Assembly (NCBI GenBank): GCA_012521295.1
Contig: JAAYMS010000075.1
Coordinates: 1-38,067 of the forward strand
Source: Bacillota bacterium
Lineage (GTDB): Bacteria; Bacillota; Limnochordia; Darwinibacteriales; Darwinibacteriaceae
Direction: 5' to 3'
DNA: 38,067 bases
Made by a program: the position numbers and the translations under genes. The notes beneath the pieces were generated by a model. It was not told the DNA's origin. It searched no databases and worked only from the letters and a program-made list of their open reading frames with translations. Positions 1 to 38,067 of this stretch are shown in pieces (position 1 is the first letter of the stretch; every line of letters starts with the position of its first letter).

Positions 1-36
1 AAATGGGGAGGCCTTCTTTTCTGTACTATGGGAACA

Positions 37-45
37 TGTTATAAT
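37..45 (+). promoter_or_regulatory. Extended -10 promoter upstream of yqeG
   Basis: A perfect TATAAT hexamer lies at 40-45, preceded by TG one base upstream (37-38), giving the extended -10 form TGnTATAAT. The -35 region near 17-22 is a poor match to TTGACA, which is common when an extended -10 is present. The start codon of yqeG is about 30 bases downstream, so this is probably a vegetative sigma-A promoter for yqeG-yqeH. The call rests on sequence pattern only. Confidence 0.6.
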
Positions 46-77
46 GGGACAAGATCACTCGCAAATGAGGGAAGGCA

Positions 78-617
78 ATGCAGCTCCTTGTACCAAATGA
101 AGTTCTCGCCAGCGTGCGAGATATTGACATCGAGGCCCTGAAACTCCAGAATATCAAAGGGCTCCTGATCGACCTTGATAACACTCTTGTCGATTGGGAT
201 AAATCGGAGATCGAGCCCAGGTTAGCCCAGTGGGTGGCAGAAGTGCTGCGGCAAGGCATGGCTGTCTGTCTAGTATCCAATGCCGTACCCAAGCGCGTCA
301 AAGTGTTCTCCGACCAGCTGGGCGTTCCCGCAGTAAGCAGAGCCTTGAAGCCTCTGCCTCGAGCGTTCCGATTGGGGCTGAAAAAGCTTGGCCTGCAGCC
401 ACATGAAGCGGCGGTCGTGGGCGATCAGATCTTCACAGATGTCTTGGGGGGCAATCGCCTAGGGCTGTACACGATTTTGATCAATCCTTTGAGTACACGA
501 GAACTGCGATCAACCAGCTTTATGCGCCGGCTGGAGAAGCGCATGTTGAAACGGATGGCACAGCGTGGTCTGCTGACTGAGACTGCGTTGAAAATTCGAG
601 GAAGAAGGGGTCAGTGA
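78..617 (+). CDS. yqeG: YqeG family HAD IIIA-type phosphatase
   Basis: A 179-residue protein of the YqeG branch of the HAD superfamily, a predicted small-substrate phosphatase whose natural substrate is not established. Motif I is visible as DLDNTLVDWD (about residues 32-41), with nucleophile Asp32 and general acid/base Asp34. Motif II is VSNA (about 66-69), a Lys-Pro pair near 90 is the motif III region, and GDQIFTDVLGGN (about 115-126) is motif IV. There is no large cap domain, consistent with subclass IIIA. The ATG at 78 follows a GAGGGAAGG ribosome-binding stretch. The gene overlaps the region before yqeH, and this yqeG-yqeH pairing is conserved in Bacillota, where it is often associated with ribosome assembly. 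Confidence 0.9.
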   Translation: MQLLVPNEVLASVRDIDIEALKLQNIKGLLIDLDNTLVDWDKSEIEPRLAQWVAEVLRQGMAVCLVSNAVPKRVKVFSDQLGVPAVSRALKPLPRAFRLGLKKLGLQPHEAAVVGDQIFTDVLGGNRLGLYTILINPLSTRELRSTSFMRRLEKRMLKRMAQRGLLTETALKIRGRRGQ

Positions 618-619
618 GT

Positions 620-1705
620 ATGGCAGAGCAATGCAGAGGCTGTGGTGCTACACTGCAGAGTGTCAATCCAGAAGAATACGGATACATTCCACCGAACTTA
701 GACAGAGAGGGAGAACCTATCTGTCAACGGTGTTTTCGAATCACCCATTACGGACGCGATGAACTTGGCCCGGTAGTCGCAGATGCTTCTGCGAAAGCTC
801 TGCGCGAAGGAGCAGCCTGGGCGGATCATATAGCCCTCGTGGTGGACTTAATCGATTTCGAAGCGGGCCTGCCAAAAGACTTGGTTACTTACTTAGGCCG
901 CAAACCGCTGCTTGTGGTTGTCAATAAAGTGGACCTCCTTCCCGAGCAAACGCCCATCGAGGAAGTTGAGGTCTGGGTAAGGCGCCGTCTGAAGCAGTTG
1001 GGCATCTCCGCCGAGATTTTGCTCGTCAGTGCGCTGAATGGCTATGGTTTTCGCGAATTGGCTGCTTGGATTGAGGCGGAAGAGCGTAGGATTTTGGTAG
1101 CTGGAGTCACTAATGTGGGCAAGTCCCATGTGATTTCCCGTTTGCTCAGCATGCGTTTGGGTAGAAAGCGGGGCCACACCGTGAAGCCGACCGTATCTGC
1201 CTATCCCGGAACTACCGTTTCTTGGTCTCGCTGGGAACTCGCCACAGGAAGTGAGCTGGCGGATTCACCTGGTTTTGTACCACACGGGCGGATCAGCGAT
1301 ATGCTCTGCGCCAGCTGTGCGCGCGAACTGATTCCCAGCCGTAAATTGAGTTCCAGACTGTTTCCCATTGGCGAGGGGCAGATTATGCATATACCGGGAA
1401 GAGCGGCGGTATTGTGTGAAGGGGCAGGAGCAGACGGCCTTCTGATCGGCTACTGTGGCTCAGATGTACGCTGGGAGCGTTCTCATGAGCGCCATCTCGC
1501 CAAATGGACGACAGAGTATCGTATACACTGTCCGATTACAAATTGGGAAGAGCATAAGGTAGAGTTACCTCGTAACTCAGATTTGCTCATTCATGGGCTT
1601 GGTTGGGTGTCAGCACGCAAGACCGATTACCGCCTGAAGATATTCATACCAGCGGGCGCTGCTTACACAATCCGTCCGTGTCTAGTTGGGCCGAAATCTA
1701 AATAA
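620..1705 (+). CDS. yqeH: Ribosome biogenesis GTPase YqeH
   Basis: A circularly permuted GTPase needed for 30S subunit assembly in related bacteria. An N-terminal four-cysteine zinc finger is visible (C5, C8, C35, C38). The GTPase motifs appear in permuted order: G4 NKVD, then G5 (SALNGYG), then the P-loop GVTNVGKS, then G3 DSPG. The remaining C-terminal half would be the RNA-binding part. At 361 residues it has the normal family length. A GTG at 614 overlaps the yqeG stop, but it would sit only three bases after the ribosome-binding site AAGGGG. The ATG at 620 has a spacing of nine bases and is preferred. It is co-transcribed with yqeG. Confidence 0.93.
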   Translation: MAEQCRGCGATLQSVNPEEYGYIPPNLDREGEPICQRCFRITHYGRDELGPVVADASAKALREGAAWADHIALVVDLIDFEAGLPKDLVTYLGRKPLLVVVNKVDLLPEQTPIEEVEVWVRRRLKQLGISAEILLVSALNGYGFRELAAWIEAEERRILVAGVTNVGKSHVISRLLSMRLGRKRGHTVKPTVSAYPGTTVSWSRWELATGSELADSPGFVPHGRISDMLCASCARELIPSRKLSSRLFPIGEGQIMHIPGRAAVLCEGAGADGLLIGYCGSDVRWERSHERHLAKWTTEYRIHCPITNWEEHKVELPRNSDLLIHGLGWVSARKTDYRLKIFIPAGAAYTIRPCLVGPKSK

Positions 1706-1723
1706 TTTGGAATAACTCTGGTA

Positions 1724-1767
1724 CCCTCCGTGCATACTCTGACTAACAGGAGAGTGTGCATGGAGGG
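1724..1767 (+). promoter_or_regulatory. 17-bp hairpin covering the ribosome-binding site of the small gene at 1774
   Basis: The arm at 1724-1740 pairs with the arm at 1751-1767 along all 17 positions, with two G-U wobbles and no mismatch, closing a 10-base loop (1741-1750). The 3' arm ends in GGAGGG (1762-1767), which is the ribosome-binding site of the ATG at 1774. There is no T-run after the stem, so it is not a classical terminator. It may block translation of the small gene, serve as an RNA-processing or stability element after yqeH, or be a DNA inverted repeat bound by a protein. The structure is directly visible; its role is inference. Confidence 0.65.
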
Positions 1768-1773
1768 ATAGTT

Positions 1774-1968
1774 ATGCAGTCATATGTTTATCGGGAATCC
1801 ATTCCATACCAAAACAGTGCGGATCTGCTGAATACCATCCGGGACGTTGTGAGCCGATTAAGGAACGAGAATCCGGAGCTGCGCCATTACCAGCTGGCTG
1901 ATGTTGGTTTAAGGCGCGGTAAAACGAAAGTCAACGTAACGCTATTCTTTACCCGGAATGTCTCTTAG
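1774..1968 (+). CDS. Small protein of unknown function (64 aa)
   Basis: I do not recognise this protein. It is 64 residues, with no signal peptide, membrane segment or cysteine. The central part (NTIRDVVSRLRNENPEL) looks helical and the last 20 residues (KVNVTLFFTRNVS) are strand-like and basic, so a small alpha/beta fold is plausible. The ATG at 1774 is preferred because GGAGGG ends six bases upstream; an in-frame GTG at 1756 has no spaced ribosome-binding site. The gene is flanked by a 17-bp hairpin that contains its ribosome-binding site and by an intrinsic terminator two bases after the stop, so it forms an isolated unit or the tail of the yqeG-yqeH transcript. Confidence 0.6.
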   Translation: MQSYVYRESIPYQNSADLLNTIRDVVSRLRNENPELRHYQLADVGLRRGKTKVNVTLFFTRNVS

Positions 1969-1969
1969 T

Positions 1970-1990
1970 ACCCCTGCGAAGGGGTTTTTT
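1970..1990 (+). terminator. Intrinsic terminator after the small gene
   Basis: A perfect 6-bp stem, ACCCCT (1970-1975) with AGGGGT (1980-1985), encloses the loop GCGA and is followed by a run of T ending at 1990. It lies immediately after the stop codon of the small gene and would end the yqeG-yqeH-small gene transcript. Confidence 0.8.
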
Positions 1991-2074
1991 CATGTTGGTA
2001 GGTAACCGGGGCAGGAATTTCCAACAAGGAGGGCGAAAGGAAACGGGTGACAGCCATGGCAGAGGGGGATACAT

Positions 2075-3139
2075 ATGAGTAAGACAATTGAAGGGATTCT
2101 CTCCAGAGTAAGGGAGTTGGGAGCGCAGGCATTTGTTGTGACGAGTCCCGTTAACCGTCGGTATCTAACCGGTTTCACCGGCTCAGCAGGGACTGTTTGG
2201 ATTTCTGAGAGCAAACGGGCCCTCCTTACAGATTTCCGCTATATTGAACAGGCCAAGGGCCAGTGCCCTGGCTGGGAAATCATCGAAATAGATGAAATGG
2301 AGCAGGCTATTGCCAGATTGATCTCAGCCGAAGGCGTTAAGGCTGTAGCCATTGAAGCTTCGCATGTGACTGTACACCAGTTCAAGTCCTGGCAGAAAGC
2401 GTTCTCTGCCGAGATTATTGAGACCGAGGGCATTGTAGAAAAGGTCCGCATGATTAAGACACCTGACGAGATTGAGAAGATTCGTCGAGCTGCCGCTATT
2501 GCCGACCATGCATTTGCTCAGATTCTGCCGTTGCTGCGCCCTGGGGTAACCGAACTGGAAATCGCTCTCGAATTGGAGTTTACTATGCGGAAAGCGGGAG
2601 CGAGCGGAGTTTCGTTTAGGCCTATCGTGGCCACTGGTGAACGTTCAGCTCTTCCGCATGCCGAACCAGGCAATCGAGTGTTTGCCAATGGTGACTTTGT
2701 CGTAATGGACTTCGGTTGTGTCTTCGAAGGTTACTGTTCGGATATGACTCGGACTGTTTTGATTGGCGAACCGACAGAAGAACACATGGTCATTTACGAT
2801 CTAGTCCTCCGTGCCCAGCTCGAATCTCTAGCCGCCGTTAAGCCTGGTGTTACCGGTAGGCAGGTGGACAGTGTGGCACGTGACATAATCGCCGATGCTG
2901 GCTATGGCCAGTACTTTGGTCACGGTTTGGGCCATGGAGTTGGTTTGGAAATACATGAACGCCCCCGTCTGTCACAGAAAGATGAAACAGTGCTGGAACC
3001 GGGCATGGTTGTAACTGTTGAACCAGGGGTCTATCTGCCTGGTTTCGGTGGTGTCCGCATTGAAGATTTGGTTGTGGTGACCGAATCGGGCAGAGAGATA
3101 CTCTCATCCACCTTTAAAGAACTCTATGTTGTGGAATAA
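2075..3139 (+). CDS. M24 family Xaa-Pro aminopeptidase (PepP/YqhT type)
   Basis: A 354-residue cytoplasmic metallopeptidase predicted to remove N-terminal residues preceding proline. An N-terminal creatinase-like domain (about 1-125) begins with the family pattern around FVVTSPVNRRYLTGFTGSAG. The C-terminal pita-bread domain carries the five expected metal ligands: Asp in VVMDFG, Asp in CSDMTRT, His in GHGLGHGVG, Glu in TVEPGVY and Glu in GVRIEDL. The ATG at 2075 follows AGAGGGGG at good spacing. Position directly before efp matches the yqhT-efp order of Bacillus and Clostridia. Family assignment is firm; the exact peptide substrate is not. Confidence 0.92.
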   Translation: MSKTIEGILSRVRELGAQAFVVTSPVNRRYLTGFTGSAGTVWISESKRALLTDFRYIEQAKGQCPGWEIIEIDEMEQAIARLISAEGVKAVAIEASHVTVHQFKSWQKAFSAEIIETEGIVEKVRMIKTPDEIEKIRRAAAIADHAFAQILPLLRPGVTELEIALELEFTMRKAGASGVSFRPIVATGERSALPHAEPGNRVFANGDFVVMDFGCVFEGYCSDMTRTVLIGEPTEEHMVIYDLVLRAQLESLAAVKPGVTGRQVDSVARDIIADAGYGQYFGHGLGHGVGLEIHERPRLSQKDETVLEPGMVVTVEPGVYLPGFGGVRIEDLVVVTESGREILSSTFKELYVVE

Positions 3140-3164
3140 AGCGTAGTGGGAGGAAGGTTTAGTA

Positions 3165-3722
3165 ATGATTTCGGTGAATGACTTACGTACAGGCCTGACA
3201 ATTGAATGGGATGGAGAAATTTACACCGTGGTTGATTTTCTCCACGTTAAGCCAGGCAAAGGCGCAGCTTTTGTCCGTACTAAGCTGAAGAACATCCGGA
3301 CCGGTGGTACCATTGAACATACATTCCGGGCCGGTGAAAAGGTATCCCGAGCTCGGATTGAGACCCGTGAAATGCAGTATCTGTACAATACGGGCAACGA
3401 GTACTATTTCATGGATACAGAAAACTATGAGCAGATTACCCTTATGAAGGATGACTTGGGCGATGCACCAAACTACCTGCTCGAAAACATGACCATTGGT
3501 ATCCAGTTCTATCAGAATCAAGCGATTGGCGTCGAACTGCCCACCACTGTAAATCTGAAGGTCGTGCATACAGAACCTGGATTTAAAGGTGATACAGCCA
3601 CAGGGGCCACCAAACCCGCGACTCTGGAGACTGGTATTACTATTCAAGTTCCCCTCTTTGTTGAAGAAGGGGATGTACTCAAGGTTGACACCCGTACTGG
3701 AGAATACCTCTCCCGGGCATAA
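3165..3722 (+). CDS. efp: Elongation factor P
   Basis: EF-P binds between the P and E sites of stalled ribosomes and promotes peptide bond formation at consecutive prolines. The protein is 185 residues, the usual size, with an N-terminal KOW-like domain and two OB domains. The tip loop reads VKPGKGAAF, with Lys32 at the position that carries the post-translational modification in the Bacillus protein. The C-terminal signature region ends in [23 protein letters not shown] lies just ahead of the ATG. No gene for a modifying enzyme is visible nearby. It follows the M24 peptidase by 25 bases and is probably co-transcribed with it. Confidence 0.97.
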
Positions 3723-3746
3723 TACCAAATAAGGTGGGTGAGTGTG

Positions 3747-4208
3747 ATGGAAACCATTAGGGAGAAGATTGCATATCTCAAAGGGATCATGGATGGTGAC
3801 ACGAAGTTTGGTGAGGATCGGGTCAGATTCATGTTCCAGAAGATGTTGGAACTGCTGGGCGATATCTCTGAGGAACTTGATGTGCTCGGCTTAGGGCAGG
3901 CTGAACTAGAGGATTATGTAGAAGAAATTGATCTTGATTTGTCGGAACTCGAAGATGAGTTCTATGGCGATGATGACGATGATGAGTGCTGTGGTGGACA
4001 CCACCATGATCATGACCATGATCATGGTTATGACCCCATGGTGCGCATGGAATGCCCCGAATGCGGCGAAGAAGTTCAGTTTGAAGAGGAGTTCCTCTAC
4101 GATGATGATGTGCGGATAACCTGTCCAAACTGCGGCGGGACTGTCTTTGACAGTGAAGAGCTCGATGACGAGATCTTTTCCGATTTGGAAGAAGACGATG
4201 AAGACTAA
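3747..4208 (+). CDS. CD1247-type N-terminal domain protein with zinc ribbon and His-rich linker
   Basis: A very acidic 153-residue protein. The first 50 residues (containing IREKIAYLKGIMDG) match the conserved N-terminal domain found in a group of clostridial proteins of unknown function often located near efp or spoIIIA. An acidic stretch follows, then a CCGG and a histidine/aspartate-rich run HHHDHDHDH, then a two-knuckle zinc ribbon (CPEC and CPNC about 28 residues apart). The tail is almost all Asp and Glu. The His/Asp run suggests metal binding, but this is inference. The ATG at 3747 has AAGGTGG nine bases upstream; in-frame GTG codons at 3738 and 3744 are alternatives. No enzymatic function can be assigned. 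Confidence 0.75.
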   Translation: METIREKIAYLKGIMDGDTKFGEDRVRFMFQKMLELLGDISEELDVLGLGQAELEDYVEEIDLDLSELEDEFYGDDDDDECCGGHHHDHDHDHGYDPMVRMECPECGEEVQFEEEFLYDDDVRITCPNCGGTVFDSEELDDEIFSDLEEDDED

Positions 4209-4224
4209 TAAGTAAAGGTTGGAG

Positions 4225-4254
4225 AGCTGGTGCTGAAAAGCGCCAGCTTTTTTT
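4225..4254 (+). terminator. Intrinsic terminator after the CD1247-type gene
   Basis: AGCTGGTGC (4225-4233) pairs with GCGCCAGCT (4240-4248) with one G-U pair around a short A-rich loop, followed by seven T residues. It separates the efp transcript from the sporulation operon that starts at 4315. Confidence 0.88.
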
Positions 4255-4257
4255 GTG

Positions 4258-4286
4258 GCATAACTTGTCCATTTATCGCATATATA
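4258..4286 (+). promoter_or_regulatory. Possible sigma-E promoter of the spoIIIA operon
   Basis: GCATAACT (4258-4265) and CATATATA (4279-4286) are separated by 13 bases and resemble the sigma-E -35 and -10 elements (the -10 consensus is CATACAAT-like). They lie just after a terminator and about 30 bases before spoIIIAA, an operon known to be sigma-E dependent in Bacillus. The -10 match is partial, so this is a candidate. Confidence 0.4.
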
Positions 4287-4314
4287 TGAGCAGTACTTCG
4301 AGGAGGGGCCAGTT

Positions 4315-5208
4315 ATGTACGAGTTTGTCGCACCTAGAATTAGAATAATCCTAGAGCAGAGTTCGGTTGTCCCCCTAGAAGAGGTTCGGCTGCGGGTTAA
4401 TCAGCCTCTGACAGTTAAGAGTCGCGGCCGCTATTGTTATCTAGATGAACAAGGTAACACTACTGCACTGAAGCAGGCTTACCGAGTCACGTCTGATGAC
4501 CTTATGCGAACCGTGCAGATTCTCACCAATAACTCTTGGTACGCCTGGGAAGAGGAAATTCGTTCGGGTTATCTGACAGTCCCAGGTGGCCACCGCGTCG
4601 GATTTTGCGGTCGCGCAGTCTTGTACGGGGGTAGGATCAAGACCATTCATTCTGTCTCGTCACTCAGTATTAGAGTTGCGCGCCAGATCTACGGTGCGGC
4701 GGATGGAGTTATCGGCCGGATCTGTCCAGGCGTGGGTAAGGTGCGTTCTACTCTGGTCATCTCACCTCCTGGCTGCGGAAAGACTACGCTCTTAAGGGAC
4801 GTGGCGAGACAGATTGCTGCGGCAGGCATACAGGTGGTGATCGTGGACGAACGTTCAGAGATAGCCGCTTGCCATCAGGGCATTCCGCAGCTGGATGTGG
4901 GGCCGCAGACTGATGTTCTGGATGGCTACCCAAAAACTGAAGGTATCATGACCGCTGTACGTGCCCTATCCCCTCAAGTAGTGGTTACTGATGAGATCGG
5001 GCATCCCGATGATGCGGCTGCCCTCGCTGAACTAGCCCGATCCGGAGTTTCCGTGATTGCTTCGTGCCACGGCGAGGATGTTCAACAAGTTCGGGCTAGA
5101 AAGTGGATTTCAGAATGCTTGAGTGTTTTTGAACTTGCTGTAGTCTTATCGCGGCGCCAGGGGCCTGGAACTATCGAACAAGTTCTAAGTTTGGGAAGAA
5201 GGACATAG
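4315..5208 (+). CDS. spoIIIAA: Stage III sporulation protein AA (ATPase)
   Basis: The ATPase of the SpoIIIA-SpoIIQ feeding-tube complex that links mother cell and forespore, related to secretion ATPases. It has 297 residues. The P-loop SPPGCGKTTLLRD lies at about 145-157, and a Walker B-like hydrophobic strand ending in VDE (IQVVIVDERSE) follows. The late VVTDEIG segment and the SVIASCHG motif are typical of the family. The ATG at 4315 is preceded by GAGGAGGGG. It is the first gene of an eight-gene operon and is downstream of a terminator and a possible sigma-E promoter. Confidence 0.96.
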   Translation: MYEFVAPRIRIILEQSSVVPLEEVRLRVNQPLTVKSRGRYCYLDEQGNTTALKQAYRVTSDDLMRTVQILTNNSWYAWEEEIRSGYLTVPGGHRVGFCGRAVLYGGRIKTIHSVSSLSIRVARQIYGAADGVIGRICPGVGKVRSTLVISPPGCGKTTLLRDVARQIAAAGIQVVIVDERSEIAACHQGIPQLDVGPQTDVLDGYPKTEGIMTAVRALSPQVVVTDEIGHPDDAAALAELARSGVSVIASCHGEDVQQVRARKWISECLSVFELAVVLSRRQGPGTIEQVLSLGRRT

Positions 5209-5232
5209 GATTAATTGGACAGGGGTGATGCC

Positions 5233-5742
5233 GTGCAGTTAGCTGGGGCTTTGTTCATAGTGTTGGCCTGCGGACTGATGGGATTGACTATAGCCCGCAG
5301 CTTTGTCTGTCAGGTACAGAACATAAAGGATCTCATAACTATGCTGCAGCTCCTAGAGACCGAGATCGAGCATTCCCGCTCAGCCCTCCCGATCGCGCTG
5401 CAGCGAGTCGGACGAATGGGGGGGCTTGTAGAGGGATTTGCACGAACTGTGCTTTCATCTCTTGCGGATGTTCCCGGAGAACCGTTTTTGCAAGCGTGGT
5501 CAGCTGGGCTAGACTATCTGCGTTCAGCAGGAGTCTCCAAGGACCTTGCCGAGGATTTGGCCGTTCTCGGCGCAGTCCTGGGAAACAGCGGAGTTGAGGA
5601 CCAGAAGCGTCATCTACGTCTTGCTCGCATCCGCCTGGAGGAATTCTATGACGCTGCTGTTGAGGAAAAACGCCTCAATTTTCGGTTGTGGAGCTACTTG
5701 GGTTTCGGAACAGGGCTCCTTATCATTCTACTTATCATTTGA
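5233..5742 (+). CDS. spoIIIAB: Stage III sporulation protein AB
   Basis: A mother-cell membrane protein of the SpoIIIA complex, distantly similar to GspF-type secretion proteins. It has 169 residues, with one N-terminal membrane segment (about 2-20), a helical soluble middle with the typical LQLLETEIEHSRSALP stretch, and a C-terminal membrane segment (WSYLGFGTGLLIILLII). The GTG at 5233 is chosen because AGGGGTG ends five bases upstream and because the family begins directly with the membrane helix; an in-frame TTG at 5215 has no spaced ribosome-binding site. It lies 24 bases after spoIIIAA. Confidence 0.92.
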   Translation: MQLAGALFIVLACGLMGLTIARSFVCQVQNIKDLITMLQLLETEIEHSRSALPIALQRVGRMGGLVEGFARTVLSSLADVPGEPFLQAWSAGLDYLRSAGVSKDLAEDLAVLGAVLGNSGVEDQKRHLRLARIRLEEFYDAAVEEKRLNFRLWSYLGFGTGLLIILLII

Positions 5743-5759
5743 AAAGAGGGGCGACTCTT

Positions 5760-5957
5760 GTGACTGATTTGACGCCAATTTATCGTATTGCTGGTTTGGG
5801 TATTCTCGTTGCTGTGCTGAACATCTTTCTCGTACAGGCCGATCGCAAGGAACAAGCTCAGATGTTGAGTCTTGCGGGAGTGATAATCGTTCTTTTGTGG
5901 CTGGTGCAGATGGTTGCACAGCTCTTTGAAAACGTCGAGGCAGTTTTCCGCTGGTAG
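5760..5957 (+). CDS. spoIIIAC: Stage III sporulation protein AC
   Basis: A 65-residue membrane protein with two hydrophobic segments (about 9-26 and 38-55), matching the family length of 65-68. The core carries the pattern VLNIFLVQADRKEQAQM. The GTG at 5760 follows AGAGGGG at eight bases. Longer in-frame starts would overlap spoIIIAB and add residues foreign to the family. It is part of the SpoIIIA channel in the outer forespore membrane. Confidence 0.93.
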   Translation: MTDLTPIYRIAGLGILVAVLNIFLVQADRKEQAQMLSLAGVIIVLLWLVQMVAQLFENVEAVFRW

Positions 5958-5968
5958 GGGATGATGGC

Positions 5969-6361
5969 ATGTTGTGGCTGCCGCTTGTCGTAGGCTTAGC
6001 AGTGGTCTTGACCGTTTTTCAGGCTGAACTTAGAGAGAGTCATCCTGCTTGGGCCGTTGTCACAGCTGGAGCCTTTGTGGCGGCAGTGGGGCTGACCCTT
6101 ATGCCTCGCTTTGCAGATATCATCGAGGTCTTTGGGGACATGGCCAGGGTGGCAAATGTGGGTTCTGTGTACGTGACACCCGTATTGAAGGCGATTGCAG
6201 CTGCCTACATAACATCTTTTGGAGTCGTGCTCAGTCGTGAAGCAGGTGAAGAAGCTATGGCCTCTGCTGTTGAGCTGGTGGGCAAAATCGTCATTCTGTT
6301 GATGGCTGTTCCGCTTGTGCAGGCAATCTTCGTCTCCCTCCTTGGTCTTCTTGATTTCTAG
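5969..6361 (+). CDS. spoIIIAD: Stage III sporulation protein AD
   Basis: A 130-residue polytopic membrane protein with about four hydrophobic segments, the normal size for SpoIIIAD. The family pattern with LKAIAAAYITSFGVVLSREA near residues 72-92 is present. The ATG at 5969 lies nine bases after TAGGGG. It is the third small membrane component after AB and AC and the gene is closely linked to its neighbours. Confidence 0.94.
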   Translation: MLWLPLVVGLAVVLTVFQAELRESHPAWAVVTAGAFVAAVGLTLMPRFADIIEVFGDMARVANVGSVYVTPVLKAIAAAYITSFGVVLSREAGEEAMASAVELVGKIVILLMAVPLVQAIFVSLLGLLDF

Positions 6362-6373
6362 AAGGTGAAAACC

Positions 6374-7534
6374 ATGGCATACAAATCAATCGGACTTGCT
6401 TCAGTACTGGTCTTTCTCTTGGCCATGTGCGATCCAGCGCAAGCCTCACTACTGCAAGAATCCATCGAGGCTCAGTTAGAAGAACTAGATCTGGAGGGTT
6501 TGGTCCGCTATACCGAATTGGTCGACCCAGACCTACAGGCCTATCTGCCACAACTAGACTTGAAAGGTATCTTGAGCGGGATGGGTGGGCAGGTGTCAAT
6601 GCTGGAGCTTTTTCAACAGCTCGCAGCTCTGCTATTGAGGGAAATCCTTCTCAGCGCTGTTCTACTGCGGCAGCTTGTTGTGGTGGCTGCCCTTTCGGCC
6701 CTCTTAACTCGGCTGACTACCGCCTTTGGTGAAAATGCAGTAGTGAGGCTGGCGCAGAGCATTTGCTTTTTAGTAATAATCGTGATCGGCCTGCAGAGTT
6801 TTCGTACTGTGATGAACTTAGCAGCCCAGACAATCGATAAGATGGTGTCCTTCATGTATGCAATACTGCCTACGCTGGCAGCTTTGTTAGCAGCAGCAGG
6901 CGGCATCACCTCAGCCGGCATTTTCCACCCTGTACTTGTGGCCATGGTCAGTGCTGTGGCCTCAGCGGTACGTTACCTGCTGCTGCCCCTCATTTTCGCT
7001 GGTGGCGTCCTTGGACTTCTAGCCCACTTTTCAACTGAGCTTCCTCTATCGCGGTTGGCAGGGTTTGTCAAGCAGACTGCCGTTACCGTACTGGGCCTTA
7101 TGTTTATTGTCTTCTCTGGTGTGATGACGGTACGGGGAGCTGTTACCCCGATTGCCGATGGTGTGGCCCTGAGGACTGCCAAGTTTCTTACGAAGACATT
7201 CGTCCCTGTCGTGGGTGGGATGTTCGCCGATGCGGTAGAAGTGGTGGCAGGTGGCTCTCTACTGATTAAGAATGCGGTTGGGATATTTGGCCTTGCCGTG
7301 GTCTTTTTTGTGGTAGCGGTTCCCATAATCAAGGTGTGGGCGGTTATCTTGATCTACAAGCTAACAAATGCTGTGATCCAGCCGATCGTGGAGAACCGCA
7401 TTGTCGAGGCAATTGCCAGTCTAGAAAACACCCTAACTCTGATCCTAGCGTCCCTCGCCACAGCCGGACTAATGTTCTTTTTGATTATCACTGTGTTGGT
7501 GGGGTTGGGCAACTTGGCAGCAGTGATGAGGTGA
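6374..7534 (+). CDS. spoIIIAE: Stage III sporulation protein AE
   Basis: A large polytopic membrane protein of the SpoIIIA complex (386 residues) with a cleavable-looking signal peptide (SIGLASVLVFLLAMCDPAQA) followed by a soluble segment and about seven or eight membrane helices. The conserved region FSGVMTVRGAVTPIADG at about 245-261 is typical of the family. The ATG at 6374 is preferred because AAGGTG ends six bases upstream; an in-frame GTG at 6365 lies within that site. Confidence 0.95.
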   Translation: MAYKSIGLASVLVFLLAMCDPAQASLLQESIEAQLEELDLEGLVRYTELVDPDLQAYLPQLDLKGILSGMGGQVSMLELFQQLAALLLREILLSAVLLRQLVVVAALSALLTRLTTAFGENAVVRLAQSICFLVIIVIGLQSFRTVMNLAAQTIDKMVSFMYAILPTLAALLAAAGGITSAGIFHPVLVAMVSAVASAVRYLLLPLIFAGGVLGLLAHFSTELPLSRLAGFVKQTAVTVLGLMFIVFSGVMTVRGAVTPIADGVALRTAKFLTKTFVPVVGGMFADAVEVVAGGSLLIKNAVGIFGLAVVFFVVAVPIIKVWAVILIYKLTNAVIQPIVENRIVEAIASLENTLTLILASLATAGLMFFLIITVLVGLGNLAAVMR

Positions 7535-7538
7535 TAGA

Positions 7539-8072
7539 GTGGAGCAGCTTTGGGCTTGGCTGAAAGCGATCACTGCTTTGGTCATTATACTAGGGTTCTT
7601 GGAGACTATTCTTCCTGAGTCTGCTGGGTTGAGAGGAACAGCAAAGCTGGTATTCGGTATCGTCCTCATGGCTGCTGTCCTGCAGCCTGTGCTGGAACTG
7701 GTCCACCTTGATTGGGCGCGATCTCTATCGTCGGGCAGCGCTCTCGAAAGTGTCTATTCGACCAGTTTTTATGCTTACGATGATTGGGAGTCTACTGCCG
7801 CTCGTCTCCAGGCAAAGGGAGCAGCTCCGGTTCTGCGTGCCGTAGATGACTCAGCTGGCAGACAGCTTGAGGCTCTCATTATGACGGTCCAAGGCGTGGA
7901 GCAGGCAAGAGTTAAGCTGGTCTCAGAACAGGGTGTTATAGAAGCTGTGGATGTGACCGTAACGGGCGATGGAATTACCGGCCATAAGATTCAGAGGATT
8001 ATTGCGCAGTATCTCGATTTACCAGAGGAACGTGTCGCTGTGAACATAGAAGCGGGGGGAGCCGAACCGTGA
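7539..8072 (+). CDS. spoIIIAF: Stage III sporulation protein AF
   Basis: A 177-residue protein with two N-terminal membrane segments (about 5-22 and 33-50) and a C-terminal soluble domain that in the family has a ring-building ferredoxin-like fold. The end of the protein (IQRIIAQYLDLPEERVAVN) shows the typical alpha/beta pattern. The GTG at 7539 follows GAGGTGAT. The stop overlaps the start of spoIIIAG, so translation of the two is likely coupled. Confidence 0.92.
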   Translation: MEQLWAWLKAITALVIILGFLETILPESAGLRGTAKLVFGIVLMAAVLQPVLELVHLDWARSLSSGSALESVYSTSFYAYDDWESTAARLQAKGAAPVLRAVDDSAGRQLEALIMTVQGVEQARVKLVSEQGVIEAVDVTVTGDGITGHKIQRIIAQYLDLPEERVAVNIEAGGAEP

Positions 8073-8593
8073 CTAAAGTTCTAGACAGGCTTTCAGATAA
8101 GCAAAAGAAACTCGTGAGCTGGCTGGCTATAGCGGTACTCATTGTGGTAGGTTTCTTGATGGTCCAGCCGCCGAAACAGCAGTTTGGAACGCCTACGCAA
8201 GCAGAAACGAAGAACTCCAGCAATCTCGATTTCGCAGCTGAGGCCCAGTATATTGAGAAGCGGCTGTCTGAGCTCCTTAGTGCTGTGGCCGGTATTAGGC
8301 GAGCAGATGTATTTGTCACTCTCGAGCGGGGCACACGTCTAAACATCGCTGAAGAGTCCACCTATGAACAGCGGAATAATGCGGAAACACGCCGTACTAC
8401 CACCCCGGCCCTCGTGAGAAGTGGCCAGTCTGAATCGCCTATCGTTCTTGAAGAAACTTGGCCCCAGATTCGGGGTGTGCTGGTTGTGGCTGATGGGGCA
8501 GATGATCCGCAAGTGCGGTTTACTATCGCCCATGCGGTGCAGACTGTCCTTCAGATAGAAATGTATCGTATTGAGGTTCTTCCGAGAAATTAA
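8069..8593 (+). CDS. spoIIIAG: Stage III sporulation protein AG
   Basis: SpoIIIAG forms a large ring in the space between the forespore membranes in Bacillus. Here it has 174 residues: a short N-terminal cytoplasmic stretch, one membrane helix (about 17-33, containing LAIAVLIVVGFLMVQPP), a proline/glutamine-rich linker and a ring-building domain with the pattern VRFTIAHAVQTVLQIEMYRIEVLP at the end. The GTG at 8069 overlaps the spoIIIAF stop by four bases and follows a G-rich ribosome-binding site. Confidence 0.93.
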   Translation: MTKVLDRLSDKQKKLVSWLAIAVLIVVGFLMVQPPKQQFGTPTQAETKNSSNLDFAAEAQYIEKRLSELLSAVAGIRRADVFVTLERGTRLNIAEESTYEQRNNAETRRTTTPALVRSGQSESPIVLEETWPQIRGVLVVADGADDPQVRFTIAHAVQTVLQIEMYRIEVLPRN

Positions 8594-8607
8594 GGAGAGT
8601 GAGACGA

Positions 8608-9198
8608 TTGGCTAAGTTCTACGTTTGGAGAGGTCGACGGATTCTGTGGAACATCTTGGTCTTGACTATAGCTGTGGCTCTTCTCGTATGGGTCTTTAAT
8701 GTGGAAGAGACCGAGATTGCCAGCGGCGATGAAGAACAACAACTACAAGAGATTAGAGAAACAAGTTCAGTCTTTGCCGTCCTTGATGAACCTGAGCCGG
8801 TAGAGCTTGCCTCAATGGTGGAGCCAGTTATCGTCCGGCCAGTACCGACGAAATTCTCCGAATACCGTCTCGAACGGGAGCGGCTGCGCAGTAGACAGAT
8901 GGAATTGCTCCAGAATATAGCCTACGACGGAACAGCTGCACCCGAGCAGAGACAGAAAGCCCAAGAACAACTGCAGCAGGTTTTGGCAGTAATGGCCGTT
9001 GAAACGGAGATCGAAAACCTCTTGAAGGCAAAGGGCTACGTTGACGGTGTAGCAATCATAGACGGAGAATTCGCGATTGTTGTCGTTCCGGTGCGCTTGA
9101 CACGCGAAGAAGCTGCCCAAATCGGCGAATTGGTAAGGAGCTTAACAGGTATAAATTATGACCAAATCACGATTGTGGATGAACCTTCCGCTGTCTAA
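8608..9198 (+). CDS. spoIIIAH: Stage III sporulation protein AH
   Basis: The mother-cell partner of SpoIIQ. It has 196 residues with one N-terminal membrane helix (about 14-31), a charged helical linker, and a C-terminal YscJ-like ring-building domain (from about residue 120, ending TGINYDQITIVDEPSAV). The TTG at 8608 is preferred because AAGGAG ends about ten bases upstream; an in-frame GTG at 8599 sits on the ribosome-binding site. It is the last gene of the operon. No spoIIQ gene is present in the window. Confidence 0.92.
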   Translation: MAKFYVWRGRRILWNILVLTIAVALLVWVFNVEETEIASGDEEQQLQEIRETSSVFAVLDEPEPVELASMVEPVIVRPVPTKFSEYRLERERLRSRQMELLQNIAYDGTAAPEQRQKAQEQLQQVLAVMAVETEIENLLKAKGYVDGVAIIDGEFAIVVVPVRLTREEAAQIGELVRSLTGINYDQITIVDEPSAV

Positions 9199-9254
9199 AG
9201 GGATTGACTGCAAATTGTCGAACTAAACACAGAAATCCATCTTGGAGGTACCTT

Positions 9255-9713
9255 ATGGAACTCAAAGATATCAAGCAGCTGATTCAGATCGTCGATGCTG
9301 CCAACATAGCAGAGATCGAAATCGAGCATGATGATTTTAAGATCAAGATAAAGAAGCAATCAAGTGGGATCAGCCTGCCTGCGGTAGAGATTCAGCCGCC
9401 CCTGGCCGAGGCTGATCTCAAGCCGCGTATAGAGGCAGGGGCCGAACCCCAGCGGAAGAATCAGAGCAACGTTGTGGAGATCACTTCACCGATGGTGGGG
9501 ACGTTCTATCGGGCACCAGCTCCTGATGCTGCGCCGTACGTGCAGGTGGGGGATTTGGTAGAACCCGGACAGGTGCTTTTTATAATTGAGGCTATGAAAA
9601 TGATGAATGAAATAGAGTCAGAATACCGCGGCAGAATTGTCGGATTTCTTGTTGAAAACGGCGAATCGGTAGAGTATGGCCAGCCTCTGATTCGCCTGGA
9701 GATCATGGATTAG
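9255..9713 (+). CDS. accB: Acetyl-CoA carboxylase biotin carboxyl carrier protein
   Basis: The carrier subunit of acetyl-CoA carboxylase, which delivers carboxybiotin for malonyl-CoA and fatty acid synthesis. It has 152 residues: an N-terminal helical region starting MELKDIKQLIQIVD, a proline-rich linker, and a C-terminal biotinyl domain with the signature IEAMKMMNEIES, in which Lys115 is the biotinylation site. The ATG at 9255 lies six bases after GGAGG. It is followed by accC within 11 bases. The carboxyltransferase genes accA and accD are not in this window. Confidence 0.96.
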   Translation: MELKDIKQLIQIVDAANIAEIEIEHDDFKIKIKKQSSGISLPAVEIQPPLAEADLKPRIEAGAEPQRKNQSNVVEITSPMVGTFYRAPAPDAAPYVQVGDLVEPGQVLFIIEAMKMMNEIESEYRGRIVGFLVENGESVEYGQPLIRLEIMD

Positions 9714-9724
9714 GGGTGGGCTTG

Positions 9725-11068
9725 GTGCTGCGGAGAGTACTTATTGCCAACCGGGGCGAGATTGCCCTGCGGATCGTACGCGCCTGTCGGGAGCTTAACA
9801 TCGAAACTATCGCGATTTTCTCTGAAGCCGATCGGGATTCACTTCATGTGAGGTATGCAGACCATGCGGTCTGCGTCGGCCCGGCTCCCTCTGCCAAGAG
9901 CTATCTCAACATGCAGAATATCCTTTCGACAGCTGTCGTTCACGGAGCCGATGCAGTCCATCCGGGGTATGGCTACTTAAGTGAACAGCCCCTTTTTGCT
10001 GAAATGTGCGAGGCTCATAATCTGGTCTTCATCGGCCCAAGCCCAGAACAGATTGAACTTCTAGGGGACAAGGCTAGAGCGAAGGCCGTGATGGCCCAAG
10101 CTGGGGTTCCAGTACTTCCGGGAAGTGACGGCCCTGTTGAATCCGACAAAGAATTGGTGCGGATTGCTGATGAGATTGGATATCCAGTGATAATTAAGGC
10201 TGTTTCAGGTGGTGGAGGGCGCGGCATGCGCCTTGCTTGGAATTCAGATGAACTGCTGCATCACGCACGGGTAGCACGCGCTGAGGCCGCGGCGGCATTT
10301 GGTAGTGACGAGATCTACCTCGAGAAGTACTTGGTGAATCCACGCCACATCGAAGTGCAGATCCTAGCTGATAAACACGGCAACGTGGTGCATTTTGGTG
10401 AACGTGAATGTTCATTGCAGCGCCGTCACCAAAAGCTTCTAGAAGAATGCCCGTCACCAGTAGTCGATGATGAGCTGCGTGCTCGCCTGGGAGAGGCTGC
10501 TGTACGAGGGGCTAAGGCGGTAGGGTATCACAATGCCGGTACCATCGAGTTCTTGCTCGATGAAAACGGCGATTTCTATTTCATGGAGATGAATACTCGC
10601 CTTCAGGTAGAGCATCCCATTACGGAGCTCGTCTACGGCATTGACTTAGTCAAAGAACAGATTCGCCTGGCTGCTGGAGAAAAACTGGGCTATGGGCAGG
10701 TAGACGTAATACCGTATGGCCACGCCATAGAGTGCCGAATTACTGCAGAGGACATCGGTAAGAACTCACGCCCATCGCCGGGGACCATCACGCGCCTAAT
10801 TGTCCCAGGTGGCTACGGGATTCGTTGGGACAGTCACGTCTACCAGGGGTACACGATTCCACCACATTATGATTCGATGTTTGGTAAGCTAATCGCTTGG
10901 GGAACGGATCGCGATGAAGCTGTTCAACGCATGGCGCGGGCATTAGATGAGCTCGTGGTAGAAGGCATTGATACTTCTATACCATTTCACAAACGAATCC
11001 TTCAGGACGAGCGTTTCTTAAGAGGAGAGTTTTCCACTAACTTCATTGACACTCTGCTGGATGAATAA
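9725..11068 (+). CDS. accC: Acetyl-CoA carboxylase biotin carboxylase subunit
   Basis: ATP-dependent biotin carboxylase (447 residues), partner of AccB. It begins with the typical RRVLIANRGEIALRIVRA, has the ATP-grasp glycine loop (SGGGGRGMRL near 162-171), the HIEVQILAD stretch, and the catalytic region FMEMNTRLQVEHPITE near 290-305. The GTG at 9725 gives the family-standard N-terminus and follows TAGGGGTGGG; an in-frame GTG at 9716 is less likely. The accBC pair after spoIIIAH matches the Bacillus gene order. Confidence 0.96.
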   Translation: MLRRVLIANRGEIALRIVRACRELNIETIAIFSEADRDSLHVRYADHAVCVGPAPSAKSYLNMQNILSTAVVHGADAVHPGYGYLSEQPLFAEMCEAHNLVFIGPSPEQIELLGDKARAKAVMAQAGVPVLPGSDGPVESDKELVRIADEIGYPVIIKAVSGGGGRGMRLAWNSDELLHHARVARAEAAAAFGSDEIYLEKYLVNPRHIEVQILADKHGNVVHFGERECSLQRRHQKLLEECPSPVVDDELRARLGEAAVRGAKAVGYHNAGTIEFLLDENGDFYFMEMNTRLQVEHPITELVYGIDLVKEQIRLAAGEKLGYGQVDVIPYGHAIECRITAEDIGKNSRPSPGTITRLIVPGGYGIRWDSHVYQGYTIPPHYDSMFGKLIAWGTDRDEAVQRMARALDELVVEGIDTSIPFHKRILQDERFLRGEFSTNFIDTLLDE

Positions 11069-11101
11069 ATGATAGCTTTTGTGGTAGGTTCTAGTTTGTT
11101 C

Positions 11102-11110
11102 TGGTATAAT
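11102..11110 (+). promoter_or_regulatory. Extended -10 promoter upstream of the Asp23 gene
   Basis: TGGTATAAT at 11102-11110 is a perfect extended -10 element in the 74-base gap between accC and the Asp23-family gene. No good -35 is visible 16-18 bases upstream. The start codon is 33 bases downstream, so this probably drives the asp23-amaP-nusB segment. Confidence 0.55.
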
Positions 11111-11142
11111 ATTCATAAGTTATTTTTGAGGAGGGTGCTCAG

Positions 11143-11556
11143 ATGGCAGAACAAGAACGTCGTACTGACCTGGGCGATGTAAAAATTGCTGACGAAGTTG
11201 TGGGCATTATCGCTGGATTGGCCGCGACAGAAATTCCTGGTGTTGCTGGTATGAGCGGAGGTATTGCAGGCGGTATTGCCGAGATGCTGGGCCACCGCAA
11301 CCTCTCGAAAGGCGTCAAAGTAGAAGTTGGTCAATCAGAATGTGCAGTCGATCTGTTTATTATCATTGAGTACGGATACAACATCCCCGAGGTTGCGCAG
11401 CAGATTCAAGAAAATGTGAAGCGGACAATTGAGGTTATGACCGGGCTAACTGTGGTAGAGGTCAACCTCCATGTGCTTGGAGTACACTTCCCGCAGGAGA
11501 AGAAGGCCGAAGAGCCAGCCCCAGTTAAGCAAGCACCTCCACCACGGGTGAAGTAG
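11143..11556 (+). CDS. Asp23/Gls24 family envelope stress protein (YqhY type)
   Basis: A 137-residue member of the Asp23/Gls24 (DUF322) family. The core pattern includes IADEVVGIIAGLAATEIPGVAGMSGG at the N-terminus, then VEVGQSECAVDLFIIIEYGYNIPEVAQQIQENVK, all typical of the fold. The C-terminal tail is proline- and lysine-rich. In Staphylococcus Asp23 is tethered to the membrane by AmaP; here the next gene encodes AmaP, which supports the same partnership. Position after accC equals that of yqhY in Bacillus, where it has been linked to acetyl-CoA carboxylase regulation. Its own extended -10 promoter is upstream. Confidence 0.92.
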   Translation: MAEQERRTDLGDVKIADEVVGIIAGLAATEIPGVAGMSGGIAGGIAEMLGHRNLSKGVKVEVGQSECAVDLFIIIEYGYNIPEVAQQIQENVKRTIEVMTGLTVVEVNLHVLGVHFPQEKKAEEPAPVKQAPPPRVK

Positions 11557-11557
11557 C

Positions 11558-12076
11558 ATGACTGGTTTGGATCAGCTGATTATCGGTCTGACAGCGCTGA
11601 TATTAGCAGTACTTGGGGGCTTGTCGGTTGTGGCCGGTACAGGTCTCTCCAGCACAATAAGCTGGATGAGACTGGCTCCTGACCTCTGGGATGGTATCTT
11701 GATAGGTGCAGTCTTCATTCTGTTGGCGGTATACCTTCTGCTGATCATTGCACGGCAGAAATCTGAACCAGCAGTTGTCCATCAGGCAGAACTCGGAGCG
11801 GTGCGTATTGGCGTGAGTACTATCAAGGGCCTGATCAACAAGAAGGCTCGCGATATTGATGGAGTCAAAGATTGCGCTGTCACAGTGGTACAGACAGAAC
11901 CTTTGCTGGTGCGTCTTGACCTTCAGATTCAGCCGGATTACAATGTACCAAGTCTAGCAGAGCAGTTGCAACAGCAAGTTAAGGAATACCTAGCCGAGAC
12001 CATGGGGATCGAAGTCGCAGGGGTGGAGATTCTGGTGCGTGGTATTGGCGAGACGGCGCGGCCGCGGGTATCCTGA
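11558..12076 (+). CDS. amaP: Alkaline shock response membrane anchor protein AmaP
   Basis: A 172-residue protein with two N-terminal membrane helices (about 7-24 and 45-66) and a C-terminal Asp23-like soluble domain. This architecture and the pattern in which a helical hairpin precedes the alkaline-shock-like domain are typical of AmaP, the membrane anchor of Asp23. The ATG at 11558 is one base after the Asp23 gene, so the pair is translationally linked. The ribosome-binding site (GGGTGA) is within the previous gene. Confidence 0.85.
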   Translation: MTGLDQLIIGLTALILAVLGGLSVVAGTGLSSTISWMRLAPDLWDGILIGAVFILLAVYLLLIIARQKSEPAVVHQAELGAVRIGVSTIKGLINKKARDIDGVKDCAVTVVQTEPLLVRLDLQIQPDYNVPSLAEQLQQQVKEYLAETMGIEVAGVEILVRGIGETARPRVS

Positions 12077-12093
12077 GTTGGGGTGAGTTTTTT

Positions 12094-12501
12094 TTGAGTA
12101 GACGTGTGGCGCGACAAGTAGCGTTTCAAACACTGTTTCAAATCGATGTAGGAAACTGCGATGTAGAAGAAGCACTTCAGCAGAGATTGGCTGATGCTGT
12201 TCTTGATGAAGCAAACGAGCAATATGTTAACGAGGTAGTGCGCGGTGTATACGCATATCGTGCTGCACTCGATGCCCAAATCAACGATGTATCCACGGGT
12301 TGGCGGGCTGATCGTATAGGCGCTGTGGAACGCAGTATCCTGCGGTTGGCTATCTATGAAATCGTGTTTCGTGATGATGTGCCGGTCCCTGTTTCTGTTA
12401 ACGAAGCGGTGGAGTTGGCCAAACGCTTTGGTGACGATGATGCACCCCGTTTTATCAATGGGGTTCTTGGCACTGTGGTGCGTGATGGTGGCTTTGCGTG
12501 A
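12094..12501 (+). CDS. nusB: Transcription antitermination factor NusB
   Basis: NusB, an all-helical RNA-binding factor that with NusE/S10 promotes antitermination of rRNA operons. It has 135 residues with the family start SRRVARQVAFQTLFQID and the conserved C-terminal segment containing SVNEAVELAKRFG, then FINGVLGTV. The TTG start at 12094 is supported by GGGGTGA seven bases upstream. Its last codons overlap the next gene by 17 bases. Confidence 0.95.
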   Translation: MSRRVARQVAFQTLFQIDVGNCDVEEALQQRLADAVLDEANEQYVNEVVRGVYAYRAALDAQINDVSTGWRADRIGAVERSILRLAIYEIVFRDDVPVPVSVNEAVELAKRFGDDDAPRFINGVLGTVVRDGGFA

Positions 12502-13444
12502 GCTTTATTTAGGAATCGACACCAGTGCTTATACCACATCACTCTGTCTGGTGGATCGCGAGGGCAGGATAGCTGCCGAAGCTCGGCAAGTCCTTCAGGT
12601 TCAAGAAGGCAAGCAGGGGTTGCGGCAGTCTGAGGCGCTTTTTCAGCATGTGCAAAACCTGCCAAAGGTTGCCGAGAAACTCCAAGGCCAGCTGTCTGGT
12701 GAGTGGAGGATTGTGGCTGTAGCTGCCAGCAGTCAACCGAGGCCATATGCTGATTCGTATATGCCGGTTTTTACTGCTGGTAGGAGTTTTGGCGCAGCAT
12801 ACGCTCAACTGACCGGAGTACCTTTCTACGAACTGAGTCATCAAGAAAACCATATTTTGAGCGGTATTCATACAGCGGGAGGGCCACTGTCTGGCCGATT
12901 CTTGTCGATTCATTTATCTGGAGGAACGACAGAACTGACTGCAGTTTCGGTAAAACGGACCGGCCGCATGGATATCGAACTCCTGGGCTCTGCCAGTGAC
13001 TTACATGCAGGTCAATTCGTCGATCGAGTGGGTGTTGCTTTGGGCCTTTCGTTTCCGGCTGGCCCAGCGCTGGAAAAGCTGGCAGAAAAGGCAGAAAAAC
13101 CCGTTGTCGTACCAGCTGTTCATAGGAATGGTGAGCTGAGTTTTTCGGGGCCGTTGACCGCTCTGCTCAAGCATGTAGGACAAGCCGCGCCTGAAGCTGT
13201 AGCGCTGGGTTGCCTGCAGTGCATTGGAAGATCTTTGATTAAGTGGATCAAATGGGCCGAAAGTCAATCAGACAGTAGAGAGATATTGATTGTTGGCGGA
13301 GTAGCGGCGAACCGTATTCTTCGGAAGATGCTGGCTGACAAGCTTCGCAATTGGCATCTGTTTTTTGCTGAGCCGAAGTACAGCACAGACAATGCACTTG
13401 GTTCGGCGTTGTTCGCCCGCCAAGCCGCGTTGTCGCAAGAATAA
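12485..13444 (+). CDS. TsaD/Kae1-like domain protein (divergent paralogue)
   Basis: A 319-residue protein of the Kae1/TsaD/M22 superfamily, which is separate from the canonical tRNA t6A enzyme. Visible family features are the N-terminal phosphate-binding loop (LGIDTSAYTTS), the metal-binding HxxxH pair as HQENH, the LSGGTTEL loop (TsaD normally SGGHT), FPAGPALEKLA, and the C-terminal GGVAANRILR and STDNALGSA. The fold is therefore complete, but the sequence is diverged. The location between nusB and xseA occurs in many Clostridia. The ATG at 12485 overlaps nusB; a TTG at 12494 is an alternative. Biochemical function is unknown; a glycoprotein endopeptidase label would be misleading. Confidence 0.8.
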   Translation: MVALRELYLGIDTSAYTTSLCLVDREGRIAAEARQVLQVQEGKQGLRQSEALFQHVQNLPKVAEKLQGQLSGEWRIVAVAASSQPRPYADSYMPVFTAGRSFGAAYAQLTGVPFYELSHQENHILSGIHTAGGPLSGRFLSIHLSGGTTELTAVSVKRTGRMDIELLGSASDLHAGQFVDRVGVALGLSFPAGPALEKLAEKAEKPVVVPAVHRNGELSFSGPLTALLKHVGQAAPEAVALGCLQCIGRSLIKWIKWAESQSDSREILIVGGVAANRILRKMLADKLRNWHLFFAEPKYSTDNALGSALFARQAALSQE

Positions 13445-13454
13445 CACAGGAGTG

Positions 13455-13473
13455 AAGCCGGGCAACCGGCTTT
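13455..13473 (+). terminator. Weak hairpin between the Kae1-like gene and xseA
   Basis: AAGCCGG (13455-13461) and CCGGCTT (13466-13472) form a perfect 7-bp stem with the loop GCAA, followed by TCTTCGTT rather than a clean T-run. It may act as a leaky terminator or attenuator before xseA, whose start is 20 bases further. Confidence 0.45.
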
Positions 13474-13491
13474 CTTCGTTGGAGGTATAAC

Positions 13492-14688
13492 ATGCAGGTT
13501 CTGCAGGTTAGGGAGCTGACGCAGCAAATCAAGGCGGCATTGGACAACCCAACGTTTCAGAATATAGCGGTAGAAGGCGAGATTTCTAATTTTAAGCATC
13601 ATTCTTCTGGCCACATGTACTTTTCGCTGAAAGATGAGTACAGCCGAATACGTGCGGTTATGTTTCGCAGCCGCAACCAGCGCTTAACGGTCGTGCCCAA
13701 GGATGGAGATATGGTTGTGGCCGTCGGGTCTGTGGGTGTTTACGAGTACAGTGGAGATTATCAGCTCTATGTAGAACAGCTTTATCCACAAGGAATGGGC
13801 CTGCTCAGCCTGGCGTTTGAACAGCTCAAGAAGAAGTTGGAAGAAGAGGGCCTATTTGACCAGCAGCACAAGCGCCAGATACCGTTTATGCCTAGATGTG
13901 TAGCTGTAGTCACCTCGCCAACCGGTGCAGCAGTGCGAGATATTATCAGCGTGGCGCGCCGTCGCCACCCTGGGGTGAATCTCCTGATCGTCCCAGCGCT
14001 TGTACAGGGACAAGAAGCGCCCGCTTCGTTGGTGCGCGCTCTAAACCTTGCCGCCAGCCAGCCCGATGTTGATGTTATCATTATCGGACGGGGCGGCGGT
14101 TCATTTGAAGATTTGGCAGTTTTCAACGATGAGGCATTGGCACGGGCAATCTTTAGCTGTCCCAAACCAGTTATTTCTGCTGTGGGCCACGAAACCGACA
14201 TCACAATTGCAGATTTTGTGGCTGATCTGCGGGCTCCAACACCGAGCGCGGCGGCAGAGATGGCGGTTCCGAACTATATGGAGCTTATAGAGCATATCGG
14301 CTCCCTCGAGCTTCGACTTCGTCGAATCGTAGTAGATAAAGTGCGGCACGGTAGGCGTTATGCAGATCAGCTGTCGAATTCAGCCGCTCTTGCGCGGCCT
14401 ATTGATCGCCTTCGGCCGCTGAAAATGCGCGTTGACGAACTGTGGGAGAGGCTCAGTTTTAGTGCCGGCCAGACAGTTGAGCGGTCCCGCAGAGATTTGG
14501 AGGTGCTGGCAGCAAAGCTTGACGCTCTCAGCCCCCTGACTACACTGGCTCGAGGCTATGCCATCTGTACTGACAGTTCGGGACGTGTGCTTACCGACTA
14601 TACTGAGGTGAACCAGGGTGCAGAAGTAGCCGTGCAGCTGAAGCGCGGTGTGCTGACCTGCAGTGTGTTGAAAGGGGAAGACAAGTGA
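13492..14688 (+). CDS. xseA: Exodeoxyribonuclease VII large subunit
   Basis: The large subunit of exonuclease VII, which degrades single-stranded DNA in mismatch and recombination repair. It has 398 residues: an N-terminal OB fold (about 1-100, with VEGEISNFKHHSSGHMYFSLKD split around its typical positions), then the catalytic domain with VVTSPTGAAVRDI, IIGRGGGSFEDL, AVGHETD and DLRAPTPSAAAE. A C-terminal coiled coil follows. GGAGG lies seven bases before the ATG. The stop overlaps the xseB start by four bases. Confidence 0.97.
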   Translation: MQVLQVRELTQQIKAALDNPTFQNIAVEGEISNFKHHSSGHMYFSLKDEYSRIRAVMFRSRNQRLTVVPKDGDMVVAVGSVGVYEYSGDYQLYVEQLYPQGMGLLSLAFEQLKKKLEEEGLFDQQHKRQIPFMPRCVAVVTSPTGAAVRDIISVARRRHPGVNLLIVPALVQGQEAPASLVRALNLAASQPDVDVIIIGRGGGSFEDLAVFNDEALARAIFSCPKPVISAVGHETDITIADFVADLRAPTPSAAAEMAVPNYMELIEHIGSLELRLRRIVVDKVRHGRRYADQLSNSAALARPIDRLRPLKMRVDELWERLSFSAGQTVERSRRDLEVLAAKLDALSPLTTLARGYAICTDSSGRVLTDYTEVNQGAEVAVQLKRGVLTCSVLKGEDK

Positions 14689-14924
14689 AGGAGTACCAGG
14701 AGCTAAAATTTGAAGAAGCATTGGCTAAGCTCGAACAGGTTGTCCGGCAGCTGGAGTCTGGTGAGCTGACTCTAGATGAGTCGCTTAAGTTGTTTGAATC
14801 TGGTATTGTGTTGGCGCGGATCTGCAGCCAAAAGCTTGATGAAGCCGAGGGCAAGATCCAGCTGCTCATCGGTGAAGAAGGAGAGCGCAGCGCTTTTCAG
14901 TCAGAGGAGGAAGCATCACTATGA
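14685..14924 (+). CDS. xseB: Exodeoxyribonuclease VII small subunit
   Basis: The 79-residue helical small subunit that binds XseA. The diagnostic pattern FEEALAKLEQVVRQLESGEL, then LDESLKLFESGI, is present. The GTG start at 14685 lies inside the xseA stop (GTGA overlap), and its own stop overlaps the ispA start (ATGA), so xseA, xseB and ispA are translationally coupled. Confidence 0.96.
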   Translation: MKEYQELKFEEALAKLEQVVRQLESGELTLDESLKLFESGIVLARICSQKLDEAEGKIQLLIGEEGERSAFQSEEEASL

Positions 14925-15811
14925 GTGCGATTCTAAGGGCGAAGGCACAAGAGGTAGAAGCCCTGCTGGAGAAGACACTCCCTCCAAGTTCCACACCTCC
15001 CTCCATCATACATGAGGCTATGCGTTACGCTGTGCTGGGTGGTGGCAAAAGACTGCGAGCCGTCATGGCTGCTGCCGCCTGTGAGAGTGTTGGCGGAGAT
15101 CCTCGACAGGTTGGAGGAGTAGCTGCTGCCATTGAGATGATTCATGCCTACTCTTTGGTTCATGATGACCTCCCCAGCATGGACGACGATGACCTCCGAC
15201 GCGGTAAACCAACCGTTCACCGCAAATATGGAGAGGCAGTTGCCATTTTAGTCGGTGATGCCCTTCTCACCGAAGCATTTGCAGAACTAGCACGTATGCC
15301 TGAGAAGTATGGGGTGGCCTTTGAAACGACTGCTGCAGTAATTCGTGAGATAGCTGAGGCTGCCGGTTCACAGGGTATGGTCGGAGGGCAGACTGTCGAC
15401 ATTCTGGCAGAGAGAGGCATGGTGTCTGCAGATCTCAACAATCTCCGCTACATCCATGCCCACAAGACAGGGGCGCTGTTCAAGGCGGCTCTGCGCTCTG
15501 GGGGGCTGATCGGAGGCGCTTCGGAAAAGCAGCTAGAGGCGCTGACTAGGTTTGGCGAGTATTTTGGCCTGGCGTTCCAAATTACTGACGATATCCTAGA
15601 CGTTGTTGGCTCTAAGGATGCTCTCGGCAAGGAAGTTGGCAAGGACCTAGAGAAAGGCAAGTTGACCTATCCGTCGTTATTCGGGTTGGAGCAGGCACGG
15701 GAGATGGCGAAGGAAAGCGCAGACAAGTGTCTCCAAGCACTGGCGGAACTTCCCTATGAGAGCCGAGTTTTGCACGAAATCGCCCTTATGGTTGTAGATC
15801 GGGATCATTAA
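14921..15811 (+). CDS. ispA: Polyprenyl synthetase, farnesyl diphosphate synthase type
   Basis: Trans-isoprenyl diphosphate synthase (296 residues) that condenses isopentenyl diphosphate with allylic diphosphates. The first aspartate-rich motif is HDDLPSMDDDD (81-91) and the second is DDILD. The GGGKRLRAV stretch near 40-48 binds isopentenyl diphosphate. In the xseAB-ispA-dxs order it is the usual farnesyl or geranyl diphosphate synthase; product length cannot be read reliably. The next gene is an OapA-like protein and the OLE RNA, followed by dxs, so isoprenoid synthesis genes flank the RNA. Confidence 0.95.
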   Translation: MSAILRAKAQEVEALLEKTLPPSSTPPSIIHEAMRYAVLGGGKRLRAVMAAAACESVGGDPRQVGGVAAAIEMIHAYSLVHDDLPSMDDDDLRRGKPTVHRKYGEAVAILVGDALLTEAFAELARMPEKYGVAFETTAAVIREIAEAAGSQGMVGGQTVDILAERGMVSADLNNLRYIHAHKTGALFKAALRSGGLIGGASEKQLEALTRFGEYFGLAFQITDDILDVVGSKDALGKEVGKDLEKGKLTYPSLFGLEQAREMAKESADKCLQALAELPYESRVLHEIALMVVDRDH

Positions 15812-15825
15812 AGGAGAGATCTTCG

Positions 15826-16404
15826 TTGTCCAGTCGTTGGCGTGGGGTAGTGGTATTAACGCTGACTACCTTTGTCCTGTCAATAGTACTTAACCTAGGC
15901 AGCAACAGCCTGATGAAAGTCTTTTCACTTCCCCTTAGTTTTGCGCTGCTGTTCGGAATCATCCTAATGGGAATAATTTTTGATGTCATTGGGGTGGCAG
16001 CTGCAGCTGGGCGTGAAACACCTTTTCACGCCATGGCCTCCAATAAGGTCCGCGGAGCGCGGGAAGGTATTTGGCTTGTTCGCAACGCTGACCAAGTGTC
16101 AGTGTTCTGCAATGATGTGGTGGGCGATATTGGTGGCACGCTGAGCGGGGCGGTTGGAGCCAGCATCGTTTTCCAACTCTCAGCTCTGGGTTTCCCTTTA
16201 ACCGAAACGCTGCTTAGTACTATGATGATTGCCGTCATTGCAGCCTTGACCGTTGGAGGGAAGGCCATGGCCAAGTCTTTCGCCATAACAAGGTCGGTGG
16301 ATATTCTGCTGGTAGCTGGCAAGATTATCTATGGCCTCAAAAAGATTGGCATTAATATAGGCGGGAACGGCGGCCAGAAGCGGAAGAAGGGCAGGAGGCG
16401 GTAA
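15826..16404 (+). CDS. oapA: OLE-associated membrane protein, OapA-like
   Basis: A 192-residue membrane protein with about four hydrophobic segments (near 9-25, 36-58, 108-125 and 130-146) and a very basic tail (GQKRKKGRRR). It has a DUF21/CNNM-like look, the fold of some magnesium transporters. OapA in alkaliphilic Bacillus binds OLE RNA and carries it to the membrane; it is encoded next to the RNA between ispA and dxs, exactly as here. The basic tail is suitable for RNA contact. The TTG at 15826 has AAGGAGAG eight bases upstream. Identity is inferred from location, topology and tail, as I could not run a profile search. Confidence 0.82.
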   Translation: MSSRWRGVVVLTLTTFVLSIVLNLGSNSLMKVFSLPLSFALLFGIILMGIIFDVIGVAAAAGRETPFHAMASNKVRGAREGIWLVRNADQVSVFCNDVVGDIGGTLSGAVGASIVFQLSALGFPLTETLLSTMMIAVIAALTVGGKAMAKSFAITRSVDILLVAGKIIYGLKKIGINIGGNGGQKRKKGRRR

Positions 16405-16414
16405 CCAGGCTTAC

Positions 16415-16444
16415 TTGCATTAGCAGTCTCGCATATGTTATAAT
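16415..16444 (+). promoter_or_regulatory. Promoter of the OLE RNA
   Basis: TTGCAT (16415-16420) and TATAAT (16439-16444) are 18 bases apart, and TG at 16436-16437 makes the second an extended -10 element. It lies 10 to 40 bases after the oapA stop and just upstream of the structured RNA region, predicting a start of transcription near 16451. This suggests that the RNA is made as a discrete transcript as well as possibly by read-through. Confidence 0.65.
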
Positions 16445-16450
16445 ACCGTC

Positions 16451-17157
16451 AAGAAAGGCAAATGGCGCAGTATTCTAGTCGCCACCTTGTTGTCGAAGAC
16501 GGGCCTAAAAATCCGTTAAGGGCACATCGATGAAGTCTCTGGTGGTGGCCTTCGACGCCCAGTCGGGGGCTGCTGCTGGGGGTTAAGGGGGAAGGGGAAC
16601 CTACAAGGGCATGTAGGCTTACCCTTCCCCCACGGAGACCCAAATGCGTAGGGCCGCGGAGATCGCTTCCCTATGGTTTGGGATTGAACCTGCACGCGAT
16701 ACGCCAAGGTGCATTATACGTACATCAGTGTTGTGTGCAGTGTAGCCTGCCTTGAGTGGTGGCTGGGGGATAGTGTCTCAAGAACAGGAGCCTTGTGGCC
16801 AGAGGCGAGTGTTCGACTATCGAGAGATAGGGGCGCTTGAAACCGTCACTGCAAAAGAGGCTAGACAATGAAGGATGGCGCCGAGGAAAGCTCCTAGACT
16901 GTTTCGTCCGCGATAGTATCTTGGGGATTACGGTGTGGACTAAGTGGTAATCCAGCCTCGCTCATGGTGACAGAGCGAAAAGGCCGGAAAGGGGGAACCG
17001 CCAGCTGCGGCGACGAGCTGGAGGGCCTTTGGGAAAACCTGCTGGACCTTAAGCCACAATCTTTACCTAAGATGCTGCCATTTGCCGTTTTCTACATAGC
17101 TATTAGTGTCGGTCTACAACGAGTAACAGTCTGGATGATGGTTACTCCGTTTTTTTT
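16451..17157 (+). ncRNA. OLE RNA (Ornate Large Extremophilic RNA), predicted
   Basis: An interval of 849 bases without a credible gene lies between oapA and dxs, the standard place of OLE RNA in anaerobic and extremophilic Bacillota. It is densely structured. Visible helices include GTCGAAG (16492-16498) with CTTCGAC (16550-16556); a 10-bp stem 16587-16596/16622-16631 topped by CCTACA/TGTAGG (16600-16605/16612-16617); CTTGAG/CTCAAG (16751-16756/16777-16782); CTATC/GATAG with a GAGA tetraloop (16817-16830); GGATTA/TAATCC (16925-16930/16948-16953); and AAAGGCC/GGCCTTT (16979-16985/17024-17030) enclosing CCAGCT/AGCTGG. A promoter precedes it and a terminator ends it, giving about 700 nt, near the known OLE size. 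In Bacillus halodurans this RNA forms a membrane complex with OapA and affects ethanol, cold and magnesium tolerance. Ends are approximate. Confidence 0.85.
17121..17157 (+). terminator. Intrinsic terminator at the 3' end of OLE RNA
   Basis: GAGTAAC (17121-17127) pairs with GTTACTC (17141-17147) around a 13-base loop, followed by CG and eight T residues (17150-17157). It would end the OLE transcript about 95 bases before dxs. The stretch from 17158 to the dxs start holds no gene that I can support. Confidence 0.8.
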
Positions 17158-17253
17158 ATTCAGGTTCCTGCTCTGTGAAAGAAGAAGAATCCTGCGGGAA
17201 ATAATGTTTGTGAGTATGGGCCGAACGACCAAGCCGAAAAAAGAGGTAAGAGA

Positions 17254-19134
17254 ATGCTGTACAAACTGCTTAATCAGATCGCCGGTCCTCAGGATCTCAA
17301 GGCATTGAGTCTAGAAGAGCTGGAACAGCTTTCAGCAGAGATTCGTCATCTCATAATTGCGACTGTAGAGAAGAACGGCGGGCACTTAGGCGCCAACCTA
17401 GGTGTTGTAGAGCTTACGATTGCTCTTCACTCAGTGCTTTCTAGCCCTGAAGACCGGATAATCTGGGATGTGGGGCATCAGTGTTACGCGCACAAGATTC
17501 TGACGGGGCGCTTCCACCAGTTTGCTACTCTGCGGCAGTTAGGTGGGATTTCGGGATTCCCGAGACGTAGTGAAAGTGAGCACGATCATTTCGGGGTCGG
17601 TCACAGCTCAACAGCAATTTCCGCGGCGGCAGGAATGGCCATAGCTCGAGACCACTTAGGTTTAGATTACAATGTGGTTGCTGTGGTTGGTGATGGCGCC
17701 CTAACCGGTGGTATGGCTTTTGAAGCGCTCAACCATATTGGTTCGCTTCAGCGCGACATTGTAGTTATCCTCAATGACAATGAGATGTCCATCGCCAATA
17801 ATGTGGGCGCATTAGCCGATTACCTTAGTCGTCTGCGCCTTGACCCCACTTTGTATCGAGCGAGAGAAGAACTGACTCATTTAATCAGCCGCATCCCTGC
17901 AATTGGCAGTCCCATGTCGAGACTCACGCATAGTCTCAAGGAGACCCTTAAGAACATGCTTCCTGGACAGCTTTTTGAGGAGCTTGGGTTTACTTATTCA
18001 GGCCCCTTTGACGGGCACAATATTGGGCAGCTGCGTAAAGCAATCCGTGATGGGATTAAGCGCCACGGCCCCGTGCTGATTCATGTGCATACACAAAAGG
18101 GTAAAGGATACGCCCCGGCAGAAGCCAATCCAGCTAAGTTTCACGGTATTGGGCCGCTGACGACAGAATCCCATGACCAGGAAGTCAGCTTTAGTCAGGT
18201 ATTTGGGTCGACGGTGGAAAAACTCGCAGCCAACGATAAACGGATTGTGGCGATCACTGCTGCGATGGCTGATGGGACAGGTTTGAGTCAGTTTGCACAG
18301 CGATTTCCAGATCGTTTCTTTGACGTCGGCATCGCGGAGCAGCACGCGCTTACATTAGCCGCCGGGATGGCAGCTGATGGTTTGCGTCCAGTCGTTGCAC
18401 TGTACTCGACCTTCTTGCAGCGCGGCTATGATCAAGTTCTCCACGATATCTGCCTGCAGGGCTTACCAGTGGTGATTGGGATTGATCGAGCTGGTGTCGT
18501 TGGTGACGATGGGCCGACACACCATGGTGTCTTTGATCTAAGCTTCTTGCGGCACATCCCTGGGATCATTATACTAGCGCCGAGTTCGGGACAAGAGTTG
18601 GCCGAGATGCTAACTTGGGCTGTGGCCCAGGATCACCCGGTAGCGATTCGTTATCCTAGAAGCCGCACAGTTCAGCCAGCAGAAGTAGTTTATGTCGATA
18701 CATCAAGCCCTATTCTTTCCGAGGAAGTGCGGGCTGGGCGTGATTGCCTGATTTTGGCTGTAGGGCCCATGGTTCAGCAAGCTCTAGCAGCGGCAGAGCA
18801 ACTCTACCCTGAGTTCGACTGTTCGGTGGTCAATGTACGCAGCATCAAGCCATTGGATTCGGCTGCCATATTGCGTCAGGCGCGGTTGTCGCGCTGTGTA
18901 GTTACAGTAGAAGATAATGTTTTGGCCGGAGGATTTGGCAGCAGTATTCTGGAATTATTGAGCAGTGAGCCTGGCATAGTGGTTACTCGGATTGGATATC
19001 CCGATGAGTTTATTCCTCAGGGCCCCATTACCACTCTCCATGAGCGATACGGCCTGACCGCCGAAGGTATTGCTCGGGCAGTTCGAAGTCTGCTCGGCCA
19101 GGATATGGCGGCTGCAGCAGCTAAAGGAGATTAG
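17254..19134 (+). CDS. dxs: 1-deoxy-D-xylulose-5-phosphate synthase
   Basis: The thiamine diphosphate-dependent enzyme that condenses pyruvate and glyceraldehyde 3-phosphate, the first step of the MEP isoprenoid pathway. It has 626 residues. Visible features are GGHLGANLGVVELT (about 42-55), the thiamine diphosphate motif GDGALTGG (147-154) with the downstream NDN, the transketolase pyrimidine domain with catalytic Glu in IAEQHALTLAAGMA, and a C-terminal transketolase domain with VTVEDNVLAGGFGS. AGAGGT precedes the ATG by about seven bases. It follows the OLE terminator, so it needs read-through or its own promoter, which I do not see clearly. Confidence 0.97.
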   Translation: MLYKLLNQIAGPQDLKALSLEELEQLSAEIRHLIIATVEKNGGHLGANLGVVELTIALHSVLSSPEDRIIWDVGHQCYAHKILTGRFHQFATLRQLGGISGFPRRSESEHDHFGVGHSSTAISAAAGMAIARDHLGLDYNVVAVVGDGALTGGMAFEALNHIGSLQRDIVVILNDNEMSIANNVGALADYLSRLRLDPTLYRAREELTHLISRIPAIGSPMSRLTHSLKETLKNMLPGQLFEELGFTYSGPFDGHNIGQLRKAIRDGIKRHGPVLIHVHTQKGKGYAPAEANPAKFHGIGPLTTESHDQEVSFSQVFGSTVEKLAANDKRIVAITAAMADGTGLSQFAQRFPDRFFDVGIAEQHALTLAAGMAADGLRPVVALYSTFLQRGYDQVLHDICLQGLPVVIGIDRAGVVGDDGPTHHGVFDLSFLRHIPGIIILAPSSGQELAEMLTWAVAQDHPVAIRYPRSRTVQPAEVVYVDTSSPILSEEVRAGRDCLILAVGPMVQQALAAAEQLYPEFDCSVVNVRSIKPLDSAAILRQARLSRCVVTVEDNVLAGGFGSSILELLSSEPGIVVTRIGYPDEFIPQGPITTLHERYGLTAEGIARAVRSLLGQDMAAAAAKGD

Positions 19135-19142
19135 TACTCAGC

Positions 19143-19940
19143 ATGCGTTTGGATCAACTATTAACCCAGAAAAATCTGGTTGAATCGCGCGAAAAAGCTA
19201 AGGCGGCTATCATGGCCGGGCTGGTATATGTAGATGGTCAGAAGGTCACTAAGCCGGGCACCAACGTAAGTGAGGATGCGCAAGTTGAGGTTAAGGGGCC
19301 GGCTGTTCCGTATGTAAGCCGCGGCGGCCTTAAGTTGGAGAAGGCTCTCGAGGTGTTTAATATCGATCCTACCGGTTTAGTAGCGGTGGATGTGGGAGCT
19401 TCTACAGGGGGATTTACCGATTGTCTTCTGCAGCGGGGAGCTGTTCGTGTGTATGCTATCGATGTGGGTTATGGCCAGCTTGATTGGAAACTGCGTCAGG
19501 ATCCGCGTGTCATAGTGATGGAACGAACCAATATCCGGTATGTGGATCCTGACCGTTTTCCGGAAAAGGCTGATTTGGCTGTCATTGATGTTTCGTTTAT
19601 TTCTTTGACTAAGATCTTTGGAGTTGTTCTATCGCTCCTGAAGAACACGGGTGAAGTAGTAGCACTAATAAAGCCCCAATTTGAAGCAGGCCGGGAGCAT
19701 GTCGGTAAGAAGGGAGTAGTACGAGATTCGGCTGTGCACGTGGAGGTGCTTGGGCGCCTTTCTCGTGAATTGCAGGCTGAAGGCGCTGGCCTGGTAGGCC
19801 TTAGTTTTTCTCCCATTACTGGGCCCGAAGGGAATATTGAGTACTTGTCCCACTTTAAGAAAGCCTGTCCTCCACAGGGGTGGGAAAAGCAGTGCCTTGA
19901 TGTAGTAGAGCAGGCGTGGCAGGCACACAAACAGCCGTAG
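19143..19940 (+). CDS. tlyA: TlyA family rRNA (cytidine-2'-O)-methyltransferase
   Basis: A 265-residue protein with an N-terminal S4 RNA-binding domain (MRLDQLLTQKNLVESREKAK is the start of this fold) and an FtsJ-like S-adenosylmethionine methyltransferase domain. The SAM motif is VDVGASTGGFTDCLLQRGA (about 82-100), and the FtsJ K-D-K-E tetrad is suggested by VIDVSFISL and ALIKPQFEAG. TlyA methylates 16S and/or 23S rRNA cytidines; older databases call it hemolysin A. It is nine bases after dxs, an order conserved in Bacillota. Confidence 0.94.
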   Translation: MRLDQLLTQKNLVESREKAKAAIMAGLVYVDGQKVTKPGTNVSEDAQVEVKGPAVPYVSRGGLKLEKALEVFNIDPTGLVAVDVGASTGGFTDCLLQRGAVRVYAIDVGYGQLDWKLRQDPRVIVMERTNIRYVDPDRFPEKADLAVIDVSFISLTKIFGVVLSLLKNTGEVVALIKPQFEAGREHVGKKGVVRDSAVHVEVLGRLSRELQAEGAGLVGLSFSPITGPEGNIEYLSHFKKACPPQGWEKQCLDVVEQAWQAHKQP

Positions 19941-19956
19941 TAAAGGAGTACGAACT

Positions 19957-20808
19957 GTGCGCTTTGGGATCATGGTGAACACGGGCAAACCAGAAGCTGT
20001 TGCCTTTGGAGAACGGCTTTTCAAACGTCTGCAGGCCAGAGGGGTAGAAGTGCTGATGGATAGCGCTACCGCTCAGGTCCTAGGGTGCCAAGGGTTAAGC
20101 CGTCCAGGTTATATGGCATTGATTGATGTACTTCTAGTGTTGGGCGGCGATGGGACTCTGCTCAGTGCGGCACGCCTTGCATCAAGTTTCGGGAAGCCTG
20201 TCCTTGGCATCAACATGGGGCATCTAGGGTTCCTTACAGAACTAGATACAGATGAAGAACTAGAGCCGGCTTTAGAACGGGTGTTGGACGGAGACTTCAC
20301 CGTAGAAGAGCGCATGATGATCGAAGGGCGTGTTCTGCGAGACGCCACAGAAGTGGCGTGTTTTCGCGCCCTCAATGATATCGTGGTGACGCGCGGTACC
20401 TTCGCCCGGATGATCAATGTCAGTGCTTACATAGATCACAACCATGTCACAGATTACAAAGCAGATGGTATCATAGTTGCCACCCCTACCGGGTCTACTG
20501 CCTATTCCTTGTCCGCTGGTGGCCCGATTATTGAACCGCTGCTGGACTGTCTCTGTATCACACCGATCTGCCCCCATACTCTTGCATCGCGTTCGGTCGT
20601 GGCGCGGCCCGAAGCTCATGTGCGCCTCAAACTCCTCGGTGGGGGCGAAAAAGTGATGCTGACCATCGATGGGCAGGAAGGTATTCCTCTGAAGCCGCTG
20701 GACACTGTGGAGGTAGTGCAGGCTGAAGCTCGGGCCAAGTTTGTTAAAGTCAGCGGCCGAGGTTTTTTTGAGATTCTCAACACGCGCCTGAGGGAACCGA
20801 GATATTAG
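19957..20808 (+). CDS. nadK: NAD kinase
   Basis: ATP-dependent NAD(+) kinase (283 residues) that produces NADP(+). The GGDGTLLSAAR motif (about 63-73), NMGHLGFLTE, and the second conserved segment DGIIVATPTGSTAYSLSAGGP are clear. A GTG start at 19957 follows AAAGGAG at eight bases and gives the standard N-terminus MRFGIMVN. It lies between tlyA and argR as in many Bacillota. Confidence 0.96.
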   Translation: MRFGIMVNTGKPEAVAFGERLFKRLQARGVEVLMDSATAQVLGCQGLSRPGYMALIDVLLVLGGDGTLLSAARLASSFGKPVLGINMGHLGFLTELDTDEELEPALERVLDGDFTVEERMMIEGRVLRDATEVACFRALNDIVVTRGTFARMINVSAYIDHNHVTDYKADGIIVATPTGSTAYSLSAGGPIIEPLLDCLCITPICPHTLASRSVVARPEAHVRLKLLGGGEKVMLTIDGQEGIPLKPLDTVEVVQAEARAKFVKVSGRGFFEILNTRLREPRY

Positions 20809-20828
20809 TTTGTGGGGAGTTGTCAGTT

Positions 20829-21311
20829 GTGAAGCTTAGACGGCAAAATCAGCTAATTGAGATTGTGCGCAATCATGAGGTCGAAACTCAGGAGGAACTG
20901 CTGGCACTTCTGCGAGAAGCAGGTTTTCATGTCACGCAGGCTACCGTCTCTCGGGACATCAAAGAGCTGCGGCTTGCCAAAGTACCTAATGGGAAGGGTG
21001 GTTACAAGTACGCCCTGCCGGTTGGCCAGACCAAAGGTGATCTACTCCGCCGCGCGAAACGCATCTTCGAAGATTACGTGCGTGATGTGGACTTTACCGG
21101 GAATTTCTTAATCGTCAAGACTTACCCTGGAGGCGCTCACGCGGTAGCTGCGATAATCGATGAGTTGGAATGGCCTGAGTTGGTGGGCAGCATCGCAGGA
21201 GATGATGTCATTCTATTGATGGTTCGCCCAGAAGAGGAGGAAAAAATGCGCCGGCCTCAAGGCAGAACCGGTGTTGTATTCGATCGCCTAATGGACCTAT
21301 TGGAAGGGTGA
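20829..21311 (+). CDS. argR: Arginine repressor ArgR/AhrC
   Basis: A hexameric arginine-dependent regulator (160 residues). The N-terminal winged helix has the pattern TQEELLALLREAGFHVTQATVSRDIKELRLAKVP, written here as two overlapping family signatures around ATVSRDIKEL. The C-terminal arginine-binding domain shows TYPGGAHAVAAIIDELEW and the GDDVILLMV segment containing the Asp pair. The tail is about ten residues longer than usual. The GTG at 20829 is preferred because GGGGAG ends ten bases upstream; an in-frame TTG at 20820 lies almost on it. Confidence 0.95.
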   Translation: MKLRRQNQLIEIVRNHEVETQEELLALLREAGFHVTQATVSRDIKELRLAKVPNGKGGYKYALPVGQTKGDLLRRAKRIFEDYVRDVDFTGNFLIVKTYPGGAHAVAAIIDELEWPELVGSIAGDDVILLMVRPEEEEKMRRPQGRTGVVFDRLMDLLEG

Positions 21312-21315
21312 GCAT

Positions 21316-23013
21316 GTGCTTAGGGAATTATCGATCCGGAATTTCGCCCTAATCGAGCAATTAGAATTATCATTCTATTCTGGGTTTAGTGTCCTTACTG
21401 GTGAAACCGGCGCCGGAAAATCCATCATCATCGACGCCCTAGGACTGCTCTTGGGGCGGCGCGCTTCAACAGAGATGATCCGAACGGGAGCAGAGAGCTG
21501 TGTCATCCAAGGCGTATTTGCGGTTCATGATGAAGAGGCCTTAGGCCTTCTTCAAGAATGGGGTATCGATGCTGAGGAAGAACTGGTCATCACACGAGAA
21601 GTTTCCAACAATGGGCGCAATAGATGCCGTCTGAACGGCAAGCTAGTGAGCGTCTCCCAGCTTTCTGAGCTCGGTGCATACTTGGCGGAGATCGTTGGGC
21701 AGCATGACAGCCGCAGTCTCCTCAACCCCAACCGCCATCTGATGTATCTAGACGCCTTTGGCGGTGATGCTCACCAACGCGAGCTGGACGAGCTGCGGGC
21801 TAGGCATGAAGCTTGGTCCAGTATCCGAAGGGAAATGACATTGCTTTCTGGAGACGAGCGGGAGAGGAACCGCCGCATTGATCTACTCCGGTTCCAGCTC
21901 GAGGAAATTGCAGACGCACGACTGCAAACAGGAGAAGAAGAGGCGCTGCTTGCAGAACGGAAAAGGTTAGCCAATCTCGACAGATTACGTAAAGCGGTAG
22001 GTACAGCTTATGGTCTGCTTAGTGATTCGGATGGGCATACCGAGTCTGTGGTGCGAAAACTGAATTTGGCTCAAGCTGAGCTGGAACGGGCCAGAGCTTT
22101 TGATGACGAACTAGCGGCAGCCACCGAACTCTTAGCCAGTGCAGTAGCGCAAGTGGGGGAAGTAAGTCTAGAGCTGTGGTCGTACCTGGATCGTTTTGAA
22201 CTTGATCCCGAGCGATTGAACGAAGTAGAAACGCGTCTTGACTTAATCGAAACCCTCAAGCGTAAGTACGGTGATTCGGTGGCGGAAATACTCAAGTTCG
22301 CTGACCAAGCTCAGCAGGAGTTGGAGTTTTTAGAAAGCAGTGCCGAGCGCAGTCAAGAACTGCAGAAAGAGTTAGAACGCGCTTGGAGTGCGTGGCTTGA
22401 AAAAGCGCGCCAGGTTAGTCTGAAGAGGCGGGAGCTTGCTGCCGAGCTGGAGAAAAAGATCGAGGGACAGCTGGCCGATCTGAACATGAGCAATACCCGC
22501 TTTGTGGTCAGCTTTGAGGACAATGGTGCGCAGGAAAGAATGGTTCCCAACCATGATGGGCTAGAGCAGGTCCAGTTTATGATCGCTCCCAACGTTGGTG
22601 AGGAGTTAAAGCCCTTATCTCGCATTGCTTCGGGTGGAGAGCTATCCCGTGTAATGCTGGCCATCAAAGTGATTCTGGCGCAGGCTGAGGCGATACCGAC
22701 AATAGTGTTTGATGAAATCGACACAGGTATTGGCGGTCAGACTGCAGGGAAACTTGCTGAGAAACTGAAGGCACTAAGTGCAGCTTGTCAAGTGATGTGT
22801 GTCACTCATCTGCCTGTGATCGCCAGTTTTGGCGCGCATCACTATGCGGTGCATAAAGAAACTTCTGGCGAACGCACCACCATTTCGGTGCGGGAACTCG
22901 CGAAGGACGGCCGCATTATGGAGCTTACACGTATGTTGGGTGGTTCGGAAAGCTCCGATTCGATTACGGCAGCCCATGCTAAAGAGCTATTGGAGCGAGC
23001 TGGTGGCATGTAG
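21316..23013 (+). CDS. recN: DNA repair protein RecN
   Basis: An SMC-like ATPase that helps in early double-strand break repair. It has 565 residues with the Walker A motif GETGAGKSIIIDA (about 29-41), long coiled-coil arms (about 150-370, rich in Glu, Arg and Leu), the ABC signature ASGGELSRVMLAIK and the Walker B segment TIVFDEIDTGIGG. A GTG start at 21316 follows AAGGGTG. Position between argR and spoIVB is standard in Bacillota. Confidence 0.97.
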   Translation: MLRELSIRNFALIEQLELSFYSGFSVLTGETGAGKSIIIDALGLLLGRRASTEMIRTGAESCVIQGVFAVHDEEALGLLQEWGIDAEEELVITREVSNNGRNRCRLNGKLVSVSQLSELGAYLAEIVGQHDSRSLLNPNRHLMYLDAFGGDAHQRELDELRARHEAWSSIRREMTLLSGDERERNRRIDLLRFQLEEIADARLQTGEEEALLAERKRLANLDRLRKAVGTAYGLLSDSDGHTESVVRKLNLAQAELERARAFDDELAAATELLASAVAQVGEVSLELWSYLDRFELDPERLNEVETRLDLIETLKRKYGDSVAEILKFADQAQQELEFLESSAERSQELQKELERAWSAWLEKARQVSLKRRELAAELEKKIEGQLADLNMSNTRFVVSFEDNGAQERMVPNHDGLEQVQFMIAPNVGEELKPLSRIASGGELSRVMLAIKVILAQAEAIPTIVFDEIDTGIGGQTAGKLAEKLKALSAACQVMCVTHLPVIASFGAHHYAVHKETSGERTTISVRELAKDGRIMELTRMLGGSESSDSITAAHAKELLERAGGM

Positions 23014-23082
23014 TTCCTTTTATATCTCCATTCAGCCTCGGGTACCCTACAAGCAGATAAGGCTTGAGGGGTGGGGAGAGGC

Positions 23083-24471
23083 ATGCGGAGGGTGTTTCTT
23101 GCTGTTGCTGTAGTGGTCTTCTTGGTTGTTACCTTTTTGGCGTTCGGAGCTCCTCTATGGGTGAGCTGGGCAGGTATACCATCAGAGGTTAGAGTTTTTC
23201 CAGGAACGGAGCTGTCCTTGAGGATCCAGCTGCCGTTCCGCTTATTTGACGAAACTGGTAGTGATGTTACAGGAGACTCAGGAGAGTTCTTTTTTCAGAC
23301 TGATAAGGTAGGAACCACCAAGTACCAAGTAAGCCTGTTTGGGATCTTTCCAATTAGCGAAATGGTCGTCGATGTTGTGCCGTTGGTCCGGGTGTTTCCC
23401 GGGGGCCAGTCAATTGGAGTACTAGTTAGTGCCCATGGATTAAGGGTTAGAGAGATCATCGCTGTGCAGGGTTTGGACGGACGCGATCATTTTCCAGCAC
23501 GGGATGCGGGCATTCTTCCCGGAGACATCCTGATCTCAATTGAGGGTCAGGATATCCACCGTCCAGAGCAGGTAAGCCATCTCGTAAATGCAGCAGTGGG
23601 AAGGAAGCAGGAACTGACCGTCGTAGTCCGGCGCAACCAGCGGGTGCTGACACGTCAGATTCGCCCGGTCAAGGCTCGCCGTACCGACGTTTTCGGCAAT
23701 ACTTCTGAGGTTTATCTTCTCGGCATTATTTTAGAAGATCCTGCAGCCGGGGTTGGTACACTAACCTTCTATGATCCTCAGACTCGAAGATATGGAGCTT
23801 TGGGGCACGCCATCACGGATGTCTCAGGGCGCGAGCTTGTGATCGATAGCGGTAGTATTGTAGAGGCTTCCATCGACAGTATCCGTCTTGGCTTGCGGGG
23901 TTCGCCCGGCGAAAAACTTGGTTTCTTCCACGGAGAGCAAGACTTACTTGGTTCCATCGAGTACAACTCAGATTTTGGTATTTTTGGAACACTAGCATCT
24001 CTACCGGCACATCCCTATTTTTCTGAACCCATACCAGTAGCTTTCAGTCATCAAGTGCGGGTGGGGCCGGCAGAAATCTATACGGTGATCTCTGGCAATC
24101 GGGTCGAGCGTTTTGCCGTTGAAGTGATCAAAGTGGTCAACCAGAACCGGCCAAGCGACAAGGGCATGGTCATCCAAGTAACAGACAAGCGCCTTTTACA
24201 AGAGACGGGAGGCATTGTGCAAGGGATGTCAGGCAGCCCTATTGTACAAGACGGCATGTTGATTGGAGCAGTTACCCACGTGTTTGTCAATGATCCTACT
24301 CGGGGTTATGGTGCCTTTGCTGAATGGATGATCTACGAAGCCGGATTAGCCTCTGACCTTCCTGCGAATTCAACAGCCGCAGGAAGGTTTTTTCGCGCCG
24401 TTAGCGAACAATTAGTCAGACCATTATCCAAAATCAGCATTGCACAGCAGCGGAATAGGTGGGATGTGTGA
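23083..24471 (+). CDS. spoIVB: SpoIVB peptidase (S55 family)
   Basis: The forespore-secreted serine peptidase that signals sigma-K activation across the spore membranes. It has 462 residues: an N-terminal membrane anchor (about 3-24), a linker domain, a PDZ domain (about 115-200, with [18 protein letters not shown]) and the S55 catalytic domain. The catalytic His is in [10 protein letters not shown] (about 242) and the catalytic Ser is in [11 protein letters not shown] (about 383), with an Asp in QVTDKRLL (about 368). The ATG at 23083 is preferred over an in-frame GTG at 23071 because the G-rich ribosome-binding site lies between them. Its usual neighbour spo0A is displaced about 8 kb downstream. 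Confidence 0.95.
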
Positions 24472-24472
24472 A

Positions 24473-24889
24473 GTGAATGGTAAAACGCTGGTATTAGGGG
24501 TTATTGGCTCCGATGTACATGCTGTTGGAAACAAGATACTTGAGATCGCCCTTAAAGAAGCTGGCTTTAACGTTGTGAATTTGGGCGTGTTAGTGTCGCA
24601 GAAAGAGTTTGTGGAAGCTGCGATTGAGACAAGTGCCGACGCTGTCCTTGTCTCGTCGCTATATGGTCATGCTGAAATTGACTGCAGGGGTCTGCGTGAA
24701 GCCTTTGTAGAAGCCGGTTTAGGTGACATTATTCTCTACATTGGTGGGTATTTAGTAGTGGGCAATCAGCCGTGGGAGGAAACCAAGGCCAAGTTTGAAG
24801 CCCTTGGCTTTGATCGTGTTTACCCTCCTAACACTCTTCCTGAAGATTTCATCCCCCAGCTCCGTGCGGACTTGGGCCTCGAGGGGTAG
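24473..24889 (+). CDS. glmS: Glutamate mutase sigma subunit (B12-binding)
   Basis: The small cobalamin-binding subunit (138 residues) of adenosylcobalamin-dependent glutamate mutase, which isomerises L-glutamate to (2S,3S)-3-methylaspartate. The B12 motif DxHxxG is visible as DVHAVG, with His16 as the lower cobalt ligand, the same number as in the clostridial enzyme; this supports the GTG start at 24473. The downstream [18 protein letters not shown] and DRVYPPNT segments are also family hallmarks. An in-frame ATG at 24464 has no spaced ribosome-binding site. It starts one base after the spoIVB stop, so the fermentation block is in the same direction and probably reads on from spoIVB. Confidence 0.95.
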
Positions 24890-24893
24890 GGCC

Positions 24894-26291
24894 ATGGAAC
24901 TGATTGTTTTAATCGACATCGGGAGCACATTTACAAAGGTTAGTGCCGTGGATTTGGCTGAAGCACGCCTGATCGGCCGTTTTCAAGCACCAACTACTCC
25001 CTTCAACGTTACAGAGGGCCTTGAAAATGCCCTGAGCGGCCTGGCAGAAGAGATGAGCAGGCAGGGTGTTTCTCCAAGCGACCTGCGGCAGGCGCGTAAA
25101 CTCGCTTGTTCCAGTGCCGCAGGCGGGCTGCAGATGATCGCCATTGGCCTTGTCAAAGACCTTACTGCCGAAGCAGCACGACAGGCAGCTTTGGGCGCGG
25201 GGGCGCGTGTGCTTAAGACCTATGCCTATGAGCTAACCGAAGCTGATCGCGATGAAATTGCGGCGCTCCAGCCTGATATCATTCTACTTGCTGGCGGAAC
25301 CGATGGAGGTAATCATACCACAATCATCCACAATGCCAAGGTCCTGGCGGAACTTGATTTGGACATTCCGGTCATTGTAGCAGGTAATCGCAGCGTGGCC
25401 TCGGAGGTTGCTGGATATTTATCAAGAAGCTTCAGTACATATATTACTGCAAATGTGATGCCTGAGATAGGACGCCTTCAAGTGGAGCCTGCTCGAGAGG
25501 TAATTCGGCAGGTGTTTATGGAGACGATTGTTCAAGCTAAGGGATTATCGAAGGCATCAGAACTGATAGAGGGTATTTTCATGCCCACCCCAGCAGCTGT
25601 GCTGCGGGCAGGCACCTTACTCAGCAGAGGTGCCGGCAAAACTCCAGGTTGGGGAGACCTGCTGATCGTTGACGTAGGTGGAGCGACTACCGATGTTCAT
25701 TCGCTTGGCTCTGGGCACCCTACTCGCCCAGGTACAGTTGTGCGTGGCCTGCCTGAGCCCTTTGCAAAACGTACTGTCGAAGGAGATTTAGGCGTTCGCG
25801 TAAGCGCCCTGCCGCTGGTTGAGGCGGTGGGGGCAGAAGTAATCGGCGATCACCTCGGCTGGGAACCAAGCCAGGTTATAGAACGTGCCCAGCGGATCAC
25901 ATCTGAACCAGACTATCTGCCTCAGAGCCCCGAAGATGTCAAGTTTGATCAGGCACTGGGGTTCTTTGCCACTAAGACGGCCTCAAGCCGCCACGCCGGG
26001 CGCATCAATCAGGTGTTTACTCCCACCGGCGCAGTGTGGATTCAAGAAGGTAAAGATCTCTCGCAGATCAAGCCAGTAATAGCAACGGGTGGCGTGTTTG
26101 TCAACAGCCCCAATGCACGAGAGGTGTTGATGGGAGTGGTCCACGACCCTGTGGAACCATTTGAGTTGAAACCTACGGCGCCTGAGTTCTATCTTGATTC
26201 GAACTATATCTTGGCGGCAGGTGGCCTATTGGCAGAACAGGATAGCCTTACGGCTTTTGCGCTGCTAGAGAATTCTTTGAGGTCTGTGTAA
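24894..26291 (+). CDS. glmL: Glutamate mutase reactivase GlmL/MutL
   Basis: An ASKHA-fold ATPase (465 residues) found between the two glutamate mutase subunits, believed to reactivate the mutase by exchanging damaged cobalamin. The N-terminal phosphate loop is LIVLIDIGSTFTKVSAVD, and a second ATP loop LLIVDVGGATTDVHSLG lies near residue 255. The ILLAGGTDGGN stretch near 130-140 is typical. The ATG at 24894 follows GAGGGGTAGGG; upstream in-frame starts would run through glmS. It is not the mismatch repair MutL, despite the shared name. Confidence 0.93.
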   Translation: MELIVLIDIGSTFTKVSAVDLAEARLIGRFQAPTTPFNVTEGLENALSGLAEEMSRQGVSPSDLRQARKLACSSAAGGLQMIAIGLVKDLTAEAARQAALGAGARVLKTYAYELTEADRDEIAALQPDIILLAGGTDGGNHTTIIHNAKVLAELDLDIPVIVAGNRSVASEVAGYLSRSFSTYITANVMPEIGRLQVEPAREVIRQVFMETIVQAKGLSKASELIEGIFMPTPAAVLRAGTLLSRGAGKTPGWGDLLIVDVGGATTDVHSLGSGHPTRPGTVVRGLPEPFAKRTVEGDLGVRVSALPLVEAVGAEVIGDHLGWEPSQVIERAQRITSEPDYLPQSPEDVKFDQALGFFATKTASSRHAGRINQVFTPTGAVWIQEGKDLSQIKPVIATGGVFVNSPNAREVLMGVVHDPVEPFELKPTAPEFYLDSNYILAAGGLLAEQDSLTAFALLENSLRSV

Positions 26292-26303
26292 GGGGGGACT
26301 TTC

Positions 26304-27761
26304 GTGGCCGAACAGTTGTCAAGTACTAAACTCGACTGGGATGTGCTGCAGGAAGAACGCCAGGCTGTTCTGGCATCCTGGGAGACCGGGAATGAAGTTG
26401 ATTTAGAAGAGGCAGTTCAGTTTCACCATGAACTGCCGCCCGAGAAGAACTTTGCAAGGAAGCTTACTCAAGCGAAAAATGCGGGACTAACTCTGGCTCA
26501 ACCTCGGGCCGGAGTGGCTGATCTTCGCAGCCATGTGGAATTATTGCGGTATCTTTCCACAGAGGGTGAAGCAGATTTACTTCCCACGACGATTGATTCA
26601 TATACTCGTCAAAACCGGTACGAGGAGGCGCAGCGCGGTCTAGATGAAAGCCGCAAAGAAGGCCGTTCGCTCCTGAACGGGTTTCCTGCGGTCAACCACG
26701 GGGTCGCGAACTGCCGCATTCTAATCGAAGAGTTGGACCTGCCCCTTCAGGTCAGGCACGGCACTCCGGATGCGCGGCTGTTGGCAGAAATAACTTTGGC
26801 GGCAGGGTTTACTGCGTTTGAAGGTGGAGGAATATCATACAATATCCCCTATGCCAAGAACGTACCCCTAGAGGAAAGCATCAGAGCATGGCAGTACGTA
26901 GACCGATTGGTGGGCTATTACGCAGAGCATGGTGTTATTATTAACCGTGAGCCCTTTGGCCCACTAACAGGTACTCTGGTAGCTCCCTGCATTTCTCACA
27001 GCGTCGCTGTGATTGAGGCCGTTCTTGCGGCAAAACAAGGTGTAAAGAGCCTCACCCTAGGCTATGGGCAGTGCGGCAATCTGATTCAAGACGTGGCCGC
27101 TGTGCAGACTCTGCCTGTTCTTGCTCAGGAATACCTAGAACGGGAAGGCATTACTGACGTAGAATTAACTACCGTGTTCCATCAGTGGATGGGTGGATTC
27201 CCTAATGATGAGCCGAGAGCATTTGGGGTTATTTCTTTAGGTGGGGTAACGGCTGCTCTCAGTAAGGCGACGAAAGTTATTGTAAAAACACCGCATGAGG
27301 CCTTGGGTATTCCCACCAAAGAAGCGAATGCTGCCGGTATTAGGGCAACCAAGCAGCTCCTGAACATGTTGCGTGATCAGGTGTTCCCAGAGTGTTCACA
27401 GCTGAAAGAAGAGCGTGAAATCATATTGACCGAAACCCGGCAGATCCTAGACAAAACCCTCGAATTGGGTGAGGGCGATTTCGCGTTGGGTGCGGTTCGA
27501 GCGTTTCAGGCAGGAGTCATTGATGTGCCGTTCGCTCCGAGTGTTTACAATGCTGGGCGCACCATGCCCGCCCGCGATAACAACGGCGCAGTGCGCTTCT
27601 TGAACTGGGGCAGCCTGCCGTTCAGCAAGGAAATCCAGGAATTTCACAAGGCCAAGTTGGCTGAACGAGCTCGCTATGAAGAGCGCACTCCAGGTTTTCA
27701 ATTTGTAATCGATGACATTTATGCCATCGGCAAAGGTATGCTTGTGGGTAGGCCACGTTAG
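26304..27761 (+). CDS. glmE: Glutamate mutase epsilon subunit
   Basis: The catalytic TIM-barrel subunit (485 residues) that with GlmS carries out the carbon-skeleton rearrangement of glutamate. The conserved N-terminal segment [14 protein letters not shown], the substrate region [14 protein letters not shown], and [22 protein letters not shown] are clear, as is [17 protein letters not shown] start at 26304 follows AGGGGGG. Length is equal to the clostridial enzyme. Together with GlmS and GlmL it makes a full mutase system. Confidence 0.96.
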
Positions 27762-27772
27762 GAGATGGTTAG

Positions 27773-29122
27773 ATGAACGAGATTCGAGTGCTTTCACCTA
27801 CCGCGATCTTGGGCTATGGGTTTCCGGTTGCTTCGTTTGAAGAAGGGATGCGGCGCGACCCTCACGTGATTGCGGTGGATGCGGGTTCTACCGATCCGGG
27901 GCCCTATTATCTTGGTTCAGGAAAATCATTTACGCAGCGCTCAGCGGTAAAACGTGATTTGAAGTATCTCATAGATGCAGCTCTAGAAAGGAACATCCCT
28001 CTGATTATTGGCACTGCTGGTGGTTCGGGTGCACGCCCCCATGTGGAATGGAACTGGGAGATTATACAAGAGATCTTTGCAGAAACAGGCCAAACGGCCA
28101 AAGTTGCAGTAATCTTCAGTGATGTAGACAAAGACGTGGTCGTGCGAAAGCTCTATGAAGGCCAGATTTCACCCTGCGGTCCTGTGGGCGAGTTGACCAC
28201 CGAAGCTGTAGAGGAAGCCACATATCTTGTGGCACAGATGGGTGTGGAACCTATCATTAATGCGCTGCAGGAAGGCGCACAGATTGTTCTAGCAGGGCGT
28301 GCCTATGATCCGGCCGCCTTTGCTGCTGTCCCCATCATGCACGGATTTGATCAAGCACTAGCCCTGCACATGGGCAAGATCCTAGAATGTGCAGCCATAG
28401 CCGCTGTACCAGGAAGTGGTAGTGACTGCCTCTTGGGAGTACTGAAGCGGGATTCCTTTATTCTTGAGGCACTCAATCCGGAGCGTCAGTGTACTCCTAT
28501 GTCCGTTGCCGCTCATACGCTGTATGAGAAGAGCGATCCGTACCGGTTGCCCGGGCCGGGTGGCACGCTGGATCTGACTGATACTCAGTTTTCGGCCCTT
28601 GATGGAGGACGGGTCGAAGTTTCTGGTACAAAATTTGTGCCCACACCCAGATTTTCTGTTAAACTAGAAGGGGCAAAGCCGATTGGGTTCCGTACCGTCA
28701 GCATCGCGGGCGTGCGCGATCCGATTATGATCGGTCAGATCGATGACATTCTTGCCGGTGTCCGGCAGCGTGTTCAGGACAATTTCAGCGATCTGCAGAA
28801 CTACTCCCTGCATTTTCGCTGTTACGGCCGGGATGGGGTCATGGGTGATTTAGAACCTACTCCTAATCCCGGGCATGAGCTTGGCATTATCATCGAAGCA
28901 GTAGCAGACACGCAGGATACGGCTAACACCATCTGCGGATTCGCCCGATCCACTCTGCTGCACTATGGTTATCCGGGAAGGAAATCTACTGCAGGAAATC
29001 TGGCTTTTCCGTACTCTCCCTCGGACTTTCCCGCTGGTGAAGTATACGAATTCTGCGTGCATCACTTGATGGAGCTCGATGATCCGCGGGAGTTGTTTAA
29101 GATAGAGTGGCGGGGTGAGTAA
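27773..29122 (+). CDS. AtuA-family (DUF1446) protein
   Basis: A 449-residue protein of the acyclic terpene utilisation AtuA / DUF1446 family. Family-like segments are IAVDAGSTDPGPYYLGSG (about 33-50), IGTAGGSGARPHV (about 78-90), LAGRAYDPAAFAA and CYGRDGVMGDLEPTP. No membrane segment is present. The activity of this family is not established; it is named after a gene of citronellol/geraniol degradation in Pseudomonas. Here it is between glmE and a DUF4387 gene, four bases from the latter, inside a glutamate fermentation block, so a role in a C5 dicarboxylate step is conceivable. No catalytic residues can be assigned. Confidence 0.8.
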   Translation: MNEIRVLSPTAILGYGFPVASFEEGMRRDPHVIAVDAGSTDPGPYYLGSGKSFTQRSAVKRDLKYLIDAALERNIPLIIGTAGGSGARPHVEWNWEIIQEIFAETGQTAKVAVIFSDVDKDVVVRKLYEGQISPCGPVGELTTEAVEEATYLVAQMGVEPIINALQEGAQIVLAGRAYDPAAFAAVPIMHGFDQALALHMGKILECAAIAAVPGSGSDCLLGVLKRDSFILEALNPERQCTPMSVAAHTLYEKSDPYRLPGPGGTLDLTDTQFSALDGGRVEVSGTKFVPTPRFSVKLEGAKPIGFRTVSIAGVRDPIMIGQIDDILAGVRQRVQDNFSDLQNYSLHFRCYGRDGVMGDLEPTPNPGHELGIIIEAVADTQDTANTICGFARSTLLHYGYPGRKSTAGNLAFPYSPSDFPAGEVYEFCVHHLMELDDPRELFKIEWRGE

Positions 29123-29425
29123 ATGCGTTACGTGCGAGATGTGGCGGCTGTAATCCGCAGCAAGAATGCAGGGCCGTTTGAACTGACCTTTGATCTTATG
29201 TTTACTAACAAACATGATTATGATGAGGTTCGTCAGGCAATTACACCTGCTAAGATTGCTGAGTTGTACAAAATCCCTGAAGAAAACGTGCTGAAGATCG
29301 TCCATTTCGAACCTGCTTTAGCCGTAAAGGTTACCATTAAGCGTCCTAGGGCAAGTGGAGCACTAGGAGAAACGGATGTATATGGAGCTCAACAGCATGC
29401 ACCATTATTTGAACTAACTTATTAG
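29123..29425 (+). CDS. DUF4387 family protein
   Basis: A 100-residue protein with the pattern VAAVIRSKNAGPFELTFDLMF near the start and the late NVLKIVHFEPALAVKVTIKR region. This matches the DUF4387 family, small partners commonly found with or fused to AtuA-like proteins. It starts immediately after the AtuA stop codon, behind GGGGTGAG, so the two are almost surely translated together and may form one complex. No activity is known. Confidence 0.8.
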   Translation: MRYVRDVAAVIRSKNAGPFELTFDLMFTNKHDYDEVRQAITPAKIAELYKIPEENVLKIVHFEPALAVKVTIKRPRASGALGETDVYGAQQHAPLFELTY

Positions 29426-29445
29426 AAATGGGAGCGATAGGTAAA

Positions 29446-30699
29446 TTGAAGATCGTTGATGTCATTCTGTCCAAGGGCTTGTCAGGTTTTTATTTTGATG
29501 ATCAGCGGGCAATTCGTTCTGGAAACGCTCGCGAAGACGGTTTTGCCTATCTAGGCGAGGCCGTTACACCAGGATTTACCAAGATCCGCCAAGCTGGGGA
29601 GTCCGTTTCTGTTCAGCTTGTTCTCGAAGACGGACAGATTGCCTACGGTGACTGCGCGGCGGTGCAGTATTCCGGTGCAGGCGGAAGAGATCCATTGTTC
29701 TTAGCCGACCAGTATATTCCTGTAATTGAGGAATATGTTGTGCCCCTTTTGAAGGGTCAAGAGCTGGGCTCGTTCCGTGAGATGGCAGAGAAAATCGACA
29801 ACTGCCGAAATGGTGACGGTAAACTAATTCATACCGCAATTCGTTACGGCGTCACCCAGGCGATTCTGGACGCCGTTGCCAAGAGCCAAGGCCTGACCAT
29901 GGCTGAGGTTATCAGCAACGAATATGGAACCGAGCTTGCTACCGAACCCATTCCGCTCATGGGCCAAACTGGCGATGATAGGTTTATCAACGCAGACCGC
30001 ATGATTCTCAAGCAAATTGATGTACTGCCTCACGGATTGTTCAACAACATCTCTAAGCTGGGCGCAAATGGCGAGAAACTGCGGGATTATCTGTCGTGGC
30101 TGAAGTCCCGGGTAGAATACCTGCGCTCTTCTTCTGATTATGTACCTGACTTCCAGGTTGACGTCTATGGTACTATTGGTGAGGCCTTCGGACAGGATAT
30201 TGAGGCGATTGGTAAGTACTGCGCAGAACTGGTAGAAATAGTCCATCCATATAACCTGCGTATCGAAGGCCCGATCGACTTAGATGATCGCGAAGCTCAA
30301 ATTGAGGCCATGGCTAAATTGCGCCGATACGTGGATGAAAACAACATTCCAGTTGAGTTCGTGGCCGACGAGTGGTGCAATACATTAGAGGACGTCAAGG
30401 ATTTCGTTCAGGCTAAAGCTGGCCACATGATTCAGATTAAGGCTCCCGACTTGGGTGGAATTAACAACACCATCGAAGCCATCTTGTACTGCAAAGAGTA
30501 TGGTGTCAGAGCGTATCTGGGAGGAACCTGCAACGAGACTGAGCGTTCTGCGCAAGTTACGGTGCACATTGCCTTGGCTACAAAACCCTGCCAGATCCTA
30601 TCGAAACCAGGCATGGGCTTTGATGAAGGTGCATCCATCTGCAGAAACGAAATGAACCGTACGCTGGCCCTTTTGAACTGGAAAAAGGGAAGGAGATAA
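29446..30699 (+). CDS. mal: 3-methylaspartate ammonia-lyase
   Basis: An enolase-superfamily lyase (417 residues) that removes ammonia from 3-methylaspartate to give mesaconate, the second step of the methylaspartate pathway. Features are the N-terminal KIVDVILSKGLSGFYFDDQRAI, the substrate loop QYSGAGGRDPLF, His in VLPHGLFNN, metal ligands in VDVYGTIGEA, RIEGPI and VADEWCN, and the catalytic lysine in IQIKAPDLGG. The TTG at 29446 reproduces the clostridial N-terminus (starting with KIVDV); an ATG at 29428 would add six residues but has no ribosome-binding site. It requires magnesium and normally potassium. Confidence 0.96.
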   Translation: MKIVDVILSKGLSGFYFDDQRAIRSGNAREDGFAYLGEAVTPGFTKIRQAGESVSVQLVLEDGQIAYGDCAAVQYSGAGGRDPLFLADQYIPVIEEYVVPLLKGQELGSFREMAEKIDNCRNGDGKLIHTAIRYGVTQAILDAVAKSQGLTMAEVISNEYGTELATEPIPLMGQTGDDRFINADRMILKQIDVLPHGLFNNISKLGANGEKLRDYLSWLKSRVEYLRSSSDYVPDFQVDVYGTIGEAFGQDIEAIGKYCAELVEIVHPYNLRIEGPIDLDDREAQIEAMAKLRRYVDENNIPVEFVADEWCNTLEDVKDFVQAKAGHMIQIKAPDLGGINNTIEAILYCKEYGVRAYLGGTCNETERSAQVTVHIALATKPCQILSKPGMGFDEGASICRNEMNRTLALLNWKKGRR

Positions 30700-30700
30700 T

Positions 30701-31543
30701 ATGAGAACGGTTGACTATGCCCAGATAGTGGAAACTGTCAGAGATATGTGCCTCAGGGCCAATTCCATCCTCCCCAAGGATGTAGAAGAAGCAATCGCAC
30801 GAGCACATGAAAAAGAGGTTTCCCCTGTGGGCAGGAGCGTCCTGGGCACAATGCTGGAAAATGCAGAGATTGCTCGGGAAAGGCGCATGGCGCTCTGTCA
30901 AGATACGGGCATGGTAGTGGTTTTTGCCGATGTCGGCCAAGATGTACACATCACAGGTGGGCTCTTGAGTGAGGCAATCAACGAAGGAGTTCGCCAAGGG
31001 TATAAAGATTTCTATTTTCGCAACAGTGTTGTGCGCGATCCTCTCGAGCGCGTAAACACAGGGGACAATACCCCTGCCGTTGTGCATGTGAACCTGGTCG
31101 AAGGCGATCGGCTGCGCCTAATGGTGGCTCCAAAAGGTTTTGGCAGCGAGAACATGTCTGCTCTCAAGATGCTGAAGCCTGCTGAAGGAGTGGCCGGGGT
31201 CAAGAAGTTTGTTGTGGATACCGTTACTCAAGCCGGTGGTAATCCCTGCCCGCCGATTGTGATAGGGGTAGGGATCGGCGGTACCATGGACAAGGCAGCG
31301 TTAATGGCTAAGCGTGCACTGCTAAGGCCAATTGGTGAACGCAGTCCAAAGCCGCACATCAAACAGCTCGAAGAAGAACTGCTGGAGCTGGTTAACAAGA
31401 CAGGAGTGGGGCCGCAGGGGTTTGGCGGTACCCAAACAGCACTTGATGTGTTTGTAGAAACCTTCCCAACGCATATCGCAGGCCTGCCGGTGGCAGTTAA
31501 CATCAACTGTCATGTGGCACGCCATACCGAGGTGGTCTTATAA
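30701..31543 (+). CDS. Class I fumarase/mesaconase alpha subunit
   Basis: The iron-sulfur alpha subunit (280 residues) of a two-subunit class I hydratase of the fumarase, L-tartrate dehydratase or mesaconase kind. The three cysteines that hold the 4Fe-4S cluster are C66 (ALCQDTG), C183 (NPCPP) and C270 (NINCH). Family segments GDNTPAVVH, APKGFGSEN and GIGGTMDKA are present. In context it should hydrate mesaconate to citramalate, the third step of the pathway. AAGGAGA precedes the ATG. The beta subunit normally follows immediately but does not do so here. Confidence 0.9.
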   Translation: MRTVDYAQIVETVRDMCLRANSILPKDVEEAIARAHEKEVSPVGRSVLGTMLENAEIARERRMALCQDTGMVVVFADVGQDVHITGGLLSEAINEGVRQGYKDFYFRNSVVRDPLERVNTGDNTPAVVHVNLVEGDRLRLMVAPKGFGSENMSALKMLKPAEGVAGVKKFVVDTVTQAGGNPCPPIVIGVGIGGTMDKAALMAKRALLRPIGERSPKPHIKQLEEELLELVNKTGVGPQGFGGTQTALDVFVETFPTHIAGLPVAVNINCHVARHTEVVL

Positions 31544-32415
31544 TGCATTCCACCACGCTTGTTCAAGCCGTCTATTATGCTCCGCGCGGCCGCCGGCGCC
31601 TGATAAATCTTGGTGCCCTGATTTCGCAGCGTTATCTGCTTCCGGAAGACCGTCTAATCGGTTTGATCGGTGATGCCGGAGCCGGGAAGTCCCTCTTGGT
31701 GAGAGGTATGTTTCCAGAGTTAGTTCTGACTAATGACGATGAGGGCGTCAATGTGCGCCCTCTCCCTATCTTGGCAGATGCTCGTGATGGTTTCTTCGCC
31801 GGTCACATCTATCACCTAGATGTGCGTTTCGAAATGGCTTTTACGCAGCTCTGGGAGCTCGCCGAGGCCGTTCGGCAGGCGGTTACTGCGGGGTGCACAG
31901 TAGTGGTCGAGCATTTTGATCTCTTGTATGACGTTCTCGGCTTGAACGCAGCGTGTTTGATTGCAGTAGGCGAAGAAGTCGTTGTAACAAAACCGACAGT
32001 CTTTGGGCCGTTCCCCAAGGAATTGGCGCAGTATGCTTATGATTCTCTAGTCTACCGCAAGATGGCGCACAGCGCCGAAGACCTTCTGTCCATTGTTTTT
32101 CCGCAGATGGGTTTTGATCCACCAACCATTCACAGTGACGTCCGGCGGGGATTTGTTGTTGAGTTTTCTGAGAAACTAGATATAGATTTGGAAGAAGTGG
32201 AAAAGCGAGTTCATGAGTATATCAGCAAGGGCCTTCCGATTGCGTATTACGATGAGAATCACATTCTCATAGGTGATGAGCTGATTTATTGTTCGGGCCC
32301 TAGACTTCACATGCGGAGAACAAGCGATATCGTCAACTTCAGGCTAGATAAAGAGCTTCAGTATTCACCACTTCGTCAGACATTTTTATTAGTGGGGCGT
32401 GTTGGATCGGAATAG
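31543..32415 (+). CDS. P-loop protein with SAD-like C-terminus, in glutamate fermentation block
   Basis: A 290-residue protein. A P-loop GDAGAGKS lies at 43-50, following a conserved amphipathic start (TTLVQAVYYAPRGRRRLINLG). The C-terminal part (about 170-290) contains H176, C250-SGPRLH-256 and TSDIVNF, which recall the second additional domain of alanyl-tRNA synthetase (CGGTHV...TGDI), though the C-to-H spacing is longer. Proteins with this name are annotated in clostridial genomes. It starts on the last base of the mesaconase stop (TAATG), so it belongs to that operon, and 11 bases later spo0A begins. No function is known to me; an NTP-dependent sensor or editing-like role is speculation. 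Confidence 0.65.
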   Translation: MHSTTLVQAVYYAPRGRRRLINLGALISQRYLLPEDRLIGLIGDAGAGKSLLVRGMFPELVLTNDDEGVNVRPLPILADARDGFFAGHIYHLDVRFEMAFTQLWELAEAVRQAVTAGCTVVVEHFDLLYDVLGLNAACLIAVGEEVVVTKPTVFGPFPKELAQYAYDSLVYRKMAHSAEDLLSIVFPQMGFDPPTIHSDVRRGFVVEFSEKLDIDLEEVEKRVHEYISKGLPIAYYDENHILIGDELIYCSGPRLHMRRTSDIVNFRLDKELQYSPLRQTFLLVGRVGSE

Positions 32416-32426
32416 GAGAGTGAAAG

Positions 32427-33179
32427 GTGCTTAAGATATTGGTTATCGCTCCTCCAACAGAGTTCTGCCGGACAGCAGTTGAGCGCCTACAGAAGGAGCC
32501 AGGTTTCTTGGTTCTTGGATACATAGAGTTATCTACGGGAACTACAGAAACCAATAGGGCGGGCGATGCTGATCTACTGATTCTTGATGCGGACTCCGCA
32601 TCCCCGAATGGCATAGCTGTATTGGAAGAGCTGCGGAAGATGTACCCCAAAAAGCCGCAGATCATTGTGGTTTCGGAGAATGGCGACGATGAAGTCGTTA
32701 GAAGGGCTAATTCTCTTGGTGCTGATTATTACTTAGTGAAACCGTTTCCGGTAGACCTACTGGTAAGGCGTATTTGGCAGATCTCTGAGCTGGCTGCCGC
32801 GGTGGATGGGCGGTGTGCCCTCGGTGAAGATCGTATTGTGAGAAAGGCAGCCGAGTATTTCCAACGTATTGGCATGCCTGGCCACCTAAAGGGCTATAGC
32901 TACCTCATTGAGGCTATGGTCTTGGTAGTCAATGATCATTCACTGGCCAGTCAAGTGACCAAGAAACTCTATCCTCAGATAGCTGAGCGTTTTCAGACCA
33001 ATGCTGTGCGGGTGGAGCGAGCCATCCGCAATGCGATCGAGATCACTTGGGAGCGCGGTGATATTGACCAGCTCACTCAGCTCTTTTCCTTTGTAGATGA
33101 AGAGCGGGGTAAACCTACCAATTCAGCTTTCATTGCATCTATGGCAGATATTATCAAGTTGGATCTTGCTAGGTGGTGA
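32427..33179 (+). CDS. spo0A: Spo0A family sporulation regulator with atypical receiver
   Basis: The master regulator of sporulation initiation (250 residues). The C-terminal DNA-binding domain (about 145-250) is clearly Spo0A: MPGHLKGYSYLIEAM, TKKLYPQIAERFQTNAVRVERAIRNAIEITWERG and GKPTNSAFIASMADI (as two or three family segments). The N-terminal receiver keeps the phosphoacceptor region LILDADS (D54) and K105 in VKPF, but the acidic pair that binds magnesium (D10 and D11 in Bacillus) is replaced by Ala/Pro in VIAPPTE, and the conserved Thr is a Ser (S83). The linker is short. A GTG start at 32427 is 11 bases after the previous gene; a strong terminator follows at 33209. Confidence 0.9.
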   Translation: MLKILVIAPPTEFCRTAVERLQKEPGFLVLGYIELSTGTTETNRAGDADLLILDADSASPNGIAVLEELRKMYPKKPQIIVVSENGDDEVVRRANSLGADYYLVKPFPVDLLVRRIWQISELAAAVDGRCALGEDRIVRKAAEYFQRIGMPGHLKGYSYLIEAMVLVVNDHSLASQVTKKLYPQIAERFQTNAVRVERAIRNAIEITWERGDIDQLTQLFSFVDEERGKPTNSAFIASMADIIKLDLARW

Positions 33180-33208
33180 CTAAGGCTGCAGTCATTTATA
33201 CATATTAG

Positions 33209-33233
33209 AAGAGACGGGTAACCGTCTCTTTTT
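33209..33233 (+). terminator. Intrinsic terminator after spo0A
   Basis: AAGAGACGG (33209-33217) pairs perfectly with CCGTCTCTT (33222-33230) around the loop GTAA, followed by TTT. It clearly ends the spo0A transcript, and the steA block starts 20 bases later. Confidence 0.9.
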
Positions 33234-33253
33234 CGCTATAAGGGGAGAACGGT

Positions 33254-34375
33254 ATGGAGATCTCTGGACGGGTCAGGCTGGGGAGACGTACCAAGGAGCT
33301 GGTTCCCAAACTGCAGCCAGGAGAAATAGCGGTAATCGATCATGAGGATCTAGATGCCATGGGAGCCCTGGGGCTGATTGAGGGGCAGGCTGCAGCGGTC
33401 CTCAACGCGCGCTGTTCCATTACAGGCCGATACCCTAACCAAGGGCCAAAGCTGCTCTGTGAGGCCGGAATAGTCCATCTAGACAACCTAGGAGAGGCCG
33501 TTTTTTCAGAGCTTAACGATGGTGATTGGATAACCATCCAAAATCGGCAGGTGCTGCTCAACGAGCGCGTTATTGCTACTGGCCGTATCCTGACTGAACA
33601 CGCTGTCGCTGAGTACATGCGCTCAGCGGCTCTCAACATAGATGAGGAGCTATCCCGTTTCGTTGATAACACCCTCGCTTATGCCCAGCAGGAAAAGGCT
33701 CTGATTCTGGGACGCATCTGTTTCCCGCGGCTGAAGGCTTCACTTCAGGGCAAGCCCGTCGTGGTAGTCGTGCGGGGGCTTGGCTACAACGAAGACTTAG
33801 AAATCCTCTCGTCCTATATACAGGAGGCGAAGCCGATTTTGATCGGTGTGGACGGCGGCGCTGATGCTCTCTTGAAGTTCGGCCACAAGCCTCACGTGAT
33901 CGTAGGCGATATGGACAGTGTATCAGACGAAGCGCTGAAGTGCGGAGCAGAACTAGTCGCACATGCCTACGTTGATGGGCGATGCCCCGGCCAAGAACGC
34001 TTGGAGCAGCTGCAGCTTGATTACCATGTTGTGCCTGCTCCCGGTATGAGTGAAGACTTGGCGCTCTTGATGGCACACGATCAAGGTGCTGAGCTAATTG
34101 TCTTAGTGGGTTCGCACTCCAACATGATTGATTTTCTAGAAAAGGGCCGCAAAGGTATGGCTTCGACTTTCCTTACCCGGATGAAGATCGGCCCCATTTT
34201 ACTGGATGCGAAAGGGGTCAGCAAACTATATAACACAGGTTCCGCTGCGCAACTGGTTCCAATGGTCTTTGCAGTGGCCATTCCTATTCTCGTTTTCCTC
34301 GCGTTTGCTTCCCCTTGGCGGCATTTTCTGCGCCTCTTGTGGCTTCAGCTGAGGGTGCTGATAGGAGGGCTGTGA
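33254..34375 (+). CDS. steA: SteA-like protein (thiamine pyrophosphokinase-like fold)
   Basis: A 373-residue protein of the SteA family, named for a cytokinetic ring protein of Corynebacterium. The middle has the pattern GVDGGADALLKFGHKP then IVGDMDSVS, which resembles the thiamine pyrophosphokinase substrate loop. The C-terminus carries a membrane segment (LVPMVFAVAIPILVFLAFA), so it is anchored with the catalytic-like domain in the cytoplasm. The next gene encodes a SteB/MctB-like protein, the known partner. A ribosome-binding site AGGGGAG precedes the ATG. Enzymatic activity is not established. Confidence 0.85.
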   Translation: MEISGRVRLGRRTKELVPKLQPGEIAVIDHEDLDAMGALGLIEGQAAAVLNARCSITGRYPNQGPKLLCEAGIVHLDNLGEAVFSELNDGDWITIQNRQVLLNERVIATGRILTEHAVAEYMRSAALNIDEELSRFVDNTLAYAQQEKALILGRICFPRLKASLQGKPVVVVVRGLGYNEDLEILSSYIQEAKPILIGVDGGADALLKFGHKPHVIVGDMDSVSDEALKCGAELVAHAYVDGRCPGQERLEQLQLDYHVVPAPGMSEDLALLMAHDQGAELIVLVGSHSNMIDFLEKGRKGMASTFLTRMKIGPILLDAKGVSKLYNTGSAAQLVPMVFAVAIPILVFLAFASPWRHFLRLLWLQLRVLIGGL

Positions 34376-35044
34376 TTGCATCATAGTTTCCGCTATCATG
34401 TTGCATCAATCGTCGGTGTGCTGTTCAGCTTAGTTCTCGGTATCTTGATTGGAGGCGCCCTATTTCAAGATGATCGTTTGGTGAAGGAGCAGGGATTGAT
34501 TATCTCTGAGCTAGAGTCGCAGTTTGCCGAACTCAAGGCAAGTGTCACAGCCCTGACAGAAAGGGAGCGTGTCCTAAATCAAAGCTGGCAGAGGGCAAAG
34601 ACCATCCTCTTGGACGGCCTTCTCCAAGACAAGCAAATTCTACTCATATCCGATCCTGCTGACAGCGAAGATCAATGGCAGGAAATAGGTAACCTTCTAA
34701 CAGCGGCGGGTGCCGCCTATCGAAAAATCGGCTGGCAGGAACTTGAGGAATGTGAAGACTTCACAGAAAGTGCGGCGTTACTGTGGCTTAGGTCTCCTCT
34801 CGATAACGAACGTACTGCGCTGGTTCAAAAGCTAAGCAGCGCTGGAGTTCACATTGCATTTCTACGTACTGGCGAAATGAATGTGTCTCTTCCAGAACAA
34901 AGAACCAGTCTCTGCATCGATATGACTGACAGCCTCTTGGGTGAGTTGGGTTTGGTCATCGGCCTTGCTGCGGGAGCGTCGGGATACTACGGCACAGGGC
35001 CAGGTGCAGTCGCTGTCCTCCCTGAGTTGGTGCGTCAGCCATGA
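34376..35044 (+). CDS. SteB/MctB-like copper transporter family protein
   Basis: A 222-residue protein with an N-terminal membrane helix (YHVASIVGVLFSLVLGILIGG) and a following coiled coil (ISELESQFAELKASVTALTERE). This matches the MctB (DUF3186) family called copper transporters; SteB of Corynebacterium belongs to it and pairs with SteA. The name rests on the mycobacterial homologue, and a direct copper role here is not shown. The TTG at 34376 follows AGGAGGG and abuts the steA stop; its stop overlaps the next gene (ATGA). Confidence 0.8.
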   Translation: MHHSFRYHVASIVGVLFSLVLGILIGGALFQDDRLVKEQGLIISELESQFAELKASVTALTERERVLNQSWQRAKTILLDGLLQDKQILLISDPADSEDQWQEIGNLLTAAGAAYRKIGWQELEECEDFTESAALLWLRSPLDNERTALVQKLSSAGVHIAFLRTGEMNVSLPEQRTSLCIDMTDSLLGELGLVIGLAAGASGYYGTGPGAVAVLPELVRQP

Positions 35045-35733
35045 GTGTAGCTGTCCTGATTCCTGCCTATAACGAAGCCGATACCATTGCTGCTGTCGTG
35101 AAGGCGGCTGCTCAACTTGAGGGCGTGGAACGGGTTGTCGTCATCAATGATGGATCCACCGATAATACAGCTGAATTGGCGGTGCAGGCGGGCGCTTTGG
35201 TGTTGGACATGCCTGCAAATATGGGTAAAGGTGCAGCTTTGAATAAAGGCTGGTCAAGTGTGCAGGCATCAATTTATCTCCTCCTGGATGGGGATCTCGG
35301 TGACACTGCACGCCTTGGAGAACAGCTTCTGATACCTGTGATCTCAGGACAAGCAGATATGACAATTGCTCATTTTGCCCAAGAGCAGGGACGCGGTGGA
35401 GGTACTATGGGCTTTGGCGTAGTCCGACGGTTTGCCGCTTGGGCAATCAAACACTACGCGGGGATCAGTCTTAACTCGCCTCTCTCTGGACAGCGGGCAG
35501 TGCGCCGCGAGGTCCTTGAAGCGGTAGGGGGGTTTGCGCCTGGGTTTGGTGTGGAAATTGCTCTTACGCTGCAGGCATCTTGGGCTGGGTTTCGAATTCA
35601 GGAGGTTTCCCTATCGATGCAGCATCGTGCCACGGGAAGGGGCATTAGCGGCTTTTGCCACAGAGGGAGGCAGTTTGTGCACATAATCAGTACTCTGCGG
35701 CGGTGTCTGAAGGAGCGTTCTGACGTATGCTGA
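35041..35733 (+). CDS. Family 2 glycosyltransferase
   Basis: A 230-residue GT-A fold transferase. The N-terminus has VAVLIPAYNEADTI and the nucleotide-sugar loop INDGSTDNT, followed by LLLDGDLGD, the DxD-like motif. The later SPLSGQRAVRREVLEAVGGF segment is typical of dolichyl-phosphate-mannose-synthase-like members of GT2. There is no long membrane region. It lies between a SteB-like gene and a MraY-like gene, so a polyprenyl-linked envelope glycan is a plausible product, but donor and acceptor are unknown. Confidence 0.85.
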   Translation: MSVAVLIPAYNEADTIAAVVKAAAQLEGVERVVVINDGSTDNTAELAVQAGALVLDMPANMGKGAALNKGWSSVQASIYLLLDGDLGDTARLGEQLLIPVISGQADMTIAHFAQEQGRGGGTMGFGVVRRFAAWAIKHYAGISLNSPLSGQRAVRREVLEAVGGFAPGFGVEIALTLQASWAGFRIQEVSLSMQHRATGRGISGFCHRGRQFVHIISTLRRCLKERSDVC

Positions 35734-36518
35734 TACTGCCGGTGGTTGTTTCTATAATAGCTTCGTATGCATTGGTGCCTGCTTTACAGCCAATCTTGGG
35801 ACAGAAACAAGAGAAGAACTATGCAGGGCATCAGGTTCCTACAGGATTGGGCCTTACCTTTGTGTTCTCTGCGGTCTTGGGATGGATGGCCTTTCCAGAT
35901 GTCATGCAGGGGCAGTGGCCCGCTGTGGTGGTTGTGCTCGGATTCGGCCTTTTGGGGCTCATTGATGACCTCTTAGGAGATAGGATGCAGCGCGGATTTC
36001 GGGGGCACCTAAGTGCGTTTGTGCAAGGGCGCCTCACGACAGGTGCTCTGAAGGCTTTTGGCGGAGCTGTACTAGCATTACTGGTTGCTCGCCTAACCAG
36101 GGCTGGGGTTGGCTTCGCGGTGATTCAGGCTCTCCTCATGGTCTTGATGGCTAACTTCATCAACTTACTCGATTTGAGGCCTGGACGAGCAGGCAAGGTT
36201 GTTGTATGCTTGTCGTTACCACTAGTCTTAATTGGTTCCAAAACACATTGGCTGTTGGTTCTAATCGGTGCCGTAATCGGATACCTGCCCTGGGATCTGC
36301 GCGAGAAAGCTATGATGGGTGATACAGGTGCCAATGCACTCGGGGCGGCACTGGGTTTTGCAATGGCAGCTTCATTACCTGTCTGGCTTCAGATAGCGGT
36401 ACTCCTTGCTCTTGCGTTCTTGAACTTGGCATCTGAGAGAGTTTCCTTTTCCCGCATTATCGCCCAGAACCGTGTATTGAGGTGGCTTGATGAATTGGGA
36501 AGAACTGGTGGCGAGTAA
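35727..36518 (+). CDS. MraY/WecA-like glycosyl-1-phosphate transferase, atypical
   Basis: A 263-residue polytopic membrane protein of the family that transfers sugar-1-phosphate to undecaprenyl phosphate. About eight hydrophobic segments are visible. The conserved first region is LGLIDDLLGDR, and MGDTGANALGAALGF corresponds to the GDxGAN segment near residue 199. The usual DGxDG-like core after NxxN is replaced by NFINLLDLRPGRAGK, so the assignment is to the superfamily only. An ATG at 35727 overlaps the previous stop by seven bases, and AAGGAGCG precedes it. Its role may be within the SteA-linked envelope block. Confidence 0.75.
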   Translation: MLILPVVVSIIASYALVPALQPILGQKQEKNYAGHQVPTGLGLTFVFSAVLGWMAFPDVMQGQWPAVVVVLGFGLLGLIDDLLGDRMQRGFRGHLSAFVQGRLTTGALKAFGGAVLALLVARLTRAGVGFAVIQALLMVLMANFINLLDLRPGRAGKVVVCLSLPLVLIGSKTHWLLVLIGAVIGYLPWDLREKAMMGDTGANALGAALGFAMAASLPVWLQIAVLLALAFLNLASERVSFSRIIAQNRVLRWLDELGRTGGE

Positions 36519-36583
36519 TTAGAGGAAATCTCAGGTTCTCGTGGAATGAAAAGTAAGAGCATACCAGGTAGAGAGGGAAGTTG

Positions 36584-37198
36584 ATGCGAAAAATCTTAGT
36601 CACTTTAGCTTTGGTTTTGCTTTTCACTGGAATGGTTTCTGCTGATGAGGCACGCACCTACACTGTGAAGCCCGGCGATACTCTGTCGGAAATCGCGCAG
36701 CAGTACGGAATGCCCTGGCGGGAACTAGCAAGCTACAACAAGATTACCGACCCAACACGCCTTCAGATAGGCACCGTGCTCCGCATACCAAGTAAACGGC
36801 CTTATACTCTTACATTGAGTGATGGAACCTTTTATGTGGTGTCCGATGAAGACACCGAACTGCTGGCACGGTTGGTCTATGCTGAGGCTCGGGGAGAGTC
36901 GCTCGAAGGAAAAACTGCCGTAGCGGCTGTGGTGCTTAATCGGGTTCGCAGTTCGAAGTTCCCCAATTCGATCTACGAAGTGATTCATGAACCGGGGCAG
37001 TTTACACCCGTGGAGCAGAATCAGCTGCCTACTCATGTCGATGAAACTTGTAGGGACGCTGTCATTCGCGCACTGCAGGGTGAAGACCCTACTGGTGGTG
37101 CCTTATTCTTCTATAACCCCAGCACTACTAGAAACAGAGAATTTTGGGAGACACGCAGAGTAATCAAACAGATTGGGAATCATAACTTCGCCATCTAG
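36584..37198 (+). CDS. LysM and SleB-type cell wall hydrolase
   Basis: A 204-residue secreted protein: signal peptide (about 1-22, ending in VSA), one LysM domain (about 27-70, with YTVKPGDTLSEIAQQYGM) and a hydrolase_2/SleB domain (about 93-204, with LARLVYAEARGESLEGKTAVAAVVLNR read as two family segments). Cortex-lytic enzymes of this type cut peptidoglycan containing muramic lactam during germination. The Glu in YAEARGE is the likely catalytic residue. The ATG at 36584 is preferred over the TTG directly before it. It is followed by a sporulation-type deacetylase, which fits spore wall function. Confidence 0.9.
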   Translation: MRKILVTLALVLLFTGMVSADEARTYTVKPGDTLSEIAQQYGMPWRELASYNKITDPTRLQIGTVLRIPSKRPYTLTLSDGTFYVVSDEDTELLARLVYAEARGESLEGKTAVAAVVLNRVRSSKFPNSIYEVIHEPGQFTPVEQNQLPTHVDETCRDAVIRALQGEDPTGGALFFYNPSTTRNREFWETRRVIKQIGNHNFAI

Positions 37199-37228
37199 CT
37201 GAATATGAATACACGAGGGGGAGATAAG

Positions 37229-37999
37229 ATGCGTGTATTCGTGCTCAGGTTGAGATGGCAGTATATTTTGCTAGTGCTCATATTGGCCTTCTTCGCTGCG
37301 CTGCCGCAGGTTCGTGAACCTCTTGTTACGGCAGTAACGTCGCGGGGAAGGCTGATTCCTATTTATAGGGTGGACACACCTGATAAGGTGGTCGCTATTT
37401 CCTTTGATGCTACTTGGGGCACAGATCTGACCGATGAAATTCTAGCTATCCTTAAGCAAAACGGCATCCGGACTACATTTTTCCTAGCGGGTTATTGGAT
37501 TGACAAACACCCTGATTATGTGGTGAAGATTGCCGCCCACGGCCACGAAATTGGCAACCACAGCTATTCCCATCCCCACATGAACAGCTTGACTGCAGAA
37601 GGCGTCATTCAAGAGTTGGAACGGAATGCAGAGATGATCCGCGATCTTGTCGGTGAACAGCCTCTGATCTTCAGGCCTCCGTTTGGCGAATACAACAACA
37701 CCGTCATTCAGGCAGCTTCTTCCATTGGCTACAAGACGATTCAGTGGTCGGTAGATTCCCTCGATTGGAAGAACTCGACTAGTGACCAGATCTATGCACG
37801 GGTAATGAGCCAGATTAAGCCCGGTGATATAGTGCTCTTCCATAATGCGGCTCCTGGAACGCCGGGCGCCATTCGCAGAATAATCCCCGATCTGCTCAGT
37901 CAGGGTTACCGAATTGTTCCTGTCTCAGAAATAATCCTAGATGGAGACTATTATATTGACCATGACGGAACGCAGAAGCGCAAACCGGGAGGGAATTAG
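37229..37999 (+). CDS. PdaB-like polysaccharide deacetylase
   Basis: A NodB-homology deacetylase (256 residues) with an N-terminal membrane segment (about 11-26). Motif 1 is SFDATWG (the sporulation variant of TFDDG), motif 2 is GNHSYSHPHM with the HxxxH metal-binding pair, and motif 3 is RPPFGEYN. The C-terminal GDIVLFHNA contains the usual conserved histidine. The tryptophan-containing motif 1 points to the PdaB sporulation group required for spore cortex or its retention. The ATG at 37229 follows GAGGGGGAG; an in-frame ATG at 37205 is less likely. It precedes a further gene in the same direction. Confidence 0.9.
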   Translation: MRVFVLRLRWQYILLVLILAFFAALPQVREPLVTAVTSRGRLIPIYRVDTPDKVVAISFDATWGTDLTDEILAILKQNGIRTTFFLAGYWIDKHPDYVVKIAAHGHEIGNHSYSHPHMNSLTAEGVIQELERNAEMIRDLVGEQPLIFRPPFGEYNNTVIQAASSIGYKTIQWSVDSLDWKNSTSDQIYARVMSQIKPGDIVLFHNAAPGTPGAIRRIIPDLLSQGYRIVPVSEIILDGDYYIDHDGTQKRKPGGN

Positions 38000-38067
38000 A
38001 TGCGCAGGCGACAGGGCTTTTCGCTGATTATAACTCGTAAGGCCTTAACGGCCGGTCTTGTGGTCTT
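38000..38067 (+). CDS. Start of an unidentified protein (cut by window end)
   Basis: An ATG at 38000, directly after the previous stop codon, is preceded by GGGAGGG and opens a frame that continues off the window. The 22 visible residues (MRRRQGFSLI and then a hydrophobic stretch) look like the start of a signal peptide or membrane anchor. The gene cannot be identified. Confidence 0.6.
   Translation, partial: MRRRQGFSLIITRKALTAGLVV

Follow-up and report, generated by a model that had tools for sequence, protein, structure and literature searches.

Members of the OLE class, abundant non-coding RNAs of about 600 nt, rank among the largest structured RNAs of bacteria for which no biochemical function is known, and their mechanism is unsettled even in model species. 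OLE RNA dimerizes, binds the proteins OapA, OapB, OapC and bS21 and sits at the membrane, and it protects cells against ethanol, cold, Mg2+ and poor carbon sources (PMC12265935, PMC9723947, PMC11332333). A published survey counts 2,822 hits in Bacillota, and two variants are distinguished from the full-length type, with P7-P9 shortened or with P7 and P8 missing (PMC11332333). The ole gene of H. halodurans is part of a large operon and also has a promoter of its own, and processing is presumed to yield an RNA of about 630 nt (PMC9723947).

The window analyzed here is a stretch of 38,067 nucleotides from a Bacillota bacterium of the family Darwinibacteriaceae (contig JAAYMS010000075.1), and its OLE is a new example of the known class: an ordinary, complete RNA in a rare gene order. 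Compared with the full-length OLE RNAs of H. halodurans and clostridia, it covers all 616 model positions, has the same helices and conserved blocks, is accompanied by genes for the same protein partners, and has the same kind of neighbors (ispA, oapA, dxs, tlyA, nadK, argR, recN, spoIVB, and spo0A). What differs is that oapA lies before OLE and that a probable terminator follows it.

Identity and fold of the OLE RNA

The features of the locus, all on the forward strand, are as follows.

14921-15811, +, ispA-type polyprenyl (farnesyl) diphosphate synthase (PF00348, E 1.3e-61; NF045485, 350.7 bits, cutoff 275)
15826-16404, +, oapA, 192 aa, TTG start; 45-78% identical to the gene beside OLE in 22 relatives
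16415-16444, +, candidate OLE promoter matching the consensus: TTGCAT (16415-16420), 18 nt, TATAAT (16439-16444)
16446-17097, +, OLE RNA, full length (RF01071, 460.4 bits; covariation, 79 sequences)
16457-16466, +, closing stem P1, 5' strand, pairing with 17077-17086; outside the Rfam structure
16520-16536, +, conserved GGGCACATCGATGAAGT, identical to the capitals of the Rfam consensus; 5' side of the k-turn region
16587-16631, +, stacked 10-bp and 6-bp stems with the loop CAAGGGCATG, 88% and 99.7% paired
17077-17086, +, closing stem P1, 3' strand (covariation)
17121-17157, +, probable intrinsic terminator: GAGTAAC, 13 nt, GTTACTC, CG, eight T
17254-19134, +, dxs, 1-deoxy-D-xylulose-5-phosphate synthase (TIGR00204, 753.3 bits, cutoff 466)

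Searching the entire window against Rfam with cmscan returned OLE (RF01071) as the sole match, running end to end through the model (positions 1-616 of 616) with an E-value of 3.5e-132 and a score far above the cutoff of 50 bits. The preliminary description had placed an OLE locus in a structured interval, 16405-17253, between an oapA-like gene ending at 16404 and dxs starting at 17254; the Rfam comparison that it suggested bears out the OLE RNA, full length at 460 bits, and the interval is indeed strongly structured, although the RNA proper is narrower (652 nt) than the interval in which it lies. OLE is present in single copy in the window's genome, and its score falls in the lower part of the relatives' range (460 bits, with relatives reaching 502). 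Measured against the Rfam consensus, an insertion of about 23 nt occupies the apical part of helix 16690-16740, and extra sequence is found in the distal part of helix 16772-16837; the region 16690-16840 shows insertions and no deletions, which, with the end-to-end match, places this RNA in the full-length type. The joint identity of 16446-17097 as OLE RNA and of 15826-16404 as its membrane partner OapA is practically certain, and the RNA is most likely functional.

The fold was examined in an alignment of 79 OLE sequences drawn from the window's order, its class, and other Bacillota. The minimum free energy of the RNA is -283.8 kcal/mol, compared with -239.3 +/- 7.7 for shuffled sequences (z -5.8). 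Of the Rfam pairs, 144 can be mapped to the window, and they form standard pairs in 91.2% of alignment cells with 1963 double-sided changes, against 40-46% and 315-541 in a control in which the 3' partners were slid by 1-3 bases. Stem P1 covaries as well (94.2% of cells paired and 228 double-sided changes in the 79 sequences, with 32-59% and 24-60 for its slid versions); it is not new, because the published model already names a P1 in domain 2 (PMC12265935). The conserved GGGCACATCGATGAAGT makes up the 5' side of the region that in H. halodurans forms the k-turn bound by OapC (PMC9723947), and at the level of sequence the putative k-turn-forming bases (the OapC site near P5) match the consensus letters here. 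The OapB site of the class is at P12.2/P13. The loop CAAGGGCATG is complementary to the loop GCCCA at 16557-16561, which parallels the published intermolecular kissing loop of OLE (PMC12265935).

Of the helices singled out in the preliminary description, the stacked stems are upheld. Its 10-bp stem (16587-16596/16622-16631) is paired in 88.3% of cells with 135 double-sided changes across the 79 sequences, the stacked inner 6-bp stem is 99.7% paired in the Rfam structure, and the letters of its candidate GAGA hairpin (CTATC-GAGA-GATAG, 16817-16830) are present, in a region outside the Rfam model. The proposed 7-bp long-range pairing of 16492-16498 with 16550-16556 was rejected: the letters are complementary, yet 60% of cells are paired with 15 double-sided changes, and the 16550-16556 half sits in a conserved local stem (97% paired, 169 double-sided changes), so that the complementarity is probably a matter of chance.

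The interval had also been described as protein-free, and comparisons by phase and by indel agree. Differences from the two closest relatives fall 37/36/30 by phase in OLE and 58/43/232 in dxs, only dxs having a third-position bias. Comparing the window with 16 family members gives 136 indel runs, of 1, 2, 4, 8, or 10 nt, and none has a length divisible by three. The largest open reading frame of the interval (16964-17308, 114 aa) gave no Pfam or NCBIfam match.

OapA and the other protein partners

The upstream gene had been called OapA-like and its product a membrane protein with a basic tail, and three lines of evidence concur with OapA: 45-78% identity among relatives, co-occurrence with OLE, and a CNNM-like structural model. 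Its C-terminal tail carries 8 K/R in the last 20 residues, and a DVVGD motif lies at residue 97. Conserved K/R are present as well, and with the tail they are candidates for the cluster of positive charges that in OapA faces the cytoplasm. The 192-aa protein matched no Pfam or NCBIfam family; the few OapA genes caught by the Pfam CNNM model score at or below its cutoff. The AlphaFold model is all-helical (pLDDT 77.9), and its top six PDB matches are the membrane domains of CNNM/CorB/CorC Mg2+ transporters (Foldseek probability 0.98-1.00, E-values only 0.01-0.5), a likeness already published for OapA (PMC11332333). The model points to a membrane protein with four transmembrane helices and related to the CNNM domain, the helix count being approximate because of the pLDDT. 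The predicted fold is the same as that of MpfA, CorC, and CorB, whereas OapA has neither a CBS nor a CorC domain and is about 17-20% identical to these transporters. Likeness to described OapA proteins lies in features and in the relatives' genes (position next to OLE, OLE-tied distribution, hydrophobic helices, basic tail, and CNNM-like fold); the difference is that the gene is encoded upstream of OLE here.

Among 73 genomes of the class, 64 carry OLE, 63 carry both OLE and OapA, 9 carry neither, and 1 carries OLE only; OapA is thus present in 63 of 64 genomes with OLE and in 0 of 9 without it. The exception (G038; L013/L121, contig G038:C36) has a full-length OLE of 475 bits between ispA and dxs, and OapA was not found anywhere in this 99% complete genome, which has one CNNM protein. 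Two other loci (L081 and L091) have OapA-like genes with no Rfam OLE match within about 8.5 kb around them, representing either OLE-free OapA or an OLE elsewhere in the genome.

The genes for the remaining partners were sought across the window's genome. A profile of genuine OapB finds one gene, between map and infA, and the family was confirmed through PDB 7k9b; the absence of OapB is rejected by this result, the Pfam KOW search for OapB having returned only the gene for L24 (L115) and that for a NusG-like protein. OapB is present also in relatives without OLE, matching the published pattern. OapC is an 82-aa L7Ae-family protein encoded between rpoC and rpsL, with YbxF as its nearest PDB match, and a second L7Ae protein follows apparent nusA and ylxR genes, the position expected of YlxQ. 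The same genome also encodes a CNNM protein (C109:10298-10879, within a 441-aa frame), and a second, partial CNNM match lies at C168:134-295. Strong CNNM matches occur in about one-third of the OLE-positive relatives and in 3 of the 4 OLE-negative ones.

Gene order and transcription signals

The order in the window is ispA-oapA-OLE-dxs, with oapA starting 14 nt after ispA and OLE following oapA at a distance of 41 nt. The preliminary description had read this local order correctly and had taken it for the normal site of OLE, whereas the usual order is ispA-OLE-oapA-dxs. In 30 loci (the window and 29 relatives, with ispA, OLE, oapA, and dxs placed by tblastn), the window order occurs in the window, G011 (L016), and G004 (L027); OLE precedes oapA in 26, and the locus of G038 (L013) lacks oapA. 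A scan with an OapA alignment gave 80 Bacillota loci, one genome per species, of which 78 have OLE and 2 do not; OLE precedes oapA on the same strand in 77 of the 78, and only L031, taken as the same genome as G004, has the window order. Where both genes share a contig in genomes of the class (58 genomes), OLE comes first in 53, oapA comes first in 3, and oapA is convergent on the other strand in 2. The swapped order is found only in one clade of three genomes and two genera, which groups together in the OLE tree with a support of 100/100, so that one event is enough to explain it; the OLEs of this clade differ by about 13%. It is a minor rearrangement that has apparently gone unreported.

A second, different rearrangement, with oapA after OLE on the opposite strand and convergent with it, is seen at L154 (G074:C48) and L155 (G076:C227) in another family of the class. 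Between OLE and dxs lies a 156-nt spacer; the idea that it is a remnant of a former downstream oapA was rejected, as it shows no DNA match to the oapA of other loci and no resemblance in its translations. A shortened OLE in G018 was likewise dismissed, the 295-nt match being a gene cut by the contig end. In one relative from the window's order, an additional full-length OLE lies away from oapA (L119, G034:C52:5354-11992; 472 bits, 3001-3639 on the reverse strand), followed by an LPG_synthase_TM gene and then by a CNNM gene with a CBS/CorC ORF, and with a divergent cation-efflux gene on its other side. The CNNM gene and the CBS/CorC ORF are apparently one MpfA-like protein split by a frameshift; an MpfA-like protein is thought to replace OLE-OapA, and this OLE adjoins such a protein.

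In 29 of the 30 loci (random stretches, 3.4%), a TATAAT with at most one mismatch ends 1-4 nt ahead of model position 1 of OLE, TTG lies 17-18 nt upstream of it in 27 of 30, and a close TATAAT match is found in 43 of 50 further loci; a generic promoter scan made no call at this site. The putative promoter precedes OLE whether the gene upstream is ispA or oapA, so promoter and OLE appear to have moved together. Downstream, GTAAC-loop-GTTACTC-C-(C/G)-T8 recurs in all three swapped genomes with differing loops, and 17121-17157 is probably an intrinsic terminator, judging from its letters; the hairpin is no stronger than shuffles (z -0.09), and a generic terminator scan found no match there. Given a candidate promoter that moved with the RNA and a shared probable terminator, OLE has the look of a transcript that stands alone and is no longer coupled to oapA.

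The wider cluster is classical (nusB, xseAB, tlyA, nadK, argR, recN, spoIVB, and spo0A, several of these names coming from reading translations), and genes such as spoIVB and spo0A mean that the organism has sporulation genes. spoIVB and spo0A are usually close neighbors; in the window, a glutamate-fermentation (methylaspartate) cassette lies between them at 24440-31543, with genes for a B12-binding subunit, MutL, MutE, an AtuA-like protein, methylaspartate ammonia-lyase, and fumarase. Adjoining spo0A at 31543-32412 is a 290-aa protein with a P-loop-like GDAGAGKSLL motif, for which no Pfam family was found. Without the OLE complex, H. halodurans grows more poorly when it has to use non-preferred carbon sources, glutamate among them (PMC11332333).

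Explanations of the locus and their meaning

Three rival readings are very unlikely. An artefact of assembly or binning might be suspected since at least two of the assemblies, those of the window's genome (186 contigs) and of G004 (about 210), are fragmented, but the swap is common to three separate genomes of two genera, one of them (G011) on a 1.1 Mb contig of an assembly of about 10 contigs; the well-supported single clade, the divergence among its OLEs, and the partial conservation of the spacer after OLE make such an artefact very improbable. A decaying, non-functional copy left behind by the rearrangement would suit the rare position and the lowish score, and it is just as hard to credit, as the RNA is full length with its helices and conserved single-stranded blocks intact, is kept by the three swapped genomes despite about 13% divergence, and retains an intact candidate promoter together with genes for OapA, OapB, and OapC. 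Least probable of all, and close to negligible, is a different structured element that merely resembles OLE, for example, a long riboswitch-like cis-regulatory leader of dxs. In the swapped clade the stretch does come immediately before dxs, with both on one strand; against this, the end-to-end, covariation-backed match rules out a dxs leader, oapA stands between OLE and dxs in most relatives, a probable terminator separates the two here, and the RNA co-occurs with OapA.

How the RNA is transcribed is a closer question. OLE might mainly be cut by processing from one ispA-oapA-OLE-dxs transcript, as proposed for H. halodurans, leaving the swap without regulatory meaning; the presumed processing in that species, where ole also has its own promoter, the weak terminator hairpin, and the short oapA-OLE gap speak for this, while the perfect or near-perfect TATAAT that nearly all loci have right before OLE, kept after the move, and the inverted repeat with T8 common to the three swapped genomes speak against it, and we consider it unlikely though worth keeping in view. 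We lean slightly toward the alternative that the clade's OLE is a self-contained gene from promoter to terminator, with its transcription uncoupled from oapA, oapA read from the ispA operon, assembly fully in trans, and a 3' end that would arise by termination and not by processing. The gene order and the promoter sequence are observed directly, and the transcriptional uncoupling is what we infer.

Studies of OLE in H. halodurans and in clostridia allow a mechanism to be tentatively proposed, to which we give a little less than even confidence. OLE RNA would dimerize through kissing loops, and the dimer would bind an OapA dimer at the membrane, loaded with OapC at the k-turn and with OapB; the RNA may then act as the regulatory part of a CNNM-like device for divalent-cation transport or sensing under stress (Mg2+, cold, alcohols, and poor carbon sources). 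Counting against this explanation, the window's genome also encodes a CNNM protein, which blurs the division of labor between OLE-OapA and MpfA-type proteins. In the swapped clade, OLE and its promoter would have shifted from before oapA to after it; oapA would then be read from the ispA operon, and OLE would have a promoter and a terminator to itself; RNA and protein would thus arise from two transcripts and come together in trans. Taken as a whole, the explanation that combines OLE with OapA, this mechanism, and a relocated unit is, in our judgment, highly probable.

One more full-length OLE adds little to a class already covered by Rfam and by surveys. The useful part is the natural rearrangement, in which OLE and its putative promoter travel as one module and which shows that a place downstream of OLE is not required for oapA. 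The swapped clade is a lineage in which the origin of the ends of OLE RNA is cleanly testable, and what the locus itself adds is that separate transcripts appear to give rise to OLE and OapA there.
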